From IMG/VR virus record IMGVR_UViG_3300011116_000680, positions 1 through 38,523 of that record: DNA of 38,523 bases; one strand, written 5' to 3'. Below the pieces are notes generated by a model. The model was not told where the DNA came from. It was given only the letters and a program-made list of their open reading frames with translations, and searched no databases. Every line of letters begins with the position of its first letter. The stretch's first letter is position 1. Shown here piece after piece: positions 1-38,523 of the stretch. The position numbers and the translations under genes were made by a program. The stretch comes from a virus.

Positions 1-127
1 TAGCTGCGTCGAATGTAATTGCATTTTCAACAATCAATTCACCTGCTGCTAAAAATACAGGTGAAGACGAGTATTCCCCACCATTCCCGTCTGCATATAC
101 ATTTTGTGTTCCGGAAGTATATATTGA
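1..127. repeat. Exact 127-bp terminal duplication, left copy
   Basis: The first 127 bases are identical to the last 127 (38397-38523). The copy lies inside a tail-fibre reading frame that continues in frame from one end to the other. This is what an assembler leaves when it closes a circular or circularly permuted molecule with a fixed overlap. It is not a convincing biological terminal repeat, because it falls within a gene. Confidence 0.95.
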
Positions 128-1435
128 TCCGGCACAATTAACATACGTGCTTTCTGTCCTTATGAACGTACCATAAGGGAGGTTAGAGCCACCGTCTCCG
201 CCTCCCCCATTAAAAGACCCGAAGAACTCGCCGCAGTCAATGACCGAGTTTTCTGTCAGAATCTTGCCGGAATCAGTAGGAAGAGTAGCACCGCTAGCTC
301 CAAACGTCACAGAACCGGTCAACGATCCACCAGTGATGGAAACGCTGTCACTGTTCTGAGTGGACATTGTTCCGAGCCCAGCAATCGTGCCTTCAGCACT
401 CGAAAGGCGGGAATCAAGATTCTGGCCTTCAAGCGTCGAAACGCGGCTGCTTACTCCATCAATGTTGGACTGAAGTGTCGTTTGAGCAGAACTAACAGCC
501 GAGCTAACTTTGCTGTCAACTTCAGCGGACGAATCAACCGACAACGCAGTGCGAGCGGAAGCGACGTTCGTGAGGTCGGACAGGTTGCTGGACTTCTTCA
601 ACGAAGCATCAGCGCCAGCCTGTGCTGTAGCAGCAGCAGCATTAGCGTTGTTTGCGCTCGTCTGAGCATTGTCAGCAGCCAATTGAGCAGCTTCAGCAGC
701 GGATTGTGCTGTAGCAGCGTTAGTAACAGCAGTGTCAGCTGTGGACTGAGCGGCGGCAGCGGCCGTAACGGCGCTGTCAGCTGTGCTCTGAGCGGCATTA
801 GCAGCATTCTGAGCTGTAACAACATCGGACTGAAGTGTGTCGATGTCGCTCTCAGCTGTCGAGAGGCGGCTGTCTAGGTTCTGTCCTTCGAGCGTAGTAA
901 CGCGGGAAGAAACGGCAGCGATGCTGCTGGCAAGAGCCGTAGCGACATCTTCTCCATTTTTCAGAGCGTCAGCAATTTCCTTGAGGGTATCTAACGCAGC
1001 AGGACTCCCATTGATGAGAGCTGCGATAGCTGCATCAGCATACGCCTGAGCTTCGCTCTTCGCTGTGGCAACCTTTGCGGAAACTTCGCTAGACGAGTCA
1101 ACAGACAGGTTTGTGCGAGCAGCCGAAACGGAAACGAGATCCGAAAGGTTACTGGACTTTTTTAGGGAAGCATCTGCACCGGATTGAGCAGCGGCCGCCG
1201 CTGATGTCAATGTGTCAAGGGCGCTCTGGAGACCAGTAACGTCCGAGATGGCGTGCGAATGCACTGCGAGAGCAAATTTCTCCGCGCTCTCAAAGGTAAG
1301 AATGGTTCCGTCCGTCTTCTTGATGAAGAGGCGGCCATCCGCTGTGTTGATTGCGATTTGACGCAAGGGCAATTCCGACGCCGTTGGAACGACACCAGGA
1401 TTCGCACTATATTTAGTGAGGAACTGATTAGCCAT
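1..1435 (-). CDS. Tail fibre protein, N-terminal 478 residues (continues through the circle to 38236)
   Basis: Translation from the ATG at 1435 stays open to base 1 and continues in frame at 38396 to a TAA at 38236, giving a 531-residue protein. Residues 1-60 form a possible particle-attachment part, followed by a His-rich motif (HSHAISDVTGLQSALD) common in phage tail proteins. Residues 75-350 are rich in Ala, Ser and Gln and look like a coiled-coil shaft. It contains two duplicated blocks: residues 82-120 resemble 270-310, and 174-195 resemble 327-348 (shared core TLEGQNLDSRLS). The ALDTLKEIADAL segment near 147 is another widespread fibre motif. The C-terminal part is Gly-rich and probably the distal, receptor-facing end. 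No Shine-Dalgarno is seen; AATTAA precedes the ATG. Confidence 0.88.
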   Translation of the reverse strand, partial: MANQFLTKYSANPGVVPTASELPLRQIAINTADGRLFIKKTDGTILTFESAEKFALAVHSHAISDVTGLQSALDTLTSAAAAAQSGADASLKKSSNLSDLVSVSAARTNLSVDSSSEVSAKVATAKSEAQAYADAAIAALINGSPAALDTLKEIADALKNGEDVATALASSIAAVSSRVTTLEGQNLDSRLSTAESDIDTLQSDVVTAQNAANAAQSTADSAVTAAAAAQSTADTAVTNAATAQSAAEAAQLAADNAQTSANNANAAAATAQAGADASLKKSSNLSDLTNVASARTALSVDSSAEVDSKVSSAVSSAQTTLQSNIDGVSSRVSTLEGQNLDSRLSSAEGTIAGLGTMSTQNSDSVSITGGSLTGSVTFGASGATLPTDSGKILTENSVIDCGEFFGSFNGGGGDGGSNLPYGTFIRTESTYVNCAGSIYTSGTQNVYADGNGGEYSSSPVFLAAGELIVENAITFDAA

Positions 1436-1505
1436 TTAATTAGGATTGGGTTTGGTTTACTGACAAGTGCTGCTAACTACCAGCAGCTGGGGAAATCTTC
1501 AACAA

Positions 1506-1685
1506 TTATTCGCTCGGTGGGACAAAATTTCCATCAATATACGACCAGCCGATTCCTGCTCCAGAATCTCCAAGGGGGATTGCAATGCAGTTTACCGGAG
1601 GATTCCACTCAGGCCCTCCATCCCAAATAACAATATTGATGACAATATCATCTTGAACAATCGCGTATCCAGTAGGTTCTGACAT
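1506..1685 (-). CDS. Small fibre-associated protein (59 aa)
   Basis: ATG at 1685 lies 3 nt after the stop of the glycine-rich fibre gene, and the TAA is at 1506. The protein begins MSEPTGYAIVQDDIVINIV and contains WDGG and IGWSYIDGNFVPP. Repeated short beta-like strands and a closing W/Y-D-G-x-F-x-P-P pattern occur in many small phage proteins beside tail fibres, including some assembly-type proteins. A role as a small fibre subunit or assembly factor is inferred from position only. Confidence 0.7.
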   Translation of the reverse strand: MSEPTGYAIVQDDIVINIVIWDGGPEWNPPVNCIAIPLGDSGAGIGWSYIDGNFVPPSE

Positions 1686-1687
1686 AT

Positions 1688-3037
1688 TTAGAAGTAAGTT
1701 GTAATGATTACGAGTCCTGCTCCACCGGCTCCACCAGCTCCACTATTCCCAACATTGTCAACAGATGCCCCTCCACCAGCTCCACCACCTGCCGGAAATC
1801 CTCCATTTCCTCCAGCGCCAGCATTCGTTGTAATCGAAGAACCGCCGCTTCCTCCTCCAGAAGCTCCGCAAGGAGATCCATTGACTGGAATTGAGGACAT
1901 AGAAACTCCATTTCCTCCATTTCCAGATACAGCGCCAGATGTTCCGCCTGAGTAGTTTAAGAGAGGAAACCTTCCTCCTGTATTTCCGCCAGAAGCAGCA
2001 TCGGCAGATGTGATCCCGGCTCCAGCCGCCCCAGCTCCAGAAGCTTGAGTGCAGGTAGTTCCTGATGTCGCAGGTGCTCCTGCAACACCTGATCCGCCAG
2101 TTGTGCTTGCTCCTCCGCCAGTATTCCCGCCAACACCTCCACCACCTGCATTTCCGGTTGTTGCCGTTCCTCCGGAACCGCCATTCCCACCAGGAAGGAT
2201 GACGTGAGAACCAAACGAAGTTGATCCACCCTGCCCTCCAGCAAGTCCGTTTGTAGAGTTTGTTGTTTGAGTTGATCCAGCGGTTCCTCCGGCTCCAATC
2301 GTTATCAACTCAGTAGAGCCAATGGTCGATGCCGGTAATATTGACTCATAATATCCCCCAGAACCTCCTCCACCTCCGCCGCATCGAATCGTTCCAGCAA
2401 GACCCTTTCTTCCAGATCCACCACCTCCAGCTCCAGACCAAAGCTGAACCTTAACCACCCTTGCTCCATCAGGTTTTGTCCACGTTCCACTTGTTGAAAA
2501 TGTCTGAACATTCGGGTCTGCAAAAAAAAGTGACGAAGCAGAAGTCAGTCTTCCGTATGCGTCAACTGTGAACGATGGAATTGCAGCAGTTGATCCATAC
2601 GTTCCAGCGGAAACTAGAGTAGTGGAAAGAGCAATTGTTCCAGTAGAAGTAATTGTTCCGCCAGAGAGTCCAGTGCCAGCAATCAAGCTTGTAACTGTTC
2701 CAGATGTAAGTCCAGACACCTGAGATGCTGTGATTGCTATTGTCGTATCTGTGGCCGCTGTAAGTCTTCCATACTGATCCACTGTGATCGATGGCACAGC
2801 AGTTGGTGATCCGTATGTCCCAGCGGAAACAGATGTTGTGGACAATGCAATTGTTCCAGCAGACGTAATTGCTCCACCTGTAAGTCCGGTTCCTGCTGTA
2901 ACACTTGTCACAGTTCCAGCATTGGCAACAAGTGAACGCAAAGCTGTTTTTGTAACACCGCCTTGATTTAAAACAATGATGTCATTGTTATTTACAATAG
3001 TTGCCGTTGGCAACGCTGAGATTTTAATATCAGACAT
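1688..3037 (-). CDS. Glycine-rich tail fibre or adhesin (449 aa)
   Basis: The N-terminus (KISALPTATIVNNNDIIVLNQ, then GVTKTALRSLV) matches the N-terminus of the 696-residue fibre at 5851, so both probably dock at the same virion site. Residues 40-165 hold two TAGTGL(T/S)GG-type repeats. Residues about 175-190 (FSTSGTWTKPDGA) open a glycine-rich C-terminal domain of more than 200 residues, dominated by GGxGG runs. Such GTWTKP-plus-Gly-rich modules are known in phage receptor-binding proteins, where polyglycine sheets form the tip. The C-terminal LVIITTYF is typical of the family. The gene sits in a run of fibre genes with gaps of 2-6 nt. Confidence 0.85.
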   Translation of the reverse strand: MSDIKISALPTATIVNNNDIIVLNQGGVTKTALRSLVANAGTVTSVTAGTGLTGGAITSAGTIALSTTSVSAGTYGSPTAVPSITVDQYGRLTAATDTTIAITASQVSGLTSGTVTSLIAGTGLSGGTITSTGTIALSTTLVSAGTYGSTAAIPSFTVDAYGRLTSASSLFFADPNVQTFSTSGTWTKPDGARVVKVQLWSGAGGGGSGRKGLAGTIRCGGGGGGSGGYYESILPASTIGSTELITIGAGGTAGSTQTTNSTNGLAGGQGGSTSFGSHVILPGGNGGSGGTATTGNAGGGGVGGNTGGGASTTGGSGVAGAPATSGTTCTQASGAGAAGAGITSADAASGGNTGGRFPLLNYSGGTSGAVSGNGGNGVSMSSIPVNGSPCGASGGGSGGSSITTNAGAGGNGGFPAGGGAGGGASVDNVGNSGAGGAGGAGLVIITTYF

Positions 3038-3042
3038 AAATT

Positions 3043-3756
3043 TTAAATGTTAGAAAACGGAGCATTTGATGGAGTAAAATCAGCTGTATATCTTGCAACT
3101 CCTTTTGTAATTCTCATTTCATCAATATAACCACTGTAATATTCAGTATTTGTTGATGATCTGTATCCGCCAATTGTTTGAATTGAATTTATATTGTATG
3201 CGCCGGCTGTTCCAACATTTGTTCCATTAACATATAATGTTTGCGTTGTTCCGCCAACTCCAACCCACGCAATATGGTTCCATGTATTTATTGTAGTCGG
3301 TATTGATCCAACGGTAATATATCCAGATCCAGTATCTCCAGCAATAAAAGTACCATTATTATATCGCATTATAAAATTACCAGCAGTAAAATCCGCCCCT
3401 GTTGATGTCATTATCCTGCGAAATGAATCTTGTGCGGTTGGATATACCCATAATTCAATAGTCCCACTTCCGTTTGCTATTGCATAACTTGCATTGTTTG
3501 CAATCTGAAGTCTGCTGCTTCCGTCAAAACTTATAGAACTAATTCCAAATCTTCTATTTAATGTTGATAATTGAGCTGCTGAAACTGCTGTTACACTTAC
3601 TGCATTTGAGCTGCTATCAACAATGGTTTGTGATCCATTCGTTCCATCTCCATGCAAAAGCAATACTACAGAACTAAAATTAGGATCTACACCGCTTGCG
3701 TTAACAAGCATACCATATCCTTTTGACCCAATTGATCTTGCACCAATTAATGGCAT
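3043..3756 (-). CDS. LamG/concanavalin-like tail protein (237 aa)
   Basis: The start is MPLIGARSIGSKGYGML. From residue 25 the sequence reads as a laminin-G-like (LamG_3) beta-sandwich: VVLLLHGDGTNGS, FGISSISFDGSSRL, GTIELWVYP, WNHIAWVGVGG, QTLYVNGTNVG, GYIDEMRITKGVARYTADF. These are the strand-forming motifs of lectin-like glycan-binding domains found on phage tails. No enzymatic residues are apparent. It is the third of four consecutive fibre-type genes and probably contributes host surface binding or decorates the fibre. Confidence 0.85.
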   Translation of the reverse strand: MPLIGARSIGSKGYGMLVNASGVDPNFSSVVLLLHGDGTNGSQTIVDSSSNAVSVTAVSAAQLSTLNRRFGISSISFDGSSRLQIANNASYAIANGSGTIELWVYPTAQDSFRRIMTSTGADFTAGNFIMRYNNGTFIAGDTGSGYITVGSIPTTINTWNHIAWVGVGGTTQTLYVNGTNVGTAGAYNINSIQTIGGYRSSTNTEYYSGYIDEMRITKGVARYTADFTPSNAPFSNI

Positions 3757-3760
3757 AATA

Positions 3761-5851
3761 TTATGCTCTGAAGTAGCTCACATTGCCATACACTGTGTAT
3801 GTTGCTGCGGCAGTTCTCAATATTGTAAATGAGTAAATATTTGTGGAACTTGCTGCTGCTGGAGGAATTACTCCAGAACCATTTTGCCAGAGCAATGTAA
3901 CTCCAGTTGTTGTTCCATCAATCTGAAGGGCAGACAAATTAAATGCCGTTGCTCCAGCTGGAACCGCAACTGTAACTGTTGAAGTATATCCATTTGCTGT
4001 CAAATATGTTGACACTCCAGTAATGTTAAGCGTAAAGTTTGCCGCTGCATTGCTTGTATAAAATACAGCTGGAGATGTGCTAATAGGAACCGCTGTCACA
4101 CCAGTGATTGCCGATGCAGACACCGTGTTACGCTCAACTAGCGTGCTGACCGTAAGACCAGCCTGAGCCTGTGCTCCTGCCACAGACAGTGCTGCAAATG
4201 CCGCCGATGCAGTGGTGGCACCTGTACCACCATTTGCAATAGCCAGCGTTCCTGCAAGCGTAACAGCGCCAGTTGTGGCTGTGCTTGGAGTTAAGCCAGT
4301 AGAACCAGCGCTGAATGACGATACACCGCCAGCAGCAGCTGCTGACCATGTTGCTGTGGTTCCATTGGAAGTCAACACTTGACCGTTTGTTCCAATTGGA
4401 AGAACAGTCGCTGTATTTGTGCCGCTTCCAAGAATCAAATCACCTGTTGTTGTGATTGGAGAAAGAGCGTTGAATGCGGCTGCTTTTGTCGTCTGTCCAG
4501 TTCCGCCGTTAGCAATCGCAACTGTTCCAGTGACATTTGCTGCTGTACCAGTTGTATTCTGGTTCAGTGTTGGAAAGTCTCCAGCAACTGCTGCTGTAAA
4601 CGCACCTGTGCCATTCCCCTTGGCAATTCCAGTGAGCGTTGTAACTCCAGTCCCACCATTTGCCACAGCAACAGTTCCAGTAACATTAGAAGCCGTTCCA
4701 GTTGTGTTTTGATTGAGCGTTGGGAAGTCGGCTGCAACTGCAATGCTTGGAGCACCTGTTCCAGTCGTGTTCTTTAAGATGCCAGTGGAAAGCCCTGCAA
4801 GACTGACTCCGTTGATCTTTCCTACAGTTGTTGCCGTGCTTCCACTTGTGGTGACATCTCCAGTAAGATCAGCGTTGGCGATTACTGTAGAGCCAGAGAA
4901 CTTAACCAAGCTGTTTGTTACAGGAACACCGGAGGTCGTTACTGTCCCAGATCCGCCACCAGAAGCAGCAATGGTGATCGATCCATTGCCATTCGTCACG
5001 GTGATGTTTGTGCCAGCTGTGATTGTGGCTGGAATCAATGTATTCCCAGAGGTACTACCAATCAAAAGCTGTCCATCTGTGTATGTCGAAACTCCAGTCC
5101 CACCTCTTCCGGTTGCCAAAGTTCCTGTCGTGATGTTGGCCGCATCGTTAGTTCCAAGAGCCGCTCTAGCCGCTGCTGCTGTAGAAGATGCAGTTCCACC
5201 TCGCGCAATATCCAGAGTCCCTGTTGTGATATTTGCCGCGTCGTCTGTTCCCAATGCAGTACGTGCTGATGCTGCTGTAGTTGCTCCTGTGCCTCCATGA
5301 GTCACGTTGACTACGCCATCAAGCTGGATTGTTCCAGATGTCGTAATCGGGCCGCCAACTGAGGTAAGTCCAGTGTTTCCTCCAGTGACATTCACACTGG
5401 TGACAGTCCCTGTTCCGCCACCGCCACCAGAAATTGTGGTTGGCTTCCACTTAGCTTCACTGTTGTTCCAAGCCAATGCTTGTCCGTTGGTTGGAGGCGT
5501 TGTTGTTACATCAACATCTTGGCCCTGAAGCGCTCCAATTGTAGGATTAGGATATGTTCCATCTAAATCTCCACCAGCAGATCCACTTGGAGTTCTTGAA
5601 TTTACAAGCCGAAGATCATTTCCTTCACACGCTGTTCCAGAAGATGTCCCAAGTTGAACAATCCCAGAGCTAACAGTGCTTGCAACAGGAAGACGAGCAA
5701 CATCGACAGTGCCAGTGATAAGCTGTGCGGCATCGGTTGTTCTAAGAAGAGAAGCAGCTGCTTTCTTGGTGCTTCCAGACTGTACAATTGGTACAATGTC
5801 AGATGGATTAACTGATGTTGCTGCTGGAAGATTGGAGATCTTTACGCTCAT
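3761..5851 (-). CDS. Large repetitive tail fibre (696 aa)
   Basis: The N-terminal anchor (KISNLPAATSVNPSDIVPIVQ) is related to that of the 449-residue fibre. The body is built from short repeats: several copies of a GGTG(A/V/Q)(T/S)T module, paired ALGT(D/N)DAANITTGTL units near residues 195-255, and two FPTLNQNTTGTA(S/A)NVTGTVA units near 375-450. These Thr/Gly/Ala repeats are typical of trimeric beta-helical fibre shafts. The C-terminal 140 residues are non-repetitive, with hydrophobic strands, and may form the tip. The start is preceded by AGGATAAT, one of the few possible weak SD sequences in the late region. Confidence 0.88.
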   Translation of the reverse strand: MSVKISNLPAATSVNPSDIVPIVQSGSTKKAAASLLRTTDAAQLITGTVDVARLPVASTVSSGIVQLGTSSGTACEGNDLRLVNSRTPSGSAGGDLDGTYPNPTIGALQGQDVDVTTTPPTNGQALAWNNSEAKWKPTTISGGGGGTGTVTSVNVTGGNTGLTSVGGPITTSGTIQLDGVVNVTHGGTGATTAASARTALGTDDAANITTGTLDIARGGTASSTAAAARAALGTNDAANITTGTLATGRGGTGVSTYTDGQLLIGSTSGNTLIPATITAGTNITVTNGNGSITIAASGGGSGTVTTSGVPVTNSLVKFSGSTVIANADLTGDVTTSGSTATTVGKINGVSLAGLSTGILKNTTGTGAPSIAVAADFPTLNQNTTGTASNVTGTVAVANGGTGVTTLTGIAKGNGTGAFTAAVAGDFPTLNQNTTGTAANVTGTVAIANGGTGQTTKAAAFNALSPITTTGDLILGSGTNTATVLPIGTNGQVLTSNGTTATWSAAAAGGVSSFSAGSTGLTPSTATTGAVTLAGTLAIANGGTGATTASAAFAALSVAGAQAQAGLTVSTLVERNTVSASAITGVTAVPISTSPAVFYTSNAAANFTLNITGVSTYLTANGYTSTVTVAVPAGATAFNLSALQIDGTTTGVTLLWQNGSGVIPPAAASSTNIYSFTILRTAAATYTVYGNVSYFRA

Positions 5852-5852
5852 A

Positions 5853-6065
5853 TTATCCTACGTTTAATCTAAAGCTTGCTTCTGTATTAAGATAACTTCC
5901 AGCTTCTGTCAAAATTCTTGAGGTAACTGCTGGAGCTGATGTGTTCTTTTTTGTCTGAAATGTTTGTGCGCTAATTGGTGTTCCGTGACACTGGATTCGC
6001 GTTAATTGCTTTACCCCAGGATTGGCTGGAGTTCCATTGCGTTTAAATGAAAATTTAGAGATCAT
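5853..6065 (-). CDS. Small structural-region protein of unknown function (70 aa)
   Basis: The ATG at 6065 lies just after the connector gene stop (TAA at 6067-6069), and the stop at 5853 is adjacent to the next start at 5851. The protein begins MISKFSFKRNGTPANPG and is basic and Ser/Thr-rich, with no membrane segment. No family is recognised. Tight packing between connector and fibre genes suggests a small virion or assembly protein. Confidence 0.65.
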   Translation of the reverse strand: MISKFSFKRNGTPANPGVKQLTRIQCHGTPISAQTFQTKKNTSAPAVTSRILTEAGSYLNTEASFRLNVG

Positions 6066-6066
6066 T

Positions 6067-7275
6067 TTAATATGTATAAGCCATATTAAGGCGCTGATTC
6101 TGTCCCTGCTGTCTAATAAGCACATCAATCTGTTGCTGTATAGACATTTCTGCTAATTGTTCAAACGCCACGGCCTCATCAGCGCGTCCTTCTGACCTCA
6201 AAAAGTCTGCTGTCACAGAGTTTTTAAGATACTCAGCAAATCTTGATGGCACTTCAATTTGACGCCACAAATCAGTTGTTTGAGTGTATGGAGATGTTCC
6301 GATTGGAACTGATCCTGTAGCAATATAAAAGTTTCCAATGCTTGGAAGCGTTTTATTTGTTGGATTGTAAACTCCAGATTGTTGACCTAAATCAAAATAT
6401 ATTTGAGCGCCATTTGAATATGATGTGGTGTCATCATACTTCAATCCTGTCAATCTTGGAGCATCAATCCTATATTGCACGAACTTTTCTCCAGTCGTAT
6501 CAAATCTGATGTAGTTCGTTTCACTTGCGCCAGTGAGTGTTTGTTCTCCGTAAAAGTCTTCTGGCAAAAACGAAAGAGGTGCAGTCCTTGTTGTTTTTCT
6601 TGGGTCTTTACCCCATGCACCAATCGCTTGCAGTGATCCTTCTGGAAGCTGAACTAACAACTGCGGATTGCCTTTAAATACAACTTTAGTTGTAAGAGGC
6701 GCATTTGGCCCAGCATAAGTATTGTAAATATTTGAAGAGAATGGAACTTCAATCAGAATAGTCTCAATATACTCGCCAATTTCATCTGTTAGCGTTGTAT
6801 ATGTAAAATTATACTGAGTAATGCTGATTGATTGCTTTGTTCCGTCTTCTAATGTTAAATAAAACGGATTAAAGAATTCAACATAAGTATCTCCTATGGC
6901 TCCTTTTTTATAAGCATCCTGAAGGAAATCCTGCAAATAAATGCGTCTAAATGTAAGATCAAACTCAATAATTGCTTGAATTACATTTGATTCACTTTCT
7001 GTGAAAATAATCTCAGAATCCTCTGTTTCAATTGAGATATTGCTCTCAGTTAAAAGATCAGATGGAATAATCGAAACATCTGCAACAGGCAGTCCAGGCC
7101 ATGTATTAAAGTAACGATTAATATCAGGCCACTCTTCTCTGTCCCAAATAACAGCTAGCCGTCTTCCACAAAAGTCCCTGATGGCTGAAAATGACTTGTC
7201 GTTTAGCGTTGAACGGTCAAGCCCTGCAAGCTGACACACGCTTGCTAGAATATCACTGTATGGGACTGTTTTCAT
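6067..7275 (-). CDS. Head-tail connector/adaptor-like structural protein (402 aa)
   Basis: The N-terminal 55 residues (YSDILASVCQLAGLDRST, then AIRDFCGRRLAVIWDREEWPD) look like the helical N-terminus seen in phage neck and adaptor proteins. The middle is beta-rich, and the C-terminal 50 residues are helical (EYLKNSVTADFLRSEGR, QQQIDVLIRQQGQ). It lies between the capsid genes and the tail fibres, where podoviruses encode the adaptor or tail-tube ring below the portal. The ATG at 7275 overlaps the last base of the preceding stop codon. The exact role is inferred from position. Confidence 0.72.
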   Translation of the reverse strand: MKTVPYSDILASVCQLAGLDRSTLNDKSFSAIRDFCGRRLAVIWDREEWPDINRYFNTWPGLPVADVSIIPSDLLTESNISIETEDSEIIFTESESNVIQAIIEFDLTFRRIYLQDFLQDAYKKGAIGDTYVEFFNPFYLTLEDGTKQSISITQYNFTYTTLTDEIGEYIETILIEVPFSSNIYNTYAGPNAPLTTKVVFKGNPQLLVQLPEGSLQAIGAWGKDPRKTTRTAPLSFLPEDFYGEQTLTGASETNYIRFDTTGEKFVQYRIDAPRLTGLKYDDTTSYSNGAQIYFDLGQQSGVYNPTNKTLPSIGNFYIATGSVPIGTSPYTQTTDLWRQIEVPSRFAEYLKNSVTADFLRSEGRADEAVAFEQLAEMSIQQQIDVLIRQQGQNQRLNMAYTY

Positions 7276-7619
7276 TAAGAGTAAACAGTGCGTTCACGCA
7301 CATTTGTAGGCGCGTAACCTACACTAATTTCCTTTGTTCCGCCACTATTTACTTTGCATTCAGGATTGTCCCGTAGGAATTCACGCAAAAATCCTTTGTC
7401 TTCCCAGCATCCATACCCAAGTTTCTGCCCCCAGAAATGATACGCATCACCTGGAATACGCGCCATCAACTGCCCAATTCCTTCAATTGATTTATGCCTT
7501 TGCTGATTTACAGCGGCATTCTGTTTTGCCTCAATCTCAGCTCTGACTCGATTCTTTTGGAATCCAGTCTTTAATTCTTTCTCAAGTTGAGGAACAAGAT
7601 CAGTTGGGATTGAAATCAT
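7275..7619 (-). CDS. Conserved phage protein of unknown function (114 aa)
   Basis: The protein has a basic helical N-terminal part rich in Gln and Ala (FQKNRVRAEIEAKQNAAVNQQ) and a C-terminal motif MARIPGDAYHFWGQKLG followed by DKGFLREFLRDNP. This IP-DAY-W-G-KLGY-CW-D--FLREFLRDNP pattern recurs, from memory, in small proteins beside capsid genes of uncultured phages. No function is known to me. It is packed between the capsid region and the connector, which suggests a head-completion or assembly role. Confidence 0.75.
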   Translation of the reverse strand: MISIPTDLVPQLEKELKTGFQKNRVRAEIEAKQNAAVNQQRHKSIEGIGQLMARIPGDAYHFWGQKLGYGCWEDKGFLREFLRDNPECKVNSGGTKEISVGYAPTNVRERTVYS

Positions 7620-7622
7620 AAA

Positions 7623-7895
7623 TTATTTACAATTCCACCGTTTCAATGCGGCAGCTTTACGAGTCGGATTGCCATTCTTATCTTTCATCGGGCCAGGCAT
7701 TCCGCCCATACGGGCACAGAAAGATTTCTTCCTGCCTTCATCTGCCTTTGTCTTAGGGTTCGGAGCTGGAGCCTTTAAATTGCTGCCAGTGGCTTTGTTG
7801 TACTTTGCACGGCCTTTTGCGGTCAAGCCTGCGCCTTTTGACACTGGAAGTTTCTCGCCTCTTCCAACTGATAGATTGACTGGTTTTTTTGGCAT
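7623..7895 (-). CDS. Small Lys-rich conserved phage protein (90 aa)
   Basis: I chose the ATG at 7895 (MPKKPVNLSVGRGEKLPV) over an in-frame ATG 12 codons upstream, because conserved sequence starts here. The protein is very basic, with SKGAGLTAKGRAKYNKATG, KAPAPNPKTKADEGRKKSFCARM and a C-terminal RWNCK. Similar short proteins with the KSFCAR and GAGLTAKGRAKYN motifs are common in viruses; their function is unknown to me. Two conserved Cys and many Lys would suit nucleic-acid or metal binding, but that is inference. Confidence 0.78.
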   Translation of the reverse strand: MPKKPVNLSVGRGEKLPVSKGAGLTAKGRAKYNKATGSNLKAPAPNPKTKADEGRKKSFCARMGGMPGPMKDKNGNPTRKAAALKRWNCK

Positions 7896-7909
7896 GATCT
7901 TAAAATTGT

Positions 7910-7925
7910 GGCTGTCTCTCCAGCC
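7910..7925 (-). terminator. Weak hairpin after the capsid gene
   Basis: On the minus strand GGCTG-GAGAGA-CAGCC forms a 5-bp stem, followed by ACAATTTTAAG. It lies in the 91-nt gap between the major capsid stop and the next start. It could attenuate read-through so that capsid mRNA exceeds downstream mRNA, or be an RNA processing site. The stem is short and the T run weak. Confidence 0.35.
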
Positions 7926-7986
7926 TGTCACACCACTTTATCGATTGAGAATTCCCAATCCACCGCAGGTGTCGCTCACGTAACTA

Positions 7987-9042
7987 CTAGGAGGAGTAGT
8001 CGAATTTCCCAAGGCCGAGCGGGTTGCCAACAACAAGTCCAGCAACAGCTTCGATTAAGCGAGCAGGGCCGCCACCGTAATCAGGCAGAGCTGTCACGTT
8101 GGCAACATTGCCACCGTAACGAACTTCAATCAAGTTCATGTCCAGCACAAGACCTTTATATGGGGTCGGTGTGTAGGTCGTCCCAGAGACAGTTCCGATG
8201 AACGTCGTTGGGTGCAAACGAACTGTTCCGAAGTCGCCCTGGAACACGTCAACACTTTGGATGAACGTGTCAGCAGCAGCGTCACGTTGGAAGGTCTGAA
8301 CCTTAGTTGCTCCAGCAGCCAACACGCCAGCTGTGCTGGTTGTGGTCAACGCTGTAGTTCCAAGCAGGCCAGTGAAAGCACGCTTGAGGTCAGTTCCGAC
8401 GATGGCGTCGAACGAGGTGTAGTGACCAGTCTGATCGAAGATCGACTTGAGCAATCCCTGCACGCCAGCATCAGTCAACCCGCTGGATGCACCAGTGAGG
8501 ATCGATGTTGTTGGAGTACGGAAGATCGAAGGAATATCGCCAGGAGTTGGGGTTCCTGTACCAGCATTGCTGATCCATGTCTGCGCCCCTGCTGTGCGAT
8601 ATGCAGTCGTCCCGTTGTCAATCTGGGAAACCTGATTGGAAGTGAATGTCACTTCCATGTCACGCTTGATCCCGGTGATCCCCTTCGACACGTTGTCTGC
8701 CAGTTCGTCGCGAACTCCAGCAACATCAGCGATGTCCTGAGTAAGCTTCGACACGCGGACAGCGCGACGGAAGATCTGAGCATAGTTAGCGAGTTCTGCG
8801 CGATACCCAACAACGTAGTTGGTCATTTCAGCAGTCGTCACGTCTGTGCCGTCAACAGTTCCACCCACGATTGGGGATGGGAGGCTGTCAGACTGCCAGC
8901 GGAAATACATATTGCCAGGCTTCGACCCTTTACGGGCCATCGACGTGAAAGGAGTGTCCTTCGCGTCAACCAATGCAATCATGTCCATCAAGTCTTCGCG
9001 CAAACCGCGACCATTAAGTTGGGGTTCTGTAAGTAGAGCCAT
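7987..9042 (-). CDS. Major capsid protein, SU10-like family (351 aa)
   Basis: The N-terminus GLREDLMDMIALVDAKDTPFTSMARKG, with PGNMYFRWQSD just after, is the hallmark opening of the SU10-type HK97-fold capsid family. MTNYVVGYRAELANYAQIFRR and VTFTSNQVSQ follow. The C-terminal half contains DVFQGDFGTVRLHPTTF and PYKGLVLDMNLIEVRYGG, which fit P-domain strands. Length is typical. It follows the scaffold gene, as expected. The start has no Shine-Dalgarno; ATTTAAT precedes the ATG even though this must be one of the most highly expressed genes. Confidence 0.93.
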   Translation of the reverse strand: MALLTEPQLNGRGLREDLMDMIALVDAKDTPFTSMARKGSKPGNMYFRWQSDSLPSPIVGGTVDGTDVTTAEMTNYVVGYRAELANYAQIFRRAVRVSKLTQDIADVAGVRDELADNVSKGITGIKRDMEVTFTSNQVSQIDNGTTAYRTAGAQTWISNAGTGTPTPGDIPSIFRTPTTSILTGASSGLTDAGVQGLLKSIFDQTGHYTSFDAIVGTDLKRAFTGLLGTTALTTTSTAGVLAAGATKVQTFQRDAAADTFIQSVDVFQGDFGTVRLHPTTFIGTVSGTTYTPTPYKGLVLDMNLIEVRYGGNVANVTALPDYGGGPARLIEAVAGLVVGNPLGLGKFDYSS

Positions 9043-9082
9043 ATTAAATAAGAATTAAGGTTTAACTAACGTGAAAATGGGT

Positions 9083-10090
9083 TTAAACAAATCCCATTGC
9101 TTTTACTAGGTCAGTCAATCCGTCTTTAGAATTATTTCTAGCAAACATTTGCTTGGCTTTAGAAATATCGTTTTGCATCGTTTTAGCTGGAGACGCAGTT
9201 ACAGATGGTTGAACAGGTGCGCGTCGAATAGGAGTTGCAACTGCTTTTTTCTTTGTTGATTTCATGTCGTTATAGGCTTTAACACCCATAACAATCAATC
9301 CTGCAACATGTTTCCAATCTGCTCTACGTTTCTTTAATTCTGGAAACTCACGTAAAACTTGTTGTGCCACCTGATACTCTTCAGTTTCAGGCTTGTTGTA
9401 CCAAGGAAAGTCTTTTACAACTTCAGCTTCAACACTGGCCTGCTGTTGCAGGTATTGGTTTCTTGCTGGAAGTTCAATTTCCTTTCGCTTGAATGCCAAC
9501 TTCTTCATTGCTCGAACTTCCTGAGAAGTAAGATCTTTTTCAGTGCCATCAGGCAATTCAATGATCCCGCCATCAGGGTTTTCCTCGCACCAAAGAATAA
9601 CATCAACTGCCTTTTGATATTCTTCCTGCACCTGTTCAGGCGTAGAAAGCTTTTCAATGGCATCAGAAATTTCAACATGCCTTTGTGGCGTTGAAGACTT
9701 TAATTGCTCCAATTCCTTTCTGGCTGCTGCAAGTTCTGCTTTATGTGAATCCAATTCAGCTTGGGCGGCCTTCTTTGCAGAAACTAACTTGTTAATGCGC
9801 TTCTGGACACCGCGACTCAATTGAGTTTCATCAGCCTCATCTTCTTCTTCGACGGGTTGATCGATTGATTCTTCAGAATGAACTTCCGAGGATTCCTCGG
9901 TAGTTTCTTCTTCATTCTTGGAAACAATCTGCTGCTCCTCTGTGGCTGGAGCCGCCTCCTTCTCGTCAAGGAAACCAGATTTAAGCAAATCACTTAAACT
10001 TTGCTCATCTAGCAAACCGAGTTTTTTTGCAACGGGTTTATTTTCTGCCTCCTGACCCGTAGAATCAGGCTGTGCTTGTTCTTCAATCAT
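9083..10090 (-). CDS. Capsid scaffolding protein (335 aa)
   Basis: The first 100 residues are highly acidic and disordered (TEEQQIVSKNEEETTEESSEV, PVEEEDEADET). A long coiled coil follows at about 100-150 (AELAAARKELEQLKS). A folded middle contains EYQKAVDVILWCEENPDGG and KDFPWYNKPETEEYQVAQQVL, and the C-terminus is basic (KSTKKKAVATPIRRAP), ending in a short helix. An acidic coiled-coil protein with a basic capsid-binding tail, placed directly before the capsid gene, matches podovirus scaffolds. No protease motif was seen. Confidence 0.85.
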   Translation of the reverse strand: MIEEQAQPDSTGQEAENKPVAKKLGLLDEQSLSDLLKSGFLDEKEAAPATEEQQIVSKNEEETTEESSEVHSEESIDQPVEEEDEADETQLSRGVQKRINKLVSAKKAAQAELDSHKAELAAARKELEQLKSSTPQRHVEISDAIEKLSTPEQVQEEYQKAVDVILWCEENPDGGIIELPDGTEKDLTSQEVRAMKKLAFKRKEIELPARNQYLQQQASVEAEVVKDFPWYNKPETEEYQVAQQVLREFPELKKRRADWKHVAGLIVMGVKAYNDMKSTKKKAVATPIRRAPVQPSVTASPAKTMQNDISKAKQMFARNNSKDGLTDLVKAMGFV

Positions 10091-10124
10091 GCAATAAGGT
10101 GCAAGTCCTTTAATTTATAAATCA

Positions 10125-10141
10125 TACCAGAAACGCTGGTA
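10125..10141 (-). other. Perfect 6-bp hairpin between small protein and scaffold genes
   Basis: TACCAG-AAACG-CTGGTA on the plus strand is a perfect inverted repeat in the 66-nt gap before the scaffold start. On the minus strand it is followed by TGATTTATAAATT rather than a T run. It may be a weak terminator or an RNA processing or stability element. Confidence 0.3.
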
Positions 10142-10156
10142 AGCCCGTTAATGGCG

Positions 10157-10408
10157 TTATGCCAAATCTTCATCAGGAGTCAATCCGTTTAATACACGTG
10201 CTTGCTTCCTATACTCAACTAAAGTGCTTAAAACTATATTTATACCATCAGCCGTTCCAGCTGCATGTATTCTATCCTCTCCTTTGCAATCCCTGCTTAT
10301 TGCAGCCATCCAATGATGTTGTTGCAACTCGTCTATAAGTTTTGCAATCTCAGTCCAGAGTAAATTTGTCCCAGCAAAACCAAATGCGTTCTTTTGATTT
10401 TCTGTCAT
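10157..10408 (-). CDS. Small conserved protein between portal and scaffold (83 aa)
   Basis: The protein MTENQKNAFGFAGTNLLWTEI is mostly helical with no membrane segment. It contains a basic, His-containing centre (HHWMAAISRDCKGEDRIHAAG) and a C-terminal helix (VLSTLVEYRKQARVLNG). Its start is 2 nt after the portal stop. The position between portal and scaffold is common for small phage proteins of unknown function; no family name can be given. Confidence 0.72.
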   Translation of the reverse strand: MTENQKNAFGFAGTNLLWTEIAKLIDELQQHHWMAAISRDCKGEDRIHAAGTADGINIVLSTLVEYRKQARVLNGLTPDEDLA

Positions 10409-10409
10409 T

Positions 10410-12521
10410 TTATTGTTGTTGTGACACAGGAGTTACACCAATACGTCCAATTTGAGCATTTTGTTGCTGCATTACAGACATCTGTAAACTCTTAATGTAA
10501 TTTTGGAATAATGCTTGGAAATTCTCATCTTGTTGCAACGCCGCTTGTGCTTTTGGATTAGATCCAATCACTTGCTGTGCATATTGCAGTTTAGTCTGAG
10601 CTGCAGGATCATTGGCCTGATACAGCGCTTCATTTCCTAACAACATATTTCCAATGTCACTTTGAACGTCTTTAAACATCTGAACGCTGGCCTGCTGCTG
10701 ATTAAGAATTAGCTCATTTGCCATTTCTGGAGCAATGGCTTGAATCATCATCTCAGTCAACCTTGTGCGATTAAGCACTCCACCAGTGTCAAGTTGTGCA
10801 ACTTTTGTTAAGAAATCTATTTTTTGTGCAATATATTCCTTATCCATATCCATAACGTCAAATCTGACGTTAAGATCAAATTCGTTGTGTATTTCAGACA
10901 AACTATGTGGCAATTGGCCTCCGGAAATACGCTGAATCTCTTCCGGAGTCATATATTGACAGCACAGAGAAAACATCTGTCTAAAAATGCTTCTCCATGA
11001 CAATAGCCAGCTATTAACCAGCAACTGTTGAAGCATTTGTGTCTTCACTGGAGGAACATTTGCGTTAATAGTTCCAAAATATGCAGCGTGATTTGCTTCA
11101 ACACGGTCAATCAGCCTAAAAGCCGTCATTGGTTCACGCGCTGGAGGGTCCATGAACGTGTAGTCAGATGGATTCACTACAGGAAGCTGAACACCTGGAC
11201 CAACCTTGTTAATTGCCCCAATTCTCTTGACTACTTTGATCGGAGGCAGCGTTGAAAACGCTGTATGATCGCGTATGGAATCGTGTTGAGCTTTAATTTC
11301 GTCTTGATCAGTGGAAGCAAGTTCAGGGATACCGCGAGTATCAACGACGGCACGACGGAGTTGTTCTCTCCTGAACTCCACAAAAGGATATTCACCGTGG
11401 GCGTAATCAAGTCTTTTATGGATAGCCCAAGAGGCAGCATCTTCTTTTCTGTTTGAGGCTGCTTGTGGACAAAAGACTGTGTACCAGATTGCTGGGGCGT
11501 TTCCATCAAGGGATTTCGTGTATGCGTAAACGACCTCCACCATGTTCATGTAGTTTACACCGTTGTAAACAAGCATGGTTGTTGTCGGAAGCAGGTTAAT
11601 ATTGTAAAAAGTGCTGCTTTTGCCAATTTGCTGAAGCGCCTTTTCTACCCAATCAGGATTCCAACCTTCAGTTGTTATCTTTTCACGCAATTCTACTTCA
11701 GACATCCATGTCCTTCTGTAAATTACGCGACTGCGTTGTAAATCCGCTGTTTCCGGTGGTACAATAATTTCATCCCAAGGCTTTAACGCCACAACTTCAG
11801 GAAGATTTTTGCTTACATACTCTTCACTGTACGTGGCCCTACCAGTATCAGCCATCTCTTTGACCATCCGTTTTGCTTCACGGAAGTCGAGATCTGGAAT
11901 GGCAGTCTGCAAAATAGCAGCGGCCTGATCTGGTGCGTCTACAATCAATTGCGGCAACTCAGCCAATACAGATCCCTCTGTTTGAGCTGCCATTTCAAAT
12001 AACTCTTGAGCGGTAATTTCTTGGGTTCGCTTTGAAATATGCTGCTGCCATCCGATAAAGAAGGCGCTCCATCCGTATTGCAAAGCATATTGAGCACCCA
12101 ATTCTGCTTCTTTGCGGAGTTCTTGGGGCATTTTTGCGTCCCTAACCCAATGGAGGAGGTTTGTTGCGACGCCCCCAAGTGTTGCGTCAGTAAGATCAAC
12201 TCCTGAAGCGCGGATAGTTGCACGCTGGAAAGCAGTGACGAGAAGTGCTGAAAGTTCATTGCAAGATGAATCAATTAAACGGTTGCGTACATCAGATGCA
12301 CCTTCAAATGGCCATGCCGGAGATCCTTCTGGACGGTTTTCACTGTGTTTTTTCCCGTCATCGGTCTGTCCAGCCCACCTAGAAAAGCGAATATTATCAA
12401 ACTTTGTCACAAGGTTTCCCTGTGACGAATTGATCATACTGCGGTTGTATTCGCCCAAAAGCTCTCCAATATGAGGATCACTGGAGGCTATAGCCAAGGG
12501 GTCTGTTGGAGTATTGGGCAT
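10410..12521 (-). CDS. Portal protein (703 aa)
   Basis: This is a large protein directly downstream of the terminase and upstream of scaffold and capsid, with the length of podovirus portals. Recognisable parts are the N-terminal ENRPEGSPAWPFEGASDVRNR, a wing-like region with ALKPWDEIIVPPETADLQRSR and VIYRRTWMSEVELREKI, the FVEFRREQLRRAVVDTRGIPE segment, and a stem-like region (LLVNSWLLSWRSIFRQMFSLC). The C-terminal 130 residues are Gln-rich (LILNQQQASVQMFK, ALQQDENFQALFQ), as in portal barrels. It forms the DNA entry ring and the tail-docking site. The identity comes from sequence character and order, not from a single diagnostic motif. Confidence 0.85.
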   Translation of the reverse strand: MPNTPTDPLAIASSDPHIGELLGEYNRSMINSSQGNLVTKFDNIRFSRWAGQTDDGKKHSENRPEGSPAWPFEGASDVRNRLIDSSCNELSALLVTAFQRATIRASGVDLTDATLGGVATNLLHWVRDAKMPQELRKEAELGAQYALQYGWSAFFIGWQQHISKRTQEITAQELFEMAAQTEGSVLAELPQLIVDAPDQAAAILQTAIPDLDFREAKRMVKEMADTGRATYSEEYVSKNLPEVVALKPWDEIIVPPETADLQRSRVIYRRTWMSEVELREKITTEGWNPDWVEKALQQIGKSSTFYNINLLPTTTMLVYNGVNYMNMVEVVYAYTKSLDGNAPAIWYTVFCPQAASNRKEDAASWAIHKRLDYAHGEYPFVEFRREQLRRAVVDTRGIPELASTDQDEIKAQHDSIRDHTAFSTLPPIKVVKRIGAINKVGPGVQLPVVNPSDYTFMDPPAREPMTAFRLIDRVEANHAAYFGTINANVPPVKTQMLQQLLVNSWLLSWRSIFRQMFSLCCQYMTPEEIQRISGGQLPHSLSEIHNEFDLNVRFDVMDMDKEYIAQKIDFLTKVAQLDTGGVLNRTRLTEMMIQAIAPEMANELILNQQQASVQMFKDVQSDIGNMLLGNEALYQANDPAAQTKLQYAQQVIGSNPKAQAALQQDENFQALFQNYIKSLQMSVMQQQNAQIGRIGVTPVSQQQ

Positions 12522-12555
12522 AATGCTAATTTAACTACTTGAATAAGGCGAATTG

Positions 12556-14283
12556 TCAATAGCTACCACACTTCTGTGCTTTATGCCACATCTTGTTCAT
12601 CTTATCTGAGTTGGTGTGCTTTGGTTGCATTACCACAAGATAACCAAGTGCGTCAATTGGATCTTTGCTAGCGCCTTTTTGGCCATCTTGCCCAGTCCAT
12701 TCACGTAAAGAGTAAATAAGGTTTTTGCAGTCTTCATGCACCATCAGTCTTGGGTGATTAACACCAACTTCTATCGGTTGTTCTCTGTCATAACATAATA
12801 AATCATTTATTAACAAAACACGTTCATCCACAGGAACCGCCGCAGCTGGGATGAAATACAGTGGATCGTCGGCCTCCATCAGAAGATCCAACAGAGTAAT
12901 TCCGCCATCTTTAGTAATTGAGTTTGTGCCTGCACTTCTCGGATCAATGTATCTGTCCATAATTTCTTCACGCTTGCCTTCATTGGTTTCAAGCGCCCAA
13001 ATCAATTCAGTGTACTCATTGACTCCACGGCCTGCACCTTGACGTTGAGCTGGTCCAGGTCGTCCATCTGGTTTCTCTGAAGGAAGCGACCATTCACCAT
13101 AGCTAAAATCAGGAAACTCACGGTAAACCCACAGACAACCATGTTCATCCACTCGTGCCCAAAGCATAAACCAGTTACGTGCACCTGCCGGATCACACAC
13201 CATATAATTTGTGCCATTAGGAACACGGTCATTCACGTTCTCTGTAAACACGTTGTTGTCATTAAACATTGGAAACTGGCTTCCCGCTGTCTGTTCCGCC
13301 CAACCATACGCACGAATTTTGATGTCATGTGTGCTTCGATTCTTCAGAGTCTGGCACATACGATCCCAGTTGTTGTAGGGATTCAGTTTTGAATGGAACC
13401 AGATGCAGCTGTGCTTGCCGCCTTGATCTTCAGCCGTGTATGGCATGTGGCCAGCTGGAACACCGGTGACGTTGGTGTTTGGAAGCAACTCAGACTTCTT
13501 CCAAGTCTTAATTCGGCTAGTTGTAATATATTCTTTTACAACTTGTGTGTATCCAAGGATCGGTGTGAATGTCACAATTAGCTTCCCGTTCCGAGTCACA
13601 AGACGATACCGAAGTGTCTCAAGCCAGTCAGCAGGCACTAATTCATCACACCACACAAAGTCAACTTCACCGCCTTCAACCACTTTTATGTCCTGGGCAT
13701 AGTTCAGGAACCAGATCTGGTTGTTCATGTACACAGCTGTATTGTCACTAAACCCATTCTTCTGTGTCCAACTGACCTGTGTGTGTTTGTTGCGTTTTGC
13801 TTCCTTCAGTTCTCTTGGCAAATATTTGTAAAACACGTTTTGCTGCATAGACACACTGGTCATGTGTGTTGTGTGCAAACACCAGATGTTGATTCCGCGC
13901 TTGCCTGTCTTCTCTTTCACCCAGTCTGGCATGTTCCCAGAGAGATCAGTGCCCACAAAAGCTTGTGCGATTCGTTTGGCTGCCCACTCGGTTTTCCCTG
14001 CGCGGTTCCCGCCAAGCACAAGAAGCTCGGGATTCTTTGAAAGCAGATTGTCTGCGTCAGGCCACGCTGTGAGTTCTGTGCCATAACGATATGGATCTTC
14101 TTTCTCAGCACGAACACGTTGTTCTCTGAGAAGAAACAGTTCCATCGTCTTTTCTGGCCCCACGTTGTGGATCATCTTGAGACGTTCATCCACAGATGGA
14201 TTGGGCATCAACGGATGATCTTCCAGAGGGTACTTTAAAATTTTCTCAATCAGCCTGTTTTTTTGTGTTTCGTCCATTGACAT
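12556..14283 (-). CDS. terL: Terminase large subunit (575 aa)
   Basis: This is the packaging motor and headful or site-specific nuclease. The ATPase domain has Walker A GGNRAGKTE at residues 91-99 and Walker B VDFVWCDE at 207-214, followed by the coupling segment (RNGKLIVTFTPILGY, about 231-245). The RNase H-like nuclease domain begins at YMVCDPAGARNWF (Asp 364), with MDRYIDPRSAG and KDPIDALGYLVV supplying the further acidic residues. The domains are complete. Two ATGs (14283 and 14277) are possible; the first is used here. No obvious small subunit lies directly upstream; the HTH protein at 18534 is a candidate. Confidence 0.95.
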   Translation of the reverse strand: MSMDETQKNRLIEKILKYPLEDHPLMPNPSVDERLKMIHNVGPEKTMELFLLREQRVRAEKEDPYRYGTELTAWPDADNLLSKNPELLVLGGNRAGKTEWAAKRIAQAFVGTDLSGNMPDWVKEKTGKRGINIWCLHTTHMTSVSMQQNVFYKYLPRELKEAKRNKHTQVSWTQKNGFSDNTAVYMNNQIWFLNYAQDIKVVEGGEVDFVWCDELVPADWLETLRYRLVTRNGKLIVTFTPILGYTQVVKEYITTSRIKTWKKSELLPNTNVTGVPAGHMPYTAEDQGGKHSCIWFHSKLNPYNNWDRMCQTLKNRSTHDIKIRAYGWAEQTAGSQFPMFNDNNVFTENVNDRVPNGTNYMVCDPAGARNWFMLWARVDEHGCLWVYREFPDFSYGEWSLPSEKPDGRPGPAQRQGAGRGVNEYTELIWALETNEGKREEIMDRYIDPRSAGTNSITKDGGITLLDLLMEADDPLYFIPAAAVPVDERVLLINDLLCYDREQPIEVGVNHPRLMVHEDCKNLIYSLREWTGQDGQKGASKDPIDALGYLVVMQPKHTNSDKMNKMWHKAQKCGSY

Positions 14284-14531
14284 GATTTCTGTTTTATGGT
14301 TTTATGATGACGTAGCCAGCATAGGCTGCCGCGTACCTCCTGTGCAACCTGAGAACGGACACACGAGCGAAAAAAGAGTTCTGGGTGCAGCCCCTTGGCC
14401 CAGATTAAAAAGTTGGTGCGTCCTAGAGCATCAACGTACTCACAATCATGGCCGCGATAGAGCCAAGAGGTTTGTTGAACGGGTAGCTCTTTATCCTCTT
14501 TTGATTGTGTACGCGACGGCGATGGACTCAC
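14250..14531 (-). CDS. Possible small protein overlapping the terminase start (93 aa, GTG start)
   Basis: A frame opens at a GTG (14531) and ends 34 nt inside the terminase gene. It is Cys- and Trp-containing (SWLYRGHDCEYVDALGR, FFRSCVRSQ). No family is recognised and there is no Shine-Dalgarno or ATG. Overlaps of this size do occur elsewhere in this genome. It may be a real small gene upstream of terL, or an accidental frame in a structured leader. Confidence 0.3.
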   Translation of the reverse strand: MSPSPSRTQSKEDKELPVQQTSWLYRGHDCEYVDALGRTNFLIWAKGLHPELFFRSCVRSQVAQEVRGSLCWLRHHKTIKQKSCQWTKHKKTG

Positions 14532-14810
14532 GGATGGATCATTCGGTTTCTTTCTTCTAAGCTAGTATCTCCTGAGATAAGCAGTAATGCTGAGTCTTGG
14601 GGGTACTATGCTCAGGTCTCAAGATCTTCGTCTGGATTATTGGTTTCTTAATAACTCCTTCAGTGAGCAGGTTGTTAAACCTGCGAGAGTGAGCGTAAGC
14701 GAACGGGTGAGGCTTCGCCGAACAGAGTATAAATAAATATACTTAAACATGTTTAGCCAATATACATGCAACTAAACAAAGTATAAAAAGTATAGCAACA
14801 AACATATACT
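14532..14810. promoter_or_regulatory. Gene-free, structured region upstream of the terminase operon
   Basis: No convincing gene is seen here. It holds a perfect 7-bp inverted repeat with a 4-nt loop (14667-14684, GCAGGTT-GTTA-AACCTGC), nearby GC-rich self-complementary segments (GCGAA...TTCGC around 14699-14719), and an AT-rich stretch (14727-14810) with repeated AGTATA/TATACT hexamers in both orientations and the palindrome TAAACATGTTTA. TATACT motifs on the minus strand could be promoter -10 elements for the late operon. It lies between the last early gene and terL, the expected site of a late promoter and its control elements. Confidence 0.45.
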
Positions 14811-15281
14811 TTACTTTAAGTGTAATTGGCCGTCTTTAACTTTGATAACCTGAGAACGTCTCAGTGTTGCTCCCTTTAATCCGGCAAACACGCGGCCCTG
14901 TGTATCAGTTTCCACAAATCGTGCATTTGGCCAAATCTTAACGATCTTACACTCATATACACCACTACCGCCAGTCTGTATAACAGGACGACTTGTTTGT
15001 TTAAATGACGATTTAACTGTATTTAAATCAACTGGCACTTCATTTAAATCATTTGATGCGGCAAAATTTGCCTGAACATCAGATTTAACTTCAGGTATAT
15101 TGCTCTGTTCACCAGTGACCCCAACGCTTGAATCAAGTATATCGCTTCTAAACACAGCCTTGTGTCCCTTGAAGCATCCCCTGATCACGTAGTCCACACC
15201 ATCAACGTACTTGCTTAAATCATACGCTTCACCGTCACGTTGTTTAACAATTTTGTCAGATATAGTATATTTAACTTTCAT
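14811..15281 (-). CDS. Unknown protein (156 aa)
   Basis: The N-terminal 50 residues (YTISDKIVKQRDGEAYDLSKY, then GCFKGHKAVFRSDI) and C-terminal 45 (YECKIVKIWPNARFVETDT, then LRRSQVIKVKDG) look like small beta-rich domains, joined by a Ser/Asn/Val-rich linker. No family is recognised. It stands alone, with gene-poor DNA on both sides, downstream of the early-operon terminator. It must have its own promoter, so a regulatory or early-expressed host-interaction role is possible but unproven. Confidence 0.72.
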   Translation of the reverse strand: MKVKYTISDKIVKQRDGEAYDLSKYVDGVDYVIRGCFKGHKAVFRSDILDSSVGVTGEQSNIPEVKSDVQANFAASNDLNEVPVDLNTVKSSFKQTSRPVIQTGGSGVYECKIVKIWPNARFVETDTQGRVFAGLKGATLRRSQVIKVKDGQLHLK

Positions 15282-15704
15282 GCGGCGTAATATGCCTACT
15301 CCTCAAATCCACGTCAAGGAGTCAAACGAATCTCCAAACAGCCTATAACGGCACCCCAAATACACACGTATTCGAGCTACAAACGTCACTGCACCGTCCC
15401 CTTCCCAAGTTTCGCTACAGTATGCTTGCAGGAGCAATAACACTCGTGCCAGGCCCCGCTAAACGCAGTAGCCAACACATACACGCAACAGAGTAGCAAC
15501 ACAAGCAGCAAAGCGTGCGGAACATGACGTGGAACACACGCAAGACGCTGGAGCACGGCCAGTTGCGTAAAAAAAATTTAGGTGGGGGGATGAGTCAACG
15601 TCTTTTCCTTTCCAGAGATCCCAACCCCCTCCCCCCGTCTACTCTGTAATTCACGCTTTTTCTCTGTAATTCCAGCTGATTTACTCTGTAAAAACCCATT
15701 CCAT
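15282..15704. promoter_or_regulatory. Gene-poor region with iteron-like repeats and G/C tracts
   Basis: No gene over 40 codons was found on either strand in 15282-15704. The first 300 bases are A/C-rich on the plus strand. At 15576-15650 there are an A8 run, G6, and C5-T-C6 tracts that make a G-rich run on the minus strand. At 15642-15693 CTCTGTAA occurs three times. Together these resemble a control or origin region. A 36-codon minus frame (15415-15525) was not accepted. Confidence 0.4.
15642..15693. repeat. Three direct repeats of CTCTGTAA spaced 20 and 22 bp
   Basis: Copies start at 15642 (CTCTGTAATT), 15662 (CTCTGTAATT) and 15684 (CTCTGTAAAA). Spacing of about two helical turns puts all three on the same DNA face, as for a cooperative repressor or initiator. 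They lie just upstream of a possible plus-strand gene at 15705 and about 360-400 bp upstream of the minus-strand gene at 15281. Confidence 0.6.
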
Positions 15705-15866
15705 ATGATTACCATAGTATTCGGTTATACGCAAGTGCCTGTAAACGTGTATCTTACAAAAGACGCTTATCTTGCTACGTTGCGGGTGTCGTGTTATGCG
15801 GGCTATTGGGGCGTTGTCGGGGGTGCTGTTTGTTGGCGCTATACGGTTGCGCTCGGTTGTTTATAG
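15705..15866 (+). CDS. Possible small plus-strand protein (53 aa)
   Basis: An ATG 12 nt after the third CTCTGTAA repeat opens a frame beginning MITIVFGYTQVPVNVYL and ending in a hydrophobic, Gly/Trp/Cys-containing half (CYAGYWGVVGGAVCW). No Shine-Dalgarno is seen, in keeping with most genes here. It could be a small membrane-associated protein. The call rests on start position and residue character only, and other frames here are also open. Confidence 0.3.
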   Translation: MITIVFGYTQVPVNVYLTKDAYLATLRVSCYAGYWGVVGGAVCWRYTVALGCL

Positions 15867-16021
15867 GCGCTTTCTATCGCGACGCATTTCCTCCTCTATT
15901 CTCCACTTTCCTTCCCCGTCTCACACCCTCTGACATTCCGTGTCCTACCCTTGCTACGCTACGCTGCCTTGCTCCGTCTCGCTACGCTATTTCGTTGCGC
16001 CGCTTTCTTGTGGGCACAAAA

Positions 16022-16050
16022 AAGCCCGTAGGAGTTACCCTGCAGGCTTC
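16022..16050 (-). terminator. Rho-independent terminator of the early leftward operon (possibly bidirectional)
   Basis: On the minus strand GCCTGCAGG-GTAACT-CCTACGGGC forms a stem with one mismatch, followed directly by TTTTTT. It lies 24 nt beyond the stop of the last early gene (16074). On the plus strand the same stem is followed by TTCTTTGTTT, so it may also stop plus-strand transcripts from the 15.7-kb region. Confidence 0.75.
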
Positions 16051-16073
16051 TTTGTTTAATCTATGCTATTAGC

Positions 16074-16238
16074 CTAGTCAGTCTCTTCCATGTATTCAGC
16101 CAGCCCGAATAGCGCGAATAGCGAGCACGTTGCCGCCAGCACTAGCATCACGAGCGCCTCTGGGAGTGTGAGTATTTGCGCACGTATAAGTGCAACGTCA
16201 AATATAAACAATGTACAAAAGCCTAATGTATATTTCAT
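16074..16238 (-). CDS. Small two-helix membrane protein (54 aa)
   Basis: I chose the ATG at 16238 over an upstream in-frame TTG. The protein has two hydrophobic stretches, YTLGFCTLFIFDVALI and LVMLVLAATCSLFALFGLA, and an acidic C-terminus (EYMEETD). It is probably an inner-membrane protein. It is the last gene before the terminator, away from the lysis cassette. Superinfection exclusion or host membrane modification is possible, but nothing in the sequence proves it. Confidence 0.6.
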   Translation of the reverse strand: MKYTLGFCTLFIFDVALIRAQILTLPEALVMLVLAATCSLFALFGLAEYMEETD

Positions 16239-16257
16239 GGTGTCGTGTTTGGTTAAA

Positions 16258-16575
16258 TTAAAAGTTCTGAACAATTACGCCGCCATCAAATTGGATTACC
16301 TGTGTTTGCTCCATTAACCAATCCAACGCCTTTTTTTCCGTATAGTTCTCGTTCCCGTCAATCCAACCGTACTCTCCCGCAGCATCCAGCGCCGTTGGGT
16401 ACTCGCTCCAATCGCACCGGAGTGCGACGGCGTCAAATTCAATCTCAGCGCCTGTTTCCTCCTCCAGTGACTCGAGGTGCTCTACCAATGCGCGCGCCCC
16501 GTTTCTACTCCACGATGCGTTCGTGTCCTGTCGCAGCGCGATGACTGCGGAATTAGTGTCTAGTGTGATTTTCAT
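16258..16575 (-). CDS. Acidic conserved protein of unknown function (105 aa)
   Basis: An acidic protein with EIEFDAVALRCDWSEYPTALDA in the middle and a closing QVIQFDGGVIVQNF. This combination (ALRCD-SEY, then a C-terminal T-VI-FDGG-I-QNF) recurs in small phage proteins I recall, none with a known function. Its compact acidic nature would fit a DNA mimic or regulator, but this is inference. It overlaps the tail of a possible 44-residue gene at 16687. Confidence 0.75.
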   Translation of the reverse strand: MKITLDTNSAVIALRQDTNASWSRNGARALVEHLESLEEETGAEIEFDAVALRCDWSEYPTALDAAGEYGWIDGNENYTEKKALDWLMEQTQVIQFDGGVIVQNF

Positions 16576-16687
16576 GATGTTTTTTAGTGATGTACGCCAC
16601 GTTTGCCCGCATCGTGCGAGTGTCCAGTGACGAGAGCAACTCTAGCCCATGTTTGGCCGTATCCAAGATTTTTTTCACTTTTTTCAT
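16553..16687 (-). CDS. Possible small basic protein (44 aa)
   Basis: ATG at 16687, TAA at 16553, overlapping the next gene start by 23 nt. The protein begins MKKVKKILDTAKHGLELLSSL, is Lys- and His-rich and is predicted helical. It sits between the hairpin terminator at 16741 and the 105-residue gene. No family is recognised. Confidence 0.4.
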   Translation of the reverse strand: MKKVKKILDTAKHGLELLSSLDTRTMRANVAYITKKHHENHTRH

Positions 16688-16740
16688 CGCCCGCAAACCC
16701 TTTGTTTTAGGCCACTCCAACGTGATGCAATCTTTTTTTC

Positions 16741-16768
16741 ACAAAAAAACATCGCGTCCAGGGCGATG
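16741..16768 (-). terminator. Rho-independent terminator on the minus strand
   Basis: On the minus strand CATCGC-CCTGGAC-GCGATG forms a perfect 6-bp stem, followed by TTTTTTTGTG. It would stop leftward transcripts arriving from the small-gene operon beneath the plus-strand GP88 gene. The genes at 16687-16074 would then need their own promoter. Confidence 0.65.
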
Positions 16769-16882
16769 CTTAAAAAAAGAAAAAAACATGCTTGCAACAC
16801 GGTCTTCGCCGTGATTGATTCGCGCCGCGAATTCGTGTCCACGGTGGATGCTGAATGGCGAAACATCACTAAAAAAAGACAT

Positions 16883-17488
16883 ATGCAACTCACTCTATCT
16901 CAGCCATCTAAAATGCCCTGCCAATCGTGGAGCGTGCCCGCGTTGGCCTGTAAAACAGGCTCCAAACTCGCACAAGTGGAGGGCTCCGTGTGTCACGGTT
17001 GCTACGCCCTCAAAGGGTTTTACCGCATGCCAAACGTTCAGCGTGTACTACAGCAAAGACTCTCCCTAATGGATTCCCCGCAGTGGGTTCCAGCCATGGT
17101 CGCACAAATTCGCTCAACCGAAAAGAGCGGCTATTTCCGTTGGTTCGATAGTGGAGATCTTCAGTCTCTCAAAACACTTAAGGCAATTGTTCGCATCGCT
17201 GTAGCATTGCCAGAGATTAAATTTTGGCTCCCTACAAAAGAGTTTGGCATTGTCTCCGAATATCTGGAATTATTCGGCTCATTCCCTAACAACCTTACAG
17301 TGCGTCTTTCGGCTTATATGGTCGACAAAGACGGCCCTAATTCACTTGCGCTCCACCTTGGACTAACAACCTCCGAAGTCAGAACTAGTGGAGAAACATG
17401 CCCCGCACCCAAGCAAGGTAATAAATGTCTTAACTGTAGAGCGTGTTGGAATAAAGACGTTCAAACTGTGATTTATAAAAAACACTAA
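16883..17488 (+). CDS. GP88-family phage protein (201 aa), on the opposite strand to nearly all other genes
   Basis: I chose the ATG at 16883 because conserved sequence begins there; in-frame ATGs at 16766 and 16649 would add unrelated Lys/Phe-rich residues across a hairpin. It matches the Pfam GP88 type (from mycobacteriophage gene 88): an N-terminal Cys set (C13, C23, then CHGCYA at 37-42), a central YFRWFDSGDLQS and FWLPTKEFG, and a C-terminal Cys cluster (CPAP, CLNCRACW). Eight Cys in two groups suggest a Zn or Fe-S site. The biochemical function is not known. It is followed at once by another plus-strand gene and converges on the minus-strand gene at 17599. Confidence 0.85.
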   Translation: MQLTLSQPSKMPCQSWSVPALACKTGSKLAQVEGSVCHGCYALKGFYRMPNVQRVLQQRLSLMDSPQWVPAMVAQIRSTEKSGYFRWFDSGDLQSLKTLKAIVRIAVALPEIKFWLPTKEFGIVSEYLELFGSFPNNLTVRLSAYMVDKDGPNSLALHLGLTTSEVRTSGETCPAPKQGNKCLNCRACWNKDVQTVIYKKH

Positions 17489-17489
17489 T

Positions 17490-17660
17490 ATGCCTCGCGC
17501 ATACGTTTATTGCATATCCACGCAATACGGTTTCAGCTGGCACTATTGCACAGATTCTCTTCGTAACGGTTCCGGGTTATCGTGTCGGGACGCCTTCGCT
17601 AAGGCACTTCGTCTCGGATTTGATCCGATACGCTATCCTGCTTTTGACGTTCTTTTTTAA
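17490..17660 (+). CDS. Small plus-strand protein after GP88 (56 aa)
   Basis: The ATG at 17490 is separated by one base from the GP88 stop, so the two are probably co-translated. The protein begins MPRAYVYCISTQYGFSWHYC and ends DAFAKALRLGFDPIRYPAF, with a plausible mix of aromatic and charged residues and three Cys. No family is recognised. Its last 62 nt overlap the 3' end of the convergent gene at 17599-17916. Coupling to GP88 suggests a partner role. Confidence 0.6.
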   Translation: MPRAYVYCISTQYGFSWHYCTDSLRNGSGLSCRDAFAKALRLGFDPIRYPAFDVLF

Positions 17661-17916
17661 GACGTACCTCTTCCTTGTAAGCCTTCACAATCTCTTCTTT
17701 TATGTAGTCGGGGCATCCGAATAGCGTTACATATTTCCAATTCTCTTTAGCGTTCTTTTCTCCGACATAGGAAATCATTAACGTGTCAAAGTGCTTGTTC
17801 ACTCGATAAACAACGCAAGCACCATCCCGGAGATTGACTATTGCTTTGTAGCCATTGTCATCATAGATGTTTTTGAAATTTGAAATCAGATTTGAAATTT
17901 GAATTTCAGTTTTCAT
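17599..17916 (-). CDS. Unknown early protein (105 aa)
   Basis: The protein begins MKTEIQISNLISNFKNIYDD, has a beta-rich centre (GACVVYRVNKHFDTLMISYVG), then VTLFGCPDYIKEEIVKAYKEE, and ends in a Lys/Glu/Gln-rich helix. The first dozen codons lie inside an AT-rich repeat cluster. No family is recognised. The 3' end overlaps the convergent plus-strand gene. Small hairpins occur near its stop (around 17600-17630), but without a T run. Confidence 0.7.
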   Translation of the reverse strand: MKTEIQISNLISNFKNIYDDNGYKAIVNLRDGACVVYRVNKHFDTLMISYVGEKNAKENWKYVTLFGCPDYIKEEIVKAYKEEVRLKKERQKQDSVSDQIRDEVP

Positions 17917-18004
17917 TTTTGAATTTGAAATTTGATTTTTAGTTTTGAAATTTGATTTCTAATTTTGAATTTCAATTTCAGAATTTGAATTTGGATTTGA
18001 AATT
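17872..18004. repeat. AT-rich iteron-like cluster with four perfect TTTGAAATTTGA copies
   Basis: Perfect 12-mers start at 17872, 17891, 17924 and 17944, embedded in further GAATTT/GAAATT words up to 18004. The cluster covers the end of the HTH gene, the 42-nt gap and the start of the next gene. Spacings of 19, 33 and 20 bp are near multiples of a helical turn. It is a candidate replication origin, packaging (pac) site or operator bound by the adjacent HTH protein. Confidence 0.7.
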
Positions 18005-18534
18005 GCATTCATAAAAGCTGCACTCAAATCCGCAGGTGCATGCAGATGTACATGCTGATGCAAGCTGTCTGGCGACTTGTTCTTATCCATACTCGCCAGC
18101 TTGTCGAACGTAATGCCCAGCGCTAGTACAGCGTCTTTAGCGGACATCTCCGGCATTAGTTCTGACACACGATCAGCACTTGACTCTACGACGTTCTGTA
18201 GTTTCTGACGTAAATTGATCTGGAACATCTGATTTCTAAACTGCGAATCATGATCCAGTGCATAACGCTTCACGTCATCACACGTCTGCCTTGAGAGGCC
18301 AGTCTTTTCTTCAATAGCCCGCAAAGAATAGCCCTGACAGTAAAGATCAATAATTGTCTTCCGTTGTTCTTCTGTCACTGACGCCAATGGCCCAGCACCA
18401 TTGACTTTCTGCACATTTGTGCCCATCACATGATCTTCAATACGCACTCCAGAAAGTCCAGCAAGCTGCCTGGCTCGTGATTCTGGTGATTTGTATTTGG
18501 ACTTAGCCTTCTTGCCGTTCTTTGGTGCGCCCAT
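17959..18534 (-). CDS. HTH DNA-binding protein (191 aa): small terminase or initiator/regulator candidate
   Basis: The ATG at 18534 (MGAPKNGKKAKSKYK) is chosen over an upstream frame that overlaps the previous gene. Residues 1-35 are basic. A resolvase-type helix-turn-helix is clear at about 55-85 (QRKTIIDLYCQGYSLRAIEEK, then GLSRQTCDDVKRYAL). A helical region follows (LRQKLQNVVESSADRVSELMP, SAKDAVLALGITFDKLA), then a low-complexity Asn/Ser tail encoded by the AT-rich repeats. An N-terminal HTH plus helical oligomerisation core is the layout of small terminases, which often bind a site in or beside their own gene. A replication or transcription regulator is equally possible. Confidence 0.75.
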   Translation of the reverse strand: MGAPKNGKKAKSKYKSPESRARQLAGLSGVRIEDHVMGTNVQKVNGAGPLASVTEEQRKTIIDLYCQGYSLRAIEEKTGLSRQTCDDVKRYALDHDSQFRNQMFQINLRQKLQNVVESSADRVSELMPEMSAKDAVLALGITFDKLASMDKNKSPDSLHQHVHLHAPADLSAAFMNAISNPNSNSEIEIQN

Positions 18535-18535
18535 A

Positions 18536-18856
18536 TTAGCGTTTCCAGTTTCTACGATTTGAGTTCTTGTATTTACGGATGCATTCCTTGCTGCAATTCT
18601 TTTGTACAGCAATAATTGGTGTATATTCGCATTTACACATAGCGCATACACGAGTCTCATTAAACACCTTTTGCTTCCGTTTACGTTCTGGAGCAGGTGC
18701 AGCTTCCGGTGGTGTTATGCGGCCTTCCTTGATTCCCTGCAACATGACTGCACGAAATTCGTTTGCATTAAATTTTGGAATATCCCACTTCGTATCCCAA
18801 ATGCGTTCTGTGCGTTGCACCGTAACAAACGGCTGACCATTCATTGTTCCAAACAT
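18536..18856 (-). CDS. Zinc-finger-like protein (106 aa)
   Basis: The start at 18856 has one of the strongest Shine-Dalgarno sequences in the genome (AAAGGAGG, 6 nt before the ATG). The N-terminal half has WDTKWDIPKFNANEFRAVML. A Pro/Lys-rich linker leads to a Cys4-type site (CAMCKCEYTP ... NCSKECI) followed by a basic tail (RKYKNSNRRNWKR). This looks like a small DNA- or RNA-binding zinc protein. The gene ends 1 nt before the HTH gene start, so they are probably co-translated. Confidence 0.78.
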   Translation of the reverse strand: MFGTMNGQPFVTVQRTERIWDTKWDIPKFNANEFRAVMLQGIKEGRITPPEAAPAPERKRKQKVFNETRVCAMCKCEYTPIIAVQKNCSKECIRKYKNSNRRNWKR

Positions 18857-19011
18857 TTTTTATCCTCCTTTAATCTTTTATATTGATGTTCTTTTTGTTC
18901 TTCGCATCTAACACATCTTAATTTGCGATGCCAATCAGGCTCTAATACATCTCCGCATTCTTCGCAGAAATGCTCTTCATAATCAGGATGTGATATATCG
19001 AATCTGTTCAT
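18841..19011 (-). CDS. Small zinc-ribbon protein (56 aa)
   Basis: ATG at 19011 preceded by GGAAAGTT, stop overlapping the next gene by 16 nt. Two CxxC pairs, CEECG and CVRCEEQ, 14 residues apart, form a likely zinc ribbon, with DVLEPDWHRKLR between them and a Lys/Glu-rich helix after. It may be a DNA- or polymerase-binding factor. It sits directly before another small Cys-rich protein. Confidence 0.7.
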   Translation of the reverse strand: MNRFDISHPDYEEHFCEECGDVLEPDWHRKLRCVRCEEQKEHQYKRLKEDKKCLEQ

Positions 19012-19102
19012 AACTTTCCAAAATAATTGTGCTCAGATAACCAATCCTGCACCTCAATAAGCGCCTGACGTAAGACTGCCTGTTAATTATTTCGTTGCTC
19101 AC
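19008..19102 (-). pseudogene. Frameshifted short gene (about 31 aa)
   Basis: A strong Shine-Dalgarno (AAGGAGGTG) precedes a GTG at 19102 that overlaps the previous stop (GTGA). Downstream, another frame reads QAVLRQALIEVQDWLSEHNYF and ends at a TGA that overlaps the next ATG (ATGA). The two halves are one base out of register near ATTAACAGG, about 18-24 nt after the GTG. Perfect overlap at both ends implies one intact gene that has lost a base, either a sequencing or assembly error (AAAC read as AAC) or a true mutation. Confidence 0.55.
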
Positions 19103-19341
19103 GCCTGCACCTCCTTTCCATCCTGCTCCTCCGGCCAATCGTCTTTTTCGGACTCCAGATCGGTGATCCGTTCGTGCAAAAGTTGGAGTTCATCAATTAG
19201 GTCTAACATTCTGTCCGCGGCTGTATGCATCAAAGTTGCTGCCTGCTCAATTGTTTTTCCTGAAACCTCTTCGTCCTGAATTCGTTCTGCTAAAATTCGC
19301 ATTGCAATAATTATTGAGCTGTTGTTGTCAAAATCACTCAT
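19099..19341 (-). CDS. Small helical protein (80 aa)
   Basis: The ATG at 19341 overlaps the previous stop as ATGA, so it is preferred over an upstream in-frame codon. The protein (MSDFDNNSSIIIAMRILAERI) is a predicted coiled coil with heptad-like LIDELQLLHERITDLESEK and an acidic end. No family is recognised. It belongs to the run of overlapping small early genes. Confidence 0.72.
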   Translation of the reverse strand: MSDFDNNSSIIIAMRILAERIQDEEVSGKTIEQAATLMHTAADRMLDLIDELQLLHERITDLESEKDDWPEEQDGKEVQA

Positions 19342-19673
19342 TTTGCCACCTCCTCCCATTTTCCAAGCGTTTTCAAAAACGCTTCTGCGCGTTGGCGGGC
19401 TGGGGCGTGCAGCGCAATAGTCGCTCCGACGTAATAAAAATAATTAGTCCAAAGGTTGTGGTTCCTTACGATTGTTTTCTCCGCCTCGTGCATTGCGTTA
19501 AGGCATTCACAGTAGTTTGGAATATCGTGCTTAAATACAAGCATTCCATCTGGTCGCATAATCCACTTTTCAGGCATCTCCCACCCAACTTTTTTTAGCA
19601 TACAATCTTCATGGTCGTGCATTTTCCACCCGCACGCCTGTGCGATGGCTGTATTAATTTGTTCGTTGGTCAT
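19338..19673 (-). CDS. Conserved phage protein with a PNYCECLNAMHEAE motif (111 aa)
   Basis: The protein opens MTNEQINTAIAQACGWK and has IPNYCECLNAMHEAEKTI in the centre and APARQRAEAFLKTLGKWE at the end. This opening, the (I)PxYCxxLNAMHEAE motif and the R-RAEAFL--LG-W end are shared by a common family of small phage and prophage proteins of unknown function. Both ends overlap neighbours by 4 nt (ATGA). Confidence 0.8.
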   Translation of the reverse strand: MTNEQINTAIAQACGWKMHDHEDCMLKKVGWEMPEKWIMRPDGMLVFKHDIPNYCECLNAMHEAEKTIVRNHNLWTNYFYYVGATIALHAPARQRAEAFLKTLGKWEEVAK

Positions 19674-19936
19674 TTTGATTCTGCTTGTTCGCGTCTGGCT
19701 TCTTTAAGCTCATTCCGCAACTCATCGCGGCGTTTAAAAACAACGAGGAAGTGGTTTTCCAACTCACTGTAATTCTCTTGCAACCGATGCACCTCCTTCT
19801 GCAACTGCTGCATCGCTTTCCATGCGTCACGAAGAGTTGGACGCACCCGAGAAAGCCCCTGTTCCTCCCACCATTCTACGTCTCGCTCAAGCATCATCAG
19901 GCAAGCTAGGGCATCGCGGATTTCAAGTTCAGTCAT
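19670..19936 (-). CDS. Coiled-coil protein of unknown function (88 aa)
   Basis: The protein begins MTELEIRDALACLMMLERDVE. From residue 35 it is a continuous charged coiled coil (MQQLQKEVHRLQENYSELENH ... RRDELRNELKEARREQ). ATGA overlaps on both sides show it is translationally coupled in the small-gene operon. No family is recognised. Confidence 0.72.
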   Translation of the reverse strand: MTELEIRDALACLMMLERDVEWWEEQGLSRVRPTLRDAWKAMQQLQKEVHRLQENYSELENHFLVVFKRRDELRNELKEARREQAESK

Positions 19937-20229
19937 TTTAATGATTTCTTCGGCTTGTTCTTTTGCAATCCAGATCTGCGTCTAGCCATGTATGGGTTGT
20001 ATCCTACCTGCAACAAAAGATCATGCAATCTTTCTGGAGCAATTTGATCCACGTTTTTATCGTACCAAAGATACTGATCCAGGTGCGCCCAACGCCTGGA
20101 TGCTGGCTTTTCCCCAAACTCGTCCCACCAAACAATCTTGGCCACAATTGAACGCTCTGGCTCATCCAGTTTTTTGATGTCATGCAGCCACTCAATCGGA
20201 CTGCGTGGAATGTTTTTAGTATTGATCAT
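19933..20229 (-). CDS. Unknown small protein (98 aa)
   Basis: The protein begins MINTKNIPRSPIEWLHDIKK and contains IVWWDEFGEKPASRRW, then YNPYMARRRSGLQKNKPKKSL at a strongly basic C-terminus. It is Trp-rich and globular-looking. It overlaps the upstream gene by 14 nt and the downstream one by 4 nt. The function is not recognisable; the basic tail may bind nucleic acid. Confidence 0.7.
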   Translation of the reverse strand: MINTKNIPRSPIEWLHDIKKLDEPERSIVAKIVWWDEFGEKPASRRWAHLDQYLWYDKNVDQIAPERLHDLLLQVGYNPYMARRRSGLQKNKPKKSLK

Positions 20230-20488
20230 TTGTTAGTTCGTTAGCTTTTGCAAAGAGTTCTTCGGATTCTTTGTATAGCTCGTTTGCACGCGCCCTTAAT
20301 TTTGAGGCGAGCAATTCGTTGTGGATCGTCATGGCATGTTCCTTGTCATATGCAAGAATCCCATCACCATCAACGTCGGAGAATTTGAACACCTTGGCAT
20401 TATTCCAATCTGCCCTGCACCCGATCCCATACGCTGTGTGGCTCCAGTTTGGAGCAAGTTTATTCAATCCCTTCACTTCAATTTTCAT
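20216..20488 (-). CDS. Unknown small protein (90 aa)
   Basis: The protein begins MKIEVKGLNKLAPNWSHTAYG and continues VFKFSDVDGDGILAYDKEHA, then a C-terminal helix rich in Glu, Lys and Ala (ANELYKESEELFAKANEL). DVDGDGIL resembles an EF-hand-like calcium loop, but only one is seen. It starts 5 nt after the helicase C-terminal piece. Confidence 0.7.
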   Translation of the reverse strand: MKIEVKGLNKLAPNWSHTAYGIGCRADWNNAKVFKFSDVDGDGILAYDKEHAMTIHNELLASKLRARANELYKESEELFAKANELTNDQY

Positions 20489-20492
20489 AATG

Positions 20493-21083
20493 TTATTGGT
20501 CTATAAATGATGCTGTTTTTCCAGAGAACCGCAACGTGGTCTGCACCCCGCACGGCCCATTTCGCTGGAACGGAATGCCTATAGTTCGTATCTCAGAACC
20601 GCCTTCTTCGTCAATTTTTATTGCAAGAATACTTGTTGCATCTTGTTGAATCGCCCTTGACTCACGCGCTTTTCCCTGCTCATTCAACTGCGTTATTCCA
20701 ATCACAAGACACCCAAGTTCCAGTCCAAGAAGACGTAACGCACGTGAGACTTCCGCAACCTCACGCTCTCTTGAGGAATCTTTTCCAACGTCACAACGCA
20801 CGAGCTGTATATAATCGACAAGCAGCACAGCCAATCCATGCTGTCCTTTTGCCATCGCCCTTGCACAAGCCACAATCTGGTGGATCTCATGCAAATCATC
20901 GCGGATCACCAAATGCGCCTTCTGTAAAGCATTAAAAGCTCTGTGAACCCCTTGGATATGCGCCTCTAAACGAACGCCTTCAGCAAGTGCCCTGAGCGGA
21001 ACATTGCCAATTTTGGCCACAAGCCTGTCCACGATTTGACCAGCGGTCATCTCCAAGCTCACAATCAGTATTCCAGATTTCAT
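20493..21083 (-). CDS. dnaB: DnaB-type replicative helicase, C-terminal fragment (196 aa)
   Basis: This is the second part of a DnaB RecA-like motor. It starts at MKSGILIVSLEMTAGQIVDR, which corresponds to the strand after Walker A (catalytic Glu in SLEM, residue 11). Walker B LLVDYIQL follows (Asp 90), then REREVAEVSRALRLLG, motif H3 CLVIGITQLN (about 125-134), and PFQRNGPCG near 171-179, where DnaB has its arginine finger. It has no Walker A or N-terminal domain; these are in a separate gene at 22843-23562. The ATG overlaps the previous stop (ATGA) and is therefore translationally coupled. All visible motifs are intact, which argues against decay. Confidence 0.88.
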   Translation of the reverse strand: MKSGILIVSLEMTAGQIVDRLVAKIGNVPLRALAEGVRLEAHIQGVHRAFNALQKAHLVIRDDLHEIHQIVACARAMAKGQHGLAVLLVDYIQLVRCDVGKDSSREREVAEVSRALRLLGLELGCLVIGITQLNEQGKARESRAIQQDATSILAIKIDEEGGSEIRTIGIPFQRNGPCGVQTTLRFSGKTASFIDQ

Positions 21084-21373
21084 CGTTTTCCATTGTTTGG
21101 CCTCGATGAAGTCCCTGTTTTCTGGCCCTTGTACAAAGTGATGTACATGTCAACATCGATTTGATCAGTGCTATGGTTTTTGGCATCCAAAGCAATTCTA
21201 TCAAGAATTTCTTGACATTCATCCTTTGGCCCAATCGCAATGATGTCTTGAGTGACCTTGGGGCGCGGAAGTTTCAGTGACTCATCAATCACCGTTGTTT
21301 TCCGAATTACCACCCACGGGGGAGCATCACACGGAACTGGGGAAGTCCTGGCCAATCGTTGGATTCTTGACAT
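21080..21373 (-). CDS. Unknown protein between nuclease and helicase C-part (97 aa, or 77 aa from GTG at 21313)
   Basis: From the first ATG it would overlap the nuclease gene by 67 nt. A GTG at 21313, overlapping that gene's stop region, gives a shorter protein starting VIRKTTVIDESLKLP. Both contain TQDIIAIGPKDECQEILDRIA and IDVDMYITLYKGQKT. No family is recognised. It ends by overlapping the helicase C-part start (ATGA), so it may affect translation of that fragment. Confidence 0.65.
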   Translation of the reverse strand: MSRIQRLARTSPVPCDAPPWVVIRKTTVIDESLKLPRPKVTQDIIAIGPKDECQEILDRIALDAKNHSTDQIDVDMYITLYKGQKTGTSSRPNNGKR

Positions 21374-22101
21374 GCTGAAAAGTAGTCTAGTTCATGTTCA
21401 ATTTTCGCATTTGCTTGTTCCATGATTTCATGGCCTGCCAGTACGAACTGACACAAATGCGGTGATTCAAAATCAACAACCAAAAACCAAAACTCTGGTG
21501 TTTCTTTAATTTCCAAAACCTTCTGAAGCCCATAAGCGTACCATGCAGCTTGCACGTCGTACCTCAATGAGAAGAACTTCGAGTCCCATCGTTGAATGTC
21601 AGAAGTTGTTTTGAGATCTACAATCGCAAGTCTTCCATTGACTTCACCAATCAAATCAGGACGCCCCTTGCACTGAAGTCCAGAACGCTCCCAGAACATG
21701 GAAGTCTCAATGTAAATGTCAGGATTTGCACCAATATCAACAGGCCTTATACGCTCCATCAGCGGACGTACAGCCGCAGCAGCTCCAGTCAACTGGGAAT
21801 ATTCGTCCATTGTGACGATCGTCTTGCCTAGATTGTCTTCACAGAATTCCTGCCATTCATCCTTCCCAGCCTTTGTTCTGCGATCAACAGACGGCCCAAG
21901 AACATAATCCACATGCCCTTCAAGTATCTGCGAATGAGCAAGTGTTCCCAATTCCATTGTCCGTGACGGATTCCACTCTTTTGTGAGCTTCCACTGATAG
22001 TACGATGGAGATACAGCAAAGTTGTCCAACTGATGTTTGGATAAACCGTCAGCAGCACGGTATATATCCATTTCAAGTCCAAGTCTAATTTCGTTATTCA
22101 T
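21307..22101 (-). CDS. RecE/exodeoxyribonuclease VIII-like PD-(D/E)XK nuclease (264 aa)
   Basis: After SKHQLDNFAVSPSYYQWKL, the helix TMELGTLAHSQILEG matches the conserved G-x-x-x-H motif of RecE-type exonucleases. The active-site block is GRPDLIGEVNGRLAIVDLKTT (Asp, then D-x-K), and YDVQAAWYAYGL provides the following Q-x-x-x-Y helix. Such enzymes resect double-stranded ends for phage recombination. No RecT-type annealing protein was recognised; the SSB-like protein at 26746 may partner it. It is one of the four genes between the two helicase pieces. Confidence 0.85.
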   Translation of the reverse strand: MNNEIRLGLEMDIYRAADGLSKHQLDNFAVSPSYYQWKLTKEWNPSRTMELGTLAHSQILEGHVDYVLGPSVDRRTKAGKDEWQEFCEDNLGKTIVTMDEYSQLTGAAAAVRPLMERIRPVDIGANPDIYIETSMFWERSGLQCKGRPDLIGEVNGRLAIVDLKTTSDIQRWDSKFFSLRYDVQAAWYAYGLQKVLEIKETPEFWFLVVDFESPHLCQFVLAGHEIMEQANAKIEHELDYFSACQESNDWPGLPQFRVMLPRGW

Positions 22102-22573
22102 AGCTATTAATGATGTTAAATATATTTTGATGTAATTGTTCTAAAGTGCCGTCATTTATGACCTCATGGTCACATTGTATATCAAGCTGTTCCACCTCTG
22201 ATATATGCCCATCTGAGACGACTTCAGGACGGACAATCCGAATTAATATTCCATTCCGTTTGTTCTTAATATAATCCGCTTCATTTTTAAAACGAACATC
22301 TGTCCAAACAACTGGAGCAAAATATCTTCTGACAACTTTATCAGCTTCTTCTATCCAGAAGTTCTGATTGTACTCGCGCACACACATTCCAAGATCCTGA
22401 AGGAACTTGCGCCCTCTGCGATCTTTCTGTGCATCCCATCCGAAGGTAAGTGCAGCGGCTTTGAGTGAATCAGCAAATCCACGACGCACCCAATTAAATT
22501 GAGTGAGAGCCACAGATGCAGCATCCTTGCCGGAACCAGCAAGGCCAATAAAGCCAACGTCACGCTTGTGCAT
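22094..22573 (-). CDS. Deoxynucleoside monophosphate kinase-like P-loop protein (159 aa)
   Basis: I chose the ATG at 22573 (MHKRDVGFIGLAGSGKDAAS), with GGAG about 12 nt upstream; longer frames overlap the previous gene more. The P-loop GLAGSGKD sits at residues 10-17. FGWDAQKDRRGRKFLQDLG and VVWTDVRFKNEADYI, then LIRIVRPE, followed by a DHEVINDGTLEQL end, match phage dNMP kinases of the T4 gene 1 type and related AAA kinases. It would supply dNDPs for replication. Confidence 0.82.
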   Translation of the reverse strand: MHKRDVGFIGLAGSGKDAASVALTQFNWVRRGFADSLKAAALTFGWDAQKDRRGRKFLQDLGMCVREYNQNFWIEEADKVVRRYFAPVVWTDVRFKNEADYIKNKRNGILIRIVRPEVVSDGHISEVEQLDIQCDHEVINDGTLEQLHQNIFNIINSYE

Positions 22574-22877
22574 TGATTTCAAAAGCTCCGCAGCCAATGA
22601 CATGACCCTGGTTGTTACGGATAAGTTTAGCAGGTGAAAGCAAGTCCGTACGTTCACTCAAATGAGAACGGACAATCGCAGGCACGATAAACATGTGCCC
22701 ATCCTGCGGTTCAGGAAGATTCGATACAGAATGAATGAGCGACTTCAAAAGTGGGATGCCATCCATTTCTCCACATTGTTGCAGATGCGTGTTGGCACGA
22801 GCAACGTAGCCCGATGGCTCAATGGACGTGCCATTGGGCAATTTAATTTCGTGCGGTGTTAGGTTGATAAGTTTCAT
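22560..22877 (-). CDS. NLTPHEI-motif conserved protein (105 aa)
   Basis: The N-terminus MKLINLTPHEIKLPNGT is a well-known signature of a family of short phage and bacterial proteins. The centre has PEPQDGHMFIVPAIVRSHLSE, then RTDLLSPAKLIRNNQGHVIGC, with a conserved R-D---P---IR-N-G---GC pattern. The function is unknown. Its first 35 nt overlap the last codons of the helicase N-part; this is where the helicase gene was broken. Confidence 0.85.
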   Translation of the reverse strand: MKLINLTPHEIKLPNGTSIEPSGYVARANTHLQQCGEMDGIPLLKSLIHSVSNLPEPQDGHMFIVPAIVRSHLSERTDLLSPAKLIRNNQGHVIGCGAFEINAQA

Positions 22878-23562
22878 TTGTTATGATGTTTGCAATTATA
22901 TTTAAGGCCAACATTGTTTTGCCTGATTTGGTTTCTCCTCCGATTACTACGAAATCTCCGTACCTTGTTGGCGTTAGGTTGTCCAGCTTGGAGAAGCCAG
23001 TGTTGATTCGTTGAGTCGTATCATCACCTGTCTCATAGCGCGTGATCGCATCCATGAGCAAGGTTTTTGTGTCATTTTTCTTTTGTGGCAAAAGCTCTCT
23101 TGAAAGTGACTCAGCAGCAGAGGCCAAGTCCAAGACGATTTTTTGTGTTTCGCAGCGAGTGTCTTCAATCCGTCCAGTCGTGCCAAGAATCAGTGAGATC
23201 AACGCTCTTCTTTTCGATGTTGATTTGATGATTGACACATAATCATCCATCGCAGCAGTCACAACGCCAAGCGTATACAGATCGCTGATTTGGTAAAACT
23301 CAACTGTCGGAATCTCTGCTTTAACGCGCTCAAATAAGAGTCGCACATCGCATGGTTTCCCGCTCGATTCAAGCTCAAATATTGTGCGAATTGCGGCCTT
23401 CGAGATCGGATCAAAAACATCGTTGATGTCGAACTGCAAATCTGACGAACGAATCACGAATTGAGTTGGATCATTCACTGCGATACAGGCCAGTCCCTTC
23501 TCAGCTTCTGGTGCCGATGGAACCCTGATTTCGCTTAGGTTACCAGCCCGTCGATGATTCAT
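22843..23562 (-). CDS. dnaB: DnaB-type replicative helicase, N-terminal fragment with Walker A (239 aa)
   Basis: Residues 17-110 form a DnaB N-terminal domain (APEAEKGLACIAV, ISKAAIRTIFELESSGKPCD, VTAAMDDYVSIIKS). The linker helix (SKRRALISLIL) follows, then INTGFSKLDNLTPTRYGDFVV and Walker A GETKSGKT at 209-216, with MLALNIIANI after it. Homology stops there: the last ten residues (from ETYQPNTARN) are read from bases that also encode the start of the next gene. Switch, Walker B and H3-H4 motifs are missing here and lie in the gene at 21083. No intein splice motif is seen at the end. Confidence 0.88.
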   Translation of the reverse strand: MNHRRAGNLSEIRVPSAPEAEKGLACIAVNDPTQFVIRSSDLQFDINDVFDPISKAAIRTIFELESSGKPCDVRLLFERVKAEIPTVEFYQISDLYTLGVVTAAMDDYVSIIKSTSKRRALISLILGTTGRIEDTRCETQKIVLDLASAAESLSRELLPQKKNDTKTLLMDAITRYETGDDTTQRINTGFSKLDNLTPTRYGDFVVIGGETKSGKTMLALNIIANIITNETYQPNTARN

Positions 23563-24211
23563 TTGTCGCTCCCAGTAAAGAGTTATCTCGCTGTTTCAAA
23601 ACACGCGCCACTGCTTGGCGTTTCATTCCGCCACTTCGACAGATCCAGCCATTCAAAAAACGGCCCATTCCACGCAGTGTTTTTTGTGACTGAGGATTTG
23701 CGGTCAACCATGCACGCGCTTTGTGCAACTCACGTTCAACGGTCGCAGCTCCGTATGCAGAGATGAAGTCGTTGATGAGTTGCGGAGGTGGGCAATATTT
23801 GCCGCCTATGCAATCATATTGCATATCATAAATTGAATTTGTTTTCCCCAAATTTAGGTCGGGGTTTTCCTCCTTCCTCTCCTCCTCTTCCCCCACTTCC
23901 TTCCTTTCCCCCATACCCCCTATCCTACCATCTCCCCCATTCTCCTCCTCACCTACCTCCATTCCCCTTATCGCGAGAGACTCAATTTCAGTTTGATGAT
24001 TATGATCTATGATTTGAGTTGGCACGCAATCGCTTAATTTTGCCGATTCTACCGCCTTCAGCGCCTCTGCTGGCATGACGACAGCGGACATCGTTGTTGA
24101 AGCCACGATTTGATGTTTTGTTGATGGTGCCTCGGACGACGTGTGATCGTCGATGGGGATTTCGAGTTCGAGCACCGTTCCGTTTGGTCGTGTGATTTTT
24201 AGTTTTATCAT
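23540..24211 (-). CDS. Probable replication initiator / helicase loader-like protein (223 aa)
   Basis: The N-terminal part (MIKLKITRPNGTVLELEIPID) is a short beta-rich segment. Residues about 85-118 are a low-complexity Glu/Gly/Lys linker (GEEENGGDGRIGGMGERKE). The C-terminal 90 residues (LINDFISAYGAATVERELHKA, RAWLTANPQSQKTLRGMGRFL, NGWICR) match the C-terminal domain of many phage replication proteins that recruit or load helicase. It overlaps the start of the helicase N-part by 23 nt. The linker is encoded by a 100-bp polypyrimidine tract on the plus strand, a possible origin within the initiator gene. Confidence 0.72.
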   Translation of the reverse strand: MIKLKITRPNGTVLELEIPIDDHTSSEAPSTKHQIVASTTMSAVVMPAEALKAVESAKLSDCVPTQIIDHNHQTEIESLAIRGMEVGEEENGGDGRIGGMGERKEVGEEEERKEENPDLNLGKTNSIYDMQYDCIGGKYCPPPQLINDFISAYGAATVERELHKARAWLTANPQSQKTLRGMGRFLNGWICRSGGMKRQAVARVLKQRDNSLLGATNESSTGW

Positions 24212-24214
24212 GAT

Positions 24215-24418
24215 TTAAATTAGTCCTTGTTTCTTTTGCCATTTTTTAAAAGCCTTGTCGAAATCTTGAAATGGTGTGTCAACCATCGCCGTCGAGTGGA
24301 GCGATGGATGTATTGGGAGGCAGTCGTGGCCTCCTCCACGTTCGTTTGGCCTGCGAGCTGGCTGTCGTGCTGGCCTGTTGAAAATTGCAAACATTGTTTT
24401 CAACATTTCTGTGTTCAT
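24215..24418 (-). CDS. Small basic protein (67 aa)
   Basis: The protein begins MNTEMLKTMFAIFNRPARQPA, has an Arg/Pro/Gly-rich centre (RRPNERGGGHDC), and a C-terminal VDTPFQDFDKAFKKWQKKQG helix. No family is recognised. It ends 3 nt before the initiator-like gene. It lies downstream of the left hairpin repeat that bounds the methyltransferase. Confidence 0.6.
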   Translation of the reverse strand: MNTEMLKTMFAIFNRPARQPARRPNERGGGHDCLPIHPSLHSTAMVDTPFQDFDKAFKKWQKKQGLI

Positions 24419-24432
24419 AAATTTAAATAATA

Positions 24433-24456
24433 TGCGCGTTGTCGAGTCGCGCCCCT
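24433..24456. repeat. Hairpin-forming 24-bp direct repeat, left copy
   Basis: TGCGCGTTGTCGAGTCGCGC followed by CCCT. It differs from the copy at 25211 by a single base in the loop. The core GCGCG-TTGTCGAGT-CGCGC makes a perfect 5-bp stem. On the minus strand it is followed by ATATTATTTAAAT, so it could act as a terminator. It lies 9 nt beyond the methyltransferase stop. Confidence 0.8.
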
Positions 24457-24464
24457 TAGGTTGT

Positions 24465-25193
24465 TTAATTGGTCAAAATACGCCATGCGAGCGCTGCCAC
24501 TGCTGGAACTTGTGCGTTTCCAATGGCCTTAGCTCTGTCCACCCAAGTGGAAAAATCATGTGGTGTTCCAACCATGTTAGGCTCATTTGCTTGCCAGCCA
24601 GATGCCCATACATTTCTGGATTCATAGCTGGCAATTCGTCGAGATTCCCCATCGGATTTTTGCGATCGTACCAATAGCGGTTCTTGCACATCCGGGCTAA
24701 AGGAGTCCCCAACAAGCCACAATCTGTCCCTCTTGTGTCGTGCGCCAATGTGGTGAGCTCCCAGCACTCCCCATTTGCCATTGTACCCCATTTTGGCCAA
24801 GTCTCCAAGTACTCGTCCAAGCCCTCGAGAAGTGAGAGTTGGGGCGTTTTCCACAAACACGAATCTAGGTCGAACTTCGCAAATGATCCGTGCCATCTCT
24901 CGCCACATTCCACTTCGTTCTCCGTCAATCCCTGCTCCCTTACCTGCCGTGCTGATGTCTTGGCAGGGAAAGCCGCCAGATACCACGTCAACAATTCCGC
25001 GCCACGGTTTTCCGTCAAAGGTTCTAACGTCATCCCAAATTGGGAAAGGCGGGAGAGTTCCGTCATTTTGTCTTGCCATAAGAACACTTGCGGCATACGG
25101 CTCCCATTCGACTGCACAAACAGTTCTCCAGCCGAGCAATTTGCCTCCAAGAATTCCTCCACCAACGCCTGCGAATAAAGCCAACTCATTCAT
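24465..25193 (-). CDS. DNA cytosine-C5 methyltransferase (242 aa)
   Basis: The family motifs are present in order: motif I ALFAGVGGGILGG (SAM binding, residues 5-17), motif IV GGFPCQDIS with catalytic Cys 77, motif VI VFVENAP (Glu 115, Asn 116), motif VIII HIGARHKRDRLWLVG, and motif X AKAIGNAQVP near the end. The region between motifs VIII and X, which should recognise the target, is only about 55 residues, so the enzyme is very short for the family. No partner restriction enzyme was seen, so self-protection of phage DNA from host restriction is likely. It has no Shine-Dalgarno (ACCAAAAAAAATG). Its gene is flanked by two hairpin repeats and contains a long second open frame. Confidence 0.93.
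   Translation of the reverse strand: MNELALFAGVGGGILGGKLLGWRTVCAVEWEPYAASVLMARQNDGTLPPFPIWDDVRTFDGKPWRGIVDVVSGGFPCQDISTAGKGAGIDGERSGMWREMARIICEVRPRFVFVENAPTLTSRGLGRVLGDLAKMGYNGKWGVLGAHHIGARHKRDRLWLVGDSFSPDVQEPLLVRSQKSDGESRRIASYESRNVWASGWQANEPNMVGTPHDFSTWVDRAKAIGNAQVPAVAALAWRILTN
24473..25189 (-). CDS. Possible overprinted protein inside the methyltransferase gene (238 aa)
   Basis: The ATG is 4 nt inside the methyltransferase start (ATGAATGAG), in the +1 frame. The frame stays open for 238 codons and stops 8 nt before the methyltransferase stop. It is Trp-rich and protein-like: SWLYSQALVEEFLEANC, LTWYLAAFPAKTSA, SFAKFDLDSCLWKTPQLSLLE, TWPKWGTMANGECWE, PLGWTELRPLETHKFQQW. From memory, proteins with W-EWLMGWP-GWTDLKPL endings are predicted at such loci in other uncultured phages, which would mean both frames are kept. 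However, plus-strand frames here are also long (for example 24684-25178), so base composition explains part of it. Confidence 0.4.
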   Translation of the reverse strand: MSWLYSQALVEEFLEANCSAGELFVQSNGSRMPQVFLWQDKMTELSRLSQFGMTLEPLTENRGAELLTWYLAAFPAKTSARQVREQGLTENEVECGERWHGSFAKFDLDSCLWKTPQLSLLEGLDEYLETWPKWGTMANGECWELTTLAHDTRGTDCGLLGTPLARMCKNRYWYDRKNPMGNLDELPAMNPEMYGHLAGKQMSLTWLEHHMIFPLGWTELRPLETHKFQQWQRSHGVF

Positions 25194-25210
25194 TTTTTTT
25201 GGTTAAAAAT

Positions 25211-25234
25211 TGCGCGTTGTTGAGTCGCGCCCCT
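25211..25234. repeat. Hairpin-forming 24-bp direct repeat, right copy
   Basis: TGCGCGTTGTTGAGTCGCGC followed by CCCT, upstream of the methyltransferase start and about 70 bp from the tRNA gene. It shares 23 of 24 bases with the copy at 24433. On the minus strand GCGCG-ACTCAACAA-CGCGC is followed by AATTTTTAACC, a weak intrinsic-terminator shape that would separate tRNA transcription from the methyltransferase. Confidence 0.8.
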
Positions 25235-25303
25235 CGCCGTGATTCTCGCTGGGCTTCGAGCCTTCACGATAGGTTCTATGAAACAACACATGATCCCAGA
25301 AAT

Positions 25304-25378
25304 TGGAGCCAGCAGTCGGGATTGAACCGACGACCGTTGGTTTACAAAACCAATGCTCTACCACTGAGCTATGCTGGC
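25304..25378 (-). tRNA. tRNA-Thr (anticodon TGT), CCA encoded
   Basis: The minus strand folds into a complete cloverleaf. The acceptor stem GCCAGCA/TGCTGGC has 7 perfect pairs; the D arm is GCTC-AGTGGTA-GAGC; the anticodon arm is TTGGT-TTTGTAA-ACCAA with anticodon TGT (reads ACA); the T arm is GTCGG-TTCAATC-CCGAC. The discriminator is T, and a CCA end is encoded at 25304-25306. It lies between a small CxxC protein gene and the methyltransferase module. ACA is frequent in the Thr-rich fibre genes, so codon supply is a reasonable purpose. Confidence 0.93.
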
Positions 25379-25386
25379 AAAATCAT

Positions 25387-25590
25387 TCACTCGCGTTCTG
25401 CAAGTGCCTCAAGGTTTTCATCTCTGATTTCTGCTGTCAAAGAAAAGCAATCATCAAAAACGGCTTCTCTAATTGCTTGAAGCTGAAGAAAATACATGTC
25501 GCATTTTGCCGCAATCTTCTCAGCAATCACTCTCTCAAGCTCAAGTGTACGCCTTAATTCAGCGCACTTCATACAAGGTTGTTCACTCAT
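25387..25590 (-). CDS. Small CxxC coiled-coil protein (67 aa)
   Basis: The protein begins MSEQPCMKCAELRRTLELERV, with one CxxC pair followed by a long charged helix (AIREAVFDDCFSLTAEIRDEN). The start overlaps the resolvase stop by 4 nt (ATGA), so it is translationally coupled to it. The gene ends 8 nt before the tRNA. Function unknown. Confidence 0.7.
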   Translation of the reverse strand: MSEQPCMKCAELRRTLELERVIAEKIAAKCDMYFLQLQAIREAVFDDCFSLTAEIRDENLEALAERE

Positions 25591-26039
25591 TTTACCTCCA
25601 TAAATGATGCCAAGATTAACAAGGCATCACTGGTTGCTAAAGAAATTTTTGCGTCAGGGAACCTGCGCTGTGCCTCTTCTTTTAGTTTCCTTTTCCATTC
25701 AGGTTTGCTCATGCCTTTTGCTCGTGTTCCGAGGTCAAGAGCCTTCTGCCAAGCTTGTGGACGAGTGCGGATGACAACAAATCCAAGTGCCATCAACACG
25801 CCTTCAAGGAAGCCAAAAGAATGAAACAGCACAGCCATAACTGAGCCAGGTAATTTCACTCCAGTGAACTTTGGGATGTCTTCGATATACGCAACATTGC
25901 AGCTGTCTCGAAGTGCTCGCAGTTTCCCAATGATTTCATCAAATGATTTTGGTATTGGGAATGCTCCGGTTTCGTTGCCAATTTTCCACGCAATTCCACC
26001 GGAGGCACCCGGGTCAATGGCAATGAAGTTTTTACTCAT
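25587..26039 (-). CDS. RuvC-like Holliday junction resolvase (150 aa)
   Basis: The RNase H-like fold opens with FIAIDPGASGGIAWKI (catalytic Asp 9). AYIEDIPKFTG supplies the second acidic residue and ATSDALLILASF near residues 135-146 the C-terminal Asp. TRPQAWQKALDL lies between. This matches phage RuvC-type resolvases in length and motif order. It would cut branched recombination or replication intermediates before packaging. It lies 59 nt downstream of the SSB-like gene. Confidence 0.9.
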   Translation of the reverse strand: MSKNFIAIDPGASGGIAWKIGNETGAFPIPKSFDEIIGKLRALRDSCNVAYIEDIPKFTGVKLPGSVMAVLFHSFGFLEGVLMALGFVVIRTRPQAWQKALDLGTRAKGMSKPEWKRKLKEEAQRRFPDAKISLATSDALLILASFMEVK

Positions 26040-26098
26040 GCAACATCCACCAAATTACTAAAAAAGTAATACAGATTTCCCAAAATCCGATCTCAAGA

Positions 26099-26746
26099 CT
26101 ACCATTTAAGATCGTCATCGGAGAGTTCATCAGCAGCTGGTTCAGGTGCTTTCTCAACGGGTTTCTCCTTTTCGGCAAATGCTTTTGCAAAACCAGCACG
26201 TTCTGCGGAGATAAACATACTTGCAACCGCCGCTTGGAAGTGAGACTCACTCATCTGATCGATTTGCGAGGAAATCCAAGTAGTCGCCTTTACGCATTCA
26301 ACATACAGTTTGGCGTTGTTGAAAATTTGTTTGCGAGCTTCTGCCTTATCCATGACAACTGGTGGAGGTACGTTTCCTGTTGGGTATTTTGTTTGAACTG
26401 ACTTTTCTCCAGCTTGATCAATGATTGCTGCTTTGTCGGTGATCTTTAGCTCATTCTCGCCGGAGTGCTTCGATGTACTTACCGTAAGTCCTTGCAACCC
26501 TTTAGCTCCTGCTTGCGATTTGATTGTCACTGTCTGGCCAACCAAGTCCTTCATTTCATCTGGCAGCCAAAACGATGCCTTGATCTCACCAGTCCCGTCT
26601 TTGAGTACACAGTTCTGCACCCTCCACTGTCCAAACTTTCCCTCACCAACCTTGGGCGGGAACGCTGTTTTGATTTGTACTGTCATTTGGCCCACCACGG
26701 TTCCGTCTGCCAGTTGAGAGATGTCTTTAATTTGAGCGATTTTCAT
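26099..26746 (-). CDS. ssb: Single-stranded DNA-binding protein, OB-fold type (215 aa)
   Basis: The ATG at 26746 (MKIAQIKDISQLADGTVVGQM) is used; an upstream in-frame start would run through a palindrome-bearing leader. Residues 1-95 look like an OB fold (VVGQMTVQIKTAFPPK, KFGQWRVQNCVLKDGTGEIKA, LVGQTVTIKSQAGAKG). A helical part follows, and the C-terminus is an acidic tail, DELSDDDLKW, like SSB tails that recruit partner proteins. It should coat ssDNA at the fork and during RecE-type resection. The start has an A-rich leader and no Shine-Dalgarno. Confidence 0.8.
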   Translation of the reverse strand: MKIAQIKDISQLADGTVVGQMTVQIKTAFPPKVGEGKFGQWRVQNCVLKDGTGEIKASFWLPDEMKDLVGQTVTIKSQAGAKGLQGLTVSTSKHSGENELKITDKAAIIDQAGEKSVQTKYPTGNVPPPVVMDKAEARKQIFNNAKLYVECVKATTWISSQIDQMSESHFQAAVASMFISAERAGFAKAFAEKEKPVEKAPEPAADELSDDDLKW

Positions 26747-26767
26747 TTTGTGTTTTTTGGTTTTGCA

Positions 26768-26788
26768 CTGAGTGCGATTGGCGCTCAG
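26768..26788. promoter_or_regulatory. 8-bp stem, 5-nt loop hairpin in the SSB leader
   Basis: CTGAGTGC-GATTG-GCGCTCAG forms a full stem (one G-T wobble). It lies 21 nt upstream of the SSB start codon and is followed, in the minus sense, by an A-rich spacer rather than a T run. It is therefore more likely an RNA stability or translational control element than a terminator. Confidence 0.5.
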
Positions 26789-26799
26789 CACGATTTGAA

Positions 26800-26814
26800 G
26801 TGAATGCCATTCAC
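26800..26814. promoter_or_regulatory. 15-bp palindrome, operator-like, in the SSB leader
   Basis: GTGAATG-C-CATTCAC is a perfect inverted repeat with 7-bp arms, 54 nt upstream of the SSB start. This is the size and symmetry of a dimeric repressor site. The HTH protein encoded just upstream (27082-27324) is a candidate ligand. A promoter for the SSB-resolvase group may lie here. Confidence 0.5.
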
Positions 26815-26836
26815 CCGAGTTGCGCAAGATTTATTT

Positions 26837-27085
26837 TCAATCATCATCATCATCGTCATCGTCTTCATCCACAATGAACTCAATATCAGCCGCTTCCATA
26901 CATTCGTTGTAGTATAATTCGACGTGGCGATCTCGCGCTAAGGCATTCCCCCAAGGCTCTTCCCAACGAATTGTTTCATCATTTTCGTGGTGAGATTGAA
27001 CCATGATGATCCCGACCTCAAAGTGCTCAGCAAGAATATCTTTTGCACGCTGGATAACGGTCAGGAGTCGCTCATGCTCATTCAT
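26837..27085 (-). CDS. Acidic protein ending in a poly-Asp tail (82 aa)
   Basis: The protein begins MNEHERLLTVIQRAKDILAEH and has WEEPWGNALARDRHVELYYNE. It ends with IEFIVDE followed by eight Asp residues, encoded by a short GAT/GAC microsatellite at the gene end. Its middle, a helix then a beta part, is not recognised. The tail makes it strongly acidic and could imitate DNA or bind basic partners. It overlaps the upstream HTH gene by 4 nt. Confidence 0.72.
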   Translation of the reverse strand: MNEHERLLTVIQRAKDILAEHFEVGIIMVQSHHENDETIRWEEPWGNALARDRHVELYYNECMEAADIEFIVDEDDDDDDDD

Positions 27086-27324
27086 AATGGCCTATAATGG
27101 ATCGTGATTTTGCCGTTTCTGGCTCGGAATTTTTGACTTTCAAACTTCCCACTTTTGACCATCCGTAATGATGTATTTAACGAAACACCAAGCCTTTCAG
27201 CGATTTCTGGACTTGTGTACCAGCCGTCTGGAACGTCATTAACTTTCAACTCTTGAGACAGTTTTGACAGCCAGTCTACAGTGGGAGCTTGAATGTTCCG
27301 TCCTTTAATTCTTTTGTCAGCCAT
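27082..27324 (-). CDS. Small HTH DNA-binding protein (80 aa)
   Basis: After a basic N-terminus (MADKRIKGRNIQ), the segment DGWYTSPEIAERLGVSLNTSL, then RMVKSGKFESQKF, is a winged-helix or MerR-like HTH. The end RNGKITIHYRPL fits the wing. Such proteins are common in phage early regions and usually regulate transcription. It overlaps the phosphoesterase gene by 49 nt and the poly-Asp gene by 4 nt. Candidate for binding the palindrome at 26800. Confidence 0.78.
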   Translation of the reverse strand: MADKRIKGRNIQAPTVDWLSKLSQELKVNDVPDGWYTSPEIAERLGVSLNTSLRMVKSGKFESQKFRARNGKITIHYRPL

Positions 27325-28031
27325 ACTATTGTTTCAGCATTTTTCCCTTCAGTATATTCACCCCATGCCCAGCCTCGTGACCAAGCGGTGGTGGCTATGC
27401 GGTTTTCAGCATATCCAGCCATTTCTGAGTCTCCGAGCCATCCAACGGAATAACCTGTAACTCCTTGAATCCTTCTGCCTTCCGCCATTTGGACACGGTG
27501 GATGTGCCCCATAACAAGTTTATTAACAGAGCCGTGACACATACGCTCAGCAGAGTCACGTAAAGCATTCTCAGAGTGGAGGTATCCATGTTGGAACATT
27601 GCATCACCCAAAACAACAAATCCGGTCTTGAGCTTGTAGTCAATTAGTTTGGCCTTAACTTCTTTTGCGCGTGATCTGATCTGATCGTAAACACGCGCAG
27701 CTAAAGCTGATACGATTGCTTTAGGATGAGACATAAGCGTCACAAGACGCGCCTCGTGGTTGCCAAGCAAGTAGTATTGAGGAGCAAGCCGTGAGATGAA
27801 TGCAAGTCCATCGTTGAGATCACTTTCAGGATTGACGGCTGAGTCAGGGCCATCATTTGCTCCCCCACGCAAACAGGCCAAATCAATGGCATCCCCGAGG
27901 TGTAGCGTTGTGTCAGGCTTCCAGCGTGCTTTGAAGCGCAAAATCTCAGACAAAACAGCCTGATCAGCCATGTGTCCATGACTGCACGATACAGCAAGGA
28001 AGCGTTTCCACTTCCTGTTTATGTTTGCCAT
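27276..28031 (-). CDS. Calcineurin-like metallophosphoesterase (251 aa)
   Basis: The metal-binding motifs are in order: AVSCSHGH (residues 13-20), HLGDAIDL (GDxxD-like), YYLLGNHEAR (GNHE), FQHGYLHS and VMGHIHR (GHxH). The first motif has C-S-H where most family members have D-x-H, so one metal ligand may differ. Substrate is unknown; phage relatives may act on nucleic acid ends or cyclic nucleotides. It is the second gene after the virion genes and starts 7 nt after a small basic gene. Confidence 0.88.
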   Translation of the reverse strand: MANINRKWKRFLAVSCSHGHMADQAVLSEILRFKARWKPDTTLHLGDAIDLACLRGGANDGPDSAVNPESDLNDGLAFISRLAPQYYLLGNHEARLVTLMSHPKAIVSALAARVYDQIRSRAKEVKAKLIDYKLKTGFVVLGDAMFQHGYLHSENALRDSAERMCHGSVNKLVMGHIHRVQMAEGRRIQGVTGYSVGWLGDSEMAGYAENRIATTAWSRGWAWGEYTEGKNAETIVWLTKELKDGTFKLPL

Positions 28032-28037
28032 AAAAGG

Positions 28038-28181
28038 CTATTTCTTGCCTTTCTTTGCAGCAGCAGCCTTCTGCACGCTGTAGGCAATGGCAACCGCTTG
28101 TTTTGTCGGTTTACCGTGCTTGATTTCGGTTTTGATGTTCTGAACGAACGCCTTTTCGGATGCGGATTTTTTTAGTGGCAT
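28038..28181 (-). CDS. Small basic protein with GKP-KQAVAIAY motif (47 aa)
   Basis: ATG at 28181, TAG at 28038. The protein begins MPLKKSASEKAFVQNIKTEIK and continues HGKPTKQAVAIAYSVQKAA, ending in Lys-rich AKKGKK. The N-I-xE---GKP-KQAVAIA pattern belongs to a widespread family of tiny phage and bacterial proteins of unknown function. It begins 5 nt after the internal protein gene. Binding to nucleic acid is likely from charge only. Confidence 0.75.
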   Translation of the reverse strand: MPLKKSASEKAFVQNIKTEIKHGKPTKQAVAIAYSVQKAAAAKKGKK

Positions 28182-28185
28182 ACAG

Positions 28186-30345
28186 TTATTTAATGCTTTG
28201 TTTTACTGACTCAATCAGATGTTTGTCTGCAAATGCTTGCGCTTCATCTGGAGACTTGAAGCTTCCTATAGGCATCCCGCTTTGATCGAACAAGCGAAAT
28301 CTTTGTCCTGTTTTACCAACAATACGATACCCATTTGCTGCATCCGTCCGCACAGATCCGTCTCCAATTTGTTCTGAAGAAGACTGATCCGACGAAAATG
28401 TAATTGGCTTTCCTGCTTCCTTTTGTTGTTTTGCAAATTTGTCAACTTGCTGAGTTAAAACAACTTGAGTGATGCGTTTAACAAGCTGCATTTGTTCAGG
28501 AGAACCCTGCTTCAATTTTGGAAGCCTCATCAACAAATCGCGTGCAACAGGACTTTCGTATGCACGAACTGAGAGTCCAGCAAGACCTAGTTTTGTGATC
28601 GACATTGCGGCAGCAGCCAGAGGTAAAATCTGCCGGACACCAGTTGGACGATCCCAATCGCGCACTCCAGCGCGTGCTGTTAGCTTTAAGTATTCTGTTA
28701 AGCCTCTAAGACGATCCGCTGTTTTGCCTTCAAAGAAAACGCCTGTCTGCATTCTAAGTTTGTCGGCTTCTTTCCTGAAAAGATCAGCATCAAGGACGCC
28801 TTCTTTTGTTGCTTTTTGAGCTGCTTTTGAAAGCAAAGCAGTACGAGCATTTGCTTTCCCAGCTTCATCTAAATTGTTGTAAAGAAGCTTAACGTCGCTT
28901 GGTTTTTGGCTGAACAAAATATTTGAGACAGCCTCCGGAGTCATCTCACCTTTACGGAGTACAGAACGAAGTGCATTTACACGCAATTCACCAGCCATAC
29001 TGGCAAGATTTGCTTCAGACTTTGCCCAAGATTTAAATGCTTCGCTTCCAGCTTCTGTATTGATGAAACTTCCCATGTCCTTCTTGAGGACTTTGTAAAT
29101 ATTTGATACGGCCTTGTCCGCTTCATCTTTGATTACGGAAATATCAGGACTCTTGAGCCATTCTCCGAGCAGCTTTCTGTTGCCTTCAACATTGTTGATG
29201 GTCTTCCCGTTGATGTCTGCCTTGAACTCATTAAGACGATCTATTGCTTTTGCGTATCCAGTAGGACTGATGTTTGCAAGTCGTTCTATTTCAGCGTCAA
29301 CCTGATTTAATGTACGTTGAACTGGGACAAAATTTCCTTCCTGACTCAAAGAGTTTAGAATCTCTTTCTTTTGTCCAACATACCTCCCGAGTTCTGCCTG
29401 TCTTGTCCTTGTCAATGAAGACATTACGTCATCAATCGCAGTTGGATTGTTTAGCGCATTAAATTCACCAAGAACATCTTTAAGCTCATCAAGCCGCTGC
29501 AATCTTTGTTGAGTGCGAATTCCGGCTGTTCCAGCAATTGGAACTGATTCTCCAATGCTTTGAACTGTCCTAGACGCCATTCCCTCTGGAGGGAACACGT
29601 CTGATGTCATTACAATCTTCCCTTCTTTAATTGCCTTTTGAACAGCATCAGGAATTTGTCTTGCAGCAAGACCCTCGACAGATAGCAATTGTCCAGCCTT
29701 TGCTCCTTTAATTCCACCCAACAGACTTCCAGCAACACTGGCAGCAAGTTGTCCTTCTTTACCAGCACCAAGTGCTTCTGCTGCATATCTTCCAACTTCC
29801 GCTCCTGCACCGCTTCCAGCGCCCGCTACAAGCTGTGAAAGCTCTCCAGAAGCAAGAATTTCTCCGACAGCGCGTGTCACTGGTGTTGCTGATCTTGCAA
29901 GTACATTCCCAAGCTGAACAGAAGCAGCAGCATTGCCGACACCACCAGAGATTGCTTCTACAAGTTTTGCGCTTTCTGTCTTTGACTCAGGAACACCAAG
30001 TTTTGTGAACAGTGCATTCCAAGCATCAGACGGAGCTGTCAGTTGAGTTCCAAGTAGTGCATTAATTCCATGCACAACTGGATCTCCGATAAGTGAAGTA
30101 AGTCCAGCAGCAGCGGCACCTGCGCCTGCTCCTATAGCTGTTCCAACACCAGGAACAACGCTGCCAGCAGCAGCACCAGCCAACATGCCTGCGCCAGTGG
30201 GGCCAAATCCACGAATCGTTGGAGCAGCGGCTTCCAATGCTTGTTGTGCAAGGCTCGGCTGTTGTCCTTCTTGAAGGAGAATATCATATTCAGAAACTCC
30301 GCCTTGAGTTGGAGTCTCCAACAGAGCATCGTATTCGCTTGCCAT
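28186..30345 (-). CDS. Large internal virion / DNA ejection protein candidate (719 aa)
   Basis: The N-terminus has two related SEYD(A/I)LL segments (residues 3-9 and 18-24). Residues 45-95 form long Gly/Ala-rich hydrophobic stretches (GAGMLAGAAAGSVVPGVGTAI) that could insert in a membrane during ejection. The centre (about 270-560) is helical and charged. The C-terminal 45 residues contain GYRIVGKTGQRFRLFDQSGMP. Large, membrane-prone internal proteins after the tail genes are typical of podoviruses, where they form the ejection conduit. No lytic transglycosylase motif was recognised. Confidence 0.75.
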   Translation of the reverse strand: MASEYDALLETPTQGGVSEYDILLQEGQQPSLAQQALEAAAPTIRGFGPTGAGMLAGAAAGSVVPGVGTAIGAGAGAAAAGLTSLIGDPVVHGINALLGTQLTAPSDAWNALFTKLGVPESKTESAKLVEAISGGVGNAAASVQLGNVLARSATPVTRAVGEILASGELSQLVAGAGSGAGAEVGRYAAEALGAGKEGQLAASVAGSLLGGIKGAKAGQLLSVEGLAARQIPDAVQKAIKEGKIVMTSDVFPPEGMASRTVQSIGESVPIAGTAGIRTQQRLQRLDELKDVLGEFNALNNPTAIDDVMSSLTRTRQAELGRYVGQKKEILNSLSQEGNFVPVQRTLNQVDAEIERLANISPTGYAKAIDRLNEFKADINGKTINNVEGNRKLLGEWLKSPDISVIKDEADKAVSNIYKVLKKDMGSFINTEAGSEAFKSWAKSEANLASMAGELRVNALRSVLRKGEMTPEAVSNILFSQKPSDVKLLYNNLDEAGKANARTALLSKAAQKATKEGVLDADLFRKEADKLRMQTGVFFEGKTADRLRGLTEYLKLTARAGVRDWDRPTGVRQILPLAAAAMSITKLGLAGLSVRAYESPVARDLLMRLPKLKQGSPEQMQLVKRITQVVLTQQVDKFAKQQKEAGKPITFSSDQSSSEQIGDGSVRTDAANGYRIVGKTGQRFRLFDQSGMPIGSFKSPDEAQAFADKHLIESVKQSIK

Positions 30346-30346
30346 A

Positions 30347-31180
30347 TTATTTAATTCCTAGAATGCGCTTTGCAGCAGCTTTATGAGCTTCACTAGCGGA
30401 AGGGTCTGATAATGCGCGTTTAGCTAAAGAAACCTTTGGATCTTCCTGCAAAGTTTGTTGTGATTGAGCCTGCTGTGGTTGTTGTAAAGGCTCTCCAAAT
30501 AAAGGCAATCTTTTTAATCCAGTATTTTTTGAAACCCATTCTGGCGAGGATTGTCTTTCAAATTGATCAATAATTGAATTGCGAGAATCGGCAATAGAAT
30601 CATGAATGCCTTTTACTTTGCTAATATAAGCATCCGGATTTGTTCCAATAATCTTTTTTGTTGTTGATGGATCAGACAAGTATCCAATTAAAGATCCAAC
30701 TCCCAATTCCTTGTGATTTGCAGCAGCCCATCTTGTGTAGTTGTTTAATTCTGGAGCGCCTAACAAAAACTCACCCATTTGCATAGCATCCGATCCACCA
30801 GAAGCGGCTGATTGAATTAGCTTTGGTATAACAGCCTGAAGTCTATCTGTTTTCGCTGTTACATCTTCAATTTTTGATGCAGCATTGATTTCACGATAAA
30901 TATTATTTATCATTCTATCATTGCGAATAACAGCAGGCTGTTCTGCCATTATTTGTTTTGCCGCAGGGCTTTCATCAAAAGGCTTAGCTTCTGGAAACAG
31001 TTCTTTAAACATTGTTCCATATCGACTTTCAATCACTGATGCGTAATCTGGATTTGCAGCAACAGCTTTTGTTATCCATTGCTGTGCAGCAATTCTTTTT
31101 TGCTTTAACTCTTCAGCTTGAGCTTTTGCTTGATATTCTGGATATATAAATCCAGATTGCTGCTGTGATTGATCGTCCAT
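30347..31180 (-). CDS. Probable internal virion protein (277 aa)
   Basis: The protein is mostly helical: YQAKAQAEELKQKRIAAQQWI, then MINNIYREINAASKIED and a C-terminal Gln-rich segment (QPQQAQSQQTLQ) before LAKRALSDPSASEAHKAAAKR. It has no membrane segment. It ends 2 nt before the large ejection-type protein, and its helical, Gln-rich nature fits a core or ejection component. No specific family is recognised. Confidence 0.72.
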   Translation of the reverse strand: MDDQSQQQSGFIYPEYQAKAQAEELKQKRIAAQQWITKAVAANPDYASVIESRYGTMFKELFPEAKPFDESPAAKQIMAEQPAVIRNDRMINNIYREINAASKIEDVTAKTDRLQAVIPKLIQSAASGGSDAMQMGEFLLGAPELNNYTRWAAANHKELGVGSLIGYLSDPSTTKKIIGTNPDAYISKVKGIHDSIADSRNSIIDQFERQSSPEWVSKNTGLKRLPLFGEPLQQPQQAQSQQTLQEDPKVSLAKRALSDPSASEAHKAAAKRILGIK

Positions 31181-31190
31181 AATTACAGTA

Positions 31191-31892
31191 TTACAGTCCG
31201 CGCTTTTGACGCAGCCATTTAGAAAAAGAATCTACATATGCTGCACCTGGAGGATGATTGGGATGCAATCTGTCGAACTCATCAAGTTCAGCGATAGTTG
31301 GCTGCACTGGCTTTGGCCCAACGCCTGTCTGTGCTGGAGAGGGCATAGGTTCTGCCGAAACTGATTCAGCAGGTGCATTCCCTTGAACAGCCGGTGTTGG
31401 CCCCTTTATCAAACTCATAAATCCTTGATCAAGACCTTCAAGATTAAGAGGCGGCTTCTTACCGGCCATTGCCTTAACTCCAAGTTCTTGCTGCAGCATT
31501 CCTCCTTTAAGTGCCATTTGATAAAACTCAGGCACTGCTGTAGGAGGAAGCTTGCTGGCAAAATCAGTGAATGACTTGGCCTGTTCAGCAGAAAGCCCAA
31601 ACAATTCAGGAGATGCCTTCACAAGTCCTTCGTATGCCTTTGCCTTTCCTTGAGCTTCAGAGGCCTGTTGATAATATTTGCCTAATGCACTAGGAAACAA
31701 TGTGTTTGCCATTTCTGGCTGTCCCGCAAGATTTCCGGCAACAGCTGACAGTGATGAAAGTATGCCTTCTGTTTTTGCATCTTTTTCGGACTTCCATTTG
31801 TCCATTACTCCAGATGTAAATCCAAGGTAGTCCTGAGGAATAACACTTCCGTATCCTCCTCCTCCTGAAAATGGTTGAATTGGGGTAGCCAT
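31191..31892 (-). CDS. Probable internal virion protein (233 aa)
   Basis: The ATG at 31892 (MATPIQPFSGGGGYGSVIPQD) is used, because the longer frame runs back into the previous gene. Helical segments (DAKTEGILSSLSAVAGNLAG, ALGKYYQQASEAQGKAKAYEG) alternate with Pro-rich linkers, ending EFDRLHPNHPPGAAY. No enzyme motif. It lies 4 nt after the Gln-rich protein and is likely part of the same virion subassembly. Confidence 0.72.
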   Translation of the reverse strand: MATPIQPFSGGGGYGSVIPQDYLGFTSGVMDKWKSEKDAKTEGILSSLSAVAGNLAGQPEMANTLFPSALGKYYQQASEAQGKAKAYEGLVKASPELFGLSAEQAKSFTDFASKLPPTAVPEFYQMALKGGMLQQELGVKAMAGKKPPLNLEGLDQGFMSLIKGPTPAVQGNAPAESVSAEPMPSPAQTGVGPKPVQPTIAELDEFDRLHPNHPPGAAYVDSFSKWLRQKRGL

Positions 31893-31896
31893 AATT

Positions 31897-32739
31897 TTAA
31901 TCAAATTGATGTCCAATGAATGCACCTGGGAGGCCAAACAATGCTCCTCCAATTAAAGCTCCACCAATACCTTTGCTCTTGGTATTTTCAGCTTTATATT
32001 TTGCCATTCTATATTGGTTAAGTGCATTTAAATTTCCACTGCTGACTTGAGCAGCTAAAGCCGATTCTGGATTAAAGAACTGAGGACCCGCTGCTCCTTG
32101 TTGCTGAAGAATCCCAGGAGATGTTCCAGCCAATTGACCAGCAATATTCTGCTGCCCCATCATCATGGAGATTGCAGGAGCCGCCTGTTGTTGCAGGAAT
32201 CCTGCTGTCTGTCCAGCAAAAGCCTGACGTTCACGCTGGCGTGCCTGTTGTGCTCCGTATCGATTCAGCACTTCAGCAAGATTAGCCTGTTGGCCAAGTG
32301 CGGTTCCACGAGCTGCATATCCAGCGCGAGTCTGCTGCTCTACAGCACGCTGCTCCTCAGGCGACAACATTCCTCCAAGAGCCTGCTGTTGTTCAGCGTA
32401 CTTTTGCAATCCTCCAAGTAATGTTCCAGCACCGCCAGCCTGTTGGTATGCTCCAACGTAGCCTTGGCCGTAGTCTTGGAGTTGTTTCTGCTGACCTTGA
32501 GCAAACTGCTGCTGAAGTTTGAGGTACTCAGGCAGGAGCTGTTGTTGACGAGCAACGTCGGCTTGCGCAATCTGTGTAGCTTGTTCGGCTTGAAGTTTCT
32601 GCCACTCGGGAGAATATTGCTTACTCAATTCAAGCAGCTGTGGCATTGCTTCCTTCTGGGCAGCAAGTGTCTCCCGCAACTGTTCTGCGTATGTTTTAGT
32701 TACTGGCTTTGGAGGTGTTGGTGCTGTCTTTTTGCCCAT
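31897..32739 (-). CDS. Gln/Ala-rich internal virion protein (280 aa)
   Basis: The start is MGKKTAPTPPKPVTKTYAEQL. Residues 20-225 are almost wholly helical and extremely Gln- and Ala-rich (ADVARQQQLLPEYLKLQQQFA, RYGAQQARQRERQAFAGQTAG). The C-terminal 25 residues are Gly/Leu-rich and hydrophobic (GIGGALIGGALFGLPGAFIGH), possibly membrane-inserting. This resembles small internal core proteins of podoviruses. It overlaps the upstream gene by 44 nt. Confidence 0.75.
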   Translation of the reverse strand: MGKKTAPTPPKPVTKTYAEQLRETLAAQKEAMPQLLELSKQYSPEWQKLQAEQATQIAQADVARQQQLLPEYLKLQQQFAQGQQKQLQDYGQGYVGAYQQAGGAGTLLGGLQKYAEQQQALGGMLSPEEQRAVEQQTRAGYAARGTALGQQANLAEVLNRYGAQQARQRERQAFAGQTAGFLQQQAAPAISMMMGQQNIAGQLAGTSPGILQQQGAAGPQFFNPESALAAQVSSGNLNALNQYRMAKYKAENTKSKGIGGALIGGALFGLPGAFIGHQFD

Positions 32740-33130
32740 ACAGAAATTTCTTTGTTAAACGAACGTCCAAGACTTTTATTCTTCCTTTACGATATGCGTA
32801 TGCTTTGTGGATTCTTTTTCCGCTTTTAATGATTTGCTTGAGGATTCCAATGGATGCTTTTTTACAATTAGAATAAAAGACATCAACTTTGTAAACATCA
32901 CTTTTAGGTTGTGTCCAATTAAATTCATCTTCAGGAGAAAGAATAGGATGCAAGACCATGAAAGCAAAGCTGCTGTCGCAATTCCGTATGCTATACAAAT
33001 TCCCATGAATTTGATGATATGCCAAATACTCTTCAAGAATGGATCTGTCTTCCGTGTTAAATAAAGATGGATGCCGTTTGGATACATTATGAACAGTATT
33101 TACAAAATTATTCCAGTCATCCAAAAACAT
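32696..33130 (-). CDS. Unknown protein, possibly GNAT-like (144 aa)
   Basis: The ATG at 33130 overlaps the previous TAA by one base (TAATG) and is preferred to an upstream ATG. The protein (MFLDDWNNFVNTVHNVSKRH) has a helix-rich start, then beta-like SFAFMVLHPILSPEDEF and KVDVFYSNCKKASIGILKQII, ending in a basic tail. Size and position beside the internal proteins recall the GNAT-fold-like small proteins found in some podovirus virion operons, but no acetyl-CoA motif can be pointed to. Confidence 0.65.
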   Translation of the reverse strand: MFLDDWNNFVNTVHNVSKRHPSLFNTEDRSILEEYLAYHQIHGNLYSIRNCDSSFAFMVLHPILSPEDEFNWTQPKSDVYKVDVFYSNCKKASIGILKQIIKSGKRIHKAYAYRKGRIKVLDVRLTKKFLYGQKDSTNTSKASN

Positions 33131-34512
33131 TATGTAAAAATAACAACGCCACTTCTGTATCCGCAATCAACAGGCCCATTGGTATCTGCCGTTGTAAAAG
33201 CAAATGCGTTATTACTTCTTGCAACCGGAGAGTTTCCACCGCTCCTGTCAATATATGAACGATAAGCACTTACAAGCGTATTACTTGGAGGCGCTGTTAC
33301 AGAACTTACGCTTACAAGTGGAGTATAAATTGCGTTTGTGTATGAGCTTGTTAGATTTACATAATATATACCAGCGTTAGTTGTTACGCTTCCATAAATA
33401 ATACTATGAATGCCAGCAGATGCAGCAATAGAGCATTTACGAATAGTAAAATTGCCAGTCCCATTGCTTCCACCAGTCTGAGATACAGTAAATGTATTAC
33501 TATCAGTAACCTGTATTACTCTAAAGAATGCATCTGTTGCAGGCCCTGATGTGAAATCAATATACATTAAATGCCCAACTTGAAATCCATGATTTGTTAA
33601 TGTCATGGTTACCGTGCTTAGTGCAATACTTTTTACGTATGTTCCAGTTACGGTTGTGATGTCTGCAAACAATCCACTAAATATTGCTCTTGCAACAGGC
33701 CCGACAACATTTGTCGTAATAACACCACTTGAATCAATGTCGACATTACTTCCTGCAATTACTCCGCCAATGGATGCTTTTGTCGCAGGAACAAGCTTCA
33801 TCACGGGTTGGGTGCCGGGCCCGACAGTCTGCTGAACAACCTTAATTCCATCACCCGTGCTTGGAGTTACAATTCCAGCAGTTCCAATTAACTCAATATA
33901 GCAGCCAGTTAATGTAACAGCATCAATTGTATATGGTATATTTGTTAAAGTTAGCTGGAATGTAGTTGGAGTTAATCCGGCTACAATTTGCTGTGCTCCA
34001 AATATAAATCTGTAATTGGAGTTAGTTAATCCAGAACTTCCTGGAGCAAGAGTAATTGTGTATGCACCACCAACAGACGGAAGTGTAAATCCAGTTAATG
34101 CAGATCCGTTAATTACGGTCGTACTTCCAGCGGCAGTTGCACTAATTGCAAGTGTTGCTGTTCCAGATGTTCCGTCAGCTGATGCCACCGTTCCAACCGC
34201 TGACAAAACGCCTTCTGTCGTAACAGATAATCCAGTTCCAACAGATACTACACCTTTTGTTCCAGCAGTTGCCGCAGGTGCGCTATTTTGTACAATGTTT
34301 TGAATTGATACCTTGTTTAAGGCGGTTGTTGTGCTATTTAAAACAAGCAACTCAGATGCAGGCAATGGACTTGCTGTAGCTGGTTGTGAACTGATTGCGC
34401 CAGGCAAAAGAATAGCGTCATCAACGTGATGATTGATGAGGTCTGCTGTTACTTGAGAGTTAGTTCCAGGGTATGTACTGAAAGTAACTCCTTTTTGAAT
34501 TTGCTGGGCCAT
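33130..34512 (-). CDS. Tail fibre-like structural protein (460 aa)
   Basis: The N-terminus (MAQQIQKGVTFSTYPGTNSQV) is followed by Thr/Gly/Ala-rich repeats (GTKGVVSVGTGLSVTTEGVLS), like the shafts of the fibre genes at 1-5.9 kb. The middle is beta-rich (GAYTITLAPGSSGLTNSNYRF). The C-terminal 60 residues include SYIDRSGGNSPVARSNNAF and YRSGVVIFT. It lies next to the nozzle-like protein, so it may attach there as a side fibre or tip. No enzymatic motif was found. Confidence 0.75.
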   Translation of the reverse strand: MAQQIQKGVTFSTYPGTNSQVTADLINHHVDDAILLPGAISSQPATASPLPASELLVLNSTTTALNKVSIQNIVQNSAPAATAGTKGVVSVGTGLSVTTEGVLSAVGTVASADGTSGTATLAISATAAGSTTVINGSALTGFTLPSVGGAYTITLAPGSSGLTNSNYRFIFGAQQIVAGLTPTTFQLTLTNIPYTIDAVTLTGCYIELIGTAGIVTPSTGDGIKVVQQTVGPGTQPVMKLVPATKASIGGVIAGSNVDIDSSGVITTNVVGPVARAIFSGLFADITTVTGTYVKSIALSTVTMTLTNHGFQVGHLMYIDFTSGPATDAFFRVIQVTDSNTFTVSQTGGSNGTGNFTIRKCSIAASAGIHSIIYGSVTTNAGIYYVNLTSSYTNAIYTPLVSVSSVTAPPSNTLVSAYRSYIDRSGGNSPVARSNNAFAFTTADTNGPVDCGYRSGVVIFT

Positions 34513-34514
34513 AA

Positions 34515-36764
34515 TTATTCAGTTGAGATCATCGGTCTGTTTGCAAGTATTCCATATACAGTGGAACCCTTTAAAGCAGGTCTACCCCTCATAAATTGGA
34601 ATGTAACATCAATAGAGCTGCCGCGCAAGGCTATACGAGGACGCAATGTCCCGTCAGAGTTTCCGCTAAACGTATATGATAACACTGTTTCAGACACGTC
34701 TGGATCATGCGTATTCGCCACAATCGACACAACGTCATCAGAAACATTGTTAAACTGAAATTCGCCTCTTGAATACCTCTTCTCACTCAGTGTTCCAAAT
34801 GTATATTCGCGTGTTCTGATTGAGGCAATGATTGGGCTTAACGCAGCTGTTCCTATTGCTATTGTTCCAGACACAATCTGATTGTTCTGTTCAACAAGTC
34901 GGAATCCTTGCACTGTCAAAATCGGTTGACCAGAAGCAATACTATCCTCATCTCCTCCGTCCATTTCTTCGACTACGTACACACCGCCGTATTGGTTTGG
35001 GCCAATAAATCTACTCAATACCATCAATCTTTTTTGATTGATGTAAGCGCAGGCGGCAAAATCATCTGTAAACAGACCTTCAGAATAAAAATCAATCGAT
35101 TCCCAGCCTTGATTGAGCGTGTTGTACACTAGCGTCCTGTTGTTCCTTGAAGCAATCTTTGTGGCAGAAAGATGATCAACAACAACCGCATCAACATTTG
35201 TACCAGTTGCTGAATACGTAAATGAATCTGGCCCAGTTGCCGTAACCGTTTTGACGCCAAACAAAAAGTCATAATTGCTTGGAAGCGAAACAGCCCCTTT
35301 ATTGACCTGAATTGTGTACTGAGATCCTGCCTGCAAATTGAATCCAGTTACATTCGTGCATGTGATCGTGTGCGTCTGAGATCCAGTGTACGTTGGAATT
35401 GTGGCTGTATATGTCCCAATCTCATTCCATGGAACTGCAATGTAAAATCTGTTGTTATAGTACGATGATACAGCAGTGGATGCGTATGAATAATTGATGC
35501 CATCAAAAAAGTCAGCAATCGGCTCGCTCAATGGAACTGTATTACCAAGAAGCTTGAGATCAAGTTGCGGTGTCAGCAAATGAACTCCTTTAGAAGACAG
35601 GAAGAACACAAACTGCCCAGCTGATGCAATACTTTTCCTAGATAGACATCCAACATCTGTAGAGAGAACAGTGACAGCACTATTTGCGCCCGGGGATGGA
35701 TCATCGAAATTCTGACCGTATCCAACAGTTTCAACGTAAACCAAATAAATGCTCTTCCGCATGAATGCTAGAAATTGATTCTGCACCCACGGCAGCACTC
35801 CAACAATCGAGTCATTTCCACCATCATTGATGATGAAGTTGTTTAGTGTAAAATCAAATACAGGACTTAAAATATCACTGATTGCAAGTTGCTGATTTGT
35901 GATATTGCAAATAATCCTGTTCTGAAAATATAAGCCAAAGTCAGCTGGAGGAACACTTCCTTCTGCTGTTGTGTATCCAGATTGCGTTTGAATATTGAAT
36001 GGAATTGACGTCTGCGGAGCTACTGTCACAGCAGTTCCATTCCAAATCAAAGGAGGTTTTACTTTAACTACACAAGCATATACATGCTGTGCTGCATTTA
36101 TGTTTGTGCCAGTGTTGTTTGTGTACTGAAACGTAAATGACGTTGTGTTTGTAACTCCAGTTACAATATATGTTGCGTTAAACGAAGGATGTTGGGCGTC
36201 TAATATGTTAAATATAGTCACCTCATCGCCTACAGCATATTGATGACTATACCCATTAATCCACGTTGCTGTGACTGTCACTGTAGCGCCAGCAGCAACA
36301 CTTGGATGCGTAATGTCTAAAGCGGAATTTGATGACAATCCTCCAACGCCATATCTAGTTTCAGTCTCTCTTCCTCTGAAGATATACAGCTTGTCTAAAG
36401 CCTGCATTGCATCACAGACTCCTCCATAGGCAATAGTTCTGCCTGCTGGAAACATGTATGCTGAAGACAGTGAACTTGGAGTGTTGTTCTGCGGAGGTGT
36501 GTAAATATAGAGACGATCTGTGAAGATCAGCGCAATATTGTCATTCCCATTCGCATCAATCCATACACCAGAACCCACCATCGTCTGAGAGTTCAGCGTC
36601 GAATCAGTAAGACGCTTCAGCCCTTTTCTCGGCTGTGCAGTGCCTCTTTGCAGGCGCATATTAAAAGATGACTGCAATATGCCAGGCTCAAGGTTTGCTG
36701 GGTCAAGACGACTCGCAAATCCCTTGAAAATGTCATCCTTCTCAGTTGCCTGCTCTTGTGGCAT
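34515..36764 (-). CDS. Tail nozzle / tail tubular protein-like (749 aa)
   Basis: The N-terminus (GFASRLDPANLEPGILQSSFN, then MRLQRGTAQPRKGLKRLTDS) and following segments (NDNIALIFTDRLYIYTPP, KLYIFRGRETETRYG) have the pattern of podovirus nozzle proteins, which start with a gene-product list-like fold and then form a beta-propeller. The middle has QNRIICNITNQQLAISDI and VQNQFLAFMRKSIYLVYVE, typical blade strands. The length fits T7 gp12-like proteins. It would form the lower tail tube through which DNA leaves. It overlaps the small zinc protein gene by one base. Confidence 0.75.
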   Translation of the reverse strand: MPQEQATEKDDIFKGFASRLDPANLEPGILQSSFNMRLQRGTAQPRKGLKRLTDSTLNSQTMVGSGVWIDANGNDNIALIFTDRLYIYTPPQNNTPSSLSSAYMFPAGRTIAYGGVCDAMQALDKLYIFRGRETETRYGVGGLSSNSALDITHPSVAAGATVTVTATWINGYSHQYAVGDEVTIFNILDAQHPSFNATYIVTGVTNTTSFTFQYTNNTGTNINAAQHVYACVVKVKPPLIWNGTAVTVAPQTSIPFNIQTQSGYTTAEGSVPPADFGLYFQNRIICNITNQQLAISDILSPVFDFTLNNFIINDGGNDSIVGVLPWVQNQFLAFMRKSIYLVYVETVGYGQNFDDPSPGANSAVTVLSTDVGCLSRKSIASAGQFVFFLSSKGVHLLTPQLDLKLLGNTVPLSEPIADFFDGINYSYASTAVSSYYNNRFYIAVPWNEIGTYTATIPTYTGSQTHTITCTNVTGFNLQAGSQYTIQVNKGAVSLPSNYDFLFGVKTVTATGPDSFTYSATGTNVDAVVVDHLSATKIASRNNRTLVYNTLNQGWESIDFYSEGLFTDDFAACAYINQKRLMVLSRFIGPNQYGGVYVVEEMDGGDEDSIASGQPILTVQGFRLVEQNNQIVSGTIAIGTAALSPIIASIRTREYTFGTLSEKRYSRGEFQFNNVSDDVVSIVANTHDPDVSETVLSYTFSGNSDGTLRPRIALRGSSIDVTFQFMRGRPALKGSTVYGILANRPMISTE

Positions 36765-36985
36765 TAAGAAATCAGTTTGCTTAATTTGTCAACAATACGC
36801 TGAAGATCATCACGAACTTCAATCATGCGGTCACTGTGTTCTGATTCTCCGTCCATATCTTCCCCTTCAGATTCTCCATAACCGCACTCAGAGCATGATC
36901 CGTCCATCTCCATTGGAGATCCGCAATCTGGGCAAGAACGCGACTTTGGAGTCCCAAGCATCGAAGCTAACATCATTTTCTTCAT
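36764..36985 (-). CDS. Small zinc-ribbon protein (73 aa)
   Basis: After MKKMMLASMLGTPKSRS, a clear zinc ribbon is present: CPDCG and CSECGYG, 14 residues apart. An acidic linker (ESEGEDMDGESEH) and an amphipathic helix (DDLQRIVDKLSKLIS) follow. It is unusual between lysis and tail genes. It may be a chaperone-like or virion-associated metal protein; the function is unknown. Confidence 0.75.
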   Translation of the reverse strand: MKKMMLASMLGTPKSRSCPDCGSPMEMDGSCSECGYGESEGEDMDGESEHSDRMIEVRDDLQRIVDKLSKLIS

Positions 36986-36993
36986 AACTTTAT

Positions 36994-37416
36994 CTATTTA
37001 ACGTACTTTGCTGCGCCAATGATGCGGTATGATACGTCAATTACGCCTTTTTCAATTGGAGCAAAAAATTTAAATGCAGCTGGAGTTAAATCAATTCCAT
37101 CTCCGGCAGATTTTGCAGGGCCGTTGTCGAGCAGCTCAACAACAAGAATTTTGTCTTTGTGTTCAACAAGGACTTTTGTTTTCCAAGGGATTCTTGGGCT
37201 GAAAGCCAGCGGACTTCCGGCTGTCGATGGATGATTGGGAACAACTGGCAATGCACATCCAAGTACGTGAGGGTTGCCTTTTGTCATAACCCCGCTTGCC
37301 GTCTCACCATTGTCTAGTGGATCGTTGTCTCCACCAAACCATGTTGCAGTTGTGTTATCTACAACAAGATCATCTCCGTCTACACGGACTGAAAACTGCC
37401 AGCCATTTCTTTCCAC
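36994..37416 (-). CDS. RlpA-like double-psi beta-barrel endolysin candidate (140 aa)
   Basis: I chose a GTG at 37416: it follows the upstream stop by one base and has AGGGGA about 7 nt before it; the longer ATG frame only translates the upstream gene out of frame. The sequence ATWFGGDNDPLDNGETASGV, then NPHVLGCALPV, followed by RIPWKTKVLVEHKDKILVVEL and LDNGPAK, GDGIDLTPAAFKFFA matches the DPBB fold of RlpA-type lytic transglycosylases and related phage enzymes (the acidic IDLT segment carries the conserved Asp). No signal peptide, so export through a holin is expected. It follows two small membrane proteins. Confidence 0.75.
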   Translation of the reverse strand: MERNGWQFSVRVDGDDLVVDNTTATWFGGDNDPLDNGETASGVMTKGNPHVLGCALPVVPNHPSTAGSPLAFSPRIPWKTKVLVEHKDKILVVELLDNGPAKSAGDGIDLTPAAFKFFAPIEKGVIDVSYRIIGAAKYVK

Positions 37417-37417
37417 T

Positions 37418-37585
37418 TTAATTCCCCTTTTCGTTCCTAATGACGTCAATGATACCAAAGATTGCAATAACCGCTTGAGTAAGCGCCCCGCCAATGCCTG
37501 TAGAGTAAAGTCCAATTGATGCTCCTAGTTTAAGAAGACCAAGCCAAGTTGATGGCTGTTTAGCATAAGATTTAAGAATATTCAT
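37418..37585 (-). CDS. Holin-like small membrane protein (55 aa)
   Basis: This gene was found by hand: ATG at 37585, TAA at 37418. The protein begins MNILKSYAKQPSTWLGLLKLG and has hydrophobic stretches (TWLGLLKLGASIGLYSTGIGG, then ALTQAVIAIFGIIDVI) ending RNEKGN. The (Q)-PSTWLG start and G-II-V-RNEK end are common among short phage holin-type proteins. It lies directly before the endolysin, whose start is one base after this stop. Confidence 0.75.
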   Translation of the reverse strand: MNILKSYAKQPSTWLGLLKLGASIGLYSTGIGGALTQAVIAIFGIIDVIRNEKGN

Positions 37586-37586
37586 A

Positions 37587-37769
37587 TTAGTCTTCGATTT
37601 GCATTAACAGTCTGTCCCAGAGTTTTTCTCTGTCTTCTTCGCATTCACGAATCTTGCTATCAAGCTTCTCCAGCCTTGAGTTCATCCAGATCAACCCTCC
37701 GAGTAATAATAAAACTGAAAAACCTTGCTGGGCTGCGGATGAAATCAAGGACTGGAAAATCTCGTTCAT
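37587..37769 (-). CDS. BhlA-type holin or spanin-like membrane protein (60 aa)
   Basis: The protein has one strong membrane segment near the start (QQGFSVLLLLGGLIWM, residues 14-29) and a charged coiled-coil tail (NSRLEKLDSKIRECEEDREKL). This topology matches BhlA/UviB-like holins but also inner-membrane spanins. Its ATG overlaps the previous stop (ATGA). It is the first gene of the lysis cassette. Confidence 0.75.
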   Translation of the reverse strand: MNEIFQSLISSAAQQGFSVLLLLGGLIWMNSRLEKLDSKIRECEEDREKLWDRLLMQIED

Positions 37770-38173
37770 TGTGGATGAATGGTTTGTTCTAAAGCGGAAA
37801 TCCTTTGAGCAAGCGCATCCAGTTGAGCGGACAGCCCTGTGACCTGTCCGACTCCATGTGTGTGTGTAGATGATGCAAATTCGTTCGCATTACGAGTAAC
37901 AATATCCCCAATTCCAACTAAATCAAGGGGAGTGTGCTGATGATCAACGGCTGATGCGCCGATTGAAGCTGGCGTGATTGAGTCTGCTCCATTTGCTCCA
38001 TGAGTGGAGGCATGAGGAACAGCCATTGCCATGATTCTCCTGACTAACCCAGTTGTGATTTTTGTCCACAGAGATCCATTTGATTGATCAATCAAAATTT
38101 CTCTTTGAGTAACGTCATTAGCTGATGGCGTCTGTCCTGCATTTACTTTGCTGTTCAATAATAATGTAGTCAT
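37766..38173 (-). CDS. Short tail fibre-like protein (135 aa)
   Basis: The N-terminus (MTTLLLNSKVNAGQTPSANDV) is followed by HASTHGANGADSITPASIGAS, a motif very common in phage tail proteins. THTHGVGQVTGLSAQLDALA follows, which is related to the HSHAISDVTGLQSALD segment of the 531-residue fibre. The C-terminus is a short coiled coil (LAQRISALEQTI). It may be a fibre adaptor or a truncated fibre. It starts just after the terminator at 38189, so it needs read-through or its own promoter. Confidence 0.78.
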   Translation of the reverse strand: MTTLLLNSKVNAGQTPSANDVTQREILIDQSNGSLWTKITTGLVRRIMAMAVPHASTHGANGADSITPASIGASAVDHQHTPLDLVGIGDIVTRNANEFASSTHTHGVGQVTGLSAQLDALAQRISALEQTIHPQ

Positions 38174-38188
38174 ATTTTTTTATAAAAA

Positions 38189-38217
38189 CCTCTCCCTCGG
38201 ATTGAACAAGGGAGAGG
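38189..38217 (-). terminator. Strong intrinsic terminator after the tail fibre
   Basis: CCTCTCCCT and AGGGAGAGG form a perfect 9-bp stem with an 11-nt loop. On the minus strand it is followed by TTTTTATAAAAAAA. Since transcription runs leftward from the higher coordinate (38236 is the fibre gene end), the hairpin closes the head/tail-fibre transcript and separates it from the 38173 gene that starts the lysis/tail group. Confidence 0.85.
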
Positions 38218-38235
38218 CAGTAATTATTTAATTAC

Positions 38236-38523
38236 TTATACCGAATATACGCCTCCTTCTCCATTAGAGAAGTATTGCGTATCATACCATTGAGTTAAAT
38301 ACGTGCCATATGGCAGATATTCAGTTGTAACAGTGAACCCGCCATTTCCATCATGAAGATAGCGTTCAGTTCCTACTTGAACTTGAGTTCCGTTATTAGC
38401 TGCGTCGAATGTAATTGCATTTTCAACAATCAATTCACCTGCTGCTAAAAATACAGGTGAAGACGAGTATTCCCCACCATTCCCGTCTGCATATACATTT
38501 TGTGTTCCGGAAGTATATATTGA
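38236..38523 (-). CDS. Tail fibre protein, C-terminal part (continuation of the gene at 1-1435)
   Basis: This is the same 531-residue reading frame, entering from base 1 of the window through the circle and ending at TAA 38236. Bases 38397-38523 repeat bases 1-127. The unique residues are from about L467 onward and include ITFDAANNGTQVQVGTERYL and GTYLTQWYDTQYFSNGEGG. The distal tip is Gly/Tyr/Asn-rich, as in receptor-binding ends. The stop is 19 nt before the terminator hairpin. Confidence 0.9.
   Translation of the reverse strand, partial: SIYTSGTQNVYADGNGGEYSSSPVFLAAGELIVENAITFDAANNGTQVQVGTERYLHDGNGGFTVTTEYLPYGTYLTQWYDTQYFSNGEGGVYSV
38397..38523. repeat. Exact 127-bp terminal duplication, right copy
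   Basis: Identical to bases 1-127. Removing one copy gives a circle of 38,396 bp with the tail-fibre gene intact. Confidence 0.95.

Follow-up and report, generated by a model that had tools for sequence, protein, structure and literature searches.

RecA-type motors have been treated as indivisible, and the SF4 helicases known to us carry the P-loop, the catalytic Glu and Walker B in a single covalent chain. Dassa et al. (cited in PMC10448857) reportedly described, in 2009, fractured phage genes, gp41 helicases among them, whose halves are ligated by split inteins. Several other systems resemble parts of the locus described here: (i) canonical DnaB, which has a Walker A motif of the form ARP[GS]xGK and a lysine finger, K418 in the Geobacillus (Bst) structure (PMC8421360), (ii) Gp65 of mycobacteriophage D29, a DnaB orthologue consisting only of the RecA core, without the N-terminal domain (PMC4523182), and (iii) the genes-in-pieces of T4-like phages, namely nrdA of Aeh1, gp43A/gp43B of phages 25 and 44RR, and the gp39/gp60 topoisomerase of T4, whose chains are translated separately and reassemble without splicing, the Aeh1 RNR and the phage 25 polymerase having been reported active as split enzymes (PMC2988022).

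The window analyzed in this study, i.e. the whole stretch of 38,523 nucleotides of the viral record IMGVR_UViG_3300011116_000680, is bordered by an exact 127-bp direct terminal repeat (bases 1-127 are identical to 38397-38523), and the genome is therefore complete. The original prediction had placed in it a DnaB-type helicase divided between two genes of the minus strand, and both open reading frames are present. The first (N-part, positions 22843..23562, 239 aa) encodes the N-terminal domain, the linker helix, the first RecA strand, the Walker A motif (GETKSGKT) and helix alpha1, and stops soon after this helix (GKTMLALNIIANI) with a non-conserved tail (ITNETYQPNTARN). The second (C-part, positions 20493..21083, 196 aa) starts with MKSG-ILIVSLEM (strand beta2 and the catalytic Glu) and carries the Walker B Asp (LLVDYIQL), the H3 Gln (ITQLN), the RES of the DNA loop and the arginine finger (FQRNGP). 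Very probably, these genes specify a two-chain replicative helicase of the DnaB type (SF4) that belongs to the phage itself, with Walker A and Walker B set apart on different polypeptides.

The halves gave complementary matches to the Pfam, PHROG and TIGR00665 profiles. The N-part covers positions 2-47 of Pfam DnaB_C (the DnaB N domain is also matched, weakly) and the C-part positions 50-254 (E=5.6e-29); the corresponding ranges are 186-378 and 384-579 in PHROG 19, and 33-224 and 226-432, with no overlap, in the TIGR00665 DnaB profile (435 positions). Comparison of the solved DnaB chain 2r6a with profiles of the two half-families gave 11-229 for the N-parts and 233-438 for the C-parts. This complementary coverage indicates that the halves do not overlap and that little is lost, only some residues of the loop between alpha1 and beta2 of the RecA fold; the break lies in this loop. 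No part of the motor is duplicated between the two proteins, and duplication followed by truncation was ruled out, since the halves do not overlap in TIGR00665. When both halves are taken together, the homology to DnaB spans the N-terminal domain, the linker and the RecA core. A second complete helicase was looked for in the genome and not found: a profile search returned no DnaB_C match besides the two halves, and a motif scan of the ORFs no other GxxxxGK[ST] frame of helicase look. The sole other plausible P-loop ORF (12556-14283, GGNRAGKT) adjoins the portal gene and, from this position, looks like a terminase gene.

The best fold and sequence matches of the pair are to the DnaB family (TIGR00665), and it shares with the Geobacillus (2r6a/4esv), Vibrio and E. 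coli proteins the domain order, Walker A, the catalytic Glu, the Walker B Asp, the H3 Gln, RES and the arginine finger. It differs from canonical DnaB in its Walker A motif, in a shorter loop before RES, in the residue at the lysine finger position (I, F, Y or W in the split clade), and above all in consisting of two polypeptides, cut between alpha1 and beta2. D29 Gp65 is likewise a phage DnaB relative of unusual architecture, but its RecA core is one chain. As with the T4-like genes-in-pieces, there are two complementary halves, probably translated separately, and a continuous orthologue in a relative; however, the T4-like splits affect other enzymes and go together with either a homing endonuclease or an insert that is not translated, whereas here the insert is a multi-gene cassette, no homing endonuclease was found in most of the loci scanned, and the cut passes through a P-loop ATPase core throughout a broad clade. 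The fractured gp41 helicases share with our pair the division of an environmental phage helicase gene into two pieces, but the present locus contains no intein sequence. Split phage enzymes were already known, which makes such a motor less of a novelty than had been proposed. No report of an intein-free DnaB motor cut after Walker A was found in the largely open-access literature covered.

Four genes lie between the halves, all on the minus strand, as had been predicted. The first inside the break encodes the NLTPHEI protein (22560..22877; phrog_21731, annotated as of unknown function), which shares its first 35 nt with the 3′ end of the N-part gene. It is followed by a deoxynucleoside monophosphate kinase gene (22094..22573), a RecE/exonuclease VIII-like PD-(D/E)XK nuclease gene (21307..22101), both identified by profile matches, and a gene for a small protein (21080..21373) directly upstream of the C-part; between its stop and the C-part ATG there is a 4-nt overlap (ATGA). 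For the kinase, ATG 22573 is a likelier start than the listed GTG 22657, because the latter falls within the NLTPHEI gene. No homing endonuclease gene is present at the break in the window. The gene directly upstream of the N-part (23540..24211, minus strand) may, judging from its position, be replication-initiator-like.

Comparison of 40 representative loci revealed that the content of the gap varies around a constant element. The RecE-like exonuclease gene is located between the halves in all 40, the NLTPHEI protein and the small protein are usual, and the dNMP kinase (about 14/40 relatives) or a C5-methylase are variable members. Among 59 intervening proteins scanned there was one HNH endonuclease, in locus L078.

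A search of viral contigs with the C-part yielded 158 relatives, the best 80 of which were read. In all 80 the C-part begins at the same residue (M-x-x-G-[IV]-L), the sole exception in detail being one extra residue at the start in L012, and none of these 80 loci has an in-frame Walker A upstream of the C-part. An N-part lies upstream, on the same strand and with the same break, in 73/73 of these loci with sufficient upstream sequence, at a distance of 1326-3641 nt; in the remaining 7/80 the contig ends before the N-part. An independent alignment-based search with the N-part found 118 relatives, and reading the best 80 of 118 added 62 further locus readings, all split, on contigs that are partly the same as those of the C-part scan; a search with the single N-part sequence had given no match in viral contigs or phage records. 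The N-parts end at GKTMLALNIIANLL/NLINE or a few residues beyond. By manual count, about 70 metagenome datasets are represented among the contigs of the C-part scan, and related viral records of 35-44 kb have, in 25/25 cases, two DnaB_C matches and no more, one in each half. The occurrence of the same break in every related locus with sufficient upstream sequence excludes chance. Among isolate phages, the search for near-identical DNA returned only a methyltransferase match, and the gene list of the matching record (MW202462) shows that it is a different phage. DnaB-like matches in Microbacterium and Pseudomonas phages were considered as independent splits and rejected, the genes being continuous on inspection.

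A continuous gene was not found in close relatives; only a distinct sister lineage carries the helicase as one protein of 431-432 aa, which a protein search detected in five viral contigs (L276/L282, L223/L285, L243/L284, L256/L283 and L286). The lineage came to light in a pattern scan for the continuous junction; with a stricter pattern, 2.9 million contigs yielded 4, all of the sister lineage. The sister protein is 39-45% identical to the split clade in the C-part and about 31% in the N-part. At the junction its sequence is GGTTGSGKTMLALNIVANILREGAPGACVICSLEMP, compared with ...NIIANLINE* and MNKGILVISLEMP in the split proteins; the flanks of the break (GKTMLALNI..ANIL and SLEMP) are common to both, and the sister loop REGAPGA stands where the split clade has stop and start. 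The sister helicase is directly preceded by a homologue of the gene upstream of the N-part in the window, and the dNMP kinase gene is also located upstream of it. The exonuclease cassette is absent from its downstream neighbours, which by their position look like terminase genes.

A tree of 33 proteins recovers the split clade as a monophyletic group, set apart by a branch of 100/97 and grouped with the continuous sister at 100/100. The pattern of labels is unambiguous and one change suffices to explain it, within the limits set by long branches and few sister sequences. The split thus appears to be a single ancient fission, rooted by the continuous sister. Since the continuous form is confined to this distinct lineage, it gives the polarity of the change and does not refute the two-chain reading.

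The residues of the ATP site were followed across all distinct sequences (n=46 for the C-part). Walker A (G/K/S/G/K/T), the catalytic Glu, the Walker B Asp and the H3 Gln are invariant, and neither the RE of the DNA loop nor the Arg finger varies within the split clade. Median pairwise dN/dS was 0.060 for the N-part (462 pairs) and 0.046 for the C-part (286 pairs), and the distances of the two halves are correlated (Mantel r 0.97; 0/2000 permutations). Invariant residues, low dN/dS and co-divergence together indicate that the halves are kept as a functional pair. Purifying selection and co-divergence, the invariance of the break, of the ATP-site residues and of the C-part ATG (see below), and the lack of a second helicase and of intein or intron halves all favor the proposal of a motor built by two polypeptides, one of which carries the P-loop and the other the switch strand. 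The lysine finger position, just before QRNG, is K in the continuous sister lineage and I, F, Y or W in 46/46 split C-parts; ATPase activation may therefore differ.

A rival reading is that each of the two proteins separately regulates the host DnaB, for example through a mixed ring or as a dominant negative, and that the phage has no motor of its own. A host DnaB is encoded in a metagenome-assembled genome (MAG) that includes a related contig, and contacts of the phage N-terminal domain with the ring or the primase of the host are conceivable. Against this stands the joint maintenance of Walker A on one protein and of Walker B, Glu, Gln and Arg on the other, an arrangement in which neither alone forms an ATP site, as well as the presence of the continuous sister at the same syntenic position. 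We regard such regulators as improbable.

The preferred two-chain model can be outlined as follows. The N chain would supply the collar domain, the linker, beta1, the P-loop and alpha1, and the C chain the rest of the sheet, including the catalytic Glu, Walker B, the sensor Gln, the DNA loops and the arginine finger; on co-folding the two would complete the RecA domain. A ring would then comprise six N and six C chains. Each ATP site would draw on three polypeptides: an N chain for Walker A, the C chain paired with it for Walker B and Glu, and the neighboring C chain for the arginine finger. The arrangement would have a single origin, in the insertion of a cassette with the RecE-like exonuclease gene into a loop of a continuous ancestral gene, as judged from the sister lineage, and the halves would now be translated as ordinary genes of an operon, often with stop-start (ATGA) overlaps. 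Association of the chains, the hexamer, its activity, the origin by cassette insertion and independence from splicing in vivo are what we infer in this model. In structure predictions the C-part (pLDDT 79) has DnaB chains as its best PDB matches, and the N-terminal domain of the N-part gave a good model that matches DnaB. The RecA fragment of the N-part alone (residues 182-239; beta1/P-loop/alpha1) is mostly unordered at about pLDDT 33-53, a confidence that the shallow AlphaFold alignments (43 sequences) could also have lowered; this predicted disorder fits what would be expected if a partner were needed.

The first codon of the C-part is ATG in 46/46 distinct sequences, and a 4-nt overlap (ATGA) between this codon and the preceding stop is present in 25/46 distinct loci. 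The gene following the N-part overlaps its end in most loci. Shine-Dalgarno-like matches are no commoner before the C-part ATG than at internal ATGs, so that independent translation of the C-part rests on the invariance of this Met and on coupling. The halves are thus probably translated separately. An alternative is joining at the RNA level, with the halves trans-spliced by a split group I/II intron to give a single protein. The N-part tails after NIIAN differ in length and sequence among relatives, and read-through into a 5′ intron half would look likewise. However, exon joining would not require the invariant ATG, no conservation is seen immediately upstream of the C-part, overlapping genes make the flanks coding sequence, and the intervening genes and the length of the gap change freely. 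Moreover, no group I/II intron was found in the window at the Rfam gathering score, nor at E<=10 over positions 20300-23700. We therefore consider RNA-level joining very unlikely.

Still less credible is decay or misassembly, i.e. a broken helicase gene tolerated while the host DnaB is used, although the MAG with a related contig encodes an intact DnaB and no other obvious replication enzymes were seen in the window. Decay predicts relatives devoid of one half or with replaced catalytic residues, but neither was found, and 0/25 long relatives have lost either half. The break is identical across about 70 datasets, the catalytic residues are invariant and dN/dS is about 0.05, which bears out the initial impression that the gene is not decaying.

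Inteins are frequent in DnaB and gp41 helicases, but ligation of the two proteins by a split intein, the mechanism of fractured genes in metagenomic phages, deserves almost no credence, since most N-parts stop 6-11 residues after GKTMLALN and the C-parts start 3 residues before the G-[IV]-L strand, which leaves no room for an intein half, and Hint/intein families were searched for in the halves and in the 59 intervening proteins without a match, in agreement with the original prediction.

A C-part 91% identical to that of L024 lies on a contig binned in a MAG of Pedosphaera (Verrucomicrobiota), the one with the intact DnaB mentioned above; binning of phage contigs is unreliable, and this host is therefore a lead only. 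The context of the datasets (e.g. a Delaware Bay MAG) suggests that the split-helicase phages are freshwater viruses.

On the two-chain reading, a large group of uncultured viruses of bacteria appears to carry a DnaB-type motor encoded by two genes. A further idea, which we consider doubtful, is that the cut has been kept because it alters the working of the ring, allowing loader-free assembly on DNA from parts or a switch through synthesis of one chain; if true, the result, given the missing lysine finger, would be an SF4 motor with a mechanism of its own and three chains per site. A widespread, ancient and strictly conserved split lineage would show that separate proteins can jointly complete a core ATPase sheet. 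Inducible helicases could be designed around this natural split point, and the lineage would be a test case of how a broken backbone is accommodated in ring assembly, loading and intersubunit catalysis, for which the continuous sister helicase allows a direct comparison of the states before and after the split.

In all split C-parts, including that of the window (20493-21083, minus strand), the residue preceding QRNGP is I, F, Y or W instead of the lysine finger of DnaB, whereas the continuous helicase of the sister lineage keeps Lys at this position. The C-part is preceded by a gene for a small protein of unknown function (21080-21373), whose coupling to the start of the C-part was seen in many relatives; the protein may play an accessory role in the two-part helicase.

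The window carries an exact direct terminal repeat of 127 bp (1-127 = 38397-38523), and the record, whose listing does not state completeness, is therefore a complete genome, either circularly permuted or terminally redundant. Two loci found in scans of related viral contigs (L020 and L090) lie on one contig, with the N-part at one end and the C-part at the opposite end, an arrangement consistent with a circularly permuted genome. A tRNA-Thr gene (anticodon tgt; 25304-25378, minus strand) is located between the methylase and the upstream genes.

The protein encoded at 19338-19673 belongs to a family common to split- and continuous-helicase phages, with homologues in the continuous-helicase contigs L282 and L285 (duplicated in the latter). 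The scan of intervening proteins gave matches to the Pfam Tad2-like (Thoeris anti-defence 2-like) family for two proteins, which are possibly members of the 19338-19673 family.

The proteins encoded by L282 (6298-6978) and by the split-helicase relative L047 (7264-7998) are 89% identical, the L047 copy being located inside the gap between the helicase halves. This protein possibly represents the Mom family found among the intervening genes. Its presence in both phages indicates that the split and continuous lineages exchange genes, but not the form of the helicase.
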